From positions 62,001-126,000 of the forward strand of contig JASJBF010000018.1 in the NCBI GenBank assembly GCA_030066685.1: a DNA stretch of 64,000 nucleotides, written 5' to 3'. The notes below the pieces were generated by a model. It was not told the origin of the DNA. It ran no database searches and saw only the letters and a list, made by a program, of their open reading frames with translations. The translations under genes were made by a program, and so were the position numbers. Positions 1 to 64,000 of the stretch are shown piece after piece. The stretch is from Kiloniellales bacterium (lineage in GTDB: Bacteria; Pseudomonadota; Alphaproteobacteria; Kiloniellales; JAKSBE01). The first letter of the stretch is position 1; each line of letters begins with the position of its first letter.

Positions 1-846
1 GTCCAGGGCGGTGATCAGCTGCTGGATCTCGATGGCGTCGGCGCGGGCCTCGATCTCGACCGTGGTCGAATCGTCGACCCGAGCGGCCTGCAGCGCGAAG
101 TCGCCCTGGTAGTAGTCGAGCTTAGGATTGGCCAGCATCTGCGCCGAGTTCAGGCGGTCGACGTAGTAGTCCCAGAGCGCCGGGTCCTCGGCGACGAACT
201 CGCTCAGAGTCGGGTTGTCGAGGTCGGCGGGCAGCGGGCCGGCCGGCGCGACGCCGTTCTTGTCGAAGTAGATCTGCTCGTAGAAGGAGCCGGCGGCGAA
301 GGGCAGGGTGTTGCCCTGGACGTCCTCGTAGTAGGCCTCGTAGAAGGTGCTGTCGACGGTGACGGCGTCGCTCTCGATCAGGCCGACCGGCCGGTAGGCC
401 GGCGGGTCCAGGGAGACCGGCCGGGTGTCGCTGCGGGTGCCGCCGAAGAGGTAGCGGTTGCCGTCGCGGCTGTTGAGGACGTCGAGCACCAGCTGCCGGG
501 TGTTGGCGGCCAGGGTCGCCAGGTCGCCCTCGAAGGCGGCCGGGCTGGTCAGGGCCGAATCCAGAATGTCGCGCATGTCCCTGGCCGCGCTGTCCAGGGT
601 CTCCAGGCCCAGGTCGACCAGCTGGATGCGCTGGTCCTGGATCTGGATGTTGGCGAGGAACTGCTCGGTGCGGGTCCGGGCGGACTCCAGCGAGATCAGC
701 CGCGCGCTGTCCTTGGCGATTCCGGCGTAGTCCTGCGATTTCTTGTCGGTCGCGATCTGGACCTGGGCGTCGTAGGTCCGGGCCTGGACGTTGAGCACCT
801 GCTGCAGGATCAGCTGCTGCTGGGCGAAGGGCGCGATGCGGGTCAT
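1..846 (-). CDS. flgL: Flagellar hook-filament junction protein FlgL (3' end outside window)
   Basis: The reading frame is open from an ATG at 846 to the left edge, giving 282 codons with the C-terminus missing. The N-terminus (MTRIAPFAQQQLILQQ) and the following heptad-rich helix match the flagellin/FlgL N-terminal D0/D1 domain. The middle segment NSRDGNRYLFGGTRSD is typical of FlgL/flagellin. FlgL is secreted through the flagellar export apparatus and joins FlgK to the filament. It follows flgK by 11 bp with a GGAG ribosome site, as the last visible gene of flgI-J-N-K-L. Its position directly after flgK separates it from flagellin. Confidence 0.93.
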   Translation of the reverse strand, partial: MTRIAPFAQQQLILQQVLNVQARTYDAQVQIATDKKSQDYAGIAKDSARLISLESARTRTEQFLANIQIQDQRIQLVDLGLETLDSAARDMRDILDSALTSPAAFEGDLATLAANTRQLVLDVLNSRDGNRYLFGGTRSDTRPVSLDPPAYRPVGLIESDAVTVDSTFYEAYYEDVQGNTLPFAAGSFYEQIYFDKNGVAPAGPLPADLDNPTLSEFVAEDPALWDYYVDRLNSAQMLANPKLDYYQGDFALQAARVDDSTTVEIEARADAIEIQQLITALD

Positions 847-857
847 CTCAAGGACTC

Positions 858-2915
858 CTAACGGACGGCGTCGAGCAGGGTGTCGAGCAGTTCCGACACC
901 ACCGTGGTGATCCGCGCCGAGGCGGCGTAGGTGTTCTGCAGGACCACGATGTTGGCGAGCTCCTCGTCCAGGTTGACTTGGCTGAGCGAGGCGGCCTGGT
1001 TCTCCAGCGCCAGCTGGAAGCCCTCGCCGAGGTCGAGGTCGGACTTGGCGGCGTTGGTCAGGGCGGCGCTGCCGGCGACGATGCCGGCGCCGTAGCCCTC
1101 CAGGGTGAGCTGCACGGCCGAAAGCCCGCCGGCGGCGGCGAAGGCCACGTCGCTGGTGAAGAGGCTGCCCAGGGCGGCGGCGATGTCGCCGGTACCGGCG
1201 CTGATCCCGATGTCGCCCACCGCCAGGCCGGCGGCGTCGCTCAGCTCGCCCCGGGCGAGCAGGTCCGGGTTGGCCTGGATGTCCTGGCGCAGCGCCAGCC
1301 GGCCGGCGGTGCCGGGCAGGCCGGGCCGGAGGTTCGACTGCAGGGTCAGGGGGCCGGAATCCGACAGGAAGAAGTTGTCGCCGTCGTTGTCGATGATCTG
1401 CAGGCGGAAGCCCTCGGCCTCGCGGACCACGCTGGCGGTGACGTTGGCGCCGCCCAGGGCGCCGGTGATCGCGGTCGCGATGTCGGTCAGGCTGTCGCCG
1501 GCGGCGTAGGCGACGTTGGTGGTCGCGCCGGCGATGTCGAAGGACAGGGTGCCGGCCAGACCCAGGGCCGCAGTGTCGCTGGCCAGGCGGTCGCTGGCGT
1601 AGAGGTCGTAGTCGAGTCCGTCGTCCAGCAGGTTGTTGAGGCCGAGGAAGTGGCCCAGGCCGGTGCCGCTGCTGCCGGTGGTGACCAAGCTGTCGAGCTC
1701 GTTGGTCGCGATCCGGTTGGCGCCGGTGCCGGCGATCACGACCTGGCCGCTGGCGTTGAGGCTCGCCGTGGCGTTGGCCATGGCGTCGATCTGGGTCACC
1801 AGCTGACCGATGTTGGGCGGCGCCAGGGCGGCGAGATCGATGTCCAGGGTCTCGACCACGACCCCGGCGCCGTCCAGGACGCTGACCCGGAAGTTGCCGC
1901 TCATCGCCGGGGCGTCGGTCGCGGCCAGGCTGCGCAGGCCGGTCAGGCTGGCCGGCGGCGGGTAGGCGGTGCCGTCGTTGTGCAGGGCGCTGACCTGGTC
2001 GCGCAGGACCTCGGCCAGGCGGTCGATCTGGGCCTGGAGGTCGACCAGGGAGTCGTCGCGGACCTCGAGCAGGGCGGCCAGGCGGCCCTCGCGCAGCTCG
2101 TCGGTGATGTCCAGGCTGGTGGCGCCGTAGAGCACGCCGGTCAGGCCGCTCTGGTGTGTGGTCGCGGCCGAGACCTGGGCGGCCGGGGTGTGGCTGAGCG
2201 GCACCGGCTGGTTGTCGAGCAGGGTCCGCCCGCCCCGGGTCATGATTACGACTTCGCCCGTTGTGCGCTCGAAGTACTGGATGTCGATGTCCTCGGCCAG
2301 CTCCTTTATCAGCTGGTCGCGCTGGTCCTGCAGGTCTGGGGCGGTGTCGCCGCCGGCCGTGGCGCGCTCGATCTTCTGGTTGAGCTCGGAGATGTCGCCC
2401 AGGCGCTGGTTGATCCGGTCGACGGTGCGGCCGATCTCCCGGTCGGCCTCGCTGCGCATCTGCTGCAGATTGTCGGTCAGCAGGTTGAGCTGTCCGGCGG
2501 TCCGCTGCGCCTCCAGCACGGCGGCGCTGCGGGTCGCCGGGCTGTCCGGAGTCACCGCCAGGGCGTCGAAGGCGGAGCCCAGCTCGGATAGTCGGTGGCT
2601 GATCGAGGAGTTGCTGTCCAGGGTGCCGAAGAGGCCCTGGGTCCGGGTCATGTAGTCCTCCTTGACCCGGTGGCCGCCGAGCTGGGAGATGTGCTCGCGC
2701 AGCTCGCGGACCAGGGCGTCGTTCACCGTCCGCGAGACGTCGCCCAGCCGGACCCCCGAGGAACGGCCGTCGAGGACCTGGTTGTTCAGGGCCACCGTCT
2801 TGCGGCTGTAGCCCGGCGTGTTGACGTTGGCGATGTTGCCCGAGGTGATCTGGAACTGCGCCTGCACCGCGTTGAGGGAGGAGACGGCGGAGAGCAGGCT
2901 GGCGGTCAGGGACAT
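858..2915 (-). CDS. flgK: Flagellar hook-associated protein 1 FlgK
   Basis: A 685-residue protein. The N-terminal rod/hook signature lies around residues 20-45 (SGNIANVNTPGYSRK). The C-terminal helix (LANIVVLQNTYAASAR) matches the FlgK/FlgE/FlgG C-terminal domain. The variable middle, about residues 300-560, is Ala/Gly/Asp-rich as in exposed HAP1 domains. FlgK is the first hook-filament junction protein and is exported through the flagellar type III apparatus with help from FlgN. That chaperone is encoded immediately upstream and flgL immediately downstream. Length is within the usual range. Confidence 0.96.
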   Translation of the reverse strand: MSLTASLLSAVSSLNAVQAQFQITSGNIANVNTPGYSRKTVALNNQVLDGRSSGVRLGDVSRTVNDALVRELREHISQLGGHRVKEDYMTRTQGLFGTLDSNSSISHRLSELGSAFDALAVTPDSPATRSAAVLEAQRTAGQLNLLTDNLQQMRSEADREIGRTVDRINQRLGDISELNQKIERATAGGDTAPDLQDQRDQLIKELAEDIDIQYFERTTGEVVIMTRGGRTLLDNQPVPLSHTPAAQVSAATTHQSGLTGVLYGATSLDITDELREGRLAALLEVRDDSLVDLQAQIDRLAEVLRDQVSALHNDGTAYPPPASLTGLRSLAATDAPAMSGNFRVSVLDGAGVVVETLDIDLAALAPPNIGQLVTQIDAMANATASLNASGQVVIAGTGANRIATNELDSLVTTGSSGTGLGHFLGLNNLLDDGLDYDLYASDRLASDTAALGLAGTLSFDIAGATTNVAYAAGDSLTDIATAITGALGGANVTASVVREAEGFRLQIIDNDGDNFFLSDSGPLTLQSNLRPGLPGTAGRLALRQDIQANPDLLARGELSDAAGLAVGDIGISAGTGDIAAALGSLFTSDVAFAAAGGLSAVQLTLEGYGAGIVAGSAALTNAAKSDLDLGEGFQLALENQAASLSQVNLDEELANIVVLQNTYAASARITTVVSELLDTLLDAVR

Positions 2916-2953
2916 GGCGGTTCTCCCGGCCCGAGGGGCTCAGCCGCGCGGCC

Positions 2954-3451
2954 CTAGAGGACCTGGTCCAGGGAGACCGCGACCGGGGCCTTGTCGGCCT
3001 CGGCCTCGACCGCCCGGCCGTCGGCGTGATAGCAGGCCGAACGCGGGCGCTGCTCCTGCACGGCGCGGGCGATGCCGGACATCAGCCGGGTGTGGGCTTC
3101 GATCCCGGCGCGCAGGGCGACGGCGTTGGCCTCGGTGGCGCGGGCCAGGCGCTCGGCGGCGGCGCGCAGGGCGGCCCGCCGGGCTTCGCCCATCTCGGCC
3201 ACCGCCTCGGGGCGCTCGCCGAGGCCCCGGAGCAGGGTCTCGTAGTCGGCCGCCAGGGCTTTCTTGTCCGCCTGCAGGCGCTCGACCTGGGCGATCTCGA
3301 AGGCCTGGAGCAGGCCGACCTCGGCCTCGATCACCTCGGAGAGGCGTCCGGCCGCGTCGGTCATCCGCTCGGCGAGCTCCGCGGGCGTGAGCTCAGGACG
3401 GCCGCCGGTCTCGGCGGCGGCGTTCCGGGTCTGGGGGGCGCCTTGGGTCAT
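2954..3451 (-). CDS. flgN: FlgN-like flagellar export chaperone
   Basis: A 165-residue, mostly helical protein rich in Ala, Glu and Arg with no signal peptide or membrane segment. The region LSEVIEAEVGLLQAFEIAQV followed by a long charged helix fits the FlgN family, which binds FlgK and FlgL in the cytosol before export. Its ATG overlaps the flgJ stop by four bases (ATGA) and flgK starts 38 bp downstream, so it is translated between rod-binding protein and client. The family assignment rests on fold pattern, length and position more than on strong motifs. Confidence 0.8.
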   Translation of the reverse strand: MTQGAPQTRNAAAETGGRPELTPAELAERMTDAAGRLSEVIEAEVGLLQAFEIAQVERLQADKKALAADYETLLRGLGERPEAVAEMGEARRAALRAAAERLARATEANAVALRAGIEAHTRLMSGIARAVQEQRPRSACYHADGRAVEAEADKAPVAVSLDQVL

Positions 3452-3780
3452 GGCGACAGAGCCTCCTGAAGAGCTAGAATTTCGCGTTGCACCTGGTCGG
3501 CGATGCCGATCCCGCCGGAGGCGGCGATCGACTTGCCGTACTCCTCGACGAGGAGCGAGCGGTAGATGTCCTCGCTGGGGCCGCCGCCGAAGAGGGCGTC
3601 GGTCTTGAGGGTGGCGAAGATCGGCGCCAGCATCTGGGATAGGAAGACGGACTCGAAGTCCTCGGCGGCGCGGCGCAGCGCTTCGGGATCGCGGCTGCGG
3701 GCCAGAGCCTCGGTATCCAGGCCGGCGGTGCCGCGATGGCGGATCGCCTCCAGGCCGGGCAGGGTCAAGTCCGGCGCCAT
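3448..3780 (-). CDS. flgJ: Rod-binding protein, FlgJ N-terminal domain only
   Basis: A 110-residue protein matching only the rod-binding half of FlgJ: residues about 30-90 contain AAEDFESVFLSQML and EEYGKSIAASGGIGIADQV, the family signatures. The muramidase half of enterobacterial FlgJ is absent, as usual in alphaproteobacteria, so another enzyme must open the peptidoglycan. I chose the ATG whose first base is the last base of the flgI stop (TGATG), a typical coupled start; an in-frame GTG lies one codon upstream. It overlaps flgN by four bases. Confidence 0.9.
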   Translation of the reverse strand: MAPDLTLPGLEAIRHRGTAGLDTEALARSRDPEALRRAAEDFESVFLSQMLAPIFATLKTDALFGGGPSEDIYRSLLVEEYGKSIAASGGIGIADQVQREILALQEALSP

Positions 3781-4925
3781 CACATCACCTCGATCTCGGC
3801 CTGCAGGGCGCCGGCCGCCTTGATGGTCTGCAGGATGCTGATCATGTCGCGCGGGCCGATGCCGAGGGCGTTCAGGCCGTCGACGAGCTGCTGCAGGCTG
3901 ACCCCGTTGCCCTCGACCACCGCCAGACGGTTGCCGCTCTGGTCGTCGACCTGGACCTGGGTGCGCGGCACGACCTCGGTCTCGCCGGCTTCGGCGAAAG
4001 GACCGGGCTGGCTGACCTGCGGGGTCTCGGTGATGCGGATGGTCAGATTGCCCTGGGCGATCGCAACGGTGGAGATCCGCACGTTCTGGCCCATGACGAT
4101 GACCCCGGAGCGCTCGTCGATGACCACCTTGGCGATCTGGTCGGCCTTGACCGGCAGTTGCTCGATGTCGCTCAAGAGGGCGACGGCGCGGCCACGGTAG
4201 GCCTCGGGGATCGACAGGGTCACGGTGCCCGGATCGGCGACCTCGGCGCTGGCGTCCTCGACCTTGCGCTGCTCGCGCAGGAAGCCGTTGATCGCCCCGG
4301 CGATCCGGCCGGCGGTCGAGAGGTCCGGGTTGCGCAGCGACAGCTTGACCTGCTGGAGTTCGTTGAGCGCGAAGGGCACCTCGCGCTCGATGATCGCGCC
4401 GTTGGGGATCCGCCCGGTGGTCGGCACGCCGCGGGTGACGGTCTCGGCCTCGCCCCCGGCCGCGAAGCCGCCGACCGCAACCGGGCCCTGGGCGACGGCG
4501 TAGACCTCGCCGTCGGCGCCCAGCAGCGGGGTGACCAGGAGGTTGCCGCCGAGCAGGCTCTCGGAATCGCCGAGCGCCGAGATGGTCACGTCGATGCGGG
4601 TACCGTGGCGGCCGAAGGCGGGGAAGTTGGCGGTCACCATGACCGCGGCGACGTTGTCGGTCTCCAGGTCGTCATCGCGGGCGTTGACGCCGAGGCGCTG
4701 CAGCATGCCGATCAGGCTCTCGCGGGTGAAGACCGCCTTGTCGAGATCGTCGCCGGTGCCGTTCAGGCCGACCACCAGTCCGTAGCCGACGAGCTGGTTG
4801 TCGCGCACGCCCTCGATGTCGACGATGTCCTTGATCCGCGACTGCGCCGCCAGCGGACCCGCGCCGACCAGCAGGCCGAGCAGCAGCGCCGTCGCCATGA
4901 GGGCGTTCCCCCTGATGTTCTCCAT
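3780..4925 (-). CDS. flgI: Flagellar P-ring protein FlgI
   Basis: The chosen ATG gives 381 residues starting MENIRGNAL, with a signal peptide ending near GPLAAQ. The mature start (SRIKDIVDIEGVRDNQLVGY) is the FlgI hallmark, and the C-terminus keeps LQQLVDGLNALG. FlgI forms the ring around the rod in the peptidoglycan layer. Start choice: the open frame continues to an ATG at 5012, but that codon lies inside the -24/-12 promoter-like sequence, so it is unlikely. A TTG at 4934 has a GGAG eight bases upstream and is a real alternative. First gene of the operon running to flgL. Confidence 0.95.
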   Translation of the reverse strand: MENIRGNALMATALLLGLLVGAGPLAAQSRIKDIVDIEGVRDNQLVGYGLVVGLNGTGDDLDKAVFTRESLIGMLQRLGVNARDDDLETDNVAAVMVTANFPAFGRHGTRIDVTISALGDSESLLGGNLLVTPLLGADGEVYAVAQGPVAVGGFAAGGEAETVTRGVPTTGRIPNGAIIEREVPFALNELQQVKLSLRNPDLSTAGRIAGAINGFLREQRKVEDASAEVADPGTVTLSIPEAYRGRAVALLSDIEQLPVKADQIAKVVIDERSGVIVMGQNVRISTVAIAQGNLTIRITETPQVSQPGPFAEAGETEVVPRTQVQVDDQSGNRLAVVEGNGVSLQQLVDGLNALGIGPRDMISILQTIKAAGALQAEIEVM

Positions 4926-5000
4926 CCTGGCCAAGCCGAGGTCTCCTTTCTGGTTCGGGGCCGGCGCACGGCCGGCTTCGACTGGATCCGGGGACCTCAA

Positions 5001-5016
5001 TGCGAGCGGCATGCCA
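5001..5016 (-). promoter_or_regulatory. Sigma-54 (-24/-12) promoter-like site for flgI operon
   Basis: Read on the minus strand the site is TGGCATGCCGCTCGCA. It keeps the invariant GG and GC separated by ten bases and differs from TGGCAC-N5-TTGCA at two of the constrained positions. It ends about 76 bp before the flgI ATG, nearly the same distance as the better site before flgF. RpoN control of rod, ring and hook operons is established in several alphaproteobacteria; no RpoN or FlbD gene is in this window. Confidence 0.5.
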
Positions 5017-5209
5017 CCCGTACGGTAGGAAAAGTTGACCGAGATTCAGATGCTTGGGCGGCGTCCGGCGAGACAGCTCCGGGGCGCGGGCAAGAACTGC
5101 CGGGGCGCGGCGGCAGATGCTGCCGGGCCGGTGGCGGCCCTGGCCTTGGGTTTACGCCTTATTAAGCGGAAGCAACGACTTTAGGCGTAGGTCATTTGAG
5201 GCAGGCAAA

Positions 5210-5620
5210 ATGAAGGTCGACAAGCTCTCCTCGCTCCGGGCCACGGCCCCCAAGCGGCAGGCCCGCAAGGCGGACTCGCCGGCCGGCGACTTCGCCGCGG
5301 TTCTGGCGGGCGCGGGCGAGGCCGGCGCGCCCGGCGCCGCGCCGGCGGTGCCGCCGAGCGATGCGCTGCTGTCCCTGCAGGAGGTCCCCGACGCCGTCGC
5401 CCGCCACGCTCGGGCCCGCCGCCATGGCGAGGACCTGCTGGATCGCCTCGACGAGCTGCGCCTGAGCCTGCTCCTCGGGCGCCTGTCGCCCGAGCGCATC
5501 GAGGCCCTGGCCCGCGCCACGGCAGCCCAGCGGGAGCAGGTGAGCGATCCCAGGCTGGCCGAAATCCTGGACGAAATCGAGCTCCGGGCGGCCGTGGAAC
5601 TGGCCAAATTGGGCCGCTGA
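5210..5620 (+). CDS. fliX: Class II flagellar assembly regulator FliX
   Basis: A 136-residue protein starting MKVDKLSSLRAT. The C-terminal two thirds match FliX: LLSLQEVPDAVARHARARR, then a helix pair ending AEILDEIELRAAVELAKLG. FliX in Caulobacter couples early flagellar assembly to activation of FlbD-dependent, sigma-54 transcription, which fits the -24/-12 sites at neighbouring operons. The residues before about 45 are low-complexity Ala/Gly/Pro. It diverges from flgI across a roughly 280 bp region and precedes dksA in the same direction. The frame is open further upstream, but that extension is unlike the family. Confidence 0.88.
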   Translation: MKVDKLSSLRATAPKRQARKADSPAGDFAAVLAGAGEAGAPGAAPAVPPSDALLSLQEVPDAVARHARARRHGEDLLDRLDELRLSLLLGRLSPERIEALARATAAQREQVSDPRLAEILDEIELRAAVELAKLGR

Positions 5621-5764
5621 CGGGCCTGGCCGGCAAGGCCGAGAAGATTTCGGTTGAATCTCAAAGCCGAGGGCGGTAGCCACCTGCCACCAGAGACCTG
5701 CGAACTCCTTAATCAAAGGTAGGTCAACCGACAGGAGACGGGTGCTTCACAGGTGGGAAGGAAT

Positions 5765-6181
5765 ATGAAGGAATTGCTGCTTGAAGGCTATCGTCCGTCA
5801 GAAGACGAGCCCTTTATGAACAACTCGATGCAGGCGTACTTCCGCCAAAAGCTGCTGACCTGGCGTTCCGAGATCCTCCGGGAGTCCAACGAGACGATCC
5901 ATCATCTGCAGGAAACCAGCACGCACGAGCCGGATCTGGCCGACCGGGCCTCGCTCGAGACCGACCGCTCCCTGGAGCTGCGGACCCGGGACCGGCAGCG
6001 CAAGCTGATCGCCAAGATCGACGCCGCGCTGGAGCGCCTCGAGGAAGGAACCTACGGCTACTGCGAAGAAACCGCCGAGCCGATCAGCCTGAAGCGGCTG
6101 GAGGCCAGGCCGATCGCGACCCTGTCGCTGGAAGCGCAGGAACGGCACGAACGCATGGAGCGGACCCACCGCGACGACTGA
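5765..6181 (+). CDS. dksA: DksA/TraR-family RNA polymerase regulator with one cysteine
   Basis: A 138-residue DksA homologue. The coiled coil carries the tip acidic pair (PDLADRAS) and the strongly conserved SLELRTRDRQRKLI segment. The globular domain keeps YGYCEETAEPISLKRLEARP, but of the four zinc cysteines only the first remains; the others read Thr, Ser and Ala. Single-cysteine DksA proteins that work without zinc are known in alphaproteobacteria. It acts in the RNA polymerase secondary channel, usually with ppGpp. A GTG at 5753 is an alternative start; ATG 5765 is preceded by AAGGA. It sits between fliX and the converging flgH. Confidence 0.92.
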   Translation: MKELLLEGYRPSEDEPFMNNSMQAYFRQKLLTWRSEILRESNETIHHLQETSTHEPDLADRASLETDRSLELRTRDRQRKLIAKIDAALERLEEGTYGYCEETAEPISLKRLEARPIATLSLEAQERHERMERTHRDD

Positions 6182-6225
6182 GCGTGGAGCTGTCCGTCCC
6201 GGCGGAGACCCCGGGTCGCAGACGT

Positions 6226-6266
6226 CAAAAAGGGGCCCCGGCGCAGGACGCCAGGGCCCCTTTCTT
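6226..6266. terminator. Bidirectional terminator between dksA and flgH
   Basis: The arms GGGGCCC (6232-6238) and GGGCCCC (6254-6260) form a GC stem. It is followed by TTTCTTCT on the plus strand and by a T-run on the minus strand (AAAAA just left of the stem). The position between converging dksA and flgH fits a shared intrinsic terminator. Confidence 0.75.
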
Positions 6267-6282
6267 CTCCCTCGTCAAACGA

Positions 6283-7047
6283 TCAGAAGGGCCAGAGTAT
6301 GTCGAAGATCTGCTGGCCGTAGCGCGGTTGCTGCAGGTCCGAAAGCTGCCCCCGGCCGCCATAGGCGATGCGCGCCTCGGCGATCTTGTCGAAGGGGATG
6401 GTGTTGTCGGAGCGGATGTCCTCGGGACGGACGATTCCGGCCATCTGGATCTGACGGACCTCGTAGTTGACCCGCACCTCCTGGCGCCCGCCGATGACCA
6501 GGTTCCCGTTCGGCAGGACCTGGGTCACGATGGCGGCGAGATCGAACTCGATGTCCTCCTGGCGCTGGACCGCGCCGCTGCCGGACGAGTTGGAATCGCT
6601 GTCCAGGTTGACCAGGTTGTCCGGATCCACCGCGTCCGGGAAGATGTCGGACAGCAGGGTCTCGTAGCCGAGGAAGGCCGAGAGCGCCGCGCCTTCCCCC
6701 GCCTCCCGCGAGCGGGTGGTCGAGTTGTTGAGCGAGGCGCTGTCGTCGATCTCGATGTTGACGGTCAGGATGTCGCCGACCTGGTTGGCGCGCTGGTCCT
6801 TGAAGAAGGCGCGCGAGCCCGGCCGCCACAGCGAGTTCGGATGATGGACCGCCTCGACCGGCGCCGGCATGGGCATCCGCACCGGCTGGTCGCCGTGCAG
6901 CGACGACGGGCTGCGGATCGAGGTCAGGGCCGGCTCGGACCCGACCTCCGACAGGCGGGTGAAGAGGTTGCAGCCCGACAGGGCGCTGACCATCGCCAGC
7001 GCGGCCAGAGCTCGACGGGTTCCGGGGCCGAAGAGTCGCAGTTTCAT
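6283..7047 (-). CDS. flgH: Flagellar L-ring lipoprotein FlgH
   Basis: A 254-residue protein starting MKLRLFGPG, with an N-terminal hydrophobic segment and lipobox ALSGC (Cys26), so it should be lipidated and placed in the outer membrane. Family blocks are clear: HPNSLWRPGSRAFFKDQRAN, VGDILTVNIEI, and the C-terminal GGRQEVRVNYEVRQIQMAG with VRPEDI. FlgH builds the L-ring bushing. The ATG overlaps the end of flgA. It is the last gene of flgF-G-A-H and ends against the shared terminator with dksA. Confidence 0.96.
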   Translation of the reverse strand: MKLRLFGPGTRRALAALAMVSALSGCNLFTRLSEVGSEPALTSIRSPSSLHGDQPVRMPMPAPVEAVHHPNSLWRPGSRAFFKDQRANQVGDILTVNIEIDDSASLNNSTTRSREAGEGAALSAFLGYETLLSDIFPDAVDPDNLVNLDSDSNSSGSGAVQRQEDIEFDLAAIVTQVLPNGNLVIGGRQEVRVNYEVRQIQMAGIVRPEDIRSDNTIPFDKIAEARIAYGGRGQLSDLQQPRYGQQIFDILWPF

Positions 7048-8024
7048 CGCAAAGCCTCCCGCTGCGGGCCGCCGGCCTGGCGGTCGGCGACCACGACGCT
7101 GTTGGGCCCGGAGATCCGGGCGTAGATGAGGGTGTTGGACTTGGTGTTGACGACCCGGACGACCTCGCCCAGGCCGCCGCTGTCGAGCGCGCGGCCCTGC
7201 AGGGTGAGGCGCAGGTTGGCCGTCTCGAGGCGTAGGGTGACCAGGCTGTTCTTTGCCACGACCACGGGCGCCTGCAGGTCGGTCTCGCGGAGCTGTCTCC
7301 CGGGGCGCCGCGTGCGGCGCAGGCTCTTGCCGACGATCTCGGCCGGGTCGGTGACCGTGCCGCGGCCGAGCCGGGCGAGGGGGATCCGTAACCAGTCCAG
7401 GTCCTCCGGCGCGATGACCTGGTCCCGCGCCAGGCGATGGCGGAGGACCGGAACCTCGGTCATCCGCAGCGCCCGGCCGCGCACCACCGCCTGGGCGGCC
7501 TCGGTTCCGGCGCCGGCGACGACCTTGGCGGCCAGGCGCTCGCTGCGCGGGTCGTAGGACAGCGACGCGACCGCGATCTCCCGCGGGCCGTCGACCGGTA
7601 GATGTAGAGCGAGGCCGGGGTTGTCGAGGACCACGTCGAGGTCGCCGCCGATCCCCTCCCGCTCCAGGGCACCGCGGATGGCGTCGGCGATCTCGCGCTG
7701 CCCGACGACCTGGCTGGCCCGGCGGACCAGGGCCGAGACACCGCCGGCGGCGGGCCGCCAGGCCAGGTTGTGGGCCCGGGCGAGGCGCCGCAGCCACTGG
7801 CCGCTCAGGCGAAGCTGGCGGCCGGGGGAGGGGGCCCGGGCGACGGCGATCTCGGCCCGGGCGTCCAGGCCGTCGAAGAGGTCGCCCAGCCGCAGCACCG
7901 CGGCCTCGACGGTGATCTCGGGGCGCAGGTTGACCGGCTGGGCCGGCCCGCGGGTCTCCGCGGCGGCCGGGGCGGTGCCGGCAAGCGCCGCCAGCATCAG
8001 AAGGCTCGTAAGGATTCTAGTCAC
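7044..8024 (-). CDS. flgA: Flagellar P-ring assembly chaperone FlgA
   Basis: A 326-residue protein from a GTG at 8024 that has GGAGA about seven bases upstream; no ATG fits. The signal peptide is TRILTSLLMLAALAGTAPAAA. The C-terminal half is the SAF/ChapFlgA domain: RGRALRMTEVPVLRHRLARD, DLDWLRIPLARL, then LRRTRRPGRQLRETDLQAP and the closing DSGGLGEVVRVVN. FlgA assists FlgI polymerisation in the periplasm. It lies 14 bp after flgG and overlaps flgH, matching the operon flgF-G-A-H. Confidence 0.92.
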   Translation of the reverse strand: MTRILTSLLMLAALAGTAPAAAETRGPAQPVNLRPEITVEAAVLRLGDLFDGLDARAEIAVARAPSPGRQLRLSGQWLRRLARAHNLAWRPAAGGVSALVRRASQVVGQREIADAIRGALEREGIGGDLDVVLDNPGLALHLPVDGPREIAVASLSYDPRSERLAAKVVAGAGTEAAQAVVRGRALRMTEVPVLRHRLARDQVIAPEDLDWLRIPLARLGRGTVTDPAEIVGKSLRRTRRPGRQLRETDLQAPVVVAKNSLVTLRLETANLRLTLQGRALDSGGLGEVVRVVNTKSNTLIYARISGPNSVVVADRQAGGPQREALR

Positions 8025-8038
8025 CGCGGCTCTCCCGC

Positions 8039-8824
8039 TCAGCGAAGCTGCGTCGTGTTGGCCATCATCTCGTCGCTGGCCTGGATCACCTTGGAGTTCA
8101 TCTCGTAGGCCCGCTGGGCCGCGATCAGGTTGGTGATCTCGTTGACCACGTTGACGTTGGAGGTCTCCAGCGCGCCCTGCTTCAAGGTGCCGAAGCCGGT
8201 CGCCCCCGGGTTGCCGATCGTGGCGCTGCCCGACGCGGCGGTCTCGAGGAAAAGGTTGTCGCCCAGGGCCTCGAGACCGGCATCGTTGGGGAAGGTCGCC
8301 AGCTCGATCTGGCCGACCTGCTGCTCCGTGGTGCTGCCGCCGAGGCGGGCCGAGACCAGGCCGTTGGCATTGATAGTCACCGAGACCGCGTCCGAGGGGA
8401 TCGTCGCCCCGGGCTGGATGATGTAGCCGTCGGCGGTCACCAGCTCGCCGTCGGGGCTGATCTGGAAGGAGCCGGCGCGGGTGTAGCCGGTGTCCCCGGA
8501 GGGCAGCTCGACCGTGAAGTAGCCGCGGCCGTTGATCGCCAGGTCGAAGGGGTTCTCCGTGATCGTCAGGTTGCCCTGCTCGACGATGCGGTAGACCGCC
8601 GCCGGCTGGACCCCGAGGCCGAGCTGGATGCCCGAGGGCACCACGGTCCCGGCGTCCGAGGATTCGGAGCCGACCCGGCGCAGGTCCTGGTAGAGCAGGT
8701 CCTGGAACTCCGCCCTTTGCCGCTTGTAGCCGGTGGTCGTCATGTTGGCGATGTTGTTGGAGATGACCTCCACGTTCAGTTGCTGGGCCAGCATGCCGGT
8801 CGCGGCGATATCGAGGGATTTCAT
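8039..8824 (-). CDS. flgG: Distal rod protein FlgG
   Basis: A 261-residue protein with all FlgG blocks: N-terminal MKSLDIAATGMLAQQLNVEV and ISNNIANMTTTGYKR, central ENPFDLAINGRGYF, and the C-terminal SNVNVVNEITNLIAAQRAYE. FlgG forms the distal rod that crosses the P and L rings. The start has a strong AGGAGGA site. The gap to flgF contains a perfect 14-bp tandem duplication just upstream of that site. Confidence 0.97.
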   Translation of the reverse strand: MKSLDIAATGMLAQQLNVEVISNNIANMTTTGYKRQRAEFQDLLYQDLRRVGSESSDAGTVVPSGIQLGLGVQPAAVYRIVEQGNLTITENPFDLAINGRGYFTVELPSGDTGYTRAGSFQISPDGELVTADGYIIQPGATIPSDAVSVTINANGLVSARLGGSTTEQQVGQIELATFPNDAGLEALGDNLFLETAASGSATIGNPGATGFGTLKQGALETSNVNVVNEITNLIAAQRAYEMNSKVIQASDEMMANTTQLR

Positions 8825-8836
8825 GGCTCATGTCCT

Positions 8837-8864
8837 CCTGGTGGCGTCTGCCTGGTGGCGTCTG
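8837..8864. repeat. Perfect 14-bp tandem duplication before flgG
   Basis: The unit CCTGGTGGCGTCTG occurs twice without a gap (8837-8850 and 8851-8864) in the 51-bp flgF-flgG spacer, just upstream of the flgG ribosome site. It lengthens the spacer by one unit and looks like a slippage product. Confidence 0.9.
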
Positions 8865-8875
8865 CGGCCTTGCGG

Positions 8876-9598
8876 CTAGTTGTTCTTAATCAATGACTGG
8901 ATCGCGCGGCGCTGGCGCTCGTGCTCCTGCTCGGAGAGGCGCTGTGCGGCCTGATAGCTTCGCAGGGTGTCGATCATCCGGGTCATCTCGCCGACGCCTT
9001 GGACGTTCGAGGCCTCCAGCATGCCCTGGACCACCTCGGCGCCGACCGCGGCGACCGCCGTCGCCTCGCCGGCGTCGTAGGCGTTGCCCTTGACCCGCTG
9101 CAGCAGCTGCTCGTCGTCGAAGGTCACGACGTCGAGCCGGCCGAGCTCGCCCTGTTCGGTCGAGACCGTGCCGTCGGCGGCGATCTGGATGTCGGTGGCG
9201 TCGATCGGCACGACGACGGGACCGCCGCCGGCCAGCACCGGGTCGCCGGCCGCCGTGGTCACCTGGCCCTGGGGGTCGAGCTTGAAGTGGCCGTCCCGGG
9301 TGTAGCGCGGCCCCTGAGGGGTATCGATGACGAAGTAGCCGGGGCCGTCGATCGCGACGTCGAGGGCCGCGCCGGTGCTCGCCATCGGGCCGATCGAAAG
9401 GTCGCGCAGCTGCGCCGGGTCGCGGACGAAGCTGACGGCCTCGCGCCCATCGCCGCGGCCGGCCAGGAACTCCCGGAACAGCAGTTGCTCGCCGCGGTAG
9501 GCGGTGGTGTTCATGTTCGCCAGGTTGTTGGCGATCATCTCCATCTGGCGGCGCAGCGTCACCTGGCGCGAGAGGGCGACATAGCCGGGATTGTCCAT
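8876..9598 (-). CDS. flgF: Proximal rod protein FlgF
   Basis: A 240-residue protein. The N-terminus NPGYVALSRQVTLRRQMEM and NNLANMNTTAYRGEQLLFRE is the FlgF form of the rod-protein motif. The centre has GAALDVAIDGPGYFVIDTPQG and the C-terminus LEASNVQGVGEMTRMIDTLR. It polymerises in the proximal rod. It is first in the operon flgF-flgG-flgA-flgH, with a -24/-12 promoter-like site about 78 bp upstream. Confidence 0.95.
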   Translation of the reverse strand: MDNPGYVALSRQVTLRRQMEMIANNLANMNTTAYRGEQLLFREFLAGRGDGREAVSFVRDPAQLRDLSIGPMASTGAALDVAIDGPGYFVIDTPQGPRYTRDGHFKLDPQGQVTTAAGDPVLAGGGPVVVPIDATDIQIAADGTVSTEQGELGRLDVVTFDDEQLLQRVKGNAYDAGEATAVAAVGAEVVQGMLEASNVQGVGEMTRMIDTLRSYQAAQRLSEQEHERQRRAIQSLIKNN

Positions 9599-9675
9599 CT
9601 CTGATCACCTTCTGCAGTGGTCCGTTCTCGGAGCGCGGCTTCGCCTGCCGACGCCGGTCTTCGGGTGCAGCCCCG

Positions 9676-9691
9676 TGCATCCGCCGTGCCA
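9676..9691 (-). promoter_or_regulatory. Sigma-54 (-24/-12) promoter for flgF-G-A-H
   Basis: On the minus strand the site reads TGGCACGGCGGATGCA, matching TGGCACG-N4-TTGCA at every constrained position except one T, with GG and GC ten bases apart. It ends 78 bp before the flgF ATG. The match and placement make a real RpoN promoter likely. An enhancer-binding activator would be needed; none is encoded here, but FliX, which works with FlbD in Caulobacter, is. Confidence 0.72.
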
Positions 9692-9879
9692 GGTCGGAGA
9701 CTCGCGCAATTTCAGGTGGTTAGAAGAAAGCGCCCGCTGCCGGCGCGGCGCAGGGCCGGTCTGGAGGCAGGCCTTGCCTAGCACTTATTGCCGAGGCTCG
9801 GACTCAACCTCTTGTTAAGGTGCCCAACCTATTCTTCCAAAAGAATTAGTCATAATTGCAGCATGCGGGGTTAGGACAT

Positions 9880-10413
9880 ATGGCCGAAGACGCGGCGACG
9901 GCGGGCGAAGCCGAAATCGCGATGGAGGAGAAGAAGGGCGGGATGTCGGGCAAGAAGCTCGTGCTCTTCATCGTCCTGCCTCTGCTCCTCGTCTCCGGCG
10001 GCGGGGCCGCCGCCTTCTTCCTCGGCGCCCTGGACGGGCTGCTCGGCAAGGGCGCGCCGCCGCCCGAGGTCGCCGCCGTCGACCCCGCGGCGGCTCCGGC
10101 GGCCGGTGAGGGGGTCTTCTTCGACCTGCAGGAGATGCTGGTCAACCTCAACACCGGCGGGCGCAAGACCCACTACCTGAAGATCTCGGTCAGCCTCGAG
10201 GTCGGCTCGGAGGAGGACGTCCTCCAACTGCAGCGGGTCATGCCGCGCATCGTCGACAGCTTCCAGGTCTACCTGCGCGAGCTGCGCATCGAGGACCTGC
10301 ACGGCTCGGCGGGCCTGCAGCGCCTGCGCGAGGAGCTGCTGCTGCGGGTCAACTCGGCGGCCCAGCCGACCGTGGTCCGCGACGTGCTGTTCCGGGAAAT
10401 GCTGGTGCAATAG
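9880..10413 (+). CDS. fliL: Flagellar basal body-associated protein FliL
   Basis: A 177-residue protein starting MAEDAATAG, with AGGA five bases before the ATG. A single membrane helix (about residues 22-43, LVLFIVLPLLLVSGG) is followed by an Ala/Pro linker and the FliL periplasmic domain (FFDLQEMLVNLNTGG, YLKISVSLEV, and a C-terminal VRDVLFREMLVQ). FliL rings surround stator units and support torque. It starts the long motor operon; fliM follows after three bases. An in-frame ATG at 9856 lacks a ribosome site. Confidence 0.93.
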   Translation: MAEDAATAGEAEIAMEEKKGGMSGKKLVLFIVLPLLLVSGGGAAAFFLGALDGLLGKGAPPPEVAAVDPAAAPAAGEGVFFDLQEMLVNLNTGGRKTHYLKISVSLEVGSEEDVLQLQRVMPRIVDSFQVYLRELRIEDLHGSAGLQRLREELLLRVNSAAQPTVVRDVLFREMLVQ

Positions 10414-10416
10414 GCG

Positions 10417-11505
10417 ATGGCTGACGACGAAGAGATCCAGACCGAGGCCGCCGCGGGGGAGGGCGCCGGTGACCAGGACGCCCTGATGGCCGAATGGGAA
10501 GCCATGGCCGAGGGCGAGGGGGCGGGCGAGGACGGCTCCGCGCGGGTCCTGGACCAGAGCGAGATCGACAGCCTGCTGGGCCTCGAAGACGACGCGGCTG
10601 GGGCCGGCGACCGCTCGGGCGTCTTCGCCATCATCAACTCGGCCCTGGTGTCTTACGAGCGCCTGCCGATGCTCGAGGTGGTCTTCGACCGCCTGGTCCG
10701 GATGATGTCGACCTCGCTGCGCAACTTCACCTCCGACAATGTCGAGGTCAGCCTGGACACCATCACCTCGATCCGCTTCGGCGACTATCTGAATTCGATC
10801 CCTTTGCCGGCCATGCTGACCCTTTTCAAGGCCGAGGAATGGGACAACTACGGCCTGCTGACCGTGGACAGCGCCCTGATCTACTCCATCGTCGACGTCC
10901 TGCTCGGCGGCCGCCGCGGCACCGCTGCGATGCGCATCGAGGGCCGGCCCTACACCACGATCGAGCGCAACCTGGTCGAGCGCATGGTGACGGTGGTGCT
11001 CAACGACCTCTCGGCCGCCTTCGACCCGCTGTCGCCGGTGACCTTCCGCTTCGAGCGCCTGGAGATCAATCCGCGCTTTGCCGCCATTGCCCGGCCGGCC
11101 AACGCCGCCATCGTCGCCAAGCTGCGGGTCGACATGGAGGACCGCGGCGGCCGCATCGAGTTGCTGCTGCCCTATGCCACCCTGGAGCCGGTGCGCGAGC
11201 TGCTGCTGCAGATGTTCATGGGCGAGAAGTTCGGCCGGGACTCGATCTGGGAAGGCCATCTCACCTCCGAGCTCTGGCAGACCGAAGTGGAGATCGAGGC
11301 GGTGCTGGACGAGTTCGAGCTCAAGCTGGGCGACGTGATGAACTGGCAGGTCGGCAGCCAGCTCGAGCTCAACTGCGCGCCCAGCTCGAAGGTCGGGCTG
11401 CGCAGCGGCGAGGTCACGATGGCGCTGGGCAACATGGGCCGCAAAGGCGGCCACATCGCGGTCCAGATCACCGACAAGCTGGTGCGGGAGGGCGACATCG
11501 CATGA
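10417..11505 (+). CDS. fliM: Flagellar motor switch protein FliM
   Basis: A 362-residue protein. FliM normally begins with its CheY-binding peptide; here that peptide (LDQSEIDSLLG, residues 45-55) follows a 44-residue acidic extension. The middle CheC-like domain includes NSALVSYERLPMLEVVFDRL and YTTIERNLVERMVTVVLNDL. The C-terminal SpoA/FliN-like domain ends near KGGHIAVQITDKL. FliM is the switch-complex subunit that receives phosphorylated CheY. It is directly downstream of fliL and overlaps the next gene by four bases. Confidence 0.96.
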   Translation: MADDEEIQTEAAAGEGAGDQDALMAEWEAMAEGEGAGEDGSARVLDQSEIDSLLGLEDDAAGAGDRSGVFAIINSALVSYERLPMLEVVFDRLVRMMSTSLRNFTSDNVEVSLDTITSIRFGDYLNSIPLPAMLTLFKAEEWDNYGLLTVDSALIYSIVDVLLGGRRGTAAMRIEGRPYTTIERNLVERMVTVVLNDLSAAFDPLSPVTFRFERLEINPRFAAIARPANAAIVAKLRVDMEDRGGRIELLLPYATLEPVRELLLQMFMGEKFGRDSIWEGHLTSELWQTEVEIEAVLDEFELKLGDVMNWQVGSQLELNCAPSSKVGLRSGEVTMALGNMGRKGGHIAVQITDKLVREGDIA

Positions 11506-11954
11506 GCCTGTCCCTTATCATCGACGCCGTCGTCATCCTGCTGCTGCTGGCGACCATCGGCTACGCCGCGGTGTTGAACCGCCGGCTGATCCGCCTGCGC
11601 AGCGCCAAGGACGATATGGCGGCGCTGCTCAAGGAGTTCGGCGAAGCGGGCGCGAAGGCGCAGCAGGCGCTGGCCGCCCTGCATGGCGAGGGCCAGGCCA
11701 CGGCCGAGAAGCTGGACGGCCTGCTCGAGCGGGCCAGGTCTCTGAGCGACGACCTGGTGTTCCTGATCGACCGCGGCGACCGACTGGCGGATTCCCTGGC
11801 GGCCTCCGAGGCCGGCACCGCGGGCCGCAAGCCGGCGGCGAAGCGGCCGACCCGGCCGGCGCCGGTGGTCGTTGCCGGAACCGAGCCGGCGCGCGACGAC
11901 AAGGCCGGCGGGTCCGCGGCGGCGCTCTTCAAGTCCCTGCAGGGCATGCGTTAG
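11502..11954 (+). CDS. DUF6468-like membrane-anchored protein of flagellar operon
   Basis: A 150-residue protein that overlaps fliM by ATGA. One N-terminal membrane helix (LIIDAVVILLLLATIGYAAV) is followed by a cytosolic coiled coil (LIRLRSAKDDMAALLKEF and onward) and a disordered, Ala/Pro/Lys-rich tail. I recognise it as the small protein often found between fliM and motE in Rhodospirillales, annotated as a DUF6468 family member. Its function is unknown to me; the strict coupling to fliM suggests a role at the switch or stator. Confidence 0.75.
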   Translation: MSLSLIIDAVVILLLLATIGYAAVLNRRLIRLRSAKDDMAALLKEFGEAGAKAQQALAALHGEGQATAEKLDGLLERARSLSDDLVFLIDRGDRLADSLAASEAGTAGRKPAAKRPTRPAPVVVAGTEPARDDKAGGSAAALFKSLQGMR

Positions 11955-11976
11955 AACCCCCGGGGAGGACGGCAGC

Positions 11977-12600
11977 ATGAATCTCAGGCTCTTACCCCTG
12001 CTCATCGTCGCCGCGATGGTGATGCTGGGTGTGCGTGCCGGCGATCTCTGGCAAGGCCTCGCCCAGGCCGCAACCGCCGAGACCGCCGAAACTCAGGTCG
12101 CGCCGCCGCCGCCCGACACCCAGCCTGCGGCCGCCGGCGCCGAGCCGGCTCCCGCGGAGGTCCGGCCGGTCGACCCCTTCTCGCTGACCGACAGCGAGAT
12201 CGAGCTCCTGCAGAAGCTCTCGGCACGCCGGGAAGCGCTGGAGCAGCGCAGCCTGGAGCTGGAGCAGCGCGCGGTCCTGCTGAGCGCGGCCGAGGCCCGG
12301 ATCGAGGAACGCATCCAGGAACTCAAGGCGCTGCAGGCCAACATCGAAGGCATGATCGAGCAGCGCGACGAGAAGCAGGAGGCCCAGCTGCGCAGCCTGG
12401 TCAAGATCTACGAGAGCATGAAGCCCAAGGAGGCGGCGCGGATCTTCGAGGAGCTCGACATGACCGTCCTGCTCGAAGTCATCGACCGGATGAAAGAGCG
12501 CAAGTCGGCGCCGATCCTGGCCAAGATGAACCCCGACAAGGCCAAGGAGGTCACGGTCGAGCTCGCGGACAAGCACAAGCTGCCCCTGCGCCGCAACTGA
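11977..12600 (+). CDS. motE: MotE-like periplasmic motor chaperone
   Basis: A 207-residue protein with a signal or anchor helix (LLPLLIVAAMVMLGVRAG), a Pro/Ala linker, and a long coiled coil of about residues 70-140 (LSARREALEQRSLELEQR onward). The C-terminal segment YESMKPKEAARIFEELDM with APILAKMNPDKAKEV resembles the MgtE N-terminal fold. This layout matches MotE, which in Sinorhizobium stabilises the periplasmic motor protein MotC. No MotC is recognisable in this window, so the client may be the large TPR protein at the end of the operon (inference). Confidence 0.82.
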   Translation: MNLRLLPLLIVAAMVMLGVRAGDLWQGLAQAATAETAETQVAPPPPDTQPAAAGAEPAPAEVRPVDPFSLTDSEIELLQKLSARREALEQRSLELEQRAVLLSAAEARIEERIQELKALQANIEGMIEQRDEKQEAQLRSLVKIYESMKPKEAARIFEELDMTVLLEVIDRMKERKSAPILAKMNPDKAKEVTVELADKHKLPLRRN

Positions 12601-12734
12601 GGCGGCCGGCAGGGCCCGGGCGAACCTCGGTTTTCCCAGGATTCACGCGGAATTAACCGCATCCCGCTAGTTTGGGATCGCGCCTTTGGTCTTACCCCAA
12701 AGGATCAGATCACACTGCGACGCGGGGAAGCCGA

Positions 12735-13124
12735 ATGTCGACCGTCGACAAGAACATGCCCATCCTGATCGTGGATGACTACAAGACCATGCTGAGGATC
12801 ATCCGGAACCTGCTGAAGCAGCTCGGCTTCAACAACGTCGACGAGGCGACCGACGGCAGCGCGGCGCTCCAGAAGATGCGCGACCGCTCCTATGGCCTGG
12901 TCATCTCCGACTGGAACATGGAGCCGATGAGCGGTCTGCAGCTCCTGCAGGAGGTGCGCGCCGACGCCCAGCTGCAGACCGTGCCCTTCATCATGGTGAC
13001 CGCCGAGAGCAAGAGCGAGAACGTCGTCGCGGCCAAGCAGGCCGGCGTGACCAACTACATCGTCAAGCCGTTCAACGCCGCGACCCTGAAGACCAAGCTG
13101 ACCACAGCCATCGGCGAATTCTGA
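12735..13124 (+). CDS. CheY-like single-domain response regulator
   Basis: A 129-residue receiver domain with no output domain. The acidic pocket is in ILIVDDYKTM; the phospho-acceptor Asp is in LVISDWNMEPMSG; the conserved Thr and Lys lie in IMVTAES and NYIVKPFNAATL. It most resembles CheY that binds FliM. The open frame begins earlier at 12672, but MSTVDKNMPILIVDD is the expected start. It lies between motE and the CheZ-like gene, inside the motor operon rather than with cheA/cheW, which are not in the window. Confidence 0.92.
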   Translation: MSTVDKNMPILIVDDYKTMLRIIRNLLKQLGFNNVDEATDGSAALQKMRDRSYGLVISDWNMEPMSGLQLLQEVRADAQLQTVPFIMVTAESKSENVVAAKQAGVTNYIVKPFNAATLKTKLTTAIGEF

Positions 13125-13137
13125 GGCGCGTTCCGCG

Positions 13138-13791
13138 ATGACCGCCGCGTCGCAGAGGGCGGACCTGGACGCGCGCCTGGCCGCCCTGTCCCGGTCCCAA
13201 GTCAAGCTCGATCCGAAGGACCTGGTCGAGGTGGTCGAGTCGATCATGACCACGATGGAGGGCGACGTCACCTCGGTGAACGTGCGCTTCTACGCCGAGA
13301 TCGAGGCGCTGGCCCGCTACATCCACGAGACCAAGGCCGAGATCGCCTCCCTGCGCCCGGACGAGATCACCGATACCCATCTGCCGACCGCGACCGACGA
13401 ACTCGAAGCGGTGGTCGGCGCCACCGAGACGGCGACCGAGGCGATCTTCGAGGCAGTCGAGAAGATCGAGGAGTTGACCGCCGGCATGGACCAAGAGGTC
13501 TCGGCCAAGGTCGTCGAGGCCGTGACCATGGTCTACGAGGCCTGCAGCTTCCAGGACATCACCGGGCAGCGCATCACCAAGGTGGTCAAGGCCCTGAAGC
13601 ACATCGAGGCCAAGGTGGAGGCGCTCCTGGAGGCCTTCGGCAGTGAGCTGAAGCGCGACGGGCGGGCCGCGGCGCCGGCTGTCGGGCCGGTCGATCGGCG
13701 GCCCGACGGGGCGCTGATGAACGGTCCGCAGCTGCCCGAGGACGCCAAGAGTCAGGACGACATCGACGCGCTTCTGGCCAGCCTCGATTGA
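13138..13791 (+). CDS. cheZ: CheZ-like protein phosphatase
   Basis: A 217-residue all-helical protein. The catalytic motif of CheZ is present as CSFQDITGQRITKVV, with Asp140 and Gln144 in the expected spacing. The C-terminus ends SQDDIDALLASLD, the amphipathic CheY-binding tail; it resembles the peptide in the FliM of the same operon. CheZ removes phosphate from CheY, here encoded 13 bp upstream. The long helical hairpin of about residues 25-170 matches the family. Confidence 0.88.
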   Translation: MTAASQRADLDARLAALSRSQVKLDPKDLVEVVESIMTTMEGDVTSVNVRFYAEIEALARYIHETKAEIASLRPDEITDTHLPTATDELEAVVGATETATEAIFEAVEKIEELTAGMDQEVSAKVVEAVTMVYEACSFQDITGQRITKVVKALKHIEAKVEALLEAFGSELKRDGRAAAPAVGPVDRRPDGALMNGPQLPEDAKSQDDIDALLASLD

Positions 13792-13798
13792 GGTCGTC

Positions 13799-14488
13799 AT
13801 GAGCCGGGCTGCAACGCCGCACCAGGGTGTGCAGAAGGACCCGAACATCGTCGCCCTGCTCAGCCTGCAGCTGCTGCTCCTGGCCTTCTTCATTCTTTTG
13901 AACGCCCTGTCCAAGTTCGAGGATGAGAAGACGCGCCGGGTCCTGGAGAGCGTGAACGACACCTTCAACGGCCAGGTGCAAGCGGTGCGCAACGCCGCCA
14001 GTTACAGCGGCGCGATCGGCAGCCTGGACGACGGCCGCAGCCTGGTGGCCGAGCTGAAGCGGCTCTTTACCTCGGCGCTGCCGGCGACCCGCGTCGAGCA
14101 GACCTCCCGGGCCAACGTCTTCCGTCTCGAGCTGCCCGCGACGAAGCTCTTCGAGGCCGGCAGCGTCGAGCTGCGCAGCGGCCGGCTGGGTCTGCTCGAG
14201 CGGATCAGCGATGCGCTCAAGCGGCGCCAGGCTCGGGGCCAGGGCTTCCGCCTGCGCTGGCTGCACGGGGTCGCCTCGACCCGCGAGCGGCGCCTCGCGG
14301 CGCCGGCGCCGAGCCTGCTCGAGATCCGCCGGCTCGGCCAGGTAATCGACGAGCTCCTGGCGCGCGGGGTCGCGGCGGACCGCCTGGCGATCGGTGTCGA
14401 GCCGATCGGCGAGGGCCGCATGGTGCTCGAGATCCGCCTGCCCGAAGGCCCCGGGACCGCCGGGGAGACCGGGGAGCAGAGGCGATGA
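13799..14488 (+). CDS. MotB-like protein lacking the proton-channel aspartate
   Basis: A 229-residue protein with one N-terminal membrane helix (NIVALLSLQLLLLAFFILL) and a periplasmic region with weak OmpA/MotB-like character. Aligned on the conserved helix end (ALSKFE against AMSRVE in the next gene), the essential MotB aspartate position is Ser22. It therefore probably cannot carry protons alone and may be an accessory or partner subunit. It overlaps the next motB-like gene by four bases. The family assignment is from layout and synteny. Confidence 0.7.
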   Translation: MSRAATPHQGVQKDPNIVALLSLQLLLLAFFILLNALSKFEDEKTRRVLESVNDTFNGQVQAVRNAASYSGAIGSLDDGRSLVAELKRLFTSALPATRVEQTSRANVFRLELPATKLFEAGSVELRSGRLGLLERISDALKRRQARGQGFRLRWLHGVASTRERRLAAPAPSLLEIRRLGQVIDELLARGVAADRLAIGVEPIGEGRMVLEIRLPEGPGTAGETGEQRR

Positions 14489-15255
14489 GCGACGACCACC
14501 GGGAAGACGACGAGCCCGTCGAGGAGCCGGTCGTCCTGGCCTCGGCGCCGCTTTTCGGCGGGGCCGCCGCCGCCCAGCCGGACAACAGCCAGGCCTGGAT
14601 GGTCACCTTCGCCGATCTGGTGGCCCTGCTGCTCACCTTCTTCGTCCTGCTCTTCGCCATGTCGCGGGTAGAAACCCGCGACTGGCAGAACCTGGTCGAC
14701 GCCCTGTCCCAGAGCCTGAACCGGATCAGCGAGAGCCGGATCGCGGTCCCCGACGTCGACCTCGACCTGAAGAGGGTTCAGCCGGTGCCGGGCGCCAACC
14801 TCGACTACCTCAGCACGGTGCTGCGCGACCAGATGGCGGGCCACACGGTCCTGTCCCGCGCCGTGCTTCGGCGCCAGGACGAGCTGCTGATCATCTCCCT
14901 GCCGGCCGACCTGCTGTTCGCGCCGGGCTCAGTCGAGCCCGCGGCCCGGGCCGACGATGCGCTCTTCGCGATCTGCGGGGTCCTGCGAAACCTGGAGAAC
15001 CGGATCGAGATCGCCGGGCACGCCGATCCGACGCCCCCGGGCGCCCGCTGGCCCTCGAACTGGAACCTTTCGCTCGGCCGCGCGCTCTCGGTCGCCGCGC
15101 GCCTGCAGGGCAACTGCTACCGCAAGGACGTGGTCGCCCTCGGCTTCGGCGACGCCAGGTTTGCCGACCTGCCGGCCGGCCTGCCCAGCGCCCAGCGCCG
15201 CGCCCTCGCGCGCCGGGTCGACATCGTCATCCACGAGACCGCGGCGCGGAAATGA
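14485..15255 (+). CDS. motB: OmpA-domain MotB-like stator protein
   Basis: A 256-residue protein with an acidic, cytosolic first 35 residues. The membrane helix WMVTFADLVALLLTFFVLL contains the channel aspartate (Asp44) as in MotB. The C-terminal OmpA/MotB peptidoglycan-binding domain shows IEIAGHADPTPPG and WNLSLGRALSVAARL. It would anchor a stator to the cell wall and conduct ions with a MotA partner. No motA is in the window. It is coupled to the preceding Asp-less paralogue and to the TPR gene by ATGA overlaps. Confidence 0.85.
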   Translation: MSDDHREDDEPVEEPVVLASAPLFGGAAAAQPDNSQAWMVTFADLVALLLTFFVLLFAMSRVETRDWQNLVDALSQSLNRISESRIAVPDVDLDLKRVQPVPGANLDYLSTVLRDQMAGHTVLSRAVLRRQDELLIISLPADLLFAPGSVEPAARADDALFAICGVLRNLENRIEIAGHADPTPPGARWPSNWNLSLGRALSVAARLQGNCYRKDVVALGFGDARFADLPAGLPSAQRRALARRVDIVIHETAARK

Positions 15256-18200
15256 TGCAGCGACCGGCCGTCCTGCTCCTGGTCCTGCTGCTCGGCTTGC
15301 TACCGCCGCCGCCGGCCGCTGCGCAGGACCCGATCCGGGTGCGCGGCGGCGTCCATGCCGACTACGTCCGAATGGTCTTCGACTGGCCGGCGCCGGTGAG
15401 CTATACGGCGCGGATTGAGGTCGGACGCCTGGTCCTGCTCTTTCCGAAGGGGCACAGCTTCGACTTCGCCCCGGCCCGCAGGATCCTCCGCAAGTACCTG
15501 ATTCTGCCGGACGGTGCGGTGGGTGGCCGCCGTCTGGCCTTCCCGCTGCTGGGCGACTTCGAGCTGCGCCACTTCACGAGCGGGCCGCGGGTGGTCGTCG
15601 ACCTGCTGCGCCGGCCCAAGGCGGACCCCAAGCCTGCCGAACCCAAGCCTGCCGAACCCAAGCCTGCCGAAGCCAAGCCCGCCGAAGCCAGGCCCGCCGA
15701 GGCCGCCCCGAAGCCGAGCGAGGCCCCGGCGGCCAGGGACATGGCGGCAGGGAAGGCCGCCGAGCCGGCCGCTGCGCGGCCCGCGATCACCGTGCGGGTT
15801 GGCCGGCATCCCGGCTACGGCCGCCTGGTCTTCGACTGGCCGGAGGCCGTGCCCTACCGGGTCAGCGCCGAGGCCGGCCAGGTCCGGCTCAGCTTTGGCC
15901 GGGCGGCGAGCTTCGACCTGGGTGGGCTCAGGCGCCGGCTGCCGCCCCAGGTCCGGGACCTGGAGGTGGCCTTTGCGCCCGACGGCATGACGGTGACCCT
16001 GACCGTCCCGCCTGCGGCCAAGGTCCGGCACTTCACCTCGGGCCCCAAGGTAGCGCTGGACATCCTGCACGACGGCAAGGCCTCGGCGACGGCGGCGCCG
16101 AAGCGGGCCGCGAAAGCCCCGACGCCCCTCACCAAGCCGCGGCCCGGGCGCAAGGCCGCCTCGGGCCGGCCCCCGGCCACGCGCGGCGAAGCGCTGCGCG
16201 CCGCGGCAGCGACGGTGACCCGGCGCCTGCCGCCCGAGGACCAGGCCCGGCCGCTGCCCGGACCGCAGGCCCCGCCGGCGCCAGAGATCTCGATCCAGCT
16301 GCCCTGGACCCGCGGCGCCAAGGCGGCCGCCTTCCGGCGGGGCAAGAACGTCTGGCTGGCCTTCGACCGCAAGGCGCCCGAGGGCCTGCGCGAAGGCTTC
16401 GCGCCCGAGTTCGGGCCCCTGAAGCGGATCGACCAGGCGGGCGGCACGCTGCTCCACTTCGAGGCGCCGGCCGGGTTCGAGCCGGCGCTGCGCCGGGTCG
16501 ACGGCCTCTGGACGGTCAAGCTGCACCGCCGGCCGGTCGCGCCCCTGCGGGGGCTGAAGGCGAAGTTCAGCGACGACCTCCGCGCCATGCTGGTGCCGCT
16601 CGGCGGCGCCGGGCCGGTCTTCCAGGTCACCGATCCCAGCTTCGGCGACCGGCTCTTCGTCGTGCCCGTCGCCGGACAGGGGCTGGGCGCCGGGGTCGAA
16701 CGGGCGCTGCCTGAGTTCCACATCCTGCCGGCTTTCCAGGGCCTGGTGATCCAGACCCTGTCGGATGCCATCCGGGTCGCGCGCAACCGGGACGAGGTGA
16801 TGCTGACCGGCCGCGGTCCCCTCACTTTGGCCGGCGGCACGATCGACCTCGCCACCGAGGAGGCGGCGCAGCCCCAGCGGCCGCGGCTCCTCGACCTCGT
16901 GGCCTGGCGCGGGCCGAAGGGCGAGGCCTTCACCAGCTTGCGCCAGAAGCGCCAGAGCGCCGTGGTCGCCGCACGGCCGCGGGCCAAGCCGAGTGCGCGC
17001 CTGGAGCTGGCCCGCTTTCTCTTCGCCCACGGCTTCGCCAGCGAGGCCCTGGGGCATCTCGAGGGCGTCCTGCGCGAGCGGCCGGACCTGGCCCGCTCGC
17101 CCCAGGTCGTGCTGATGCGGGCGGCCGCCCGTTTCCTGCGCGACGACTTCGAGGCCGCGGCCAAGATCCTCGACGACCCCGGCCTCGCCGGCGAGTGGGA
17201 GGCCGAGCTCTGGCGCGCCGCCGTGGCGGCGCGGGCGCAGGACTGGGAAGCCGCCGCCTCCGGCTTCGCCCGGACCGCCGGTCTGATCGCCGACTATCCC
17301 CCGCTCGTTCGCGCCCGCCTGTGGCTGCTGGCCGCGGAAGCCGCCCTGCAGAACGGCAACACGGCGGTCGCCAGCGAGCGCCTTGCGGAGCTGGCGGCCG
17401 ACCGTCCGCCGCAGGGCCAGCAGGACCGGCTCCGCTTCCTCCAGGGCCTCAGGGCCGAGATCGACGGCGACGCGGCGAGCGCGCGCCGGATCTGGAAGCA
17501 GGTCGCCCAGGGCCAGGACCGGCCGGCCCGGGCCCGGGCCCGGCTGGCGCTGGTCGACCTCGATCTGGCGCAGAAGAAGATCAGCCCGGAAGAGGCGATC
17601 GCGGAGTTGGAGCGCTTGCGCTTCGCGTGGCGCGGCGACTACTTCGAGTTCGCCCTGCTGGAGCGGCTGGCCGACCTCTACCTTGGCCAGCTCGATTACC
17701 GCAAGGCCCTGAACATGCTTCGCCAGACCGCGTCCTACCTGAAGGATTTCCGGCGCTCGGAGGCGGTCGGGCAGAAGATGCGGGCGATCTTCGCGCAGGT
17801 CTACCTGGGCGGCGGCGGCGACAAGCTGCCGCCCCTGACCGCGCTCGGTCTCTACGAGGATTTCCGCGAGCTGACCCCGGTCGGCGCGGAGGGCGACCGC
17901 ATGATCGCCGCGCTGGCCGACCGTCTGGTCGAGGTCGATCTGCTCGACGAGGCCGGCGACCTGCTGCAGGCGCAGGTGAAGGATCGCCTCTCGGGGCGCG
18001 AGAAGGCCCGGGTCGGCGCCCGGCTGGCGCTGATCCGCCTGCTCGACACGGCGCCCGCCGAGGCCCTGAAGGCCCTGGACGCCAGCGCTGCGCGCGGCCT
18101 GCCGGCGGATCTGGACCGGGAGCGGCGCTACCTCCGCGCCAAGGCCCTGGCCGGGGTCAACCGCGGCGCCGAAGCCCTGAAGATCATCGAGGCCGAGACC

Positions 18201-18584
18201 TCGCGGGCGGCGCTGGAGCTGCGGGCCGAGATCGAGACCAAGCTGGGCCGCTGGGCGGCGGTCGCGAAGACCCTGTCGCGCCTGCTGCCCGAGACGCCGG
18301 CCGAGGGCGAGCTCCCTCCGGAGCCGGGCCGCAAGACCATCCTCAGCGTGGCGGTCGCGCTCACCCTGGCCAAGGACCGGGCCGGCCTGCAGGCCTTGAA
18401 GCAGCGTTTCGGCGCGAGCATGGCGCGGACCGCCGAGCGCGAGACCTTCGCCCTGCTGGTCGACGCCGAGGCCGGCGGCGGCGCGCCGATCGCCGAGGTC
18501 CTGAGCCGCGCCGGCCACGCCGAGGCCTTCCTTGCCTCCTACCGGAAGCGCCTGGCCGACGGCCAGCTCAGCGAGCTGAACTAG
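15252..18584 (+). CDS. Large periplasmic TPR protein with AMIN-like repeats
   Basis: A 1110-residue protein beginning MMQRPAVLLLVLLLGLL with a signal peptide ending near AAAQD. Two similar N-terminal modules of about 100 residues share RLVFDWP-like and RHFTSGP(R/K)V motifs and resemble AMIN or related envelope-binding domains; a PKPAE-repeat linker separates them. A third diverged copy lies near residues 350-430. The C-terminal 550 residues are helical TPR-like repeats. It overlaps motB and closes the fliL-to-motB operon, so a periplasmic motor scaffold is likely (inference). Its stop codon TAG is the first three bases of a palindrome. Confidence 0.85.
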   Translation: MMQRPAVLLLVLLLGLLPPPPAAAQDPIRVRGGVHADYVRMVFDWPAPVSYTARIEVGRLVLLFPKGHSFDFAPARRILRKYLILPDGAVGGRRLAFPLLGDFELRHFTSGPRVVVDLLRRPKADPKPAEPKPAEPKPAEAKPAEARPAEAAPKPSEAPAARDMAAGKAAEPAAARPAITVRVGRHPGYGRLVFDWPEAVPYRVSAEAGQVRLSFGRAASFDLGGLRRRLPPQVRDLEVAFAPDGMTVTLTVPPAAKVRHFTSGPKVALDILHDGKASATAAPKRAAKAPTPLTKPRPGRKAASGRPPATRGEALRAAAATVTRRLPPEDQARPLPGPQAPPAPEISIQLPWTRGAKAAAFRRGKNVWLAFDRKAPEGLREGFAPEFGPLKRIDQAGGTLLHFEAPAGFEPALRRVDGLWTVKLHRRPVAPLRGLKAKFSDDLRAMLVPLGGAGPVFQVTDPSFGDRLFVVPVAGQGLGAGVERALPEFHILPAFQGLVIQTLSDAIRVARNRDEVMLTGRGPLTLAGGTIDLATEEAAQPQRPRLLDLVAWRGPKGEAFTSLRQKRQSAVVAARPRAKPSARLELARFLFAHGFASEALGHLEGVLRERPDLARSPQVVLMRAAARFLRDDFEAAAKILDDPGLAGEWEAELWRAAVAARAQDWEAAASGFARTAGLIADYPPLVRARLWLLAAEAALQNGNTAVASERLAELAADRPPQGQQDRLRFLQGLRAEIDGDAASARRIWKQVAQGQDRPARARARLALVDLDLAQKKISPEEAIAELERLRFAWRGDYFEFALLERLADLYLGQLDYRKALNMLRQTASYLKDFRRSEAVGQKMRAIFAQVYLGGGGDKLPPLTALGLYEDFRELTPVGAEGDRMIAALADRLVEVDLLDEAGDLLQAQVKDRLSGREKARVGARLALIRLLDTAPAEALKALDASAARGLPADLDRERRYLRAKALAGVNRGAEALKIIEAETSRAALELRAEIETKLGRWAAVAKTLSRLLPETPAEGELPPEPGRKTILSVAVALTLAKDRAGLQALKQRFGASMARTAERETFALLVDAEAGGGAPIAEVLSRAGHAEAFLASYRKRLADGQLSELN
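15627..15701 (+). repeat. 15-bp coding minisatellite (PKPAE repeats)
   Basis: Three perfect copies of CCCAAGCCTGCCGAA (15627-15671) are followed by two diverged copies. The unit is five codons, so copy-number changes would lengthen or shorten the linker between the two AMIN-like modules without shifting frame. Confidence 0.9.
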
Positions 18585-18633
18585 ATCAAATTGCGCTCGA
18601 TTGGAATCGATTGAGTGCGGATAATTTGATCTA
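18582..18633. repeat. 52-bp TAG...CTA palindromic element (copy 1)
   Basis: Outer arms TAGATCAAATT and AATTTGATCTA are perfect 11-bp inverted repeats. An inner hairpin CGATT-GG-AATCG makes a long cruciform. The TPR gene stop codon is the first three bases. The length (52 bp) and TAG/CTA ends match the element at 37529. Confidence 0.85.
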
Positions 18634-18644
18634 CTTCATATAGA

Positions 18645-18682
18645 TAGAGCAGCCTGCGTTCGAATGAACGCAGGCCGCTCTA
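18645..18682. repeat. 38-bp TAG...CTA palindrome (copy 2)
   Basis: TAGAGC-A-GCCTGCGTTC and its complement pair around a GAAT loop with one A:C mismatch in about 17 bp. It lies 11 bp after the first palindrome and could also act as a terminator hairpin for the motor operon, though no T-run follows. Confidence 0.8.
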
Positions 18683-18695
18683 GGCGCAGGTCCGA

Positions 18696-18820
18696 CCCCT
18701 CACCCATCCATGCCCGGCCCTGTGGCCACCGGGCCGGGCACAGCTCTCACGATGTAATCTCAGCACCCTACCAACATGCAAGGGTGGGGCCCGGCGCGTC
18801 AGCGACGGGAGGGTGAGGGG
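18696..18820. ncRNA. Candidate structured RNA between converging genes
   Basis: A perfect outer stem CCCCTCACCC (18696-18705) with GGGTGAGGGG (18811-18820) encloses two hairpins: TGCCCGGCCC/GGGCCGGGCA (18711-18740, 10-nt loop) and CACCCT/AGGGTG (18764-18786). Three nested, perfect stems within 125 nt suggest a folded RNA, or a multi-branch terminator for the two converging operons. I could not match it to a known RNA family, and transcription from either strand is not shown. Confidence 0.35.
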
Positions 18821-18848
18821 GGCATCTGGGAGGAAGGCAGCCCCGGCG

Positions 18849-19595
18849 TCACAAGCCGTAGCTCTGCACCAGGCTGCCGGCGACCAGGTACCAACCGTCG
18901 ACCAGGACGAAGAAGATCAGCTTGAAGGGCAGGGAGATCATGATCGGCGGCAGCATCAGCATGCCCATCGACATCAGGATCGAGGCCACCACCAGGTCGA
19001 TGATCAGGAAGGGCAGGAACAGCAGGAAGCCGATCTCGAAGGCGCGGCGCAGCTCGGAGATCATGAAGGCCGGGATCAGGGCGCGCAGCGGGGTGTCGTC
19101 CGGCGTCGCCAGGTCCTCGGTGTCGGAGATCTCGACGAAGAGCTCGAGGTCCTGGGCCCTGACATGGCCGAGCATGAAGCTGCGCACCGGGTCGGCGGCG
19201 AGTTCGACCGCCTGGAGCTCGTCGACCTCCTCCTCGAAGAGCGGCTGCAGCGCCTGGTCGTAGACCGCCTGCAGGGTCGGCATCATGATGAAGAGGGTGA
19301 GGAAGAGGGCCAGCGACACCAGGACCGAGTTGGGCGGCGTCTGCTGGATGCCCAGGGCGCTGCGCAGGAAGGACAGAACCACGACGATCCGGGTGAAGGA
19401 GGTCACCATGACCAGGATCGAGGGCGCCAGGGAGAGGATCGTGACCAGGGCGATGAGCTGGACCAGGCGGCTGGTGGTCGGGCCCAGCTCCTCCGTGCCC
19501 AGGTCGAGGGTCACGCTCTGGGCCAGGGCGGCTTCGCCCCAGGCCAGGGCGAGGAGGGCGCCCAGGCCGGCGCCGAGCAGGAGGCGCGCGGTCAT
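18849..19595 (-). CDS. fliP: Flagellar export gate protein FliP
   Basis: A 248-residue protein with a cleavable signal peptide (ALLALAWGEAALAQ), then four membrane helices. The FliP signatures SFTRIVVVLSFLRSALG with QQTPPNSVLVSLALFLT, and FLPFLIIDLVVASILMSMGM, are present. FliP pentamers with FliQ and FliR form the export gate. The ATG overlaps the fliO stop (ATGA). It is separated from fliQ-fliR by the csrA region and points the opposite way. Confidence 0.97.
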   Translation of the reverse strand: MTARLLLGAGLGALLALAWGEAALAQSVTLDLGTEELGPTTSRLVQLIALVTILSLAPSILVMVTSFTRIVVVLSFLRSALGIQQTPPNSVLVSLALFLTLFIMMPTLQAVYDQALQPLFEEEVDELQAVELAADPVRSFMLGHVRAQDLELFVEISDTEDLATPDDTPLRALIPAFMISELRRAFEIGFLLFLPFLIIDLVVASILMSMGMLMLPPIMISLPFKLIFFVLVDGWYLVAGSLVQSYGL

Positions 19596-19939
19596 GGCGT
19601 CTGGCCGCCGGTCAGGACGCTGAGCTCGCCGGTCTCGCCGCGGCGCACGCCCGGCTTGATGCCGCCCTTGGGTGTCGGGCCGAAGCCCTTGTCGAGCAGC
19701 AGGTCCTGGGTCGGGCCGAGCAGGACCAGGTACTCGGTCCCGTCGCGGCGCAGCAGGATCAGCCGGCGCCGGGCATCGACCGAGGCGACCTCCTGGATCG
19801 AGAGGCGGCGCGGCTGGCCGCTGTTGGGCAGCAGGCGGGCGCCCGGTCCGAAGCGGCGGACCGCCCAGGCGAGGGCGAGGATCAGCCCGATGACCGCGGC
19901 CAGCGCCAGCAGGAAGCGGAAGTAAAGCTCGATGTCCAT
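19592..19939 (-). CDS. fliO: Flagellar biosynthesis protein FliO
   Basis: A 115-residue protein with one N-terminal membrane helix (FRFLLALAAVIGLILALAW) and a small cytosolic beta domain (RLSIQEVASVDARRRLILLR, then DGTEYLVLLG), the usual FliO layout. FliO helps FliP assemble. It overlaps fliP by four bases. Confidence 0.88.
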   Translation of the reverse strand: MDIELYFRFLLALAAVIGLILALAWAVRRFGPGARLLPNSGQPRRLSIQEVASVDARRRLILLRRDGTEYLVLLGPTQDLLLDKGFGPTPKGGIKPGVRRGETGELSVLTGGQTP

Positions 19940-19963
19940 GGCCGGGCCCGTCGCTCCCCTCGC

Positions 19964-20287
19964 TCAATGCTCGCGCTGGGGCTTGGCGTAGGCCGCCGCC
20001 GCCCGCTCCGCCGGGGCGGCGCCCTGGCTTTCCTCCGGCGCCGGCGTGCGCGCGCGGATCGCCGCGGCGAGCCGGCCGAGAGTCTGCTCGAGCTCGGCGA
20101 GGCCGGACTTCACGGCGGCGCGCTCGCCCGGTCCGGCCTGCGCGGCCTGGGCGCAAAGCGTGCGGATCGTGGCGTCCAGGGCGGTGACGTCGATCACCCG
20201 GCCGGCCTCGACCGCGGCGATGGCCGCCCGGACCTCGCCGTCCAGGTTCGCCAGATCCGCCGCCAGGCCGCTGCTCTCCGGGCTCAC
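19964..20287 (-). CDS. Conserved small helical protein of flagellar operon, function unknown
   Basis: A 107-residue, Ala-rich, probably all-helical cytosolic protein without membrane segment or signal. The C-terminal 30 residues look disordered. Its ATG overlaps the stop of the FlhB-like gene and fliO follows after 24 bp, so it is part of that operon. Size and helicity recall export chaperones such as FliT/FlgN, but I see no diagnostic motif and would not name it. Confidence 0.6.
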   Translation of the reverse strand: MSPESSGLAADLANLDGEVRAAIAAVEAGRVIDVTALDATIRTLCAQAAQAGPGERAAVKSGLAELEQTLGRLAAAIRARTPAPEESQGAAPAERAAAAYAKPQREH

Positions 20288-20598
20288 GGGGCCGCCTCCT
20301 CCGGCTCGGGCGCCGCCGCCGCATTGGCGCGGTAGACGTAGGACAGGATCTCGGCCACGGCGGCTAGGGCCTCGACCGGCACCTCGCTGTCGACCTCGAT
20401 CGCGGAGAGGATCTCGGCCAGCTCGGCGTCCTCGCGGACCTTGACCCCGCGGGCGAAGGCGATCTCCAGGATCTGCTCCGCCAGGGCGCCGCGTCCCGCG
20501 GCGGTGACCCTGGGGTTGCCGCCGGCCTCTTCGCGCAGCGCGACGGCCAGGTTCGCCGGCCGTGGCGGCGTCTTCGCGTCGTCCGGACTCCTCGTCAA
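20284..20598 (-). CDS. FlhB C-terminal-domain-like protein
   Basis: About 104 residues matching only the cytosolic FlhB/YscU C-terminal domain: NLAVALREEAGGNPRVTAAG, then ILEIAFARGVKVREDAEL and VPVEALAAVAEILSYVYR. It lacks the membrane part and the NPTH cleavage site. Such free-standing FlhB-like proteins occur beside fliOP in alphaproteobacteria and can partly replace the FlhB C-domain. The start is uncertain: I use the TTG at 20598 where homology begins, since upstream residues are Arg-rich and unlike the family. A full flhB is at 23472. Confidence 0.72.
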   Translation of the reverse strand: MTRSPDDAKTPPRPANLAVALREEAGGNPRVTAAGRGALAEQILEIAFARGVKVREDAELAEILSAIEVDSEVPVEALAAVAEILSYVYRANAAAAPEPEEAAP

Positions 20599-20779
20599 GA
20601 AGCGGTTCCCTTCGCCGATGCGGATCCTCCGACGGATCGCCCGCGCCGGAGGTCGCCGGCGCCCCCGACTCCTCGGGGCGCAGGCAAGCCGGCCGCGCCG
20701 TCGCGCCGCCGCGGCCCCGATCATGAATCGTTAGCCTTAACGAAAGGTTTAACCTGTAAGGGTTATGTCGTGTCCGGGT

Positions 20780-21007
20780 TCAGCTGCCGGAGGCCTTGGC
20801 CGGCCTGCGCTCGGGCGGGGGGGCGCCGTTGGCCCGCGCCTCGTTCTCGGCCTGGATGCGCTCATAGATCTCGCGACGTAGGACCGAAGCTTCGGCAGGG
20901 AAGGTAAACCCAAGCTTTATCGATTTTCCGCGGATGTCGATCACCGTCACCTCGATGTCGTCATTGATAATGACGGACTCGCCGATTTTTCGCGTCAGAT
21001 AAAGCAT
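20780..21007 (-). CDS. csrA: Carbon storage regulator CsrA
   Basis: A 75-residue protein starting MLYLTRKIGESVIINDD, with the beta strands IEVTVIDIRGKSIKLGF and RREIYERIQAEN of CsrA. CsrA binds GGA motifs in mRNA leaders and in many flagellated bacteria controls flagellin or flagellar translation. The last 20 residues are a Pro/Lys-rich extension. It diverges from flgB; a TATAAT-like -10 (21061-21066, minus strand) lies about 54 bp upstream. Confidence 0.95.
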   Translation of the reverse strand: MLYLTRKIGESVIINDDIEVTVIDIRGKSIKLGFTFPAEASVLRREIYERIQAENEARANGAPPPERRPAKASGS

Positions 21008-21082
21008 CAGGCTCTCGGCTCATGTTCCCGGCCAGCCGGGCCGGTATACCATTTGGAACAATTATACTCAAATTTAAGCCGT

Positions 21083-21097
21083 TTTACCGATTATTAA
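21083..21097. promoter_or_regulatory. CtrA-like binding site between csrA and flgB
   Basis: TTTA-N7-TTAA, one mismatch from the CtrA consensus TTAA-N7-TTAA, in the AT-rich divergent region of csrA and flgB. A weak GG-N10-GC (sigma-54-like) element is at 21115-21130 upstream of flgB. The window encodes CckA, the kinase feeding CtrA in alphaproteobacteria. Confidence 0.35.
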
Positions 21098-21167
21098 CAA
21101 GGGACGCGTGATAGTGGCGACACTCGCGCGGAAAAGCGGCGCGTTTTCCTAGGCTTCGGGACCGGTC

Positions 21168-21584
21168 ATGGATTTCGGCAAGCTCCCCATCTTCGACGTT
21201 CTGGCCCGCCGCATGGGATGGTTGGGGCAGCGCCAGGAGGTCCTGGCCCAGAACATCGCCAACGCCGACACCCCGGACTACCGCCCGCTGGACCTCAAGG
21301 CGGCGCCCTTCGAACGCGCCCTCGCGAGCCAGGTCAGGCCGGTCCGGCTCGCCCAGTCCGATCCCGGCCATCTGTCCGGGCCGCGGGCCGACGCGGGACG
21401 GGACTTCAAGGACGGCCGCGTCCCGGGCTACGAGACGGCGCCCGCCGGCAACGCGGTGGTGCTGGAGCAGCAGCTGGTCTCGGTTGCCGAGACCCAGATG
21501 GACTTCCAGATGATGACCAGCCTCTACCGGAAGCACCTGGACATGTTCCGCACGGCCCTGGGCCGTAGCGGCGGCAGCGGCTGA
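21168..21584 (+). CDS. flgB: Proximal rod protein FlgB
   Basis: A 138-residue protein with the rod signature QRQEVLAQNIANADTPDYRP near residues 20-40 and the C-terminal helix QMDFQMMTSLYRKHLDMFRT. FlgB is part of the proximal rod. It starts a rightward run flgB-flgC-fliE-fliQ-fliR-flhB that covers inner rod, rod adaptor and export gate. Confidence 0.95.
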   Translation: MDFGKLPIFDVLARRMGWLGQRQEVLAQNIANADTPDYRPLDLKAAPFERALASQVRPVRLAQSDPGHLSGPRADAGRDFKDGRVPGYETAPAGNAVVLEQQLVSVAETQMDFQMMTSLYRKHLDMFRTALGRSGGSG

Positions 21585-21612
21585 CGCGGGCTGACACGGC
21601 GGGAGGCGACGG

Positions 21613-22020
21613 ATGGATCTCGGCAAGGTTCTTCACATCTCGGCCCACGGGCTGAAGGCCCAGGGCACCCGCCTGCGGGTCATCGCCGAGAACGTCGCCA
21701 ACGCGGATTCCCTGCCGCGCGCGCCCGAGGACCAGCCCTACCGGCGCAAGCTGGTCAGCTTCGCGAACAGCCTGAATCGGGCCCTCGGCTTCGAGACCGT
21801 CAGGGTCAAGGGCATCGAGGCGGACCGCAGCGACTTCGGCCGTCGCTTCGAGCCGGGCCATCCCGGGGCCGACGCCGAGGGCTACGTGCGCACCCCGAAC
21901 GTCGAGACCATCATCGAGATGGCCGACATGCGCGAGGCCCAGCGCAGCTACGAGGCCAACCTCAAGGTCATCGAGGCCTCTCGCAGCATGGTGCAGCGGG
22001 CGATCGCGATCCTTCGCTAG
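21613..22020 (+). CDS. flgC: Proximal rod protein FlgC
   Basis: A 135-residue protein with HGLKAQGTRLRVIAENVANA at the N-terminus and TPNVETIIEMADMREAQRSY near the C-terminus, both family hallmarks. It assembles with FlgB, FlgF and FliE. A second, much diverged FlgC-like gene stands alone at 50864. Confidence 0.96.
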   Translation: MDLGKVLHISAHGLKAQGTRLRVIAENVANADSLPRAPEDQPYRRKLVSFANSLNRALGFETVRVKGIEADRSDFGRRFEPGHPGADAEGYVRTPNVETIIEMADMREAQRSYEANLKVIEASRSMVQRAIAILR

Positions 22021-22056
22021 CAACCACGACGGCACACCCAGACAGGGAGCTGAGCC

Positions 22057-22365
22057 TTGGCAGTCGACATCTCCAACGCGGTCGCGGCCTACAACCAAGC
22101 GGTCCGCCAGCAGCAAGAGCCGGGGCTGGCGCCGCGCGACGCGGCCGGCGGCGGCTTCGCCGACGTCTTGCGCGGCGCGGTCAACGACGGCGTTGCGAGC
22201 CTGAACCAGGCCGAGCAGGTCTCGCGCGCCGCGGCCGTCGGCAAGGCCGACGTCAACGAGGTGATCACGGCGGTCAGCGAGGCCGAGCTCACCCTGCAGA
22301 CCGTGGTCGCCCTGCGCGACCGGGTCATTCAGGCCTATCAGGAAATCCTCCGGATGCCGATCTAG
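22057..22365 (+). CDS. fliE: Hook-basal body complex protein FliE
   Basis: A 102-residue protein from a TTG start with GGGAG seven bases upstream. The C-terminal helix VNEVITAVSEAELTLQTVVA with VIQAYQEILRMPI is typical FliE. FliE links the MS ring/export gate to the rod. Confidence 0.93.
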   Translation: MAVDISNAVAAYNQAVRQQQEPGLAPRDAAGGGFADVLRGAVNDGVASLNQAEQVSRAAAVGKADVNEVITAVSEAELTLQTVVALRDRVIQAYQEILRMPI

Positions 22366-22397
22366 GGCGTCTCCCGGGGGACGGCCGCGCTCAAGCC

Positions 22398-22664
22398 ATG
22401 GACTCGACCGAAGTCATAGAAATCGCCCGCGAAGCGATCATCGTCGCGCTCAAGGTCGGATCGCCGGTCCTGCTGCTGGCCCTCCTGGTCGGCCTGACGA
22501 TCGCTCTGTTCCAGGCCCTGACCCAAATGCAGGAAATGACCCTCTCCTTCGTGCCCAAGATCGTGACCATCTTCGCCTCGCTCTTCGTGCTCCTGCCCTT
22601 CATGCTCAGCACCCTCGTGACCTTCACCGAAGGTCTGATGGACCGGATCGTCGGCCTCAGTTAG
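22398..22664 (+). CDS. fliQ: Flagellar export gate protein FliQ
   Basis: An 88-residue protein with two membrane helices (VGSPVLLLALLVGLTIALFQ and the second from IVTIFASLFVLLPFML). The motif ALTQMQEMTLSFVPKI is diagnostic. It forms the export gate with FliP and FliR. Confidence 0.96.
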   Translation: MDSTEVIEIAREAIIVALKVGSPVLLLALLVGLTIALFQALTQMQEMTLSFVPKIVTIFASLFVLLPFMLSTLVTFTEGLMDRIVGLS

Positions 22665-22694
22665 CCGGCCTTGGATTAGGAGCCTGCCCGGGGA

Positions 22695-23459
22695 ATGCTC
22701 GCGGACCTCTTGCCGGCCGGGATTTTCGCGGTGCTCCTGGTCTTCGTCCGGGTCGGCGCCTCGCTCTCCCTGCTGCCGGCCTTCGGCGAAGCCTACGTCA
22801 CCCCGCGCCTGCGCCTGGTGGTGGCCCTGGTGATCGCGCTGCTGCTGGCGCCGGTGCTGGCCGGGCGCCTGCCGCCGATGCCGGCCGCGCCGGCAGCGCT
22901 GCTGCTGCTGATCCTGGGCGAGGCCCTGGTCGGAATCTTCCTCGGCACCCTGGCCCGGATGTTCATGTCGGCCCTGACCACCGCCGGCATGGTCATCGCC
23001 TATATGAGCTCGCTGGCCAACGCCCTGGTCAACGACCCGACCGCCGAGCAGCAGGGCTCGATCGCCGGCTCCTTCCTTTCGGTCACCGCCCTGCTGCTGA
23101 TCGTCACCTTGGACCTGCACCACCTGCTGCTGATCGCGGTGATCGACAGCTACGGCCTCTTCGCCCCGGGCGTCGCGCCGCCCCTGGGCGACTTCTCCGA
23201 GGTCATGGCGCGCACCGTGGCCAAGATCTTTCTGCTGGCGATCCAGATCGCCACCCCCTTCATCGCGGTCGGCGCGATCTTCTACCTGGGGCTCGGCCTG
23301 CTGTCGCGCCTGATGCCGCAGGCGCAGATCCTGTTCATCGCGATGCCGCTGCAGGTCATGGTCGGCATCTCGATGCTGGCGCTGGCCGTGCCCGCCGCCC
23401 TCGGCTGGTTCCTCGCCAGCTTCGAGGACACCTTCCTGCCCTTCGTGGCGCCGCGCTGA
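22695..23459 (+). CDS. fliR: Flagellar export gate protein FliR
   Basis: A 254-residue integral membrane protein with about six helices. FliR features include the N-terminal VLLVFVRVGASLSLLPAFGE, the loop TAEQQGSIAGSFLSVTALLL, and LGLLSRLMPQAQILFIAMPL. It lies between fliQ and flhB with short gaps. Confidence 0.96.
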   Translation: MLADLLPAGIFAVLLVFVRVGASLSLLPAFGEAYVTPRLRLVVALVIALLLAPVLAGRLPPMPAAPAALLLLILGEALVGIFLGTLARMFMSALTTAGMVIAYMSSLANALVNDPTAEQQGSIAGSFLSVTALLLIVTLDLHHLLLIAVIDSYGLFAPGVAPPLGDFSEVMARTVAKIFLLAIQIATPFIAVGAIFYLGLGLLSRLMPQAQILFIAMPLQVMVGISMLALAVPAALGWFLASFEDTFLPFVAPR

Positions 23460-23471
23460 GGCCGATTCGAC

Positions 23472-24584
23472 GTGAGCGACAGCGCCAACAACGACGACTC
23501 GCTAAAGACGGAGGAGCCGACCCAAAAGCGCCTCGCGGAGGCGCGGGAGAAGGGTCAGGTCGCCAAGTCCCAGGAGGTCGGCCACTGGTTCATGATCCTG
23601 GCCTTCGCCGTGATCATCGGGCTGCTGGCGCCGCAGGTCGCCGCCGGGCTGAGCGAGTCGCTGGAGGGCCTGATCGCGCGCGCCCATGCCTTCCCGGTCG
23701 ACCGGGGCGGCCTCGGCGGGCTCCTGGGCGCGCTGATCCTGGAGGTCTTCCTGGTCCTGGCCCTGCCCTTGGGTGTGGTCGTGATCGCCGCGGTCCTGTC
23801 CGGCTTCCTCCAGGTCGGCTTGATCTTCACCCTGGAGCCGCTGAAGCCGAAGCTCAGCAAGATCTCGCTGGTCGCGGGGGCCCAGCGGCTCTTCTCCAGC
23901 CGGGCGATCGTCGAGTTCCTCAAGGGCATCGGCAAGCTGGCCATCGTCGGCGCCCTGGCCTTCCTGATGGTCTGGCCGCAGCGCGACATGATCCCGCTGC
24001 TGCCGACCCTGCCGATGCTCGATTTCCTCGACCTGCTCGGCGGCCTGGCGCTGCGGGTCGTCCTCGCCGTGCTCGCGGTGATGACCGTCCTGGCGATCCT
24101 CGACCTGACCTACCAGCGCTTCCAGCACAGCAAGCAGCTGCGGATGACCAAGCAGGAGGTCCGCGACGAGCACAAGCAGGCCGAAGGCGACCCGATGATC
24201 AAGGCGCGGCTGCGCCAGATCCGCGCCGAGCGGGCCCGGCGGCGCATGCTGGCCGCGGTGCCCGAGGCCGACGTCGTGGTCACCAACCCGACCCATTACG
24301 CCGTCGCACTGCGCTACGATCCGGCCTCGATGAACGCGCCCAAGGTCACCGCCAAGGGGGTCGACAAGGTCGCCCAGCGGATCCGCGCCGCCGCCGAGGA
24401 GCACGAGGTGCCCTTGATGGAGGACCCGCCGCTAGCCCGCGCGCTCTTCGACAGCGTGGACCTGGACGACGAGGTTCCGCCCGAGCACTACAAGGCGGTG
24501 GCCGAGATCATCGGCTACGTGATGCGGCTCAAGGGCCGGATACCGCGTGCCGCAGGGCCGGCGGGGGCCGGGGACTCGCCTTGA
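23472..24584 (+). CDS. flhB: Flagellar export switch protein FlhB
   Basis: A 370-residue protein from a GTG start. The N-terminus EEPTQKRLAEAREKGQVAKS is the FlhB signature, followed by four membrane helices. The autocleavage motif NPTH is at residues 272-275, followed by YAVALRYD and the C-terminal domain. FlhB switches export from rod/hook to filament substrates. The last gene of the flgB operon; cckA begins five bases after its stop. Confidence 0.97.
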   Translation: MSDSANNDDSLKTEEPTQKRLAEAREKGQVAKSQEVGHWFMILAFAVIIGLLAPQVAAGLSESLEGLIARAHAFPVDRGGLGGLLGALILEVFLVLALPLGVVVIAAVLSGFLQVGLIFTLEPLKPKLSKISLVAGAQRLFSSRAIVEFLKGIGKLAIVGALAFLMVWPQRDMIPLLPTLPMLDFLDLLGGLALRVVLAVLAVMTVLAILDLTYQRFQHSKQLRMTKQEVRDEHKQAEGDPMIKARLRQIRAERARRRMLAAVPEADVVVTNPTHYAVALRYDPASMNAPKVTAKGVDKVAQRIRAAAEEHEVPLMEDPPLARALFDSVDLDDEVPPEHYKAVAEIIGYVMRLKGRIPRAAGPAGAGDSP

Positions 24585-24588
24585 TCGG

Positions 24589-27123
24589 ATGACAATGCTA
24601 GTGGTGATGCAGGGTTATCAAACGTCTCGCTCCGCCGTGACCCGTTTCATGCGCAAGATCAGCTCGCTGTACGGCCTCGTCGCCGGCGCCGGAACCCTCT
24701 GCGCCCTGCCGGCGGCCGCCCAGGTCGCCGGCGCCGCCGCGCCGGCGGGCAGTGCAGAGGGCGCCTACCTCTGGGCGACCTTGCTCTGCCTCGCCGGCGC
24801 CGCCCTGGCCCTCGCGGCCTGGCTCTGCGTCAGGGCGCAGCGCCGCGTCACCATGCTGGAAGGCGCGCTGAACGCGGTCCCGCAGCCGCGCCAGATCGTC
24901 GATCGCGACGGCCGGGTCATCCTCGCCAACCCGGCCTGTCAGACTGAGTTCGGCTCGGCGGAGCGCGGCCTGGCGGAGCTGCTCGGCGAGGAAACCAAGG
25001 ACATCGCGGAGTCCCACGAAGCGGTTCTGCGCCTCGCCGCCAAGGCCCGCGGCGGGGCCGCCGATCATGCCCAGATCCGGGTCCGGCGCCGCGCCGGCGC
25101 GGCGCCGGAGGCCTGGCGCAGCGTGACCGTCTATCCCCTGAAGGGGCGGCCGGGCTGCGTGCTCTGGCTGGTCGACGACATCACCGCTGAGCGTCAGATG
25201 GAGACGATCCTCCAGGAAGAGCAGGCCCGCTTCGTCGACCTGCTGGAGCACGCGCCGATCGGCTTCTATTCCGTCGACGCCGAGGGACAGTTCCTCTTCG
25301 TGAACCAGACGCTGGCGGACTGGCTCGGCCTGCCGCCGGAAGAGCTGCTGGGCGGCGAGCGCCGGCTGCACGACGTGGTCCGATCCGCCGCCGCGCCGGA
25401 GGCCGCCGCCTACGATCCCTTCGCCGGCGGCGAAGACCCGCTGCGCGGCGAGGTGACGCTCTGCGGGGCCGACGGCCTGGCCTTCACTGCCCTGATCAGC
25501 CAGGACGTCGTCCGCGCCGAGGATGGCCAAGTCCTGCGGACCCGCTCGGTGGTCCGCAACCTGTCCCGCGAGCGGGCGGTCGAGGAGGCCCTGGCGCACT
25601 CGGTGCAGCGCTTCAAGCGCTTCTTCGAGGAGGCGCCGATCGGGATCGCGCTGCTCGAGCCCGACGGCAGGATCGCCGAGACCAACGCCAGCTTCCGCGG
25701 GTTGCTTGAGCTGCCGCAGGACGGCATCGAGGGCAAGCCCCTGGTCGACCTGGTCGCCGAGGACGAGCGCGACTCGGTGGCCAAGACCATCGCTGCCGCC
25801 GGCGGCAACCCCTCCGGCGACCCGACCATCGAGGTCCGCTTCCAGGGCGGGCCCGAGGTGGTCTGCGCGCTTTACGTCAACCGGCTCGAAGGCGCCGACG
25901 GCAAGCCGGCCGGCTATATCACACACTTTATCGACATGACCGAGCAGAAGAAGCTCGAGGACCAGGTCTCCCAGTCCCAGAAGATGCAGGCGGTCGGTCA
26001 GCTCGCGGGCGGCATGGCCCACGACTTCAACAACCTGCTGACCGCCATGATCGGCTTCTCGGACCTGCTGCTGTTGCGCCATCGGCCCGGCGACCAGTCC
26101 TTCGCCGACATCATGCAGATCAAGCAGAACGCCAATCGGGCCGCCAACCTGGTGCGCCAGCTGCTGGCCTTCTCGCGGCAGCAGACCCTGCAGCCCAAGG
26201 TGCTGAACCTGACCGACGTGCTGGCCGAGCTGACCCACCTGCTGCGCCGGCTGATCGGCGAGAACATCGACCTCAAGGTGATCCACGGCCGCGACATCGG
26301 CCCGGTCAAGGTCGACCAGGGGCAGCTCGAGCAGGTGATCATCAACCTTGCGGTCAACGCCCGCGACGCCATGCCGGAGGGCGGCGTGCTGACCATCCAG
26401 ACCAGCGACGTCCAGCTGCAGCGCTCGGCCAAGCGCGGCCGGGAGACCATCCCGCCCGGGCATTACGCCCTGGTCGAGGTCCGGGACACCGGCTGCGGCA
26501 TTCCCGGCGAGAACATGGACCGGATCTTCGAGCCCTTCTTCACCACCAAGGAAATCGGCGCCGGGACCGGGCTGGGCCTGTCGACGGTCTACGGCATCGT
26601 GATGCAGACCGGCGGCTTCATGGCGGTCGAGAGCGTCATCGGCGAGGGGACCACCTTCGCGATCTACCTGCCGCACCACGAGCTCGAAAAGACCGAGGCG
26701 GTGCCCGACGACGAGGCCGAGGCGCGCCGGCGGGTGGATACCACCGGCCGGGGGACCGTGCTCCTGGTCGAGGATGAGGAGGCGGTGCGCGCCTTCTCCG
26801 CCCGGGTTCTGCGCAACAAGGGATACAATGTGCTCGAGGCGCGCTCCGGCGAGGTCGCGCTGGAGGTCATGCGCGACCACGGCGATCCGATCGACCTGCT
26901 GATCACCGACGTGGTCATGCCCCAGCTCGACGGACCGGGCCTGGTCCGGGAGGTGCGCGCCGAGCGGCCGGAGCTCAAGGTCATCTACATCTCCGGCTAC
27001 ACCGAGCGCAACCTGAGCCAGAGCCTGGACCTCGAAGGGCCGACCCACTTCCTGGCCAAGCCCTTCACCCTCAAGCAGTTCGCCGAGAAGGTGAAGGAAG
27101 TGCTGCACGAGGGCGCCGCCTGA
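24589..27123 (+). CDS. cckA: Cell-cycle hybrid histidine kinase CckA
   Basis: An 844-residue hybrid kinase. Two N-terminal hydrophobic segments anchor it; three PAS-like regions follow. The dimerisation/phosphoacceptor domain has LAGGMAHDFNNLLTAM (His478). The ATPase domain shows NLAVNARDAMPEGG and EPFFTTKEIGAGTGLGLSTV. The receiver has LLITDVVMPQLDG (Asp774) and ends FLAKPFTLKQFAEKV. CckA feeds phosphate through ChpT to CtrA, which controls motility genes in many alphaproteobacteria. Alternative starts are ATG 24595 and 24607; none has a strong ribosome site. Confidence 0.95.
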   Translation: MTMLVVMQGYQTSRSAVTRFMRKISSLYGLVAGAGTLCALPAAAQVAGAAAPAGSAEGAYLWATLLCLAGAALALAAWLCVRAQRRVTMLEGALNAVPQPRQIVDRDGRVILANPACQTEFGSAERGLAELLGEETKDIAESHEAVLRLAAKARGGAADHAQIRVRRRAGAAPEAWRSVTVYPLKGRPGCVLWLVDDITAERQMETILQEEQARFVDLLEHAPIGFYSVDAEGQFLFVNQTLADWLGLPPEELLGGERRLHDVVRSAAAPEAAAYDPFAGGEDPLRGEVTLCGADGLAFTALISQDVVRAEDGQVLRTRSVVRNLSRERAVEEALAHSVQRFKRFFEEAPIGIALLEPDGRIAETNASFRGLLELPQDGIEGKPLVDLVAEDERDSVAKTIAAAGGNPSGDPTIEVRFQGGPEVVCALYVNRLEGADGKPAGYITHFIDMTEQKKLEDQVSQSQKMQAVGQLAGGMAHDFNNLLTAMIGFSDLLLLRHRPGDQSFADIMQIKQNANRAANLVRQLLAFSRQQTLQPKVLNLTDVLAELTHLLRRLIGENIDLKVIHGRDIGPVKVDQGQLEQVIINLAVNARDAMPEGGVLTIQTSDVQLQRSAKRGRETIPPGHYALVEVRDTGCGIPGENMDRIFEPFFTTKEIGAGTGLGLSTVYGIVMQTGGFMAVESVIGEGTTFAIYLPHHELEKTEAVPDDEAEARRRVDTTGRGTVLLVEDEEAVRAFSARVLRNKGYNVLEARSGEVALEVMRDHGDPIDLLITDVVMPQLDGPGLVREVRAERPELKVIYISGYTERNLSQSLDLEGPTHFLAKPFTLKQFAEKVKEVLHEGAA

Positions 27124-27268
27124 ACCGCCGCGCGGGCCCGGCGCCGGGCCCGTCGAGGACGGCTAAGGAGGGGGCCGGCAACGCCGGGACCCTGGCTTGT
27201 TTCCGCGATTTTCCACCCCGTTGCGCTGTTCCACCGACCCGACAAAGGTCCGCATTGGTTCGGTCAAT

Positions 27269-27319
27269 GTTCACTTTATGATCTCATTTGCACTTGTTTT
27301 TTGAGAACAAACGCGGTAC
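27269..27319. promoter_or_regulatory. LexA-box-like motifs upstream of recA
   Basis: Two near matches to the alphaproteobacterial SOS box (GTTC-N7-GTTC or its complement): GTTC-N7-GATC at 27269-27283 and GAAC-N7-GTAC at 27305-27319, each with one mismatch. They lie 55-105 bp before the recA ATG, where SOS control is expected. Confidence 0.4.
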
Positions 27320-27372
27320 AGAATTGGAATTGCAGCGGCCGCCGTCGCTGTGTGATAAGAGGGAACCCGGAA

Positions 27373-28455
<1,083 letters not shown>

Positions 28456-28799
28456 TTTGAGAGCAGCCCCGACGCGCTGCCGCGCGTCAGGGGCCTGCTT
28501 CTGGTCCCGGGCGCCGTCTCGACCTTTCGTGGTCGAGGGCGTCCGGTTTTCTTTGAGCAAATTTTCTCGCTCAATCAGAGGCTTAGGGTAAGCCCCGGCG
28601 GACGCGGTGGGGTTCGGCGGCGGCCCTGGTCCAGGGCGAGGGCGGCCGGCCCGCCCCGGGCCTCGGGGGGACGGTCCGATCCGCCGGGAGTCCTGGACAG
28701 GCCGGGTCCCGGCGGGCTAAATCATGGCCGGGGTGCGGCCGGCCACTTTCGAGACATTCCAAACTTGCGCGCAAGGCCGCGAAGCCACAGGTAATGACC
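28456..28799. other. recA-alaS intergenic region
   Basis: A 344-bp spacer with two hairpins just after recA (the second listed as a terminator) and a GC-rich remainder in which I see no gene. Only the AGGT before alaS is recognisable as a translation signal. The alaS promoter was not identified. Confidence 0.6.
28511..28555 (+). terminator. Probable terminator after recA
   Basis: CTCGACC (28518-28524) pairs with GGTCGAG (28531-28537) around TTTCGT, followed by GTTTTCTTT. Another GC hairpin (GCCCC...GGGGC) lies upstream at about 28468-28496. Confidence 0.6.
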
Positions 28800-31475
<2,676 letters not shown>

Positions 31476-31857
31476 CAGGATAGGCCCTGGGCCGGGCCGA
31501 AGGGGTCGATCCCGGCGCGCGGGACCGCCCGCTCTTTCCAGGCCCAATGCCGGTCCCAGTGCCGGGGCCAGGTCAGCAACCTCGCCGTGTGGGTTCGCGG
31601 AAACGGTTACATCACGACCCGGCCTCGCGGCAGCCCTTGTGGCTGGATCCCGGGGGGCCGGCCCGCGGCTCCGTCCGGCAAACAAGCGGCCCGGATGTCC
31701 TTGGCCGCGAAGCGAAAACTCTGCTCATTTTGTGATCAGCCCTTCGGTTGACAGGGTCATGCCGTCGTGCCTCACTACCGCCCAATGCGGGGGTGGATTC
31801 CCCCTGGCCACGTCCTTAGCAGACCTAGCTCAGAAAGATAAAATTGGGAGGACACCC
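31476..31857. other. alaS to peptide-transporter intergenic region
   Basis: 382 bp without a convincing gene. A TTGACA (near 31750) could be a -35 element but the -10 at 17-bp spacing is poor. A strong GGGAGGA ribosome site occurs just before the GTG of the binding-protein gene. Confidence 0.5.
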
Positions 31858-33450
31858 GTGAAACGCCCAATGCTGTCCGCGACCCTCGCGGTGGCGGCGT
31901 CCCTGTGCGTTACCCTGCCGGTGCAGGCGAAGACCCTGGTCTTCTGCTCCGAGGGCAGCCCCGAGGGCTTCAACCCGGCCTTCTACACCGCCGGCACCAC
32001 CTTTGATGCCTCCTCGCAGGCGATCTACAACCGCTTGGTCGAGTTCGAGCGCGGCACGACCAACATCGAGCCGGCGCTGGCCGAGGACTGGACGATCTCC
32101 GGCGACGGCCTGGAGTACACGTTCAAGCTGCGCAAGGGCGTCAAGTTCCAGACCACCAAGGGCTTCACGCCGAGCCGCGACTTCAACGCCGACGACGTCC
32201 TCTTCAGTTTCCTGCGCCAGCTGAAGAAGGACCATCCCTACCACGCGGTCTCGGGCGGTTCCTTCGAGTACTTCAACGGCATGTCCATGCCGGATCTGCT
32301 GAAGGACGTGGTCAAGGTCGACGACTACACGGTGAAGTTCATTCTGAACCGGCCCGAGGCACCGATGATCGCCAACCTGGGCATGGACTTCGCCTCGATC
32401 TTCTCGGCCGAGTACGCCGACGCCATGATGAAGGCTGGGACCCCGGAGAAGGTCGACCTGGAGCCGGTCGGCACCGGTCCCTTCCAGCTGGTCGCTTACC
32501 AGAAGGACGCGGTGATCCGCTACAAGGCTCACCCGGACTACTGGGCCGGCAAGGCGGCGATCGACAATCTGGTCTTCGCGATCACGCCGGACGCCAACGT
32601 CCGCTACCAGAAGCTGCGGGCCGGGGAATGCCACGTCATGCCCTATCCCAACCCGGCCGACCTGGAGGCGATGAAGTCGGACCCGGAGATCAAGCTGCTG
32701 CAGCAGGAGGGCCTGAACGTCGGCTATCTCGGCTTCAACGTCGAAAAGAAGCCCTTCGACGACAGGAAGGTCCGCCAGGCCCTGAACATGGCCATCAACA
32801 AGCAGGCGATCATCGACGTGGTCTTCCAGGGCGCCGGCAAGGCGGCGAAAAACCCGATCCCGCCGACCATCTGGTCCTACAACGACGAGGTCCAGGACTA
32901 TCCCTATGATCCCGAGAAGGCCAAGAAGCTGCTGGACGAGGCCGGCGTCAAGGACCTCAAGACCAACATCTGGGCCATGCCGGTGCAGCGGCCCTACAAC
33001 CCCAACGCCCGGCGCATGGCCGAGCTGATTCAGGCCGACTGGGAGAAGGTCGGGGTCAAGGCCGATATCGTATCCTTCGAATGGGGCGAGTACCTCAAGC
33101 GCTCCAAGGAGGGCGAGCACGACTCGGTCCTGCTCGGCTGGACCGGCGACAACGGCGATCCGGACAACTTCCTCGCCGTGCTCTTGGGCTGCGACGGCGT
33201 CGGCGGCTCGAACCGCTCGCGCTGGTGCCACAAGCCTTTCGAGGAGCTGATCCAGAAGGCGAAGGTCACCAGCGAGCTGGAGGACCGGACCGAGCTCTAC
33301 GAGCAGGCCCAGGTCGTTTTCAAGGAAGAGGCGCCCTGGGTCACGATCGCGCATTCCGTGGTCTTCAAGCCGGTGCGCAAGGAGGTCAAGAACTTCCGGA
33401 TCAATCCTTTCGGGACGCACGTCTTCTATGGCGTCGACCTCGAGGAGTAG
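31858..33450 (+). CDS. dppA: Dipeptide-type ABC transporter substrate-binding protein
   Basis: A 530-residue periplasmic binding protein (SBP family 5) from a GTG start with GGAGGA five bases upstream. The signal peptide is KRPMLSATLAVAASLCVTLP with cleavage near QAKTL. The mature start VFCSEGSPEGFNPAFYTAGT is very close to DppA. Later blocks include YTFKLRKGVKFQTTK and RKVRQALNMAINKQAI. It captures di- or oligopeptides for the permease and ATPases downstream. A strong hairpin separates it from the permease genes. Confidence 0.92.
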   Translation: MKRPMLSATLAVAASLCVTLPVQAKTLVFCSEGSPEGFNPAFYTAGTTFDASSQAIYNRLVEFERGTTNIEPALAEDWTISGDGLEYTFKLRKGVKFQTTKGFTPSRDFNADDVLFSFLRQLKKDHPYHAVSGGSFEYFNGMSMPDLLKDVVKVDDYTVKFILNRPEAPMIANLGMDFASIFSAEYADAMMKAGTPEKVDLEPVGTGPFQLVAYQKDAVIRYKAHPDYWAGKAAIDNLVFAITPDANVRYQKLRAGECHVMPYPNPADLEAMKSDPEIKLLQQEGLNVGYLGFNVEKKPFDDRKVRQALNMAINKQAIIDVVFQGAGKAAKNPIPPTIWSYNDEVQDYPYDPEKAKKLLDEAGVKDLKTNIWAMPVQRPYNPNARRMAELIQADWEKVGVKADIVSFEWGEYLKRSKEGEHDSVLLGWTGDNGDPDNFLAVLLGCDGVGGSNRSRWCHKPFEELIQKAKVTSELEDRTELYEQAQVVFKEEAPWVTIAHSVVFKPVRKEVKNFRINPFGTHVFYGVDLEE

Positions 33451-33473
33451 GAGCGGCCTAACGGTGTGAAACG

Positions 33474-33501
33474 GGGCGGGGAAGGCCATCCTTCCCCGCC
33501 C
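33474..33501 (+). terminator. Hairpin between binding-protein and permease genes
   Basis: Perfect 12-bp arms GGGCGGGGAAGG and CCTTCCCCGCCC around CCAT. A short pyrimidine tract follows (GACTTTCTT). Its position suggests partial termination or mRNA 3'-end protection, giving more binding protein than permease. Confidence 0.6.
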
Positions 33502-33530
33502 GACTTTCTTGGCGGCTGGATTGGCAGGAC

Positions 33531-34541
33531 ATGCTGCGCTTCGTGCTGACGCGACTGGGGCACCTGATCCCGACCTTCGTCGGAGTCACGATCGTCGCCT
33601 TCGCCTTCATCCGGTTAATACCCGGCGATCCGATCGAGGTCCTGGCCGGCGAGCGCAGCGTCAGCCCCGAGCGCCACGCCGAACTGATGCGGCAGTTCGG
33701 CTACGACAAGCCGTTGTGGCAGCAGTACCTGAACTATGTCGGCGACCTTTTCCAAGGCGACCTCGGGCAGTCGATCGTCACCCGGCGGCCGGTGGTGGAG
33801 GAGTTCCTGACGCTATTTCCGGCCACGATCGAGCTCTCGCTCTGCGCCATCGTTCTGGCGATCGCGATCGGCCTGCCCTTCGGCATCCTGGCCGGGGTCA
33901 AGCGGGGCTCGATCCTCGACCACGGGGTCATGACCGTTTCCCTGACCGGCTATTCCATGCCGATCTTCTGGTGGGGCCTGCTGCTGATCATCTATTTCTC
34001 CGCCACCCTCGGCTGGACCCCTGTGTCTGGGCGGATCTCGCTGCTCTACTTCTTCGAACCGGTGACCGGCTTCATGCTGATCGATAGCCTGCTGTCGGGC
34101 GAGGAGGGCGCCTTCCGCTCGGCGGTCCGCCACCTGATCCTGCCGACCGTGGTCCTGGCAACGGTTCCCATGGCGGTGATCGCGCGCCAGACCCGCTCCG
34201 CCATGCTCGAGGTGCTGAGCGAGGATTACGTCCGCACCGCGCGGGCCAAGGGCCTGCCGCCGCTGCGGGTGGTCGGCCTGCACGCCCTGCGCAACGCCCT
34301 GATCCCGGTGGTCACGGTGATCGGCCTTCAGGTCGGCGTGCTGCTGGCGGGCGCGATCCTGACCGAGACCATCTTTTCCTGGCCGGGGATCGGCAAGTGG
34401 ATGGTCGACTCGATCTTCCGCCGCGACTATCCCTCGGTGCAGGGCGGACTGCTGATGATCGCGGGGATCGTGATGATCGTGAACATGCTGGTCGACCTGC
34501 TCTACGGCCTGATCAACCCGCGGATCCGGCGGACGGGATAG
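33531..34541 (+). CDS. dppB: Peptide ABC transporter permease DppB-like
   Basis: A 336-residue permease with six membrane helices. The N-terminus MLRFVLTRLGHLIPTFVGVT is typical of DppB/OppB. The cytosolic EAA-type loop reads YVRTARAKGLPPLRVVGLHA, followed by LRNALIPVVTVIG. It pairs with the DppC-like permease four bases downstream. Confidence 0.93.
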   Translation: MLRFVLTRLGHLIPTFVGVTIVAFAFIRLIPGDPIEVLAGERSVSPERHAELMRQFGYDKPLWQQYLNYVGDLFQGDLGQSIVTRRPVVEEFLTLFPATIELSLCAIVLAIAIGLPFGILAGVKRGSILDHGVMTVSLTGYSMPIFWWGLLLIIYFSATLGWTPVSGRISLLYFFEPVTGFMLIDSLLSGEEGAFRSAVRHLILPTVVLATVPMAVIARQTRSAMLEVLSEDYVRTARAKGLPPLRVVGLHALRNALIPVVTVIGLQVGVLLAGAILTETIFSWPGIGKWMVDSIFRRDYPSVQGGLLMIAGIVMIVNMLVDLLYGLINPRIRRTG

Positions 34542-34545
34542 CGCC

Positions 34546-35466
34546 ATGACCGAGATTGCCCGAGCGGCGAAGCCAGAGACGCAGGCCCGGGAGGAGAACG
34601 CGACCCTCCTGATGCTGAAGGAGTTCTGGTTCTACTTCAGCGAGAACCGGGGCGCCGTGATCGGCATGGTCGTCATCGTCGCCGTCGTTCTGATGGCGAT
34701 CTTCGCGGATCTCCTCGCGCCGCATCTGCCCAACGAGCAGAACCGCGATCACCTGCTGCAGCCGCCGGCCTGGGAGGAGGGCGGCAGCTGGGCCTTTCCC
34801 TTGGGCACCGACGCGACCGGCCGCGACATGCTGTCGCGGATCATGCACGGCGCGCGCTACTCGTTGCTGATCGGCTGCATCGTGGTCACGCTTTCGCTGT
34901 CGTCCGGCATCCTGCTGGGGCTGGTCGCCTCGTTCTTCAGGGGCTTCGTCGAGACCGGGATCATGCGCCTGATGGACATCATCCTGGCCGTGCCCAGCCT
35001 GCTCCTGGCACTGGTCATCGTCGCGATTCTGGGGCCGGGCCTGGAGAATGCGATGATCGCCGTCGCCGTGGTCTACATGCCGCACTTCGTCCGCCTGACC
35101 CGTGCCTCCGCGATTGCCGAGCTGTCCAAGGACTACGTCACGGCCAGCCGGGTCTCCGGCGCCGGGCTCTTCCGTCTGATGTTCTCCACGGTGCTGCCCA
35201 ACTGCATGGCGCCGCTGATCGTGCAGGCGACCTTGAGCTTCTCGGCCGCGATCCTGGACGCCGCGGCGCTGGGCTTCCTCGGCATGGGTGCCCAGCCGCC
35301 GACGCCCGAATGGGGCACCCTGCTGGCCGACGCCCGCGACTTCATCACCCGGGCCTGGTGGGTGGTGACCTTCCCCGGCCTGGCGATCCTGGTCACGGTG
35401 CTGTCCTTCAACCTCATGGGCGACGGTCTGCGCGACGCCCTGGATCCGAAGCTGAAGCGGAGCTGA
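34546..35466 (+). CDS. dppC: Peptide ABC transporter permease DppC-like
   Basis: A 306-residue permease with a cytosolic N-terminus, the extracytoplasmic segment HPLGTDxxGRD-like sequence [20 protein letters not shown], and the EAA loop [20 protein letters not shown]. The C-terminal [20 protein letters not shown] is typical of the OppC/DppC family. Confidence 0.93.
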
Positions 35467-35471
35467 GCGCC

Positions 35472-36467
35472 GTGGCCCTGCTCGAGATCCGCAACCTTTC
35501 GGTCGAGTTCCAGACTGCCTTCGGACCCTTCCGTGCGGTCGACGGCATCGATCTGACCTTGGAGGAGGGCGATATCCTGGGCGTCGTCGGGGAGTCCGGC
35601 TCCGGCAAGAGCGTCACCATGCTCGCCTTGATGGGCCTGCTTCCCTGGACCGCCAAGGTCGAGGCCGAGCGGCTCGCCTTCGCCGGCCAGGACCTGCTGG
35701 GCCTGCCGACCGCGGCGCGGCGGCGGATCGTCGGCAAGGACATGGCGATGATCTTCCAGGAGCCCATGACCAGCCTCAACCCCTGCTTCACCGTCGGCTT
35801 TCAGATTATGGAGTCGCTCAAGGTCCACGAGGGCCTGGCCCGCCACGACCGCCGCCGGCGCGCCGTGGAGCTGCTCGACCTGGTCGGGATCCCGGATCCC
35901 GAGACCCGCCTCGATGCCTTTCCGCACCAGCTGTCCGGCGGCATGAACCAGCGGGTCATGATCGCCATGGCGATCGCCTGCAACCCGCGGCTCCTGATCG
36001 CCGACGAGCCGACCACAGCGCTCGACGTGACCATCCAGGCTCAGATCCTCGACCTGCTGCTGCGCCTGCAGCGGGAGCGACGCATGGCCCTGGTGCTGAT
36101 CACCCACGACATGGCGGTCGTTGCCGAGACGGCGCAGCGGGTGACCGTGATGTACGCCGGCCAGCAGGTCGAGGAGCGGGGCGTCGACCGGCTCTTCGCC
36201 CATCCCCGCCATCCCTATACCGCGGCGCTGCTGGACGCGCTGCCGGAGCGGGCGAAGGGCAAGCGGCGCCTGCCGACGATCCCCGGAGTGGTGCCGGGCG
36301 CCGGCGACCGGCCCGAAGGCTGCCTCTTCAACCCGCGCTGCCGCTTCGCCGAGGACCGCTGCCGCAGCGAGCGGCCGGCGCTCGACGGCGACGGCGGCGG
36401 CCGCGTACGCTGCTTCCGTCCGCTGGACCGTCCCTCCGACAGCGGCGCCACGGGAGACGCGGCATGA
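35472..36467 (+). CDS. dppD: Peptide ABC transporter ATP-binding protein DppD-like
   Basis: A 331-residue ATPase from a GTG start. Walker A is GESGSGKS, the signature [14 protein letters not shown], and Walker [13 protein letters not shown]. The C-terminal oligopeptide extension contains the cysteine cluster [14 protein letters not shown], which in this family binds an Fe-S cluster or metal. It overlaps dppF by ATGA. Confidence 0.94.
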
Positions 36468-37456
36468 GCGCCCCGGTCCTCGAGGCGGCCGAGCTGGCCC
36501 GCCACTACGAGGTGCGGCGCGGCTTCCTCGCCGGCAGCGCGACGGTCAAGGCCCTGGCCGGCGCGTCCTTCCGGCTGGCGCCGGGCAAGACCCTGGCGGT
36601 GGTTGGCGAGTCCGGCTGCGGCAAGTCGACTCTGGCCCGCCTGGTCACCCAGATCGAGCGGCCGACCGCGGGCCGGCTGATCATCGACGGCCGGGATGTG
36701 ACCGAGGCGGGTACGGCCGAGCTTCATGAGATCCGCAAGGTGGTCCAGATCGTCTTCCAAGACCCCTTCGGCTCGCTCAACCCGCGCAAGAAGGTGGGCG
36801 CGATCCTGGAAGAGCCGCTGGTCATCAACACCTCCATGAGCGCCGCCGAGCGGGCCGAGCGGGCGCGCGAGATGATGGCCAAGGTCGGGCTGCGGCCGGA
36901 GCACTACAACCGCTATCCGCACATGTTTTCCGGCGGCCAGCGACAGCGCATCGCCATCGCCCGGGCGCTGATGCTGCAGCCCCGGATCCTGGTCGCCGAC
37001 GAGCCGGTCTCGGCCTTGGACGTCTCGATCCAGGCCCAGGTCCTGAACCTGCTGATGGACCTTCAGGAGGAGTTCAACCTGGCCTATCTCTTCATCTCCC
37101 ACGACCTCTCGGTGGTGCGCCACCTCTGCGACGAGGTCATGGTGATGTACCTGGGCCGGCCGGTGGAGCAGGGCGCTCGCGATGCGATCTTCGAACGGCC
37201 CGCGCACCCCTATACCCGCGCCCTCCTGGCCAGCACGCCGGCGGTGGACCCGCAGCGACGGCACGAGCGGATCGCGCTCAAGGGCGAGTTGCCCTCGCCC
37301 CTGGACCCGCCGCCGGGCTGCGCCTTCCACCGCCGCTGTCCGCACGCGACCGAGGCCTGCAGCCGCGAGCTGCCCGAGTTGCGCGCCTTCGACGGCCGCC
37401 AGGTCGCCTGCCACCATGCGGAGACGATCGCCGAGCCGGTCAGCGCGCAGGCCTGA
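36464..37456 (+). CDS. dppF: Peptide ABC transporter ATP-binding protein DppF-like
   Basis: A 330-residue ATPase with Walker [10 protein letters not shown], signature [15 protein letters not shown] and Walker [13 protein letters not shown]. The C-terminal oligopeptide extension has [15 protein letters not shown]. It is the second ATPase of the transporter and ends the operon. Two palindromic elements follow within 200 bp. Confidence 0.94.
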
Positions 37457-37528
37457 CCCGCGCCATTACAGCTATTGCGAGAAAGTTCCTGAGGCTAGCC
37501 TGTTGGTCGTGCGCTCGCCCGGGGATCC

Positions 37529-37580
37529 TAGCGCACTTCCCGATTAGACGCGTTCGCGTCTGGCCGGGAATAGTGCGCTA
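37529..37580. repeat. 52-bp TAG...CTA palindromic element (copy 3)
   Basis: Outer arms TAGCGCACT and AGTGCGCTA, middle arms CCCG/CGGG, inner hairpin GACGCG-TT-CGCGTC. It has the same 52-bp length and TAG/CTA ends as the element at 18582 but a different stem sequence. Confidence 0.85.
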
Positions 37581-37592
37581 TCACTCTGAAGG

Positions 37593-37654
37593 TAGGGCAT
37601 TACATCCGGCCAGATGGATCGCGAAGCGATTCTATCTGATCGGATAATGCCCTA
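37593..37654. repeat. 62-bp TAG...CTA palindromic element (copy 4)
   Basis: Outer arms TAGGGCATTA and TAATGCCCTA, then TCCG/CGGA, CAGAT/ATCTG and ATCGC-GAA-GCGAT stems. Located 12 bp after the previous palindrome, repeating the paired arrangement seen at 18582-18682. Confidence 0.85.
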
Positions 37655-37708
37655 GGCGCCGGAGATCCGGGGCGATGGTGAAGCGGTGCAACAGGAAGGC
37701 GGGACGCG

Positions 37709-38152
37709 GTGCAGTTGGATCATTTCTCGCGCCTGGTGGCGGACGAGGTCTTCCAGCATTTTCCAGGTTGGCAGGCTTCGGCCCGGGTCCATCTCGACTC
37801 GGGCGAGACCGGCCATCTTTTCATCGAGGTGCCCGCGCCGGAGGGCGCCGATCTCCAGCCCACGCTCTACGTGATCACCAAGGCGAAGGTCATCACCGTC
37901 GGCGTCGATCACTACAACGGCCATTTCGGCCGCTTCACCAGCAGCGAGGAGGATCCGGACTGCCTGACCTGGCTCCGGAGGTTCCTGGCCGAGGAGATCG
38001 TAATCGTCTCCTGGTGGTCGGGCACAAACCTGCGCGGCGCGACCTGGAGCCAGCCGGACCTGCTTCCGGCGGCCCCCACGGACTGCCGGCCCTACGACCG
38101 GGTCCGGGTCCGCTCCTGGCGCGGCAGCCACGACCAGGACCTCGGCGCCTGA
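37709..38152 (+). CDS. Hypothetical protein, small cytosolic
   Basis: A 147-residue protein from a GTG start preceded by GGAAGG. It has no signal or membrane segment, with alternating beta/helix character (YVITKAKVITVGVDHYNGHF) and a Trp-rich C-terminal half. I do not recognise the family. It lies between the paired palindromes and a converging cyclophilin gene, with a GC hairpin at 38172-38200 between the two. Codon use resembles its neighbours. Confidence 0.65.
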   Translation: MQLDHFSRLVADEVFQHFPGWQASARVHLDSGETGHLFIEVPAPEGADLQPTLYVITKAKVITVGVDHYNGHFGRFTSSEEDPDCLTWLRRFLAEEIVIVSWWSGTNLRGATWSQPDLLPAAPTDCRPYDRVRVRSWRGSHDQDLGA

Positions 38153-38171
38153 CCCCTGCGACGCTGTCGAA

Positions 38172-38200
38172 GCCGGCCGGACCCTCCAGGTTCGGCCGGC
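38172..38200. terminator. GC hairpin between converging genes
   Basis: GCCGGCCG and CGGCCGGC are perfect 8-bp arms with a 13-base loop. It sits in the 57-bp gap between the hypothetical gene and the cyclophilin gene. No T-run follows, so termination is only likely. Confidence 0.45.
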
Positions 38201-38209
38201 CCGCTGCGA

Positions 38210-38788
38210 CTACTGAACGTCGGCGGCGACCTTCAGCGAGATCATCTTGTCCGGGTTCTGGACCGTGCCGCTGCGGTCGCTCTCCGGCGCCTTCTTGATC
38301 AGGTCGACGAACTGCATGCCCTCGACGACCTTGCCGAAGACCGTGTACTGGCCGTTCAGGAAGGAGGCCGGCGCGAAGCAGATGAAGAACTGGCTGTTGG
38401 CGCTGTTGGGGTTCTGGGACCGCGCCATGCCGAGGGTGCCGCGCTCGAAAGGCCGGTCGGAGAATTCCGCCGGCAGGTCGGGCTTGTCCGAGCCGCCGCG
38501 TCCGGTCCCGGTCGGGTCGCCGGTCTGGGCCATGAAGCCGCCGATGACGCGGTGGAAGACGATCCCGTCGTAGAAGCCCGCGCGCGCCAGCTCCTTGATC
38601 CGGGCGACGTGCTTGGGCGCGACGTCGGGGTAGAGCTCGATCACGACCTTGCCGTCCTTAAGCTCCAGGATCAGGGTGTTTTCCGGATCTGAGGCGGCGC
38701 CGGCCCCCTCGCTGCCTTGGGTCATGGTGAGAGCTCCCGCAAATAGCACTGTCAGGACGAAGGTGGTCAGCCGGCGGCCTGCCGTCAT
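38210..38788 (-). CDS. Exported cyclophilin-type peptidyl-prolyl isomerase
   Basis: A 192-residue protein with an N-terminal signal peptide ([20 protein letters not shown]) and a cyclophilin domain. Active-site blocks are [20 protein letters not shown] (Arg in FHR), [20 protein letters not shown] and [16 protein letters not shown]. It speeds proline isomerisation, probably in the periplasm. It overlaps the icd stop by four bases and is co-transcribed with icd. Confidence 0.93.
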
Positions 38789-39999
38789 TTCATCGCCTCC
38801 TGGAGGTTTTCGTCGATCTTGTCCATGAACTGGTCGGTGTTGAGCCAGGTCTGGTCCGGCCCGATCAGCAGGGCCAGGTCCTTGGTCATGAAACCGGATT
38901 CCACCGTGTCGATGCAGACCTTTTCCAGGGCTTCCGCGAAGTTCACGACGTCGGGCGTATCGTCAAAGCGTCCGCGATAGGCGAGCCCGCGGGTCCAGGC
39001 GAAGATCGAGGCGATGGGGTTCGTCGAGGTTTCCTTGCCCTGCTGGTGCAGGCGGTAGTGGCGGGTGACGGTGCCGTGGGCCGCCTCGGCCTCGATGGTG
39101 TTGCCATCAGGCGTCATCAGGACCGAGGTCATCAGGCCCAGCGAGCCGAAGCCCTGGGCCACCGTGTCGGACTGGACGTCGCCGTCGTAGTTCTTGCAGG
39201 CCCAGACGAAGCCGCCGGACCACTTCAGCGCGCAGGCCACCATGTCGTCGATCAGGCGGTGCTCGTAGGTGATGCCCTTGGCGTCGAACTTGTCCTTGAA
39301 CTCGGCGTCGAAGACCTCCTGGAAGAGGTCCATGAAGCGGCCGTCGTAGGCCTTGAGGATGGTGTTCTTGGTCGAGAGGTAGACCGGCCAGCCCAAGGCC
39401 AAGCCGTAGTTCATGCAGGCCCGGGCGAAGCCGCGGATCGATTCGTCGAGGTTGTACATCCCCATGGCGATGCCGGAATCGGGGAAGTCAAAGATCTCGT
39501 GGCTGATCACCTCGCCGCCGCCGGCCGGGGTGAAGGTCAGGGTCAGCTTGCCGGGGCCGGGCACCAGGAAGTCGGTCGCGCGGTACTGGTCGCCGAAGGC
39601 GTGGCGGCCGATCACGATCGGCTGGGTCCAGCCCGGCACCAGGCGCGGCACGTTGTCGCAGATGATCGGCTGGCGAAAGACGGTGCCGCCCAGGATGTTG
39701 CGGATCGTGCCGTTGGGCGAGCGCCACATCTTCTTCAGTCCGAACTCCTCGACCCGGGCCTCGTCGGGCGTGATGGTCGCGCACTTGACGCCGACCCCGT
39801 ACTGCTTGATGGCGTTGGCCGAGTCCACGGTGATCCGGTCGTCGGTGGCGTCCCGGCTCTGGACCGAGAGGTCGAAGTACTTCAGGTCGACATCGAGGTA
39901 GGGCAGGATCAGCTTGTCCTTGATCTTGGCCCAGATGATCCGCGTCATCTCGTCGCCGTCGAGTTCGACGAGCGGGGTCTTCACTTCGATTTTCGCCAT
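38785..39999 (-). CDS. icd: NADP-dependent isocitrate dehydrogenase
   Basis: A 404-residue protein starting [20 protein letters not shown], the eukaryote-like homodimeric IDH subfamily common in alphaproteobacteria. Substrate and metal-site segments are present ([51 protein letters not shown]). It oxidises isocitrate to 2-oxoglutarate in the TCA cycle, making NADPH. The open frame continues 75 bases upstream but the family start is clear. Confidence 0.96.
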
Positions 40000-40115
40000 C
40001 TTCCCTCTCCAGCGGCCCCCGGCCCGCGCGCGCGGACCGGCGCGGCAAGATAGCAGGCAGGATCGACATGGCAAGCGGGGCTCCCGCCCGTGTCGCCTGC
40101 CGCCTTGCAGTTAGG

Positions 40116-40718
40116 TTAGAGCTTTCGCGAATCCACTTTGAGGCGAGGCGGTGCGGCCGCCGCCAGGGCCTGGAAAAGGGCGTCGATGCTGTCTACGACC
40201 TGGAAGAGATGCCGGTGCTGCGGGCGCACGAAGCCGGCCTCGGCCTGATGCGCGACCATTTCCAGCAGCGGGTCCCAGTAGCCGTCGAGGTTGACCAGCA
40301 GGACCGGCGCGTCGTGCAGGCCGAGCTGCTTCCAGGTGACGATCTCGAAGGTCTCGTCCAATGTCCCGAGGCCGCCCGGCAGGGCGCAGAAGGCGTCGGA
40401 CAGCTCGAACATCCGCATCTTGCGCACGTGCATGGAGTCGACGATCTCGAGCCGGGTCAGGCCGTCGTGACCGACCTCCTGATCCTGCAGGTGGCCGGGG
40501 ATGATGCCGATCACCTCGCCGCCGGCCTCCAGCGCGCCGTCGGCGACCGCGCCCATCATGCCGACCCGGCCGCCGCCGAAGACGATCCCGATGCCGCGTT
40601 CGGCGGCCGCCCGGCCGACCCGCCGCGCCGCCTCAAGGTAGCCCGGGTCGGCACCGTTCGAGGAACCGCAGTAGACGCAGAGGGCGGAAATCCCGGTCAC
40701 AACAGTGTGTCCTTTCAT
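40116..40718 (-). CDS. LOG family protein (lysine decarboxylase-like)
   Basis: A 200-residue Rossmann-fold protein with CVYCGSSNGADPGYLEAARR at the N-terminus, GGGRVGMMGAVADGAL, and the diagnostic PGGLGTLDETFEI motif. LOG proteins with this motif are nucleoside-5'-monophosphate phosphoribohydrolases in the family defined by cytokinin activation. The substrate here is not known. It is a single gene divergent from the cytochrome c' gene. Confidence 0.92.
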   Translation of the reverse strand: MKGHTVVTGISALCVYCGSSNGADPGYLEAARRVGRAAAERGIGIVFGGGRVGMMGAVADGALEAGGEVIGIIPGHLQDQEVGHDGLTRLEIVDSMHVRKMRMFELSDAFCALPGGLGTLDETFEIVTWKQLGLHDAPVLLVNLDGYWDPLLEMVAHQAEAGFVRPQHRHLFQVVDSIDALFQALAAAAPPRLKVDSRKL

Positions 40719-40878
40719 TGGACTTGGAAGAGCATCGCGTTAACCTGATTCGAGCCGGCACGACAAGGGCCGGCTGCTTGCCCCGAGGTACGGCCGGGAA
40801 TAAGCGGCCCGGGACACGGGTTTATCCGGGTGTTACCCCTCCCGCAGGGTAGCGCGATTTCCAATCAGGGGAGAGAAA

Positions 40879-41334
40879 ATGAACAAGCTTGCAGCAGTCC
40901 TGTGTATCGCGGCCGCCCTGGGGCTCAGCACCCAGGCGCTGGCGGTCGACGAGCCCGAGAACGTCATCAAGTACCGCCAGGCCGTGATGAAGGCGATCGG
41001 CGGCCACATGGCTTCAATTGCGAGTGTGGTCAAGGGCCAGGTCTCCTACACGGATCACGTGGCGGGTCATGCCAACAGCATCAATGCCATGTCGAAGAAC
41101 GTGACCGCGGTCTTTCCCAAGGGGACCGACAACGGCAGCCACAAGACCGCGGCGCTACCCAAGATCTGGGAAGACTGGGCCGGCTTCGAGAAGGCGGCGC
41201 AGGCGCTGGATGCCGCATCGGCCAACCTGGCCAGCGTCGCCGCAAGCGGCGACAAGCAGAAGCTCGCCGCCGCCTTCGGCGACCTGGGCAAGGCTTGCGG
41301 CGGCTGCCACAAGCCCTATCGGGTCAAGAAGTAG
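40879..41334 (+). CDS. Cytochrome c'
   Basis: A 151-residue periplasmic protein with signal peptide NKLAAVLCIAAALGLSTQAL and mature four-helix bundle. The single haem site near the C-terminus is KACGGCHKPYRVKK, placing haem as in cytochrome c'. These proteins bind NO or CO and can protect against nitrosative stress. The next gene is a dihaem cytochrome c 12 bp downstream, so the pair is probably co-transcribed. Confidence 0.92.
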   Translation: MNKLAAVLCIAAALGLSTQALAVDEPENVIKYRQAVMKAIGGHMASIASVVKGQVSYTDHVAGHANSINAMSKNVTAVFPKGTDNGSHKTAALPKIWEDWAGFEKAAQALDAASANLASVAASGDKQKLAAAFGDLGKACGGCHKPYRVKK

Positions 41335-41346
41335 ATTGGACCGGCC

Positions 41347-42276
41347 TTGCGTGATCCCAGGAAGGGCAGGAGCCGCAGCGTCCGGCGGGGGCGGGGCCGC
41401 CTCGCCTGCTTCGCGGTTCTCGGCGTTCTCGGCCTTGCGGCGCTTGCGAGGAGCGCAGCCGCCCAGGGCAATTCCGGGCCGGGCGATGCGGCAAGAGGCG
41501 AATACCTCTTCCGTGCGGCCGGCTGCTATGCCTGCCACACCCGTCCGGTGTCGGGGGCGCGGCCGCTGGCTGGCGGCCGCGCCTTCACGACCCCCTACGG
41601 CACCTTCTATTCGCCCAACATAACTCCGGACCCCGAGCACGGGATCGGCCGCTGGGCGCTGACCGACTTCGCCCGGGCGCTGCGCCTCGGCGAGGCCCCG
41701 GACGGCAGCCACTACTTCCCGGCTTTCCCTTTTCCCTCCTACACCGGGATGCAGAACCAGGACCTTGCGGACCTCTGGGCCTATCTTCAGGGCGTCGATC
41801 CCGCTCCCGAGCCCAACATTGCACACGAGCTCGATTTCCCCTTTGGATTCCGTTTCCTGGCCGGCGTGTGGAAATGGCTGTTCTTCGAGCCCGGCGCCTT
41901 CCAGCCCGTCCCCGAAAAGGACGCCCAGTGGAACCGCGGCGCCTATCTGGTCCGGCATCTCGGCCATTGCGGCGAATGCCACACCCCACGCAACGCCCTC
42001 GGCGCCCTCGACGGCGACCGCCAGCTCGCCGGCACCCTCAAGGGACCCGACGGCAAGAAGGTGCCGAACATCACGCCGCATCCCGGCGACGGGATCGGCG
42101 AATGGTCGGAGTCGGATCTGACCTTTTTCCTGCAGCTCGGCGTCATGCCGGACGGCGACGTCGCCGGCGGTTCGATGGAGGACGTGATCCGCGAGGGCAC
42201 CGGGCACCTGACCGAAAACGACCGCAAGGCGATCGCAGCTTACCTGAAATCGCTGCCGGAACAGCCAGGGCCTTGA
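41347..42276 (+). CDS. Dihaem cytochrome c
   Basis: About 309 residues from a TTG start (uncertain), with an Arg-rich N-terminus and hydrophobic signal segment ending near AAAQG. There are two CXXCH haem sites, CYACH and CGECH, each followed by GGRAFTTPYGTFYSPNITPD- or KGPDGKKVPNITPHPGDG-like stretches with axial Met candidates. It resembles the cytochrome subunits that accept electrons from membrane-bound dehydrogenases. The donor is not in the window. Confidence 0.88.
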   Translation: MRDPRKGRSRSVRRGRGRLACFAVLGVLGLAALARSAAAQGNSGPGDAARGEYLFRAAGCYACHTRPVSGARPLAGGRAFTTPYGTFYSPNITPDPEHGIGRWALTDFARALRLGEAPDGSHYFPAFPFPSYTGMQNQDLADLWAYLQGVDPAPEPNIAHELDFPFGFRFLAGVWKWLFFEPGAFQPVPEKDAQWNRGAYLVRHLGHCGECHTPRNALGALDGDRQLAGTLKGPDGKKVPNITPHPGDGIGEWSESDLTFFLQLGVMPDGDVAGGSMEDVIREGTGHLTENDRKAIAAYLKSLPEQPGP

Positions 42277-42364
42277 AGGGGCTGAGCATTGCGCCGGCCC
42301 CCCCGGCGTACTAGGTTGCTGGATCTGGCGGCGACGCCTGGAAGCCTTTGGAGAACCGCGACCG

Positions 42365-43477
42365 GTGAAACGAAGTCTCGTTATCGCTGCGGTTTTTGCC
42401 TTTCTCGCCCTGTTAGCCTTCGGCCTTTGGCAAATTCACGACCGGCAGGCCGGCGACGCCCCTGTCGCGTCGCAGCCTTCTTCTTCCGGCGCGGAAACCG
42501 CGACCGCGCCCACGCCGGGCGCCGGCGGCGAGGCGGGAACCTCGGGCGGCGACCCGGCGCCGGAGCAGGGCGAGCCGGCGACCGGAGTCGGGCCGCAGAC
42601 CGCGGCGCTTCCGCCCGCGGATTCCGACCCACCGGCCGCCGGCCCCGGCCTGGTCCCGCCGAGCTTCGACGTGGTGCGGGTCGAGCCGAACGGCGACGCG
42701 GTCATGGCCGGACGGGCGCCGCCGGCCAGCGCGATCACCATCACCGACAACGGCGAGGTCTACGGCCGCGCGGAGAGCAACCGCCGCGGCGAATGGACCT
42801 TCGTGTCGGAGTTCCCGCTGGCGCCGGGCAATCACGAGATCAGCCTCTGGGCCGAGACCCCCGACGGCATCCGCATCGAGTCGGAAGAGGTCGTCGTCAT
42901 CGCCGTGCCCGAGCCGCAGATTGCAGAGGCTGGCGGCCCGGCCCAGACCCCGGTCACCGTCCTGATCCCCAAGAGCGGCGAGGGTCCCAGCACGGTGCTG
43001 CAGGCGCCGCGCGGCGAGGGCATCGCGGTCAACGACCTGGTCCTGGAGGCGATCGACTACGACGTCGCCGGCCGGCTCATCGTCAGCGGCCGGGCGACTC
43101 CCGGCGGCCAGGTCATCGCCTACCTGGACAACCGGCCCCTGGGCGGCGCGGTGGTGAGTGAGGAAGGTCGCTGGAGCGTCACCAGCCCGGAGGCCCTGGC
43201 ACCGGGCCTGCACGAGCTGCGCATCGACCAGATCGATTCCGGCGGCAAGGTGATTGCCCGGGTTCAGACCCCGCTGTCGCGCTCCCAGCTGCTGACCCAG
43301 CTGCCCGGCGACCAGTTCTTCATCGTCCAGCCCGGCAACAGCCTGTGGCGGATCGCCCGCGGCGCCTACGGAACGGGCCAGCGCTACACCATGATCTTCG
43401 AGGCCAACAAGGACCAGATCCGCAATCCGGACCTGATCTATCCAGGGCAGATCTTCGTGCTGCCCTCGAGCGAGTAG
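42365..43477 (+). CDS. Membrane-anchored LysM domain protein
   Basis: A 370-residue protein from a GTG start, with one N-terminal membrane helix (VIAAVFAFLALLAFGLWQI), a long Pro/Gly/Ala-rich linker, and two Ig-like beta segments (VVRVEPNGDAVMAGRAPPAS, and VAGRLIVSGRATPGGQVIAY). The C-terminal LysM domain reads FIVQPGNSLWRIARGAYGTG and LIYPGQIFVLP. It should bind peptidoglycan from the inner membrane. Family members are common in alphaproteobacteria; a precise role is not established here. Confidence 0.9.
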   Translation: MKRSLVIAAVFAFLALLAFGLWQIHDRQAGDAPVASQPSSSGAETATAPTPGAGGEAGTSGGDPAPEQGEPATGVGPQTAALPPADSDPPAAGPGLVPPSFDVVRVEPNGDAVMAGRAPPASAITITDNGEVYGRAESNRRGEWTFVSEFPLAPGNHEISLWAETPDGIRIESEEVVVIAVPEPQIAEAGGPAQTPVTVLIPKSGEGPSTVLQAPRGEGIAVNDLVLEAIDYDVAGRLIVSGRATPGGQVIAYLDNRPLGGAVVSEEGRWSVTSPEALAPGLHELRIDQIDSGGKVIARVQTPLSRSQLLTQLPGDQFFIVQPGNSLWRIARGAYGTGQRYTMIFEANKDQIRNPDLIYPGQIFVLPSSE

Positions 43478-43512
43478 ACGCGTCGGGCCGGGACGCCGCC
43501 GGGCTTCGGGAC

Positions 43513-44022
43513 CTACTGGATCCGGTCGCGGAGGGAACGCTGCGGCAGAACCTCGGTCAGGAAGCGCAAGTAGGGCAGGGCCTCTAGCAGCATGGCCGCG
43601 ATTGCCGCGAGCACCTGGCTGATGGTCGAGGGGCTCGGGCGCGGGCAGGCCGCCTCGAGCCGGAGGTGCTGCCGATCGTCGATGAGGATGCGGCCGTGCG
43701 GCAGGACGCCGGCGGCCCGGACCAGCTGCTGGGCGTAATGCCGGCCGAGGGGCGATTCCGCCGTGTAGGGCAGTTCGCCGAGATCGGCGGCAAGGCTGAT
43801 CCGATCGCTCCCGGCCCCGGAGATCTCGATGTCGAAGGGAACGCCGAGGTAGTGGAACCGGACATGCAGCGGCTTGCCCGGATCGCGCCGCGTCACCCGG
43901 CCGGCGTCGTCGAGCTCGACGGCGCCGAACTCCAAGGGCAGGTTCCGCTTGGCCAGGGCTTCGATGGTCGGGATGCCGGACTCGAAGAGCCGCTTGGCCG
44001 TTTCGTTCCGACCTTGTTCCAT
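43513..44022 (-). CDS. Hypothetical protein, conserved-looking
   Basis: A 169-residue protein without signal peptide. The central part (FHYLGVPFDIEISGAGSDRI, then LAADLGELPYTAES) looks like a compact beta domain; a hydrophobic C-terminal helix (VLAAIAAMLLEALPYLRFL) follows. I do not recognise a family. It converges with the LysM gene and diverges from psd. Codon use is normal, supporting a real gene. Confidence 0.7.
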   Translation of the reverse strand: MEQGRNETAKRLFESGIPTIEALAKRNLPLEFGAVELDDAGRVTRRDPGKPLHVRFHYLGVPFDIEISGAGSDRISLAADLGELPYTAESPLGRHYAQQLVRAAGVLPHGRILIDDRQHLRLEAACPRPSPSTISQVLAAIAAMLLEALPYLRFLTEVLPQRSLRDRIQ

Positions 44023-44233
44023 GCCGAGGGGCTTTCGATATCGGTGGAAATCTGTTTGTCTGTCCTTTAACTATCAGTCCAGATTTAAGGAGCGGTAAAA
44101 CCGCTGCCGTCGCCCAAGGTTTGGAATTGCTTAACCTTGTGGTCCTAGGCCTGGGCCCCGGCGCCTTGCCTTGGGCGCCTTGCCCGGCAACCTGGCCGGG
44201 ACGGCGGCCGCTTCGAACAGCGCGGAACCGAAC

Positions 44234-44920
44234 TTGCTGAAATACGTCATCTCTCCGATACACCCTGCGGGCTGGCCCTTTGTCGGCATCGCCCTTGCGA
44301 TCGCCGTCGTCCTGGGCCTGTTCTCGGGGCTGCTGTTCTGGCTCGGCCTCGCTCTGGTCCTGTTCTGCCTCTATTTCTTCCGCGACCCGACAAGGGTCAC
44401 GCCGCAGCGCCAGGGCTTGGTGGTCAGTCCCGCCGACGGCGTGGTGACGGCGATCGAGCGTGCGCCGCCGCCGCCCGAGCTGGGTCTGGAAGCCCATCCG
44501 CTGACTCGGATCAGCGTCTTTCTCAGCGTGCTGGACGTCCACGTGAACCGGGTGCCAGCCGACGGTACGGTGCTGACCTCGGCCTATCACCCCGGCCGCT
44601 TCTTCAATGCCGCGCTGGACAAGGCCTCTGAGCAGAACGAGCGGCAGTCGGTCAGCCTGAAGACCCCAGACGGCCGGATCATCGCCTTCGTGCAGATCGC
44701 CGGCCTGATCGCCCGGCGCATCATCTGCGACCTGAAGGAGGGCCAGGAGGTCCGCGCCGGCGAGCGCTTCGGCCTGATCCGCTTCGGCAGCCGGACCGAC
44801 GTCTACCTGCCGGACGGTACCGCGCCCCTGGTCGCGGTCGGCCAGCGCATGATCGGCGGCGAGACCGTCCTGGCCGACCTGGCGACCCAGGAAGGGCCGC
44901 GGCCGGGCGAGGTCCGCTAG
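44234..44920 (+). CDS. psd: Phosphatidylserine decarboxylase
   Basis: A 228-residue proenzyme, the short bacterial type. I chose the TTG giving [16 protein letters not shown], the usual start of alphaproteobacterial Psd; the frame is open 21 codons further. Two membrane helices follow. The self-cleavage/pyruvoyl site is in [14 protein letters not shown] (Gly-Ser). [19 protein letters not shown] is another family block. It makes phosphatidylethanolamine. Its stop is directly followed by the ATG of pssA. Confidence 0.94.
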
Positions 44921-45715
44921 ATGAGCGGTGCGCGGCGGCGCCGCCTGCGGGTCCTGCCGATCTATCGGCTGATCCCCAACGCCATCACGTTGCTCGCCCT
45001 CTGTTCCGGGATCAGTGGCATGCGCTTCGCCCTCGAGGGGCGTTGGCAGATGGCGGTCGGGGCGATCATCCTCGCCGCCGTGCTGGACGGCCTCGACGGC
45101 CGGATCGCCCGCTTGGTCGGCAGCACGACCAAGATGGGCGCGGAGCTCGACTCGCTGTCGGACGTGGTCAGCTTCGGGGTGGCGCCGGCCATGATCGTCT
45201 ACCTCTGGGCGCTGCAGGATCTGCGCGGTTTCGGCTGGGCGGTCGCCCTGGTCTTCGCAATCTGCTGCGCCCTACGCCTGGCCCGATTCAACGCCGGGCT
45301 CGACGAGGAAGACCCGCCGCCCTGGTCGCACCAGTATTTCACCGGCGTGCCAGCGCCGGCCGGCGGCCTGCTGCTGCTCCTGCCGCTGGTGGTGACCTTT
45401 GAATTCGAGTCCGCCTTCTTCGCCTCGGCCTGGGTCAACGCCCTGATGGCGATGCTGGTCGGCGGCCTGATGGTCAGCCGTCTGCCGACTTTCTCGCTCA
45501 AGGGCGTCAAGGTGCCGATGCGCCACGCCTGGCTGACCCTGCTGGGCTTCGGCGCCTTCGCCGCCTTCCTGCTGTCCAACCTCTGGCTGACCCTGCTTTG
45601 CACCGGGGTGATCTACCTCGGCTCGATCTTCTTCGCCTACCACAGCTTCCGCCGCGTGCAGGCGCGCTCGCTCGGCGCGGACTCCTCCGCGGTTGCGGAA
45701 GACGCCCACGACTGA
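44921..45715 (+). CDS. pssA: CDP-diacylglycerol-serine O-phosphatidyltransferase
   Basis: A 264-residue integral membrane protein with about eight helices. The CDP-alcohol phosphatidyltransferase motif is DGLDGRIARL, continuing through GAELDSLSD with the conserved D-x3-D. It makes phosphatidylserine, the substrate of Psd encoded directly upstream. The two enzymes form the phosphatidylethanolamine branch and are translated from adjacent frames. Confidence 0.95.
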   Translation: MSGARRRRLRVLPIYRLIPNAITLLALCSGISGMRFALEGRWQMAVGAIILAAVLDGLDGRIARLVGSTTKMGAELDSLSDVVSFGVAPAMIVYLWALQDLRGFGWAVALVFAICCALRLARFNAGLDEEDPPPWSHQYFTGVPAPAGGLLLLLPLVVTFEFESAFFASAWVNALMAMLVGGLMVSRLPTFSLKGVKVPMRHAWLTLLGFGAFAAFLLSNLWLTLLCTGVIYLGSIFFAYHSFRRVQARSLGADSSAVAEDAHD

Positions 45716-45733
45716 GCACTCTTTGGTATCGAG

Positions 45734-48700
45734 TTATTCGGCGGCTTTCGGCAGCTGCGGCACCGCGGTGTCGGGCGCGTCCGCCTTCGCCGCGGCGCGC
45801 CGGCGCCGCCTGTCGCGCCAATCCCGTAGGTTCTCGCGCAGCATCAGCGCGGAGGGCGTGACGAAGAGGGTGAGCAGGGTGGCGAAGCCGAGGCCGAAGA
45901 CGATCGCGGTCGAGAGCTGGCGCCACCACTGGGTCGAGGGCGCGCCGACCTGGACGGCGCGGTCGATGAAGTCGATGTTCATGCCCAGGACCATGGGCAT
46001 CAGGCCCAGGATCGTCGTCACCGTGGTCAGCAGGACGGGGCGCAGGCGCTGCGCGCCGGTCTGCAGGATCGCCTCGGGCCCGCTGGGCGCGCTCTCCTTG
46101 AGACGGTCGAAGGTATCGATCAGCACGATGTTGTTGTTGACCACGATGCCGGCGAGCGCGATCACCCCGATGCCCGACATGACGATGCCGAAGGGCTGAC
46201 CGGTCACCAGCAGACCGAGCATGACTCCGATGGTCGACATCACGACCGCCGAGAGGATCAGGAAGGCGCTGTAGAAGCTGTTGAACTGGGTGACCAGGAT
46301 GATCGCCATCAGGAACAGCGCGATGATGAAGGCCTTCATCAGGAAGGCCTGCGCTTCCTTCTGTTCCTGGTCTTCGCCCTTGAAGCGCACCTTGACCCGC
46401 GGGTCGATCTCGGTCGTCGCGAGCCAGGTCTTCAGCTCGTTGACCTTGTCGTCGGCCAGGATCTTGTCGCCGGTCGCCGCGTCGAAGCCGGTGTCGGCGC
46501 GCAAGGTCATGGACCGGCTGCCGTCGACCCGGCGCAGCAATCCGACCCGCGGCTTGGCGCTGCGGGTCACGAAGTTTGAGATCGGGACCAGCCCGGTCTT
46601 GGTCTGGACCCGGATCTGGTCCAGATAGTCGACCGTGCGGTAGACCTCGGGCAGGCGGACCACGATGTCGATCTCGTCGTCGCTCTCGTCCGGCCGGTAC
46701 TCGCCCAGCTTCATGCCGTTGGTGACCATCCGCACGTAGGAGCCGAGCAGGCTGACGTCGGCGCCGTACTTGGCGGCCTCGGCGCGGTCGACCTCGATCT
46801 GCCACTCGATGCCGGGCATCGGCAGGCCGTCTTCCAGGTCGACCAGCCCCTCCATGCTGCGCAGCTTGTCGTAGACCTTGACCGTCACGGGCGCGATCAG
46901 CTCGGGAATGTCGGAGGCGATCTCGATCTGGATCGGCTTGCCGACCGGCGGTCCGGCCTCCTGCTTCCGGGTCTCGATGAAGATCCCGGCCAGATCCGAC
47001 GCGCGCTGCCTGACGTCGGCCATGATGATGTCGGCCGGCCGCCGCAGGTCCCAGTCGACGAACTCGACCCGAATCGTGCCGATGATGTCCTCCGGGTCGT
47101 CGCGCTCGCGGCCCGAGGAGGCGACGCTGCGGGCGTAGATGGCGTGGAACTCGCCGCGCTCGCGCTGCAGGTCCAGGACCCGTTCCTCGACCTGCCGCAG
47201 CAGGGCGTCGCGCTCCTGGACCGACAGGTTGCCGCGGGCGTGGACCTGCAAGGCCGCGTTGTCCGGCTCGACGTCAGGGAAGAACTCGATGCCCTTGCCG
47301 AGCTTCACGTAGGCGAACTGGGCGCCGATCAGCAGGACCACGGCGGCCAGGAGCACCGTTCCCGGCCGCTTGAGCAGGACGTTCAGGACCCGCAGGTAGG
47401 TCCCGGTCATGCCGTGAACTCGGTCCAGGTTGATCGCCTGCCCGGCAGAGATCGCCTTCGCGGTCTCCGGATCGGCGCTGCCGCCGGACTTGCCGAAGAT
47501 CGCGCCCAGGGTCGGCACGAAGATCAGCGCCATCAGCAGCGAGGCGGTCAGGGTGGCGACCAGGGTGATCGGCAGGAACTTCATGAACTCGCCGACGATG
47601 CCCGGCCAGAAGATCAGCGGCAGGAAGGCGGCGAGGGTGGTCGCGGTGGCGGCGATGATCGGCCAGGCCATGCGCTTGGCCGCGAGGCCGTAGGCGCTCC
47701 GCTTGTCCAGGCCCTCGCACATCTTGCGGTCGGCGTACTCGGTGACCACGATGGCGCCGTCGACCAGCATGCCGACGGCCAGGATCAGGCTGAACAGCAC
47801 CACGATGTTGATCGTGAAGCCCAGGGTCGCGAGCACCAGGATTCCGGTCAGGAAGGACCCCGGGATGGCGACGCCGACCAGCCCGGCCGAGCGCAGGCCC
47901 AGCGCCGCGACGACCACGATCATGACCAGCAGGATCGCGCTGGCCACGTTGTTCTGCAGGTCGGTCAGCATGGTCCGGATGTGGGTCGACTTGTCCTGGC
48001 TGTAGGTGACAACCAGGTTCTCCGGCCAGCCGGCCTGCTGTTCCGCGACCGCGGCGCGCACGCTCTCGATGGTCTCGATGATGTTGGCGCCGGTGCGCTT
48101 GCGGACCTCGAGCGCCAGCGCCGGCTTGCCGTTGATCCGGGCGAAGCCTTCGGGATCCTTGAAGGTCGGCTTCAGGACGCCGATGTCGCCGAAGGTCACC
48201 GCGACGTCGTCGTCGACCTTGATCGGCATGTTCAGGATGTCGTCGACGGTCTCGAAGAGGCCGGGGACCTTGATCGAGAAGCGGCCCTGGCCGGTGTCGA
48301 CGGCGCCGGCCGCGACCAGCCGGTTGGAGCGGGAGACGGAGCTGATGATGTCCTCGGCGTCCAGGTTGTAGCTTTCCAGGACCAGGGGATCGACGATTAG
48401 CTCGACCTGCTCCTCGCGGTCGCCGCCGATGGTGACGTCCAGCACGTTAGGGATGCGCTGCAACTCGTCCTTCAGGTCGCGGGCGATGCGCAGCAGGACC
48501 CGCTCCTGCAGCTCGCCCGACAGGGTGACGACCATGACCGGGAAGAGGCTTAGGTTGACCTCGTTGACCGTCGGCTCGTCGGTCTCGTCCGGCAGCTCGG
48601 GCTTGCCCAGGTCGACCTTCTCGCGGACGTCGTCCAGCGCCTTGTCGGCGTCGAAGCCGGCCTCGAACTCGAGCACCACGCTTGCGCCACCTTCGAAGGC

Positions 48701-48952
48701 GGTGGCGCGGCGTTCCTTGACCCCTTCGATGCCCTCGAGCTGCTCCTCCATCGGCTTGATCAGCAGGCGCTCGGCATCCTCGGGCGAGATGCCCTCGTGG
48801 GACATCGAGACGTAGATGATCGGAATGTTGATGTCCGGGTCGGCTTCCTTGGGCACCGTCACATAGGCGTAGGTGCCGGCAATCAGCACCAGGACCAGGG
48901 TTGCCAGGACGGTCCGCGAATGGCCGAGGGCCGCGTCGATCAGCGCCTTCAT
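45734..48952 (-). CDS. RND family efflux transporter permease
   Basis: A 1072-residue inner-membrane pump of the AcrB/HAE1 type. It begins MKALIDAALGHSRTVLATLV, has about 12 membrane helices, and two periplasmic porter regions. The helix-4 charge motif reads GMLVDGAIVVTEYAD; the second Asp of the AcrB pair is Gly, seen in some branches. It overlaps the membrane-fusion gene by ATGA and ends 18 bp from the converging pssA. No outer-membrane channel gene is adjacent, so it would recruit one from elsewhere. Confidence 0.94.
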   Translation of the reverse strand: MKALIDAALGHSRTVLATLVLVLIAGTYAYVTVPKEADPDINIPIIYVSMSHEGISPEDAERLLIKPMEEQLEGIEGVKERRATAFEGGASVVLEFEAGFDADKALDDVREKVDLGKPELPDETDEPTVNEVNLSLFPVMVVTLSGELQERVLLRIARDLKDELQRIPNVLDVTIGGDREEQVELIVDPLVLESYNLDAEDIISSVSRSNRLVAAGAVDTGQGRFSIKVPGLFETVDDILNMPIKVDDDVAVTFGDIGVLKPTFKDPEGFARINGKPALALEVRKRTGANIIETIESVRAAVAEQQAGWPENLVVTYSQDKSTHIRTMLTDLQNNVASAILLVMIVVVAALGLRSAGLVGVAIPGSFLTGILVLATLGFTINIVVLFSLILAVGMLVDGAIVVTEYADRKMCEGLDKRSAYGLAAKRMAWPIIAATATTLAAFLPLIFWPGIVGEFMKFLPITLVATLTASLLMALIFVPTLGAIFGKSGGSADPETAKAISAGQAINLDRVHGMTGTYLRVLNVLLKRPGTVLLAAVVLLIGAQFAYVKLGKGIEFFPDVEPDNAALQVHARGNLSVQERDALLRQVEERVLDLQRERGEFHAIYARSVASSGRERDDPEDIIGTIRVEFVDWDLRRPADIIMADVRQRASDLAGIFIETRKQEAGPPVGKPIQIEIASDIPELIAPVTVKVYDKLRSMEGLVDLEDGLPMPGIEWQIEVDRAEAAKYGADVSLLGSYVRMVTNGMKLGEYRPDESDDEIDIVVRLPEVYRTVDYLDQIRVQTKTGLVPISNFVTRSAKPRVGLLRRVDGSRSMTLRADTGFDAATGDKILADDKVNELKTWLATTEIDPRVKVRFKGEDQEQKEAQAFLMKAFIIALFLMAIILVTQFNSFYSAFLILSAVVMSTIGVMLGLLVTGQPFGIVMSGIGVIALAGIVVNNNIVLIDTFDRLKESAPSGPEAILQTGAQRLRPVLLTTVTTILGLMPMVLGMNIDFIDRAVQVGAPSTQWWRQLSTAIVFGLGFATLLTLFVTPSALMLRENLRDWRDRRRRRAAAKADAPDTAVPQLPKAAE

Positions 48953-50049
48953 TCGAGCGCGCCCTGCTGCACGGGTTCCAGGGTCGCCTCGTCGATGGCC
49001 TCGACGACCTGGCCGGGCGTCACGTAGTCCTGGCCAACCGTGATCAGGGTGACGCGCTCGGGCAGCCCGGCCAGCCAGACACCATCGGCGTCCTCGCCGA
49101 TGATCCTCACTGGGTGGAACTCGACCCGGCTGTTATCGCCCAGGGCCTTGACGCCGACCGTGCCGCTGTCTGTCAGGCTCAGGATCGCCGGCGAGACCCG
49201 GTGGGCCGAGGTCAGCGCCGTCGGCAGAATCAGCTCGGCGATCAGCCCGTCCGGGATCAGGGAACCGGGGTTGTCGGCTTCCAGCTCGATGCGGAAGGTG
49301 CGGGTCTCGGGATCGGCCACTGCGCTGATGAAGCGGACACGTCCCTCCAGCTCGGGCCCGCCGACCAGACGAATCCTGCCGGCGCTGCCGAGCTGAAGCC
49401 GGGCGATGTCGCGCTGCGAGGCGTAGCCGACGGCCAGGATCGGATCGAGGTCGACGATCCGCGCCACGACCGCGCCGACGTCGGCAAAGTCGCCGACCTC
49501 CATCTGGCGGTCGTCGATGACGCCGTCGAAGGGCGCCTTGATGACCAGGTTGGCCAGGGCGACCTCGGCTTCTTCGACCTCGGCTTCGGCGGCCTCGACC
49601 TCGGCCTTGGCGGCGGCTAGGTTGGTCTCGGCGCGGAAGCCCTTTTTCGCCAGCTTCTCGGCCGCCTCGAATTCGATCCGGCGCTGGGTCAGAAGCGCTT
49701 TCGCCTTCTGCAGGCGGGCCGGGCGGTACTCCGGCGCCAAGCGGACGATGACGTCGCCGGCCTTGACCCGGCTGCCCTTATCGACGGCCACCTCGATCAC
49801 CCGCCCACGAGCCTCGGATTTGATGTCGACCGCCCGCTCGGCCTGGGTGTCGCCGCGCAACAAGGTGCGGGTAGGCCGGGCCACGGCGTCCTGGGTGCGC
49901 ACGCGGACCTTCGCCGTGCCGTTGGCGAGGGAGAGATCCGCCGGCGGCTTCTTTGCGACCTGCTCCTCGCCGCCGTTCAACTGGCCCGAGGCGACCCAGG
50001 CGATCGCCGCGATCGCAAGGAGAAGCGAGATGACGTAGGACCGCTTCAT
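48949..50049 (-). CDS. RND efflux membrane fusion protein
   Basis: A 366-residue HlyD/AcrA-type adaptor. The N-terminal membrane helix is YVISLLLAIAAIAWVASG. It has a lipoyl-like half (GRVIEVAVDKGSRVKAGDVI), a coiled-coil hairpin rich in Ala/Glu, and the second lipoyl half VIKAPFDGVIDDRQMEVGDF. It connects the RND pump to an outer-membrane channel. The gene follows padR by 72 bp in the same direction. Confidence 0.93.
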   Translation of the reverse strand: MKRSYVISLLLAIAAIAWVASGQLNGGEEQVAKKPPADLSLANGTAKVRVRTQDAVARPTRTLLRGDTQAERAVDIKSEARGRVIEVAVDKGSRVKAGDVIVRLAPEYRPARLQKAKALLTQRRIEFEAAEKLAKKGFRAETNLAAAKAEVEAAEAEVEEAEVALANLVIKAPFDGVIDDRQMEVGDFADVGAVVARIVDLDPILAVGYASQRDIARLQLGSAGRIRLVGGPELEGRVRFISAVADPETRTFRIELEADNPGSLIPDGLIAELILPTALTSAHRVSPAILSLTDSGTVGVKALGDNSRVEFHPVRIIGEDADGVWLAGLPERVTLITVGQDYVTPGQVVEAIDEATLEPVQQGALE

Positions 50050-50121
50050 GAAGGCATCGGGCTCCGGCTGTTGCTCTCAGGTGCTACGTTGCGGAGGGGC
50101 TTTCCGTTCATTGCCGCCCGG

Positions 50122-50670
50122 CTATTCCGCCACCAGGCGCTGACCGCCTTCGGCCTCGTCCAGGAAGCGGTCGCGGTTGGCCAGCAGGTAATCGCGGGCG
50201 CTCTTGTAGAGGGCGAGGCCGAAGCCATGGACGAAACCGGGGCCGGGCTCGATCTGGCAGGCGCCCGCGACGCGGCTCTCCATGGCGGCGATCCGCTCCT
50301 CGTAGAAGGCGATCCGGTCGTCGATCAGGCGGCGCAGGTGCCCGCTCGGCATCTGATCGGCCAGAAACAGCACGAAGAGGAAGTCCGATCTGAAGCGGTC
50401 CGGCCCGGGCGGCTTGCCGAGCGCCTCGATCAGCGCGGTCCGGCCTGAGGGGGTGATGGAGTAGACCTTCTTGTCCGGCCGCTTGTCCTGAGGCATGGCG
50501 CGGCCAGTGACCAGGGCGTCCTGAGCCAGGCTGTTCAGCGCCGGGTAGATCGAGCCGAAGCCGGTGTCCTGGAAGTGGCTGAAGGGCGGGTCCTCGAGCG
50601 CCTTCTTGATCTCGTAGCCGCTGGCGTCGCCGTGGCTGAGGACCGCAAGGCAGAGCGTCTTGGCGTCCAT
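50122..50670 (-). CDS. PadR family transcriptional regulator
   Basis: A 182-residue winged-helix repressor. The N-terminal domain MDAKTLCLAVLSHGDASGYE, FGSIYPALNSLAQDAL and KVYSITPSGRTALIEAL is typical of PadR. The C-terminal domain is the Vir/PadR-C helical type. It is first in padR-MFP-RND and probably represses its own operon; repeated AT-rich sites overlap its promoter region. The inducer is unknown. Confidence 0.92.
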   Translation of the reverse strand: MDAKTLCLAVLSHGDASGYEIKKALEDPPFSHFQDTGFGSIYPALNSLAQDALVTGRAMPQDKRPDKKVYSITPSGRTALIEALGKPPGPDRFRSDFLFVLFLADQMPSGHLRRLIDDRIAFYEERIAAMESRVAGACQIEPGPGFVHGFGLALYKSARDYLLANRDRFLDEAEGGQRLVAE

Positions 50671-50690
50671 GGGACCTCCATTGTCGATCC

Positions 50691-50744
50691 CCAGTATATA
50701 TCGATCCAGAATAGGTGATTCCAGTATATATCTGGTCGATATAT
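50691..50744 (-). promoter_or_regulatory. Repeated operator-like sites upstream of padR
   Basis: CCAGTATATATC occurs twice as a direct repeat exactly 30 bp apart (50691-50702 and 50721-50732). A third GATATAT lies inverted at 50738-50744, so CCAGTATATATCTGG forms a near-palindrome. The sites lie 20-75 bp before the padR start and stand out as AT-rich in a GC-rich genome; three helical turns between repeats suit cooperative repressor binding. Confidence 0.6.
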
Positions 50745-50863
50745 GCAGAGCTGCCCTGCGCCTGCCGCATGGACGAAGGGATCTGTAGAATTTTATTCAA
50801 ATTCAAATATTTGCGTTCCTATGCGCTTTGGCATAGGCTGCACTGGAGCATGTTGGAGGGCCC

Positions 50864-51262
50864 ATGAATCCCGTCTTCCAGATCGCGGTGTCCGGGCTGG
50901 CCGCGCAGTCAACTCGGGTCTCCGTCGCCGCGTCGAACATCGCCAACGCCCGCAGCATCGGGGTGAATCCCGATCCCGGCGCGGACAACAGCGCCGCCTT
51001 CACGCCGCAGCGGGTCCAGCAGATCTCGACCCTCGACGGCGGCGTGCGGACGGAGACGCTGGCGGTCTCGCCGCCCTCCCTGCCGGTCTTCGACCCGAGC
51101 AACCCCGATGCCGACGCGCAGGGGGTGGCCTTCCTGCCGAACGTCTCCCTGGCGGCCGAGTTCGTCGAGGTCCTGCAGGCCTCCGCGGCCTTCGAGGCGA
51201 ATCTGGAGGTCATCCAGACCCAGGACGAGCTGCTTGGCACCCTGGTCGACATCGCCTCCTGA
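50864..51262 (+). CDS. Orphan FlgC-like rod protein
   Basis: A 132-residue protein with the rod-protein N-terminal motif (FQIAVSGLAAQSTRVSVAAS and SNIANARSIG) and C-terminal VSLAAEFVEVLQASAAFEAN. The order and length match FlgC, but sequence differs strongly from the FlgC in the flagellar cluster (21613). It stands alone between padR and a small lipoprotein, about 26 kb from the nearest flagellar gene. It might be a spare rod subunit or adopted for another structure; expression is unknown. Confidence 0.75.
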   Translation: MNPVFQIAVSGLAAQSTRVSVAASNIANARSIGVNPDPGADNSAAFTPQRVQQISTLDGGVRTETLAVSPPSLPVFDPSNPDADAQGVAFLPNVSLAAEFVEVLQASAAFEANLEVIQTQDELLGTLVDIAS

Positions 51263-51457
51263 CGTCCTTTTTCGTTTGCTGCCGGTGAGTTAGCGGGAAG
51301 CTCCACCGGCCGCACGCTGCGGGCAGCTCTGCCATATTTCGCGCCCCCGCTCTCGAAATCACCGCGGGCCCGTCACATTCCCGCCGTTTCCGATCCCCGT
51401 CGGACCACATTCCGCGACGATCTTAGGGTCAGTCACATCGAATGTGGAGGACGGGAC

Positions 51458-51706
51458 ATGAAACGCCCAATTCTTTTCACCCTCGCTGCTTCCGCGCTGC
51501 TTCTGGGCGCCTGCTCCGAGGTCCGCGACGTTCGTTTCGTCGGCAGCGTGACCGATCCTTACTGCGCCCCCGACGGCTCCGTCGTCTTCGGCATCTTCCC
51601 GACGTCCCAGGGCAGCTACCAGCCGATCAAGTCGACCCCGGAAAACTGCACCTGGCACGCCAAGAAGCAGGACGCGCCGAAGCCGGTCGAGGTCGCGGCC
51701 AACTAG
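51458..51706 (+). CDS. Small lipoprotein
   Basis: An 82-residue protein with signal peptide KRPILFTLAASALLLGAC; the Cys of the LLGAC lipobox would be lipidated. The mature part has two further cysteines (YCAPDGS and ENCTW) that may form a disulphide. The function is unknown. The stop TAG is immediately followed by the ATG of the next small gene. Confidence 0.75.
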   Translation: MKRPILFTLAASALLLGACSEVRDVRFVGSVTDPYCAPDGSVVFGIFPTSQGSYQPIKSTPENCTWHAKKQDAPKPVEVAAN

Positions 51707-51988
51707 ATGCTGGCCCCGGCCGACAAGACCAGGCTCTGCGCCGCTGAGCCCCCCGAGACCGACCCTCCGGGCCAGGAGCCGCCGCTGAAGCCGGCGGGCT
51801 CCGGCCCGGGCGGCTCGAGGCCGAGCGACGCCACGCTCAGCCCCTATCTCCGCCGCCGATTGCGCAGCCTGGCCGAGGCCCTGCGCGACGCGGGGCAGCC
51901 GGCGCCCGATCCCGCGTCCCGGCCCGAGACGAAAGGCCAAGCGCCGCCTGCGGCTCCCGGCAGGGACGGCTCCGGACGAGGCCGTTGA
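51707..51988 (+). CDS. Small Pro/Arg-rich hypothetical protein
   Basis: A 93-residue protein with Pro-rich ends and a helical centre (LSPYLRRRLRSLAEALRDAG). There is no signal peptide. The ATG abuts the lipoprotein stop, which supports coupled translation; otherwise evidence is limited to the open frame and codon pattern. Confidence 0.4.
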   Translation: MLAPADKTRLCAAEPPETDPPGQEPPLKPAGSGPGGSRPSDATLSPYLRRRLRSLAEALRDAGQPAPDPASRPETKGQAPPAAPGRDGSGRGR

Positions 51989-52218
51989 GGGCGCGGGACG
52001 GCGGCCGTCGCCCGGGTTCCCCGGCGCCGCGACGGCGCTCGTTAATGCGACAGTAACCGAAGCAGGCCAACATGACGGACCCTGCCGCGGAGCGACGTGG
52101 TCGCGGCCGGAGCTGAAATCCGAGCCTTTCCTCGAGGCCGCGGAGCTGCGCCATCCCGACGCCGGCCTTGCCGTCTCCGGTGGTGGAACGGCTGTGATTC
52201 GAGCGCCGGGATGTGACG

Positions 52219-54045
52219 ATGACCGACCTCTTGCAAGAGTTCTTCCAGGAAATCGACCGCAACCTCTCCCAGGTTTCCGCGGAGATGGACCGCTGGGAGC
52301 GAGCGCCCGGCGACCCCGAGGCGCTGAACGCGGTGTTCCGCATCGTCCACAACGTGAAGGCCACCTGTCACGTCCTCGGCTTCGGGCGGATCGAGGCCCT
52401 GGCCCACGCCTCCGAGGACCTGCTCTACGCCATCCGCGAGGGCACCGTGTCGGCCAGCCCGGAGGCGGCCTCGTCGGTCCGCGAGGCGATCGCCCGGATC
52501 GAGACCTTGGTCGATGGCGTGCGCGCCGAGAGGGCCGAGCCCGCTGGCGAGGACAACGACCTCCTCCTGGCGATTTCCTGCCTGGCGGCACCGGGCTCCG
52601 GGGAGGACCCCGCGGTCATCGGGGACCTGGGCGCCTTGATGGCCGAAGAGGCCGAGGCGGCGGCCGAGAGCCCCCAGGACGGCCACGTCCTGCCGGGGCT
52701 GGACGAGATCACCGAGGCCGGCCTTTTCCCGGAAACCGAGACCTTATTCGCCCACCTGCCCGACATCGATCAAGGCCCGACCGAGGTCTCCGGCACGCCG
52801 GCGATGAGCGCGGAGGAAGAGACCCTCCGGGACATCGCGCCGCTGGAGGCCGCGCCGGGCCTCCCCGCAGAGCCGCCGAGCGACGAGGTCGCGGCCTTCG
52901 AGATCGCGGTCGCCGATCTCCCGGACCTCCCCGGCTACCCGGAGCTTCACGCGCCGACCGCGGATCAGGAACTCGACGCCATCGCCGCCAAGATCCTGAG
53001 ACCGGCCACCGAGGCCGCGGCGCCGGCGCCTGCGGTCCCCCTGGACCAAGCGACCGACGGAGCCCCGGCGCCGGCCGCGGCTTCGAGCCCGGCGCCGCCC
53101 GTGGAACCTGCCCCGAGCGAGGATCCGGCCCCCGATGCCCCGAGCCGGGATCCGGCCCCTGATCAGGTTCCGGCGGCGGCCGCCGACCCGAGCCCGGCGC
53201 CGGTCCTTGCGGCCGTCGAGGCGCTTGCGCCGGCCGAGGGGCCGAGCCAGGTTTCGATCGGCGCTCTTCATCCCAATCCCGAGCAGCCGCGCCAGCGCAT
53301 GGACGAGGAGGCGCTGCGTTCGCTCAGCGACTCCATCGCGGCTCACGGGATCCTGCAGCCGATCCTGGTCCGGCCCCACGGCGAGCTGGCCGGCCAGTAC
53401 CAGATCGTCGCCGGCGAGCGGCGCTGGCGGGCCGCCGCCCTGGCCGGCCTTGGGGAGGTCCCGGTCTCCCTGCACGAGCTGGGTGACGAGGTGGCGCTTG
53501 AGCTGAGCCTGGTCGAGAACCTGCAGCGCGAGGACCTGAGCCCGATCGAGGAGGCCGAGGGCTACCAGCAGCTGATCGAGCGCTTCGCCCTGACCCAGGA
53601 GGCGGTCGCGGAGCGGGTCGGCAAGAGCCGCAGCCACGTCGCCAACGCCCTGCGGCTCCTCGGCCTGCCGCCGGCGGTCAAGGAGATGCTCCAGCGGGGC
53701 GCCCTGACCGCGGGCCATGCCCGCGCACTGCTCGCCTTCGCCGAGCCTGAGCCGGTGGCCCGCGAGGTGGTGGAGAAGGGCCTCAGCGTCCGGGCCACCG
53801 AAGAGCTGGCCCGGCAGCCGGTCGCGCCCGCCGCGCCCAGCGCTGAGACCGCCTCGGCACGGGACCCGGCCGTGCGGCACGAGCTCAAGGTCCTGGAGCG
53901 CGAGCTGGCCGAGCAGCTCGGCGCCAGGGTCAAGATCCGCATCAGCGGCGAGGCCGGCGAGATCCGCCTGCGCTTCGAGACCCTGGCCGACTTCGAGTCC
54001 CTGATCGGCCGCCTGCGCCAGGTCCCGCAGAGCTCCGCCGCCTGA
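52219..54045 (+). CDS. Hpt (CheA P1-type)-ParB fusion protein
   Basis: A 608-residue protein. Residues 1-100 form an Hpt domain of the CheA P1 type: MTDLLQEFFQEIDRNL, then NAVFRIVHNVKATCHVLGFG with the phospho-acceptor His44 and LAHASEDLL. Residues about 105-343 are an acidic, Pro/Ala-rich linker. Residues 344-601 are a complete ParB: PNPEQPRQ, the CTP-binding box GERRWRA (399-405), ENLQRED (433-439), a helix-turn-helix near 459-482, and the C-terminal dimer domain. The N-terminal ParA-contact motif (LGRGL) is absent, and no ParA lies nearby. GTG 52213 is an alternative start. The architecture suggests phosphorelay input to a DNA-sliding clamp (inference). Confidence 0.85.
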   Translation: MTDLLQEFFQEIDRNLSQVSAEMDRWERAPGDPEALNAVFRIVHNVKATCHVLGFGRIEALAHASEDLLYAIREGTVSASPEAASSVREAIARIETLVDGVRAERAEPAGEDNDLLLAISCLAAPGSGEDPAVIGDLGALMAEEAEAAAESPQDGHVLPGLDEITEAGLFPETETLFAHLPDIDQGPTEVSGTPAMSAEEETLRDIAPLEAAPGLPAEPPSDEVAAFEIAVADLPDLPGYPELHAPTADQELDAIAAKILRPATEAAAPAPAVPLDQATDGAPAPAAASSPAPPVEPAPSEDPAPDAPSRDPAPDQVPAAAADPSPAPVLAAVEALAPAEGPSQVSIGALHPNPEQPRQRMDEEALRSLSDSIAAHGILQPILVRPHGELAGQYQIVAGERRWRAAALAGLGEVPVSLHELGDEVALELSLVENLQREDLSPIEEAEGYQQLIERFALTQEAVAERVGKSRSHVANALRLLGLPPAVKEMLQRGALTAGHARALLAFAEPEPVAREVVEKGLSVRATEELARQPVAPAAPSAETASARDPAVRHELKVLERELAEQLGARVKIRISGEAGEIRLRFETLADFESLIGRLRQVPQSSAA

Positions 54046-54148
54046 TCCCCGCCTGCCCACGCCTCTGACGCGGCCGGATTCCGCGCGGAGCCTTGCTCGC
54101 GCCGCCGCTCTTGCGGCAGATTGCGGGGCCGAAAGCGGGAGGTGGACC

Positions 54149-55090
54149 ATGGATTTCAAGAAGCTGTCGATGCTACTGGTCGCGCTGGCGCTGCTGCTGC
54201 CGCAGGCCGCGCCGGCCGAGACGCGGGTGACCTACAAGTCGGCCAAGTCGACCTCGTCCTACTACCAGATGGCGGTGCAGATCGCCGAGGCCATGAAGGC
54301 CGGCTCGGGCGGCGCGATCATCGTCACCGTCGAGGAGAGCCAGGGCTCGGTCCAGAACGTCAAGGAGGCCGCCAACCGCAGCGGCAACTAAGTCTTCACG
54401 ACGCCGCCGGGCCTGGTCAAGCTGGCCCAGGCCGGCAAGAGGATGTTCGAGCCGAAGAACCCGGCCTACGACGAGATCCGCGGGCTCTTCGTGATCCCCT
54501 CGCTGACCATGCACTACGTGGTCCGGGCGGACTCCGGCGTGACGGACTTCGCGGACCTGGCCGGCAAGGACTTCCTGATCGGCAAGGGCAGCTTCGGGGC
54601 CCGCGAGGCGGCCAAGAACCTCGAGGCCTTCGGCCTCAAGGGCAAGGTCAGCCTGGCCGACGTCGAGCTGAACGCGGCGGTGCCGGCCCTCAAGAACGGC
54701 CAGATCCAGGGCTTCGCCACGGCCGGCTCCTATCCGGCGCCCAACGTCATCGAGGCGGCTGCCGGCACCGGGATCCGCCTGCTGTCGATGACCGACGACC
54801 AGGTGGCGGCGACCAAGCGGACCCGCCTGGTCATCCCCGCCGGCACCTACGCCGGGGTCGACTACGAGGTGGTGACCACCTCGCTGCCGGTCGGCGCCTA
54901 CACGACGACCGCGATGGACGAGGAGACCGCCTACCAGCTGACCAAAACCTTCTGGTCCGGCAAGGCCGAGCTGGCCAAGGCCAACCCCTGGTGGGGCGGG
55001 GTCGCACCTGAGATGCTCTCGACCCTGGCCGGCGAGCTGCATCCGGGCGCGCTGCGCTACTACCGCGAGGCCGGTTTCGACCTGAAGTAG
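54149..55090 (+). pseudogene. TAXI family TRAP transporter binding protein, in-frame stop
   Basis: The coding sequence reads through in one frame from ATG 54149 to 55090 except for a TAA at 54389-54391. Upstream are the signal peptide (SMLLVALALLLPQAAPA) and mature SYYQMAVQIAEAMKAG. Downstream in the same frame are FTTPPGLVKLAQAGKR and a complete TAXI C-terminal part. Family proteins have Tyr (TAC) at this point, so one base change (TAC to TAA) or a sequencing error explains it. If real, the transporter lacks its binding protein. It is followed by its permease gene after 18 bp. Confidence 0.8.
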
Positions 55091-55108
55091 GGCCGGGCGA
55101 TCGCGGGC

Positions 55109-56902
55109 GTGGCGGCGATTCCCGAAGGCGGCGGGCTCCGGGCCGGAATCCCGGGCGGGCTCGCCCTGGCGACGGTCGGCTTCCACCTCTATCTGGTGTT
55201 CTCCGGCCTGGTGCCGAACTTGGTCACCCGGCCGCTGCACATGGCCCTGGTGCTGCCTTGGGTCTTCGTCATCGGCAGCCGGGCCGAAGGCTGGCGCCGC
55301 TGGCTGGCCTGGGCGCTCTTCGGCCTCGGCCTCGCCGCCTGCGGCTTCATCCTGGCCGAGCGGGCCCGCCTCGGCGATCAATACGGCACCCTCGCCGGTC
55401 CGCTGCAGCACGCCGTCGCCGTCGTCCTGCTGCTGGTGGTGCTGGAGATGGCGCGGCGGGCGGTCAAGCTGGCCTTGCCGGCGGTCGCCGTCCTGGCCCT
55501 GGCCTACGGGGTCTTCGGCCAGCACCTGCCGGGCGAGTTCGGCCATCCCGGCATCCCGCTCAACGCTTTCCTCGGCACCCTGACCATCGCCGAGGGCGGG
55601 ATCTGGGGCCAGCTGACCGGGGTCTCGGTCAACGTGGTCGCGGTCTTCGTCATCCTCGGCGCTTTCGTCGGGGCGGGCGAGGGCGGGGCCGGCTTCATGG
55701 CCCTGGCGACCCGCCTGGCCGGTCGCCTGCGGGCCGGGGCGGCCAAGGTCGCGGTGCTGTCCTCGGCCTTCTTCGGCTCGATCTCCGGCTCGGCCTCGGC
55801 CAACGTCGCCTCGACCGGCGCCATCACCATTCCGACCATGAAGCGCCTGGGCTATCCGCCGTCCTTCGCCGCCGCGGTCGAGGCCGTGGCCTCCAGCGGC
55901 GGCCAGATCATGCCGCCGCTGATGGGGGCGGGGGCGTTCATCATGGTCGAGCTGCTGCGCCGGCCCTACGGCGACATCATGGCGGCGGCCTTCCTCCCGG
56001 CCCTGCTGTTCTTCTTCGCCGCTTGGGCCGGAGTCGAGCTCTTCGCCCGGCGGCACGGCCTGCGCGGCCTGGCCCGGGAGGCGCTACCGGACCGGCGGAC
56101 CCTGCTGCGCACCGTGCCCTTCTTCCTGGTGCCCTTCGGGCTGCTGCTCGGGATCCTCTTCCTGACCGGCTACACGCCGCAGTTCGCCGCCGCCCTGGCG
56201 ACCTTCGCCGCGGCGGCGCTGCTGGTCACCGACCGCAGCGGCCGGCTCGGCCTCGGCGCTTGGGGCCGGCGCCTGCTGGCCGCCTCCACCGAGGCCGCGC
56301 GCCAGATCGCGACCATCGCCTCGATCATCCTCTGCGCCGGCATCATCATCGGCGTGCTCAACCTGACCGGGCTGGGGGTCAAGGTGACCTCGGCCATCGT
56401 CGGCCTTTCGGGCGGCGAGCTCTGGGCCGCCCTGCTGCTCACCGCCCTGGCCTGCCTGATCCTCGGCATGGAGGTGCCGACCACGGCGGCCTACGTGATC
56501 TGCGTCTCGGTTGCCGGGCCGGCGCTGCAGGAGCTCGGCCTGCCGGCGCTCCAGGCCCACCTCTTCGTGTTCTGGTACGCCCTGCTCTCGACCATCACGC
56601 CGCCGGTCTGCGGCGCGGTCTTCATCGCCGCCGGCATGGCCCAGACGCCCTGGATCCCGGTTGCCGGCCAGGCCATGCGCCTGGGCCTCGGACTCTACCT
56701 CGTGCCGCTCGCCTTCGTCGCCAACCCGGCCCTGATCGACCTCGCCGAACGACCGCTCTGGGCCCTCTTGGCCCTCGCCAAGGTCGGGATCGGGCTCTGG
56801 CTCCTGGGCGCCGCCCTGGCCGACGGGCTGGCCCGGCCTTGGCGTTCCGTCGGATTGGCTCTGATGGGTTTAACGGTGATCTTTCTCCTGGGAGTCGCCT
56901 AG
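55109..56902 (+). CDS. TRAP transporter fused permease (TAXI-associated)
   Basis: A 597-residue membrane protein from a GTG start, combining the small and large TRAP membrane subunits. The large part shows FGSISGSASANVASTGAITI and the glycine-rich GGQIMPPLMGAGAFIMVELL typical of the family, and later GMEVPTTAAYVICVSVAGPA. It would import organic acids using an ion gradient, working with the preceding TAXI protein, whose gene carries a stop codon. Confidence 0.92.
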   Translation: MAAIPEGGGLRAGIPGGLALATVGFHLYLVFSGLVPNLVTRPLHMALVLPWVFVIGSRAEGWRRWLAWALFGLGLAACGFILAERARLGDQYGTLAGPLQHAVAVVLLLVVLEMARRAVKLALPAVAVLALAYGVFGQHLPGEFGHPGIPLNAFLGTLTIAEGGIWGQLTGVSVNVVAVFVILGAFVGAGEGGAGFMALATRLAGRLRAGAAKVAVLSSAFFGSISGSASANVASTGAITIPTMKRLGYPPSFAAAVEAVASSGGQIMPPLMGAGAFIMVELLRRPYGDIMAAAFLPALLFFFAAWAGVELFARRHGLRGLAREALPDRRTLLRTVPFFLVPFGLLLGILFLTGYTPQFAAALATFAAAALLVTDRSGRLGLGAWGRRLLAASTEAARQIATIASIILCAGIIIGVLNLTGLGVKVTSAIVGLSGGELWAALLLTALACLILGMEVPTTAAYVICVSVAGPALQELGLPALQAHLFVFWYALLSTITPPVCGAVFIAAGMAQTPWIPVAGQAMRLGLGLYLVPLAFVANPALIDLAERPLWALLALAKVGIGLWLLGAALADGLARPWRSVGLALMGLTVIFLLGVA

Positions 56903-56922
56903 GAACGGAAGGAGGTTCCAAG

Positions 56923-57003
56923 AAAAGGGTCAGAGTCGTTTTTGATGGCGCGATCGTCGAGGAGGCGCTGTATAGCGCCACGAAAAAGGACTCTGACCCT
57001 TTT
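56923..57003. mobile_element. Small palindromic REP/MITE-like element
   Basis: Terminal inverted repeats AAAAGGGTCAGAGTC (56923-56937) and GACTCTGACCCTTTT (56989-57003) are perfect over 15 bp, with further T-rich matches and an inner hairpin GGCGCT-GTAT-AGCGCC. GGGTCAGAGTC-type ends resemble short non-autonomous elements in other proteobacteria, often mobilised by REP-associated transposases; none is here. Confidence 0.65.
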
Positions 57004-57433
57004 TTTCGCCTTCTATTTCCAGCCGCAGGAGGCCGGCCAGGGGCGGCGGCTCGAAGCTCCCCGGAACCCGGAGCAGGTGGGCCGGGCAGCGGCGGCAGTC
57101 GCTGCTGCCGAAGCCGGGCAGCGGGATGCTGGTCTCCGGCTCCGTCCTCAACGCGCCCAGCAGCTCGCACTCCGAGCCGCCGGGCTGGGCGTAGACGGCG
57201 ACGACCCGGCCGGCGGCGGTCAGTCGGTCGATGTGCCAACGCGGCCTCTTGGCCGACCGCAGGTGGCGCGCCAGGCGGGCGCCGAGGCCGCCGGGGCCGT
57301 AGGCGCTGCCGCAGTAGGCGTAGAGGCCCGGCGCCAGGCCACCGAGGCGGCCGGCCAGGACCGGATCGAGCGGCCGGTCGAGGGCCACGACCAGCAGATA
57401 GGCGCCGGGACGGCCCTTGAGATCGGCCGTCAC
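56930..57433 (-). CDS. GIY-YIG/DUF123 family protein with element-derived C-terminus
   Basis: About 167 residues. The core matches DUF123: KGRPGAYLLVVALDRP, LYAYCGSAYGPGGLGARLAR, RWHIDRLTAAG and the C-terminal GFGSSDCRRCPAHLL. Proteins of this family are GIY-YIG nuclease-like. The last ~29 residues, from EGEKKGQ on, and the stop codon are encoded by the palindromic element at 56923-57003, so the natural C-terminus was replaced. The start is uncertain: I use GTG 57433 where homology begins; the frame is open to 57571, which would overlap mmsA. Confidence 0.65.
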   Translation of the reverse strand: MTADLKGRPGAYLLVVALDRPLDPVLAGRLGGLAPGLYAYCGSAYGPGGLGARLARHLRSAKRPRWHIDRLTAAGRVVAVYAQPGGSECELLGALRTEPETSIPLPGFGSSDCRRCPAHLLRVPGSFEPPPLAGLLRLEIEGEKKGQSPFSWRYTAPPRRSRHQKRL

Positions 57434-57563
57434 AACCCTTTGGCCGTCGGGGGGTGAGGATCGCGTCAGGGCGCGCCTTTCCGCTGCGAAGTCCCTTGGA
57501 ACTTGGGTGTCGGGGATTCTATGCTCGGGCGCCAAAAGATAACAAGTCAGCGGGAGCGAGGGC

Positions 57564-59063
57564 ATGACCACGGAACTGCATCATTTCATCGGCGGCAAGA
57601 AGGTCCCGGGTACCTCCGGCCGTTTCGGCGACGTCTTCACGCCGATGACCGGCGAGGTCTCGGCCAAGGTTCCCTTGGCCTCCAAGGCCGAGGTCAGGGC
57701 CGCCGTCGAGAACGCCCTCGCGGTGCAGCCGGCCTGGGCGGCGCAGAATCCGCAGCGCCGGGCCCGGGTCCTGTTCAAGTTCCTGCAGCTGGTCCAGAAC
57801 GAGTTCGAGGCGCTGGCCGAGCTCCTCGCCCGCGAGCACGGCAAGACCATCCCCGATGCCCGGGGCGACATCCAGCGCGGCCTCGAGGTCGTCGAGTTCG
57901 CCTGCGGCGTGCCGCACCTCATGAAGGGCGAGTACACCGACAACGCCGGCCCCGGCATCGACATATACTCCCTGCGCCAGCCGCTGGGGGTGGTCGCCGG
58001 CATCACGCCCTTCAACTTCCCGGCCATGATCCCGATGTGGAAGTTCGCTCCGGCGCTGGCGGTCGGCAACGCCTTCATCCTCAAGCCAAGCGAGCGCGAT
58101 CCCTCGGTGCCGCTGCGCCTCGCCGAGCTGATGATCGAAGCCGGCCTGCCGGAGGGCGTCCTCAACGTCGTCAACGGCGACAAGGAGGCGGTCGACGCCA
58201 TCCTCGAGGACCCGGACGTCAAGGCCATCGGCTTCGTCGGCTCGACCCCGATCGCCGAGTACATCTACACCCAGGGCTGCGCCCACGGGAAACGGGTGCA
58301 GTGCTTCGGCGGCGCCAAGAACCACATGATCGTCATGCCCGACGCCGACATGGACCAGGCGGTCGACGCCCTGATCGGCTCCGGCTACGGCTCGGCCGGC
58401 GAGCGCTGCATGGCGATCTCGGTCGCGGTGCCGGTCGGCGAGTCGACCGCGGACCAGCTGGTCGAAAAGCTGATTCCCCGGGTCGAGGCCCTGAAGGTCG
58501 GCCCCTCGACCGATCTCGAAGCCGACTACGGGCCCGTGGTCACGGCCCAGGCCCTGCAGAAGATCAAGGACTACGTGGCGATCGGCATCGAGGAAGGCGC
58601 CGAGCTGCGGGTCGACGGCCGCGACTTCAGGATGCAGGGCTACGAGAACGGCTTCTACATGGGCGGCTGCCTCTTCGACCGCGTGACGCCCGACATGCGG
58701 ATCTACAAGGAGGAGATCTTCGGCCCGGTGCTCTCGGTCGTCCGCGCCAAGGACTATGAGGAGGGCCTCAACCTGGCCAACGACCACGAATACGGCAACG
58801 GCGTCGCGGTCTTCACCCGGGACGGCGACACAGCGCGCGACTTCGCCTCGCGGGTCAACGTCGGCATGGTCGGGGTCAACGTCCCGATCCCGGTGCCGCT
58901 CGCCTACTACACCTTCGGCGGCTGGAAGCGCTCCGGCTTCGGCGACCTGAACCAGCACGGGCCGGATTCGATCCGCTTCTACACCAAGACCAAGACGGTC
59001 ACCTCGCGCTGGCCCTCGGGCGTCAAGGAAGGCGCCTCCTTCGTAATCCCGACGATGTCCTGA
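57564..59063 (+). CDS. mmsA: Methylmalonate-semialdehyde dehydrogenase (CoA-acylating)
   Basis: A 499-residue aldehyde dehydrogenase. NAD-site and catalytic blocks are present: GVVAGITPFNFPAMIPMWKF, GFVGSTPIAEYIY, FGGAKNHMIVMPDADMD, and the catalytic Cys in GSAGERCMAISVAV. It belongs to the MMSDH branch that oxidises methylmalonate semialdehyde to propionyl-CoA in valine and myo-inositol catabolism. A GC terminator follows at 59094. Confidence 0.95.
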   Translation: MTTELHHFIGGKKVPGTSGRFGDVFTPMTGEVSAKVPLASKAEVRAAVENALAVQPAWAAQNPQRRARVLFKFLQLVQNEFEALAELLAREHGKTIPDARGDIQRGLEVVEFACGVPHLMKGEYTDNAGPGIDIYSLRQPLGVVAGITPFNFPAMIPMWKFAPALAVGNAFILKPSERDPSVPLRLAELMIEAGLPEGVLNVVNGDKEAVDAILEDPDVKAIGFVGSTPIAEYIYTQGCAHGKRVQCFGGAKNHMIVMPDADMDQAVDALIGSGYGSAGERCMAISVAVPVGESTADQLVEKLIPRVEALKVGPSTDLEADYGPVVTAQALQKIKDYVAIGIEEGAELRVDGRDFRMQGYENGFYMGGCLFDRVTPDMRIYKEEIFGPVLSVVRAKDYEEGLNLANDHEYGNGVAVFTRDGDTARDFASRVNVGMVGVNVPIPVPLAYYTFGGWKRSGFGDLNQHGPDSIRFYTKTKTVTSRWPSGVKEGASFVIPTMS

Positions 59064-59093
59064 TCGCTGCGGCAAAGCGACAAGGCGAAGCGA

Positions 59094-59129
59094 CGGCCGG
59101 CCTCGTCCGAGGGCCGGCCGTTTGCTTTG
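59094..59129 (+). terminator. Terminator after mmsA
   Basis: CGGCCGGCC (59094-59102) and GGCCGGCCG (59112-59120) form a 9-bp stem followed by TTTGCTTTG. Confidence 0.7.
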
Positions 59130-59157
59130 CGCTCTCGCCAGAACCCGGAAACACGAA

Positions 59158-59185
59158 GGGCGGCGCTCCCTTCGGGACGCCGCCC
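59158..59185 (-). terminator. Hairpin after the small membrane peptide gene
   Basis: GGGCGGCG (59158-59165) pairs with CGCCGCCC (59178-59185); on the minus strand it lies about 28 bp after the 28-residue peptide gene and is followed by TTCGTGTTT. Confidence 0.5.
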
Positions 59186-59212
59186 CGGCAGGCCGTGGCC
59201 CGCGGTCCGCGA

Positions 59213-59299
59213 CTAAGAGGTCAGGATCCCGATCAGGACCATAACGCTGAAGGCGGCGACCAGCAGGATGACGGGCTTATGCTTCTGAATGACTTGCAT
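59213..59299 (-). CDS. 28-residue membrane peptide
   Basis: A short frame encoding MQVIQKHKPVILLVAAFSVM followed by VLIGILTS. A basic N-terminus and one 18-20-residue membrane helix fit a small inner-membrane protein. GGGGGA lies about eight bases before the ATG, and a GC hairpin follows the stop on the same strand. Small membrane peptides often regulate transporters or kinases, but no partner is evident. It is too short for statistics; the gene call rests on the start site, hairpin and hydrophobicity. Confidence 0.55.
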   Translation of the reverse strand: MQVIQKHKPVILLVAAFSVMVLIGILTS

Positions 59300-59568
59300 G
59301 GGTTTGGTCCCCCACCCTTGTGTCAAGCTTGTCAAGTTTGGCAACTCTGACTATGAAGACAACGCTATATTAAGCGGAAATTCACCAAACGCAAGCAATT
59401 TTTTGCAGTGCAGCAATTTTACTGAAGAACTGTCAAAATTGTAAACTTTAGGTCTCTTCGGCGGCGTATCGGTAAAGTCGTATGGGGACGGGTTTGGTCG
59501 GATTTAGCCGGGGTTTAACCCCCTGGCGCTAGCCTCGCCTCGCCCTGATCCCTTCCAACCGGCCCGCC
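59300..59568. other. AT-rich intergenic island
   Basis: This 269-bp region is much richer in A and T than the surrounding sequence (59330-59460 especially) and separates the 28-residue peptide from the TPR gene. It contains TTAA-like motifs, including a CtrA-like site at 59504-59518, and should hold promoters in both directions. I see no further gene. Confidence 0.6.
59504..59518 (+). promoter_or_regulatory. CtrA-like site upstream of TPR gene
   Basis: TTAG-N7-TTAA, one mismatch from TTAA-N7-TTAA, 50 bp before the TPR gene ATG. Confidence 0.3.
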
Positions 59569-60663
59569 ATGTCACGACATCCCCTTTGCGCGCTGTTCTT
59601 TCTCACGCTGCTCGCGGCCGGGTCGGCCGCCGGCCGGGAGGAGCCGCGCCTGGTTGCTCCCTTCGACGCCGCTCTCCTGGAGGAGAGGCTCGCCGAGGGG
59701 CAAGAGGCGGCCCGCGCCGGCGACGATGCGGCCGCGATCGAGCACCTGACCCGGGCGGCGGAGATCGCCGACCTGCCGCAGCCGGAGCGGGCCCGGGTCC
59801 ACAACGAGCGCGGCCGGGCTCTGCTGCGTCTCGGCCGCCGCGACAAGGCCCTGCTCGACTTCCACCGGGCGATCCGCCTGGACGCGACCGTCGCCGACAG
59901 CTGGTACCGCCGTGGCGCCTTGCGCGCACAGCTCGGCGAGCCCGCGCCGGCGCTGAAGGACCTGACCGAGGCCCTGCGCCTCGACCCCGGCCTCGCGCCG
60001 GCCTACCGGACGCGGAGCGGCGTCCTCATCGAGCTGCGGCGCTTCGCCGAGGCCGAGGCCGACCTCCGAGCGCTGCTCGGCCGCGACCGGCGAAACCCCG
60101 AGACCCACCTGGAGCTCGGTCGCCTGCACCTGATGATGGACGAACCCTGGACGGCCTTCCGCGACTTCACCCGGGTCCTGCAGCTCGATCCCGATCATCC
60201 GCAGGCGACGATGGGCCGGGGCCGGGCGAGCTTCTTCCTGGGCCAGTTCGCGGCCGCCGCGGCGGACTTCGGGGCAGCGCGAAAGCGGAGCCCGGAGGAC
60301 CCCGCGGCCGCGCTCTGGTTCCGGGTCGCGGCGCTGCGCAGCGGGCTCGGCGACCCGTCCGAGGCCGCCCCAGAGGGCGACGTGGAGCCGGGCTGGCCCG
60401 CGCCGGTCCTGGCCTTGCTCGAGGGGCGGCTCGAAGAGCCGGCGCTGCTCGAGCTGGCGCGCGACGGCGACCCCGGCCGCGCCGCGCTGCGCGAGACCGA
60501 GGCGCAGTTCTTTCTCGCCCAAAGGGATCTGCTGGCCGGCGAGCCCGGGCCGGCCGAGGCGCGCCTTCGCGGCATCCTCGAAAGCGGGCCCGGGGATTCC
60601 GCGGCCCATCAGGGCGCGCGCGCCGAACTGACGCGCCTGGCGGCCGAGCCCGCCGGCGGCTGA
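59569..60663 (+). CDS. Exported TPR protein
   Basis: A 364-residue protein with signal peptide SRHPLCALFFLTLLAAGSAA. Several tandem TPR units are visible (NERGRALLRLGRRDKALLDF, WYRRGALRAQLGEPAPALKD, and similar), a superhelix for protein binding. The function is unknown. It converges with the DHOR gene with almost no gap. Confidence 0.82.
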   Translation: MSRHPLCALFFLTLLAAGSAAGREEPRLVAPFDAALLEERLAEGQEAARAGDDAAAIEHLTRAAEIADLPQPERARVHNERGRALLRLGRRDKALLDFHRAIRLDATVADSWYRRGALRAQLGEPAPALKDLTEALRLDPGLAPAYRTRSGVLIELRRFAEAEADLRALLGRDRRNPETHLELGRLHLMMDEPWTAFRDFTRVLQLDPDHPQATMGRGRASFFLGQFAAAAADFGAARKRSPEDPAAALWFRVAALRSGLGDPSEAAPEGDVEPGWPAPVLALLEGRLEEPALLELARDGDPGRAALRETEAQFFLAQRDLLAGEPGPAEARLRGILESGPGDSAAHQGARAELTRLAAEPAGG

Positions 60664-60667
60664 GGGC

Positions 60668-62215
60668 CTAGAGGGACTCCAGGAACCGCAGCAAGGCCTC
60701 GCGCTGCGCCTTCGGCAGGCGGCGGAAGGCGTCGCGCGACGCGGCGCCCTCGCCGCCGTGCCAGAGGATGGCCTCGGCCGGGCTGCGGGCGCGGCCGTCG
60801 TGCAGGTAATGGGCCCGGCCGCCGAGCTCGCGGGTGCGGCCGAGGCCCCAGAGCGGCGGCGTCCGCCACTCCCGGCCGCTGGCCAGGAACTCCCTGCGGC
60901 CGTCGGCCAGGCCCTCGCCCATGTCGTGGAGCAGGAAGTCGGAGTAGGGGTGGAAGACCAGGTCCGAAAGGACTCCGGCCTCGGCGTGGCGGCCGCTGGT
61001 CATCTGGACCGTGTGGCAGGCGGCGCAGCCGATGTCCTCGAAGAGCTCGGCGCCCTCGACCACCCGCGGATCCGAGGTGCCGCGCCGGCCGGCCGGGCTC
61101 AGTAGCTGCATGTAGAACACCAGGGCGTCGAGATCGGTCTCGGAGATCTCCGGTCGGTCGCCCTGGGGCTGGGCCCGGCAGAGCGGCTCGGCCGCGGGGC
61201 AGTTGGGCTGCGGAAAGACCGGCGAGGTCACGCCCATATCGCTGGACAGCGCCCCCGCGGTCTGCTGGCGCAGCGAGGCCGCCCCCGCCTTCCAGCCGAA
61301 GCGGCCGATCTTCCGCCGGCCGTCCTCGGGATCGATGACGTAGTTCGCACGCCCCGAGATGCCGTCGCCGTCGGCGTCCTCCGGATCGGCTCGGGCCAGC
61401 AAGTCGTCCTCCGACAGCGCCTCGACCAGACCGAGGCCGATGACCGGCGGCGGCAGCCGAGGCGAGGTCTCGAGCGCGGTCGGGAAGGGCCCGTAGGCCG
61501 GCTCGGCGACGGTGAAGCGGGGCCGGCGCAGGCTGTAGCTCTCGCCGTCCGCGAAACGGCCGGGGATCTCCTCGTAGCTGACGTCGATGCGTCCCTTGGG
61601 CCGGAGGCCGGCAACCGCCCGGTAGTTCAGCTGGCCGCCGTAGCGCGGATCCGGCTCCGGCGGCGCAGCCGGCGCCGCCCCGGGCTGGCTGATCTTGAGG
61701 ATCAGGGTGCCCAGATCGCCCGCAGCGGGATCGGGAGGCCGACCCCGGCCGTTCTTCACGTGGCAGCGTGCGCAGCCCAAGGCGTCGTAATGCGGCCCGA
61801 TGCCGTCGCGCGCGCCACTGTCGAAGCGGCCCGCCGGCGCCCAGTTGGCGTTGAAGATCCGGTTGCCGCGCAGGAACTCGGCCTCGGCCTGGCCGGCGGG
61901 AAAGCCGACCGGCAGCTTGAAGGGGCCGTCCAGGACCGCGCAGTAGGCGACCGGATTGGACGAAAGGCAGCGCTCCTGGAAGAACTTCGTGCCGTCGTAG
62001 GCGTCGTCGGAGCCGTAGGCCAGTTCCGGCGCGTCGGGATCGCGATAGACGCTGGGATCGCCGAAGTCGACCTTCGGCGCTGCGGCCGGCGCATTCAGAA
62101 GATCGCCTGGCGGGCCGCAGCCGGCCGGGGCCAGCAGGCCGGCGAGGCAGAGCGCTGCGGCAGCCCGTCGCGGGCGGCGCCTCAAGCCTTCGATCGGAAA
62201 CCTTGGGTCCGGCAT
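60668..62215 (-). CDS. Dihaem DHOR-family lipoprotein (putative peroxidase)
   Basis: A 515-residue protein with lipobox LAPAGC near residue 32 and two haem sites, CARCH and CAACH. The rest matches the DHOR (DUF1111) family of dihaem oxidoreductases related to MauG and cytochrome c peroxidase: GLGLVEALSEDDLLARADPE, DGDGISGRANYV and the C-terminal RTPPLWGLGRTRELGG. The start ATG 62215 is chosen since the frame upstream is Arg/Gly-rich and unlike exported proteins. Substrate unknown. Confidence 0.9.
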   Translation of the reverse strand: MPDPRFPIEGLRRRPRRAAAALCLAGLLAPAGCGPPGDLLNAPAAAPKVDFGDPSVYRDPDAPELAYGSDDAYDGTKFFQERCLSSNPVAYCAVLDGPFKLPVGFPAGQAEAEFLRGNRIFNANWAPAGRFDSGARDGIGPHYDALGCARCHVKNGRGRPPDPAAGDLGTLILKISQPGAAPAAPPEPDPRYGGQLNYRAVAGLRPKGRIDVSYEEIPGRFADGESYSLRRPRFTVAEPAYGPFPTALETSPRLPPPVIGLGLVEALSEDDLLARADPEDADGDGISGRANYVIDPEDGRRKIGRFGWKAGAASLRQQTAGALSSDMGVTSPVFPQPNCPAAEPLCRAQPQGDRPEISETDLDALVFYMQLLSPAGRRGTSDPRVVEGAELFEDIGCAACHTVQMTSGRHAEAGVLSDLVFHPYSDFLLHDMGEGLADGRREFLASGREWRTPPLWGLGRTRELGGRAHYLHDGRARSPAEAILWHGGEGAASRDAFRRLPKAQREALLRFLESL

Positions 62216-62524
62216 GCCTCTCCCATCGCACCGCCCGCCGCCGTCCGACCGGCTGGCGGCCTCCTTCCAGCTCGGACCTGCGACGACCTCTCGTCCCGAG
62301 GCCGGCCTCGAACCGCCGCGCCTGCGATCCCGGGAGTTTACCGCTTTCGCCCTCCATTTGAAGCAGCCGGCGCCCGGGATCACAGAGTTGATGCAGGGAT
62401 TTCGATGCTTGGCACCGCTGCGGCGACGAGATTTCCACAGTCCCGGGCGTATGGTTAACGGATTCTTATGACTTTCAGGTTTGATCTAAGGTTAAGGATC
62501 AACTCTAGATCGAAAGGCATGGTC
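62216..62524. other. DHOR to small-peptide intergenic region
   Basis: 309 bp containing promoter-like AT-rich sequence from 62440. A CtrA-like TTAA-N7-TTAT (62455-62469) and a TTGATC/GATCAA inverted repeat (about 62481-62502) lie just before the small secreted peptide. No gene seen. Confidence 0.5.
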
Positions 62525-62707
62525 ATGAAGCAATCTATGCTTCTGATCCTAATCGTTGTGGCGGCAACTGTCTTTTCAGCCCTGACCGGTTCGACAAGCA
62601 TCCCAACGATCCAGAGCAACGGGAAGGTCAGCGACGGCGGCGATCCGGTGCAAGACCGGAAGTCCTGCCGGCACTACCGCAAGCGGGCCGGCTACGACTG
62701 CGGCTGA
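62525..62707 (+). CDS. Small secreted or anchored peptide
   Basis: A 60-residue protein from the ATG with AAAGG seven bases upstream. The N-terminal hydrophobic segment is KQSMLLILIVVAATVFSALT; the mature tail is polar with two cysteines (KSCRHYRKRAGYDCG), which may pair. The function is unknown. It is isolated, with a CtrA-like site 56 bp upstream. Confidence 0.6.
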   Translation: MKQSMLLILIVVAATVFSALTGSTSIPTIQSNGKVSDGGDPVQDRKSCRHYRKRAGYDCG

Positions 62708-63194
62708 CCCGGAGGGCCGGGCGATGGCCGGCGGCGCTTCCTCAGGCCGCCCCTTCGTCGGTCCGGCCTGTTCCGGCATTTGATCCCGACCTGCCGGCGG
62801 CCGAAGCGCCGGCGGCAGCCCTTGCCCCGGGGCGAGGAGTCCGGTCCACTCGACCGGTCCGGCCCTCATCCAGTCGCCGAACCGCGCGACCTCTTCGAAG
62901 CGCAACCTCTTCGAAGATTGACACGGCGTCTGCGAAGGCGCCGCGCTCCTTGCGGTTCCGGGTTTCATGTCGACCCGCCAAGCTGCGTGGGATTCCAACA
63001 ATTTGGCGCAGGGGGCTTGTATTTCGAAGCGGATGGCGCCATGAGTCACTGAGTGGTTGCACGTTTTCTTAGAGTGCCTTGCTTGCGCCGCCGGGCGCCA
63101 CCGAGCAGCTCCTTTGATTTTGTGCACTCCAATCCGGCACGGAGGTTCGCTCCTTGGCGTCTTTTCGTGCGATGTCGTTGAGAAAGGAGTAGCT
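62708..63194. other. Long leader region before cold-shock gene
   Basis: 487 bp without a convincing gene. The last 130 bp probably form the leader of the cold-shock gene. I could not identify a thermosensor structure by eye. Confidence 0.5.
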
Positions 63195-63404
63195 GTGGCT
63201 ACCGGTACTGTGAAGTGGTTCAACCTGACCAAGGGTTACGGGTTTATTCAGCCGAGCGACGGCGGCGCGGATGCCTTCGTTCATATCTCCGCCGTCGAGC
63301 GTGCGGGCCTGCGTAGCCTGAGCGAAGGCCAGAAGGTCGAATACGAGCTGACGCCAGGACGGAACGGCAAGTCCTCGGCCGAGAACCTCGTCCTGATCGA
63401 CTGA
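63195..63404 (+). CDS. Cold-shock domain protein
   Basis: A 69-residue CspA-type protein from a GTG with AAAGGAG five bases upstream. RNA-binding motifs RNP1 and RNP2 appear as GTVKWFNLTKGYGFIQ and DAFVHISAVERAGL. It binds single-stranded RNA and melts structure. Alphaproteobacterial genomes carry several; no cold induction can be read from sequence. Confidence 0.95.
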   Translation: MATGTVKWFNLTKGYGFIQPSDGGADAFVHISAVERAGLRSLSEGQKVEYELTPGRNGKSSAENLVLID

Positions 63405-63425
63405 ACGATCACCCGGGTTCGCCCT

Positions 63426-63457
63426 CCGGCCGCGGCGCGCTTGCAGCGCGCGGCCGG
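63426..63457 (+). terminator. GC hairpin after cold-shock gene
   Basis: CCGGCCGC/GCGCGCT pair with AGCGCGC/GGCCGG around TGC, forming a long GC stem. It has no T-run, so readthrough into the next small gene is possible. Confidence 0.45.
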
Positions 63458-63570
63458 GGGCGGGTCCGGCACCAAGCCGGGCAGCACTCCGATCGCCCGG
63501 CTTTCGCATCCCGCCGGCCCCGGGTGCCGGCGGACGGCGAGCCTGTGCAAACGAACTTCGAGGAGAAGTC

Positions 63571-63717
63571 ATGGCCCGCAAGCCGAACTACGACTTTGAA
63601 CGCAGGGAGCGTGAAAGGCTCAAGGCCGAGAAGAAAGCTGCCAAGGCGAAGGCCAAGGCCGAGAAAGCCGAAAAGGCCAAGGCCGAGACCGCGGACTCCC
63701 TGCCAGAGCACAGCTAA
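63571..63717 (+). CDS. Lysine-rich 48-residue protein
   Basis: A 48-residue protein: MARKPNYDFERRERERLKAE, then a Lys/Ala helix (KAAKAKAKAEKAEKAKAE). A good ribosome site (GAGGAGA) precedes the ATG. Similar highly charged peptides are common near cold-shock genes in alphaproteobacteria as I recall, but their role is unknown. A single amphipathic helix that may bind RNA or ribosomes is a guess. Confidence 0.65.
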   Translation: MARKPNYDFERRERERLKAEKKAAKAKAKAEKAEKAKAETADSLPEHS

Positions 63718-64000
63718 CGCCCCTTGGGCTGCACTGCGGTTTCTTCGCCGCCGTTCCACTCGGATCCGGCGCGGCCCGAGGTCCGACGCTAGGTTTGCGG
63801 CAACCGCAACGACGCAACCGGCTCCGAGAGTAGCGCCGGGGGCCGTGATCGTGCCCAGACCCCGGTGGATGGCCATTTCCTTGGACCAAGGGATGAGTTC
63901 CGATTTGGGCCGAGGCCGTCCGTGCCGGACCCCGCTGCGCGGAAGCCTTGCCCGGAGGGGCCGGCCTCTCGGAGCCTGACCCACTGTCCTCGATTGGGGA

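Follow-up and report, generated by a model that had tools for sequence, protein, structure and literature searches.

Within the window, by which we mean the whole stretch of 64,000 nucleotides that was analysed, a flagellar operon contains two overlapping genes that both resemble the gene of the stator subunit MotB, and only the second of them encodes the Asp of the ion site. This raises the question of what the first protein (B') does beside the second (B). The operon runs on the + strand in the order fliL, fliM, a DUF6468 gene, a MotE-like gene, cheY, cheZ, B', B and a gene for a large, MotK-like periplasmic protein. B' and B overlap by 4 bp, as do B and the MotK-like gene. The features are as follows:

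9856 to 10413, + strand: FliL, in the operon of B' and B (open reading frame, neighbourhood)
10417 to 11505, + strand: FliM, in the same operon (open reading frame, neighbourhood)
11977 to 12600, + strand: MotE-like periplasmic protein, in the same operon (Pfam match MgtE_N; named by comparison with the accessible parts of PMC10954123 and PMC13023049)
13138 to 13791, + strand: CheZ, directly 5' of B' (open reading frame, Pfam)
13799 to 14488, + strand: B', a MotB/PomB-type stator B paralogue of 229 aa without the ion-site Asp (open reading frame, Pfam, structure model, family profile, conservation)
13847 to 13912, + strand: transmembrane helix of B', residues 17-38 (family alignment, model)
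13862 to 13864, + strand: codon of Ser22 of B', equivalent of the MotB/PomB ion-site Asp (profile-profile alignment)
14485 to 15255, + strand: B, a PomB/MotB-type stator B subunit of 256 aa with ion-site Asp and OmpA domain (open reading frame, Pfam, matches to structure chains)
14614 to 14616, + strand: codon of Asp44, the ion-site Asp of B (alignment)
15252 to 18584, + strand: MotK-like periplasmic protein of 1110 aa, AMIN-like beta-sandwiches followed by a TPR superhelix (open reading frame, model, accessible parts of PMC10954123 and PMC13023049)

Relationship of B' and B to stator subunits

The original prediction had described the two genes as a MotB-like pair, and the comparison with the MotB and OmpA families bears this out: MotB_plug was matched by both proteins and OmpA by B only. 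For B, the Pfam scores were 56.9 bits (MotB_plug) and 32.4 bits (OmpA), and solved PomB and MotB chains were matched across the helix and the OmpA domain, so that B carries the helix with its Asp, the plug region and the OmpA domain of a stator B subunit. B' scored 23.9 bits for MotB_plug against a cut-off of 24, and 26.3 bits, above the cut-off, in the whole-genome search. A search of B' for the OmpA signature (Pfam, E up to 1) gave no match, which makes wall binding by B' doubtful.

When the B' family was aligned to the B family by their profiles, the match had a probability of 98% and an E value of 2e-13; the helix was aligned without gaps and Ser22 of B' stood opposite Asp44 of B, as had been predicted from the two sequences. 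The B' profile also found solved MotB chains (best E 4.2e-6). An AlphaFold2 model of B', built from an alignment of 54 of the 81 B' rows (mean pLDDT 79), shows a single long N-terminal helix of the MotB type (residues 15-56), followed by an OmpA-like domain. This model matched PA0833 (Z 14.7), the periplasmic PomB fragment 3wpw (Z 12.4) and MotS (Z 12.2), which disposes of the concern that B' might be unrelated to MotB. Nor has its Asp moved within the helix: among 146 rows no displaced Asp or Glu recurs, the only recurring charged residue being a Lys at site +2 (24 of 146 rows).

The helix and plug form the best-conserved part of B', with a mean entropy of 2.05 bits in the class set (defined below) versus 3.03 bits in the rest of the periplasmic part. 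The helix phenylalanines are almost invariant, and Ser51 and Phe56 of the plug region are among the most conserved residues. A chance likeness between hydrophobic helices was considered and ruled out by the family conservation and the profile match. Both B' and B are proteins of the MotB/PomB type, in which a lone membrane helix and a plug region are combined with a periplasmic fold like that of OmpA.

Conservation of the pair and of the ion site

The B'/B pair is conserved across Alphaproteobacteria. Homologues of B' were found in 48 of 58 relatives (E≤1e-20) and in 93 of the 389 class genomes covered by the search (E≤1e-15; those without a match are listed in part). In addition, a scan of named genomes, based on a helix motif that spans residues 25-33 and leaves the Asp site outside, yielded 106 confirmed loci, of which the best 80 were analysed; the hosts include Kiloniella, Thalassospira, Rhodovibrio, Roseospira and Kordiimonadales. 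Among these best 80 of 106, B' was present in all and B lay directly 3' of it in 79, the sole other locus (L067) being one where the contig ends. A possible start of B lies at most 10 bp from the stop of B' in 78 of the 79, with a 4-bp overlap in 45. Plasmid sequences, searched to find a laboratory host that bears a name, gave no match.

At the ion site, the B' proteins of the best 80 of 106 named loci plus the window have Ser (59), Ala (14) or Gly (8), while all 80 B rows of the named loci have Asp. The class set, made up of 60 regions fetched from the 93 class genomes with B' and six more loci, gave a similar distribution, with Ser in 41, Gly in 15, Ala in 7 and Asp in 2 of 65 B' rows, and Asp in 63 of 64 B rows (one ambiguous). 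Some loci occur twice (L166 is L192, and L187 and L188 of the class set repeat L093 and L090 of the named loci); counted as 143 distinct B' rows, the site is Ser in 98, Gly in 22, Ala in 20 and Asp in 3, hence Ser, Gly or Ala in 140. One member of the pair was missing in three of the 66 class-set loci: at L209 the contig breaks off, two genes at L245 are both B-like, and in L233 the B gene lies apart from B'. The last locus belongs to genome G156 (L233 and L278; C2:190544-197201), in which B' and B are about 6 kb apart and both retained, B' directly after a cheZ-like gene.

Such conservation excludes chance, and it also makes it highly improbable that B' is a functionless duplicate in decay that is merely carried along with the operon. 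The missing catalytic residue and the variable periplasmic part would suit a decaying gene, but not its retention in so many relatives and class genomes, its nearly constant helix phenylalanines, or its survival in a pair that has been split.

Asp-bearing B' proteins were observed at L223 (G084), L239 (G408) and L245 (G226, where it is the first gene of the locus), and the Trp six residues before the Asp is also present in them. Judging from these residues, both B genes look active at the three loci. These proteins are basal in the full tree and represent three separate changes in a tree of the periplasmic part only; gene conversion by the B sequence is possible, and so is the persistence of an earlier state. 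Their existence indicates that loss of the Asp is not strictly required everywhere. In G351, G164 and G064, B' matches of one family contain one in-frame TGA, where the match possibly just extends beyond the stop codon.

The sequences were also inspected for a sign that B' and B contact each other, guided by the dimer interface residues of E. coli MotB given in the accessible part of PMC10659934. The two proteins differ consistently there: at interface site -1, Leu predominates in B' and Ala, Thr or Gly in B, and at site +13 most B' proteins have Asn or Thr and most B proteins Phe or Tyr. The B'/B residue sizes at +13/+13, the equivalent of E. coli W45, are correlated with r -0.50 over 142 distinct pairs, the strongest negative correlation among 624 column pairs, and two families (L244, L167) show reciprocal large/small swaps at this site. 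As a pairing signal this correlation is suggestive only, being a post hoc result uncorrected for relatedness that leans on the long-branch rows L244 and L167.

Alternatively, B' might have a regulatory role and be paired with B before assembly only, for instance to hold the channel closed up to the moment of docking, after which a second B would replace it. The conserved Ser51 and Phe56 of its plug region would fit such a role, as would the fact that B alone has all the features of PomB. On the other hand, translational coupling and constant pairing suggest that B' and B are made in similar amounts, and we know of no mechanism for exchanging B' against a second B. We therefore regard this explanation as unlikely.

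The A subunit and gene strings of a second class

The claim that no motA is nearby was correct for the window, in which none was found, but not for the contig: a PomA-like motA lies on the same contig (C18), 43 kb from the B'/B pair. It adjoins a FliN gene and a gene that reads as a regulator of the sigma-54 type. Among solved stators PomA was its best match (E 3.5e-57, alignment residues 27-275), with MotA at E 4.8e-42 and weaker. A canonical motA-motB pair is also present (C41:12875-16168, L003), which gives the organism a second stator set, and a genome without a motA partner is ruled out. Other candidates were discarded. A MotA_ExbB match on contig C2 reads, from the translations, as a TolQ/ExbB type gene followed by TolR/ExbD-like and TonB/TolA-like genes, and two ExbB/MotA-like loci (C1:364377-367730, L004; C24:29998-33294, L005) are unlike motA and have surroundings that do not look flagellar.

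The PomA-like motA and B' tend to occur together. Among the 58 relatives, 46 have a strong B' and this motA, nine have neither, two have B' only (G043, 59% complete, and G055) and one has motA only; in the latter (G006) the end of B' sits at a contig edge, so that it is no real exception. Among the 389 class genomes, both genes were found in 92 and only eight were discordant, one with B' only and seven with motA only. Fisher's p for this co-occurrence is 1e-79, calculated without regard to relatedness and with E-value cut-offs (1e-15 for B', 1e-56 for motA) that were set after the lists had been seen. Six of the eight discordant genomes could be explained: G081, G247 and G306 have a divergent B'/B pair, while the missing pair is uninformative in G261, whose contig ends shortly 3' of fliM, and in G088 and G320, in which fliM was not found either. 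G161 is a true exception, with fliM, the DUF6468 gene, motE, motK and this motA present and no B'/B between them, and G098, the sole B'-only genome of the class, is 95% complete and has no motA match. Weaker relatives of the motA adjoin a single B gene in the genomes inspected, for example G436, G215 and G132.

When 396 genomes of the phylum were searched, pairs turned up in a family of a different class (f161). In all 12 f161 loci examined the genes form the string motA-B'-B, with Glu (10) or Gln (2) at the B' site and Asp in B in 12 of 12. The ion site of E. coli MotB is partly tolerant of Glu. The gene fliL comes next in eight of the 12 loci, and the other four fetched stretches end less than 400 bases past B. 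Genome G447 (family f162; L258:291-2648) has motA followed by two B genes with Asp in both, a natural A-B-B string. The loci of both families keep an A gene together with two B genes, unlike the layout in the window. In a free tree the B' proteins of the two classes are apart, while a constrained tree that joins them is higher-scoring and not rejected (p-AU 0.82); a single and a double origin of B' are both compatible with the trees.

A candidate A5-B-B' stator and its likely scaffold

The gene that follows B encodes a protein whose model (pLDDT 82, from an alignment of 38 rows) consists of beta-sandwiches and then helical repeats (residues 549-1071) that form a TPR superhelix. Although its AMIN-like Pfam match is under the cut-off, this order of AMIN-like domain(s) and TPR superhelix is that of MotK. 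In Foldseek the model was matched best by a chain of 9HMF, the motor scaffold of Campylobacter (chain K, E 1.9e-9), which we take to be PflA; the superhelix also matches many unrelated TPR proteins. A MotK/PflA-like gene was observed 3' of B in most of the best 80 of 106 named loci. The protein is likely a stator scaffold of these motors. MotK is grouped with PflA in the accessible part of the review PMC13023049, and in the Fla2 system of Cereibacter sphaeroides MotK and MotE bind MotB2 and are required for rotation, according to the available text of PMC10954123.

The company of these scaffold genes is relevant to the accessory anchor that the original prediction had also considered. B' could be a dimer of its own, or be bound to the scaffold (MotK, MotE or FliL), and hold or recruit an A5-B2 stator, its helix being merely a membrane anchor. 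B' does share its operon with MotE- and MotK-like genes, whose C. sphaeroides counterparts bind MotB2 and are needed for rotation, and its OmpA-like domain, given the missing Pfam match, may bind a protein instead of the wall. For a mere anchor, however, there is no need for a helix and plug that are more conserved than the remainder and align to the helix of a stator B subunit, or for a place between motA and B in the stator string of the second class. We consider an anchor possible but doubtful.

The reading that we regard as rather probable, from the sequence comparisons taken together, is that B' and B together make up the central dimer of a single stator, A5-B-B', each as one half, alongside the PomA-like MotA. 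The original prediction had raised a heteromeric stator with an inactive partner as a possibility, and this is favoured by the joint occurrence of B' and B, their co-occurrence with one PomA-like motA and the motA-B'-B strings. The A ring would be formed by the MotA encoded 43 kb away, and B' would contribute the second set of transmembrane helix, plug and periplasmic domain, while the ion-binding Asp would come from B only. The resulting 5:2 rotary motor would work with one ion site rather than two and be tied to the periplasmic MotK/MotE scaffold of the same operon; what we infer here is the heterodimer of B and B', the presence of just one ion site in each unit and its contact with the scaffold. 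Several observations speak against A5-B-B': B looks like a complete PomB and could homodimerise alone, the motA of the window genome is not beside the pair, G161 has motA, motE and motK without the pair, three B' proteins carry the Asp, and B' has no Pfam OmpA match.

Whether A5-B-B' represents a widespread class of flagellar stator with a single Asp, which would let through about 5 ions for each full turn of its A ring, in steps of 72 degrees, is in our view an evenly balanced question; if so, the stages Asp/Asp, Glu/Asp, Gln/Asp and Ser-Gly-Ala/Asp would be preserved in living lineages. In the 5:2 motor as described in the accessible part of PMC9389320, an ion is exchanged between two equivalent Asp sites of the two B subunits, with 36-degree steps and 10 ions for each turn, as is assumed for every 5:2 motor. 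The two-site symmetry would be lost in a unit with a single Asp, in conflict with this published figure, and a stator that by nature has one Asp in each dimer would offer a direct test of the two-site model without engineered mutants. It would also show how half of a motor becomes free to do something else, for instance to contact the scaffold, and many genes annotated plainly as MotB would then encode subunits that do not carry ions.

The literature searched, which included few subscription papers, gave no earlier account of two paired B proteins of which one is inactive. Compared with the PomA/PomB stator (PDB 8BRI, 8ZYV), the distant motA and B match and B' has the same periplasmic fold, but the window genome has an additional B gene that lacks the ion-site Asp, and its motA is unlinked from the B genes; in most genomes B is directly 3' of A, as stated in the available text of PMC12505986. 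The AglRQS gliding motor of Myxococcus likewise combines one A-type gene with two B-type genes, but there, according to the accessible part of PMC9389320, the Asp is present in both B proteins, whose heterodimerisation is given as unknown, and the motor drives gliding rather than a flagellum. The third gene's model gives a structural match to the Campylobacter scaffold, in the chain that we take to be PflA (PDB 9HMF; PMC7990780, and PMC13023049 as far as accessible). The Fla2 system of C. sphaeroides likewise has a periplasmic AMIN-plus-TPR protein and MotE among its flagellar genes, but in the accessible part of PMC10954123 one B protein is named (MotB2) and no B' partner. The MotK-like protein of the window is larger than the published C. 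sphaeroides MotK.

Follow-up and report, generated by a model that had tools for sequence, protein, structure and literature searches.

The gene that closes a flagellar operon in the analyzed window, a stretch of 64,000 nucleotides from a Kiloniellales bacterium, very probably encodes a spoke of the flagellar motor, that is, a partner of MotE of the PflA/MotK/FssB kind that positions the stators. The protein is almost certainly a further member of the recently recognized spoke family (PflA, MotK, FssB), which connects the E-ring to the torque units, rather than a new system. The assignment draws on the observed anatomy and domain folds of the protein, its family, its operon, and its co-occurrence with flagella.

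The operon has the gene order fliL-fliM-pflI-like-motE-cheY-cheZ-motBx-motB-spoke:

9883..10413, + strand, fliL (Pfam/NCBIfam)
10417..11505, + strand, fliM (Pfam/NCBIfam)
11501..11954, + strand, small membrane-anchored coiled-coil gene in the pflI position, its identity suggested by that position
11980..12600, + strand, motE with an MgtE_N domain (Pfam/NCBIfam)
12735..13124, + strand, cheY-type response regulator (sequence and conserved position)
13138..13791, + strand, cheZ (Pfam/NCBIfam)
13799..14488, + strand, motBx, a MotB paralog without the channel Asp and with a degenerate OmpA region (Pfam/NCBIfam)
14485..15255, + strand, MotB with the channel Asp and an OmpA domain, overlapping the spoke-gene start by 4 nt (Pfam/NCBIfam)
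15252..18584, + strand, AMIN/TPR spoke protein of the MotK/FssB/PflA type, 1110 aa

The last reading frame (15252-18584) is translated into 1110 residues without an internal stop and is kept in 220 matching stretches from other genomes, which excludes a chance frame. Its ATG at 15252 overlaps the motB stop codon TGA (15253-15255), and motBx and motB overlap in the same way at 14485-14488. The next gene, fliP, lies on the opposite strand, and therefore the spoke gene ends the operon. The initial annotation had proposed an exported protein of this length that is translationally coupled to MotB and closes an operon with motE and fliL upstream. The coupling is real and the terminal position holds, Pfam/NCBIfam confirm both upstream genes, and translation together with inspection of the N-terminus agrees with the length and the export.

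In the AlphaFold (AF2) model of the protein (pLDDT 84.2), three beta-sandwiches of the AMIN type and another beta domain precede a TPR solenoid, arranged as follows:

15252..15323, + strand, probable Sec signal peptide, residues 1-24 (by inspection only)
15333..15611, + strand, AMIN module 1, residues 28-120 (AlphaFold; lost in 9 of 54 homologs)
15612..15788, + strand, low-confidence linker rich in Pro, Lys, and Glu, with 15-nt tandem repeats (KPAEP)
15789..16067, + strand, AMIN module 2, residues 180-272 (best match, the AMIN domain of AmiC)
16284..16526, + strand, AMIN-like module 3, residues 345-425 (AlphaFold; in 54 of 54 homologs)
16557..16808, + strand, fourth beta domain, residues 436-519, a fold without an assigned match (in 54 of 54 homologs)
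16896..18560, + strand, TPR solenoid, residues 549-1103, about 29 helices

By inspection, the N-terminus has the form of a classical Sec signal, with charged residues, then a hydrophobic stretch, and an AAA-Q end, and the N-termini of homologs resemble it. No membrane helix beyond the signal is evident in the AlphaFold model. Modules 1 and 2 have a common 93-nt DNA stretch that is 75% identical, and in the model module 3 repeats the strand-helix-strand order of the others. In structure comparison, module 2 matches the AmiC AMIN domain with Z 13.1 and rmsd 2.2 Å over 99 residues, and the modules match PilQ with Z 10.4-12.5; the AmiC and PilQ scores stand well above the next ones, and PilQ is also matched by sequence profile (E 0.001). 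An AmiC-type amidase was rejected, as Pfam gives no amidase domain match after the AMIN modules. The solenoid is modeled with pLDDT mostly above 90, and both profile and fold give TPR matches. Thus, the "two or three" envelope-binding modules suggested earlier number three, and the long TPR superhelix is present. With Pfam, the single spoke sequence yields AMIN-like and TPR matches that are sub-threshold only, so the domain calls of the initial annotation go beyond a routine scan. Pfam PF11741 detects a single AMIN gene in the same genome, at another locus; the modules described here are missed because they are too divergent for that profile.

A Foldseek search of 350,542 PDB chains with the whole model ranks chain K of 9hmf first (E 2.7e-10, 865 columns). 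This chain is identified as PflA by its length, since its 773 residues equal residues 16-788 of the Campylobacter jejuni protein. The TM-score is only 0.14-0.19, and the agreement is therefore local and not global, because the two superhelices curve differently. TPR solenoids are alike in general, and the Foldseek matches that follow are IFT-A, Ctr9, and SprE (1e-8 to 5e-7). The VIA list was filled with generic TPR chains, with 9hmf absent among the matches listed, and fold alone was therefore not accepted as proof. A profile search of PDB sequences did not find PflA, and so the similarity to it is one of fold only. The matches to PorW/SprE (E 0.007 in NCBIfam, 4.7e-7 in Foldseek) and to TTC21/IFT-A were judged to be generic TPR similarities from different systems without a matching gene context. 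PflA of C. jejuni and Helicobacter pylori resembles the window protein in its AMIN beta-sandwich, flexible linker, and TPR superhelix, and is the partner of FlgY, the MotE homolog; both the FlgY-PflA contact and the PflA spokes have been described in the motor (PMC11870540, PMC12222027). However, PflA has one AMIN domain and no detectable sequence similarity to the window protein, and it acts together with the PflB rim, which has no known counterpart in the present system.

Alphaproteobacterial partners of MotE were previously thought to be alike in fold, with almost no common sequence. Two MotK orthologs, defined by fliL-pflI-motE-motA-X synteny, align colinearly with the window family (hhalign E 7e-8 and 3e-6); MotK of Cereibacter sphaeroides itself was compared by description. 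The common part includes a stretch LDLxxW...LAxFYxAHxFxxEA at the start of the solenoid. The TPR profile singles out the MotK gene in a whole genome (E 2.4e-8), although at a modest 34 bits; other TPR genes of that genome, probably unrelated, reach as much as 27 bits. Cereibacter MotK and Caulobacter FssB (CC_2058) combine AMIN with TPR and have their genes next to motE (PMC10954123, PMC13023049). MotK and its Rhodobacterales orthologs have the same succession of signal peptide, N-terminal AMIN domain, and TPR, and MotK is likewise encoded in a fliL-pflI-motE operon; rotation requires it, and its interaction partners are MotE and MotB2 (PMC10954123). It differs in having 652 residues and one AMIN domain and in following motA, whereas the window protein, at 1110 residues, carries three AMIN modules plus an additional beta domain and comes after the MotB pair.

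FssB of Caulobacter crescentus, compared by description, is also an exported TPR protein with an AMIN-like N-terminus, and its gene lies just downstream of motE (CC_2059). It is required for rotation, while filament assembly is independent of it (PMC7885107, PMC10954123). In Caulobacter, the gene directly adjoins motE (PMC13023049), whereas cheY-cheZ-motBx-motB intervene in the window. MotC of Sinorhizobium meliloti, compared by description, also serves MotE as a TPR protein in the periplasm, and its gene lies downstream of motB, but it is described as lacking an AMIN domain (PMC13023049); assignment to this Rhizobiaceae subtype was rejected because of the three AMIN modules. The initial annotation saw no MotC in this region; homology with the MotK orthologs instead makes the window protein itself the MotC/MotK equivalent. 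The window motE also matches the spirochaete collar protein FlbB (NF047368, E 6e-7), an E-ring protein with the TPR-rich partners FlcB and FlcA in Borrelia; these belong to a spirochaete collar, and an AMIN domain is not reported for them in the portion of the description available for comparison.

By analogy with these relatives, the window protein would bind MotE and the stators, and its orientation and deletion phenotype should be like theirs. It is exported to the periplasm, where the three N-terminal AMIN modules on their flexible linkers may reach peptidoglycan and/or MotB and FliL, and it would thereby position and stabilize stator units. Its loss should leave flagella assembled but paralyzed; deletions of MotK and FssB have a published paralyzed-flagellum phenotype, that of FssB/CC_2058 being like the motB deletion (PMC7885107).

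The locus is conserved in the order, where the same operon is found; 18 of 22 loci show all the named genes apart from the small pflI-like one, and the remaining four end early at a contig end. Among 54 loci with more than 9 kb upstream, motE was observed in 51 and fliM in 50. Across the class, the spoke TPR profile was found in 29 of 30 sampled genomes with a clear (strong) FliM, the exception being a contig break, and 27 other genomes gave two matches, one at a contig edge and one in a genuine motE-motA-MotK locus. Seven genomes of the order have no spoke gene; six of them have no FliM, and the seventh has FliM at a contig edge. Thus, a wide occurrence of homologs without flagella, which the initial annotation had named as counting against a motor role, was not observed; presence follows FliM in both order and class. 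No relative was found in the viral contigs searched. The Rhodobacterales plasmid loci H9, H11, and H13 have motE without an adjacent TPR gene, and the adjacency of the two is therefore not universal in Rhodobacterales.

Other explanations were also weighed. The gene might merely be located in the flagellar cluster and encode a TPR protein of general envelope function, such as outer-membrane or peptidoglycan assembly: both AMIN and TPR domains are common among envelope proteins, and other TPR proteins also score in Foldseek. We consider this scarcely credible, as presence of the gene tracks flagella and its operon position is constant. An anchor or chaperone specific for MotB, with no link to the E-ring, with peptidoglycan bound by the AMIN modules and the periplasmic domains of MotB by the TPR groove, would agree with the translational overlap with motB, with the direct adjacency of the spoke gene to the MotB pair whenever the pair is present, and with the binding of MotB2 by Cereibacter MotK (PMC10954123). 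This explanation is unlikely, since 14 of 74 loci lack the pair while retaining both motE and the TPR gene, so that the constant partner is motE, and since the protein closest in structure is PflA, a spoke. The same counts divide the co-occurrence expected in the initial annotation, which holds for motE (and fliM), but not for the Asp-less MotB.

That annotation also saw the protein as a scaffold, such as a ring or disk around the stators. A stator-related periplasmic scaffold is indeed the best reading, but most likely as a radial spoke that joins the MotE E-ring to the stators, rather than as a ring or disk in its own right. The alternative of a PflB-like rim, or of a component that self-assembles into a ring or disk, is suggested by the location of this large TPR protein among stator genes and by the TPR-rich nature of PflB (PMC11870540), and we regard it as very improbable. 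The defining features of PflB are a transmembrane segment and, within its TPR domain, a beta pair (PMC11870540), whereas the model shows only a signal of the cleavable type and is free of strands within 549-1103; the AMIN modules, in turn, are a trait of PflA and MotK.

The unusual parts of this spoke system are the strict pairing of MotB with an Asp-less MotB upstream and the three AMIN modules, compared with one in MotK. In motBx, Ser occupies the position of the MotB channel Asp. A literature search with limited terms found no MotB paralog without this aspartate, although one may have been described. One speculative and rather doubtful scenario is a dedicated stator module in this lineage, in which MotB always comes with a paralog devoid of the channel Asp and the peptidoglycan-binding motif. 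In that case, the two proteins might form a heterodimeric B subunit with one proton path, or the pseudo-MotB might serve as a foot of the spoke in the membrane; the wall anchor that the pseudo-MotB lost would come from the triple-AMIN spoke. The pair raises a directly testable question on stator composition.

The family profile recognizes the spoke gene in nearly every flagellated alphaproteobacterium sampled, including the MotK locus, and the gene is nearly always near motE. This class-wide reach supports one ancestral E-ring and spoke in Alphaproteobacteria. The solenoid has 554-563 residues in all 54 homologs, whereas the linkers vary freely, which suggests a strut of fixed radius, measurable by cryo-tomography.

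The AMIN/TPR protein encoded at 15252-18584 is very probably a new MotK/FssB/PflA-type protein of larger size. Its gene is a reading frame of 1110 residues without a stop, whose ATG overlaps the TGA of motB; the junction of motB with its Asp-less paralogue motBx overlaps likewise. The next gene on the 3' side, fliP, faces the opposite way, and thus the AMIN/TPR gene is the last of its run, after fliL, fliM, a small gene in the pflI position, motE, cheY, cheZ, motBx, and motB. Pfam and NCBIfam confirm fliL, fliM, motE, cheZ, and both MotB-type genes; motE has an MgtE_N domain and matches FlbB, the spirochaete collar protein. The initial annotation had described an exported protein of 1110 residues, translationally coupled to the MotB pair, with motE and fliL upstream, whose gene closes the motor operon, and this is borne out. 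The features of the MotB pair and the predicted product are:

13799-14488, + strand: motBx
14485-15255, + strand: motB
15252-18584, + strand: AMIN/TPR gene
residues 28-120, 180-272, and 345-425 (model): three modules, each built from roughly eight strands plus one short helix
16557-16808, residues 436-519 (model): further beta domain
residues 549-1103 (model): solenoid of about 29 helices

As a single sequence, the protein yields only weak AMIN-like and TPR matches in Pfam and NCBIfam. In the predicted full-length model (mean pLDDT 84.2) the domains are joined by disordered linkers, and separate modeling of the N-terminal half left this picture unchanged. In the latter model the modules match AmiC and PilQ best (for AmiC, Z 13.1 and 2.2 A across 99 residues), with small heat-shock proteins reaching only Z <=8.1; the "two or three" envelope-binding modules noted earlier are three AMIN modules in the model. 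Across 54 homologues, the solenoid spans 554-563 residues, the beta domain, which contains invariant residues, is always kept, the second linker varies from 30 to 222, and the first AMIN module is missing from nine. A linker of the (KPAEP) type, encoded by in-frame 15-nt tandem repeats (15621-15707), separates AMIN 1 from AMIN 2 and differs in length among relatives.

Among solved structures, the best Foldseek match of the whole model is 9hmf chain K (E 2.7e-10) from the Campylobacter motor periplasmic scaffold; the 773 residues of this chain equal PflA 16-788. Given a low global TM-score and further TPR proteins next in the ranking, this match of a predicted fold supports rather than proves likeness to PflA.

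MotK, an AMIN and TPR protein with partners MotE and MotB2, is required for rotation (PMC10954123), and deletion of Caulobacter CC_2058/FssB paralyses the flagellum, as does a motB deletion (PMC7885107). MotE, FlgY, and FlbB were proposed to form one E-ring family, with MotC, MotK, CC_2058, and PflA as TPR partners (PMC13023049, PMC11870540). In the Campylobacter motor, PflA is in contact with FlgY and forms the spokes that bear the stator-holding PflB rim (PMC11870540, PMC12222027). Based on this literature, the AMIN/TPR protein is read as the spoke of this flagellar motor. If the mechanism is transferred from these relatives, it would be a strut running from the E-ring to the stators, with AMIN modules at the wall or stator. 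The frame, operon, and domains of the initial annotation stand, and its possible scaffold around the stators is refined to a probable MotK/FssB/PflA-type spoke. Three characteristics differ from the known systems: (i) three AMIN modules instead of one, (ii) the conserved extra beta domain, and (iii) the MotB pair directly upstream in most relatives of the protein.

The link to MotK was examined with two orthologues chosen solely by the gene order fliL-pflI-motE-motA-X, one from a Paroceanicella plasmid and one from genome G044. Both are colinear with the family profile (hhalign E 7e-8 and 3e-6) from a shared tryptophan-containing solenoid start onward. The MotK gene is the sole match to the TPR profile in G044 (E 2.4e-8), and by inspection its product's GEHSDFTRLV resembles the family AMIN motif GxHxxxxRLVFDW.

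Of 30 genomes from the same order, 23 encode the protein; six of the other seven also lack FliM, and the seventh has FliM at the extreme start of a contig. Among 57 genomes sampled across the class, the TPR profile matches 29 of the 30 with strong FliM, and in the single exception a contig edge falls just before the expected gene position. Only two of the remaining 27 genomes match: one match lies at a contig start in a genome without detected FliM, and the other is, on inspection, a fliL-pflI-motE-motA-MotK locus. Scanning GTDB genomes yielded 220 matching stretches, of which 80 were kept; the genera represented include Kiloniella, Pelagibius, Azospirillum, Insolitispirillum, and Fodinicurvata.

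The 22 order-level loci share one operon: 18 contain all named genes except the small pflI-like one, and four end early at a contig boundary. The proposed co-occurrence with motE holds in 51 of 54 loci with sufficient upstream DNA (fliM in 50). In one genome, G074, the TPR gene is located apart from motE. Roseobacteraceae flagellar plasmids (L186, L187, L189) carry the run fliL-fliM-small gene-motE, and no TPR spoke gene was found beside their motE.

The co-occurrence with an Asp-less MotB, also proposed initially, is partial: both MotB genes are present in 60 of 74 loci and both absent in 14. A single one never occurs, and the pairing in the spoke operon is strict. The channel Asp is retained in all 72 readable MotB and substituted in 70 of 71 paralogues (S 54, G 9, A 7), which mostly lack the OmpA peptidoglycan motif; pairwise BLAST found no similarity between the MotB and MotBx proteins of the window. 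Outside the window, the same genome encodes a separate adjacent MotA-MotB pair (G000:C41, L190) and a lone MotA (G000:C18:31815-32150, L194) in a flagellar gene run, adjoining fliH- and fliN-type genes assigned by sequence inspection. Accordingly, the MotB pair of the operon may work with the lone MotA.
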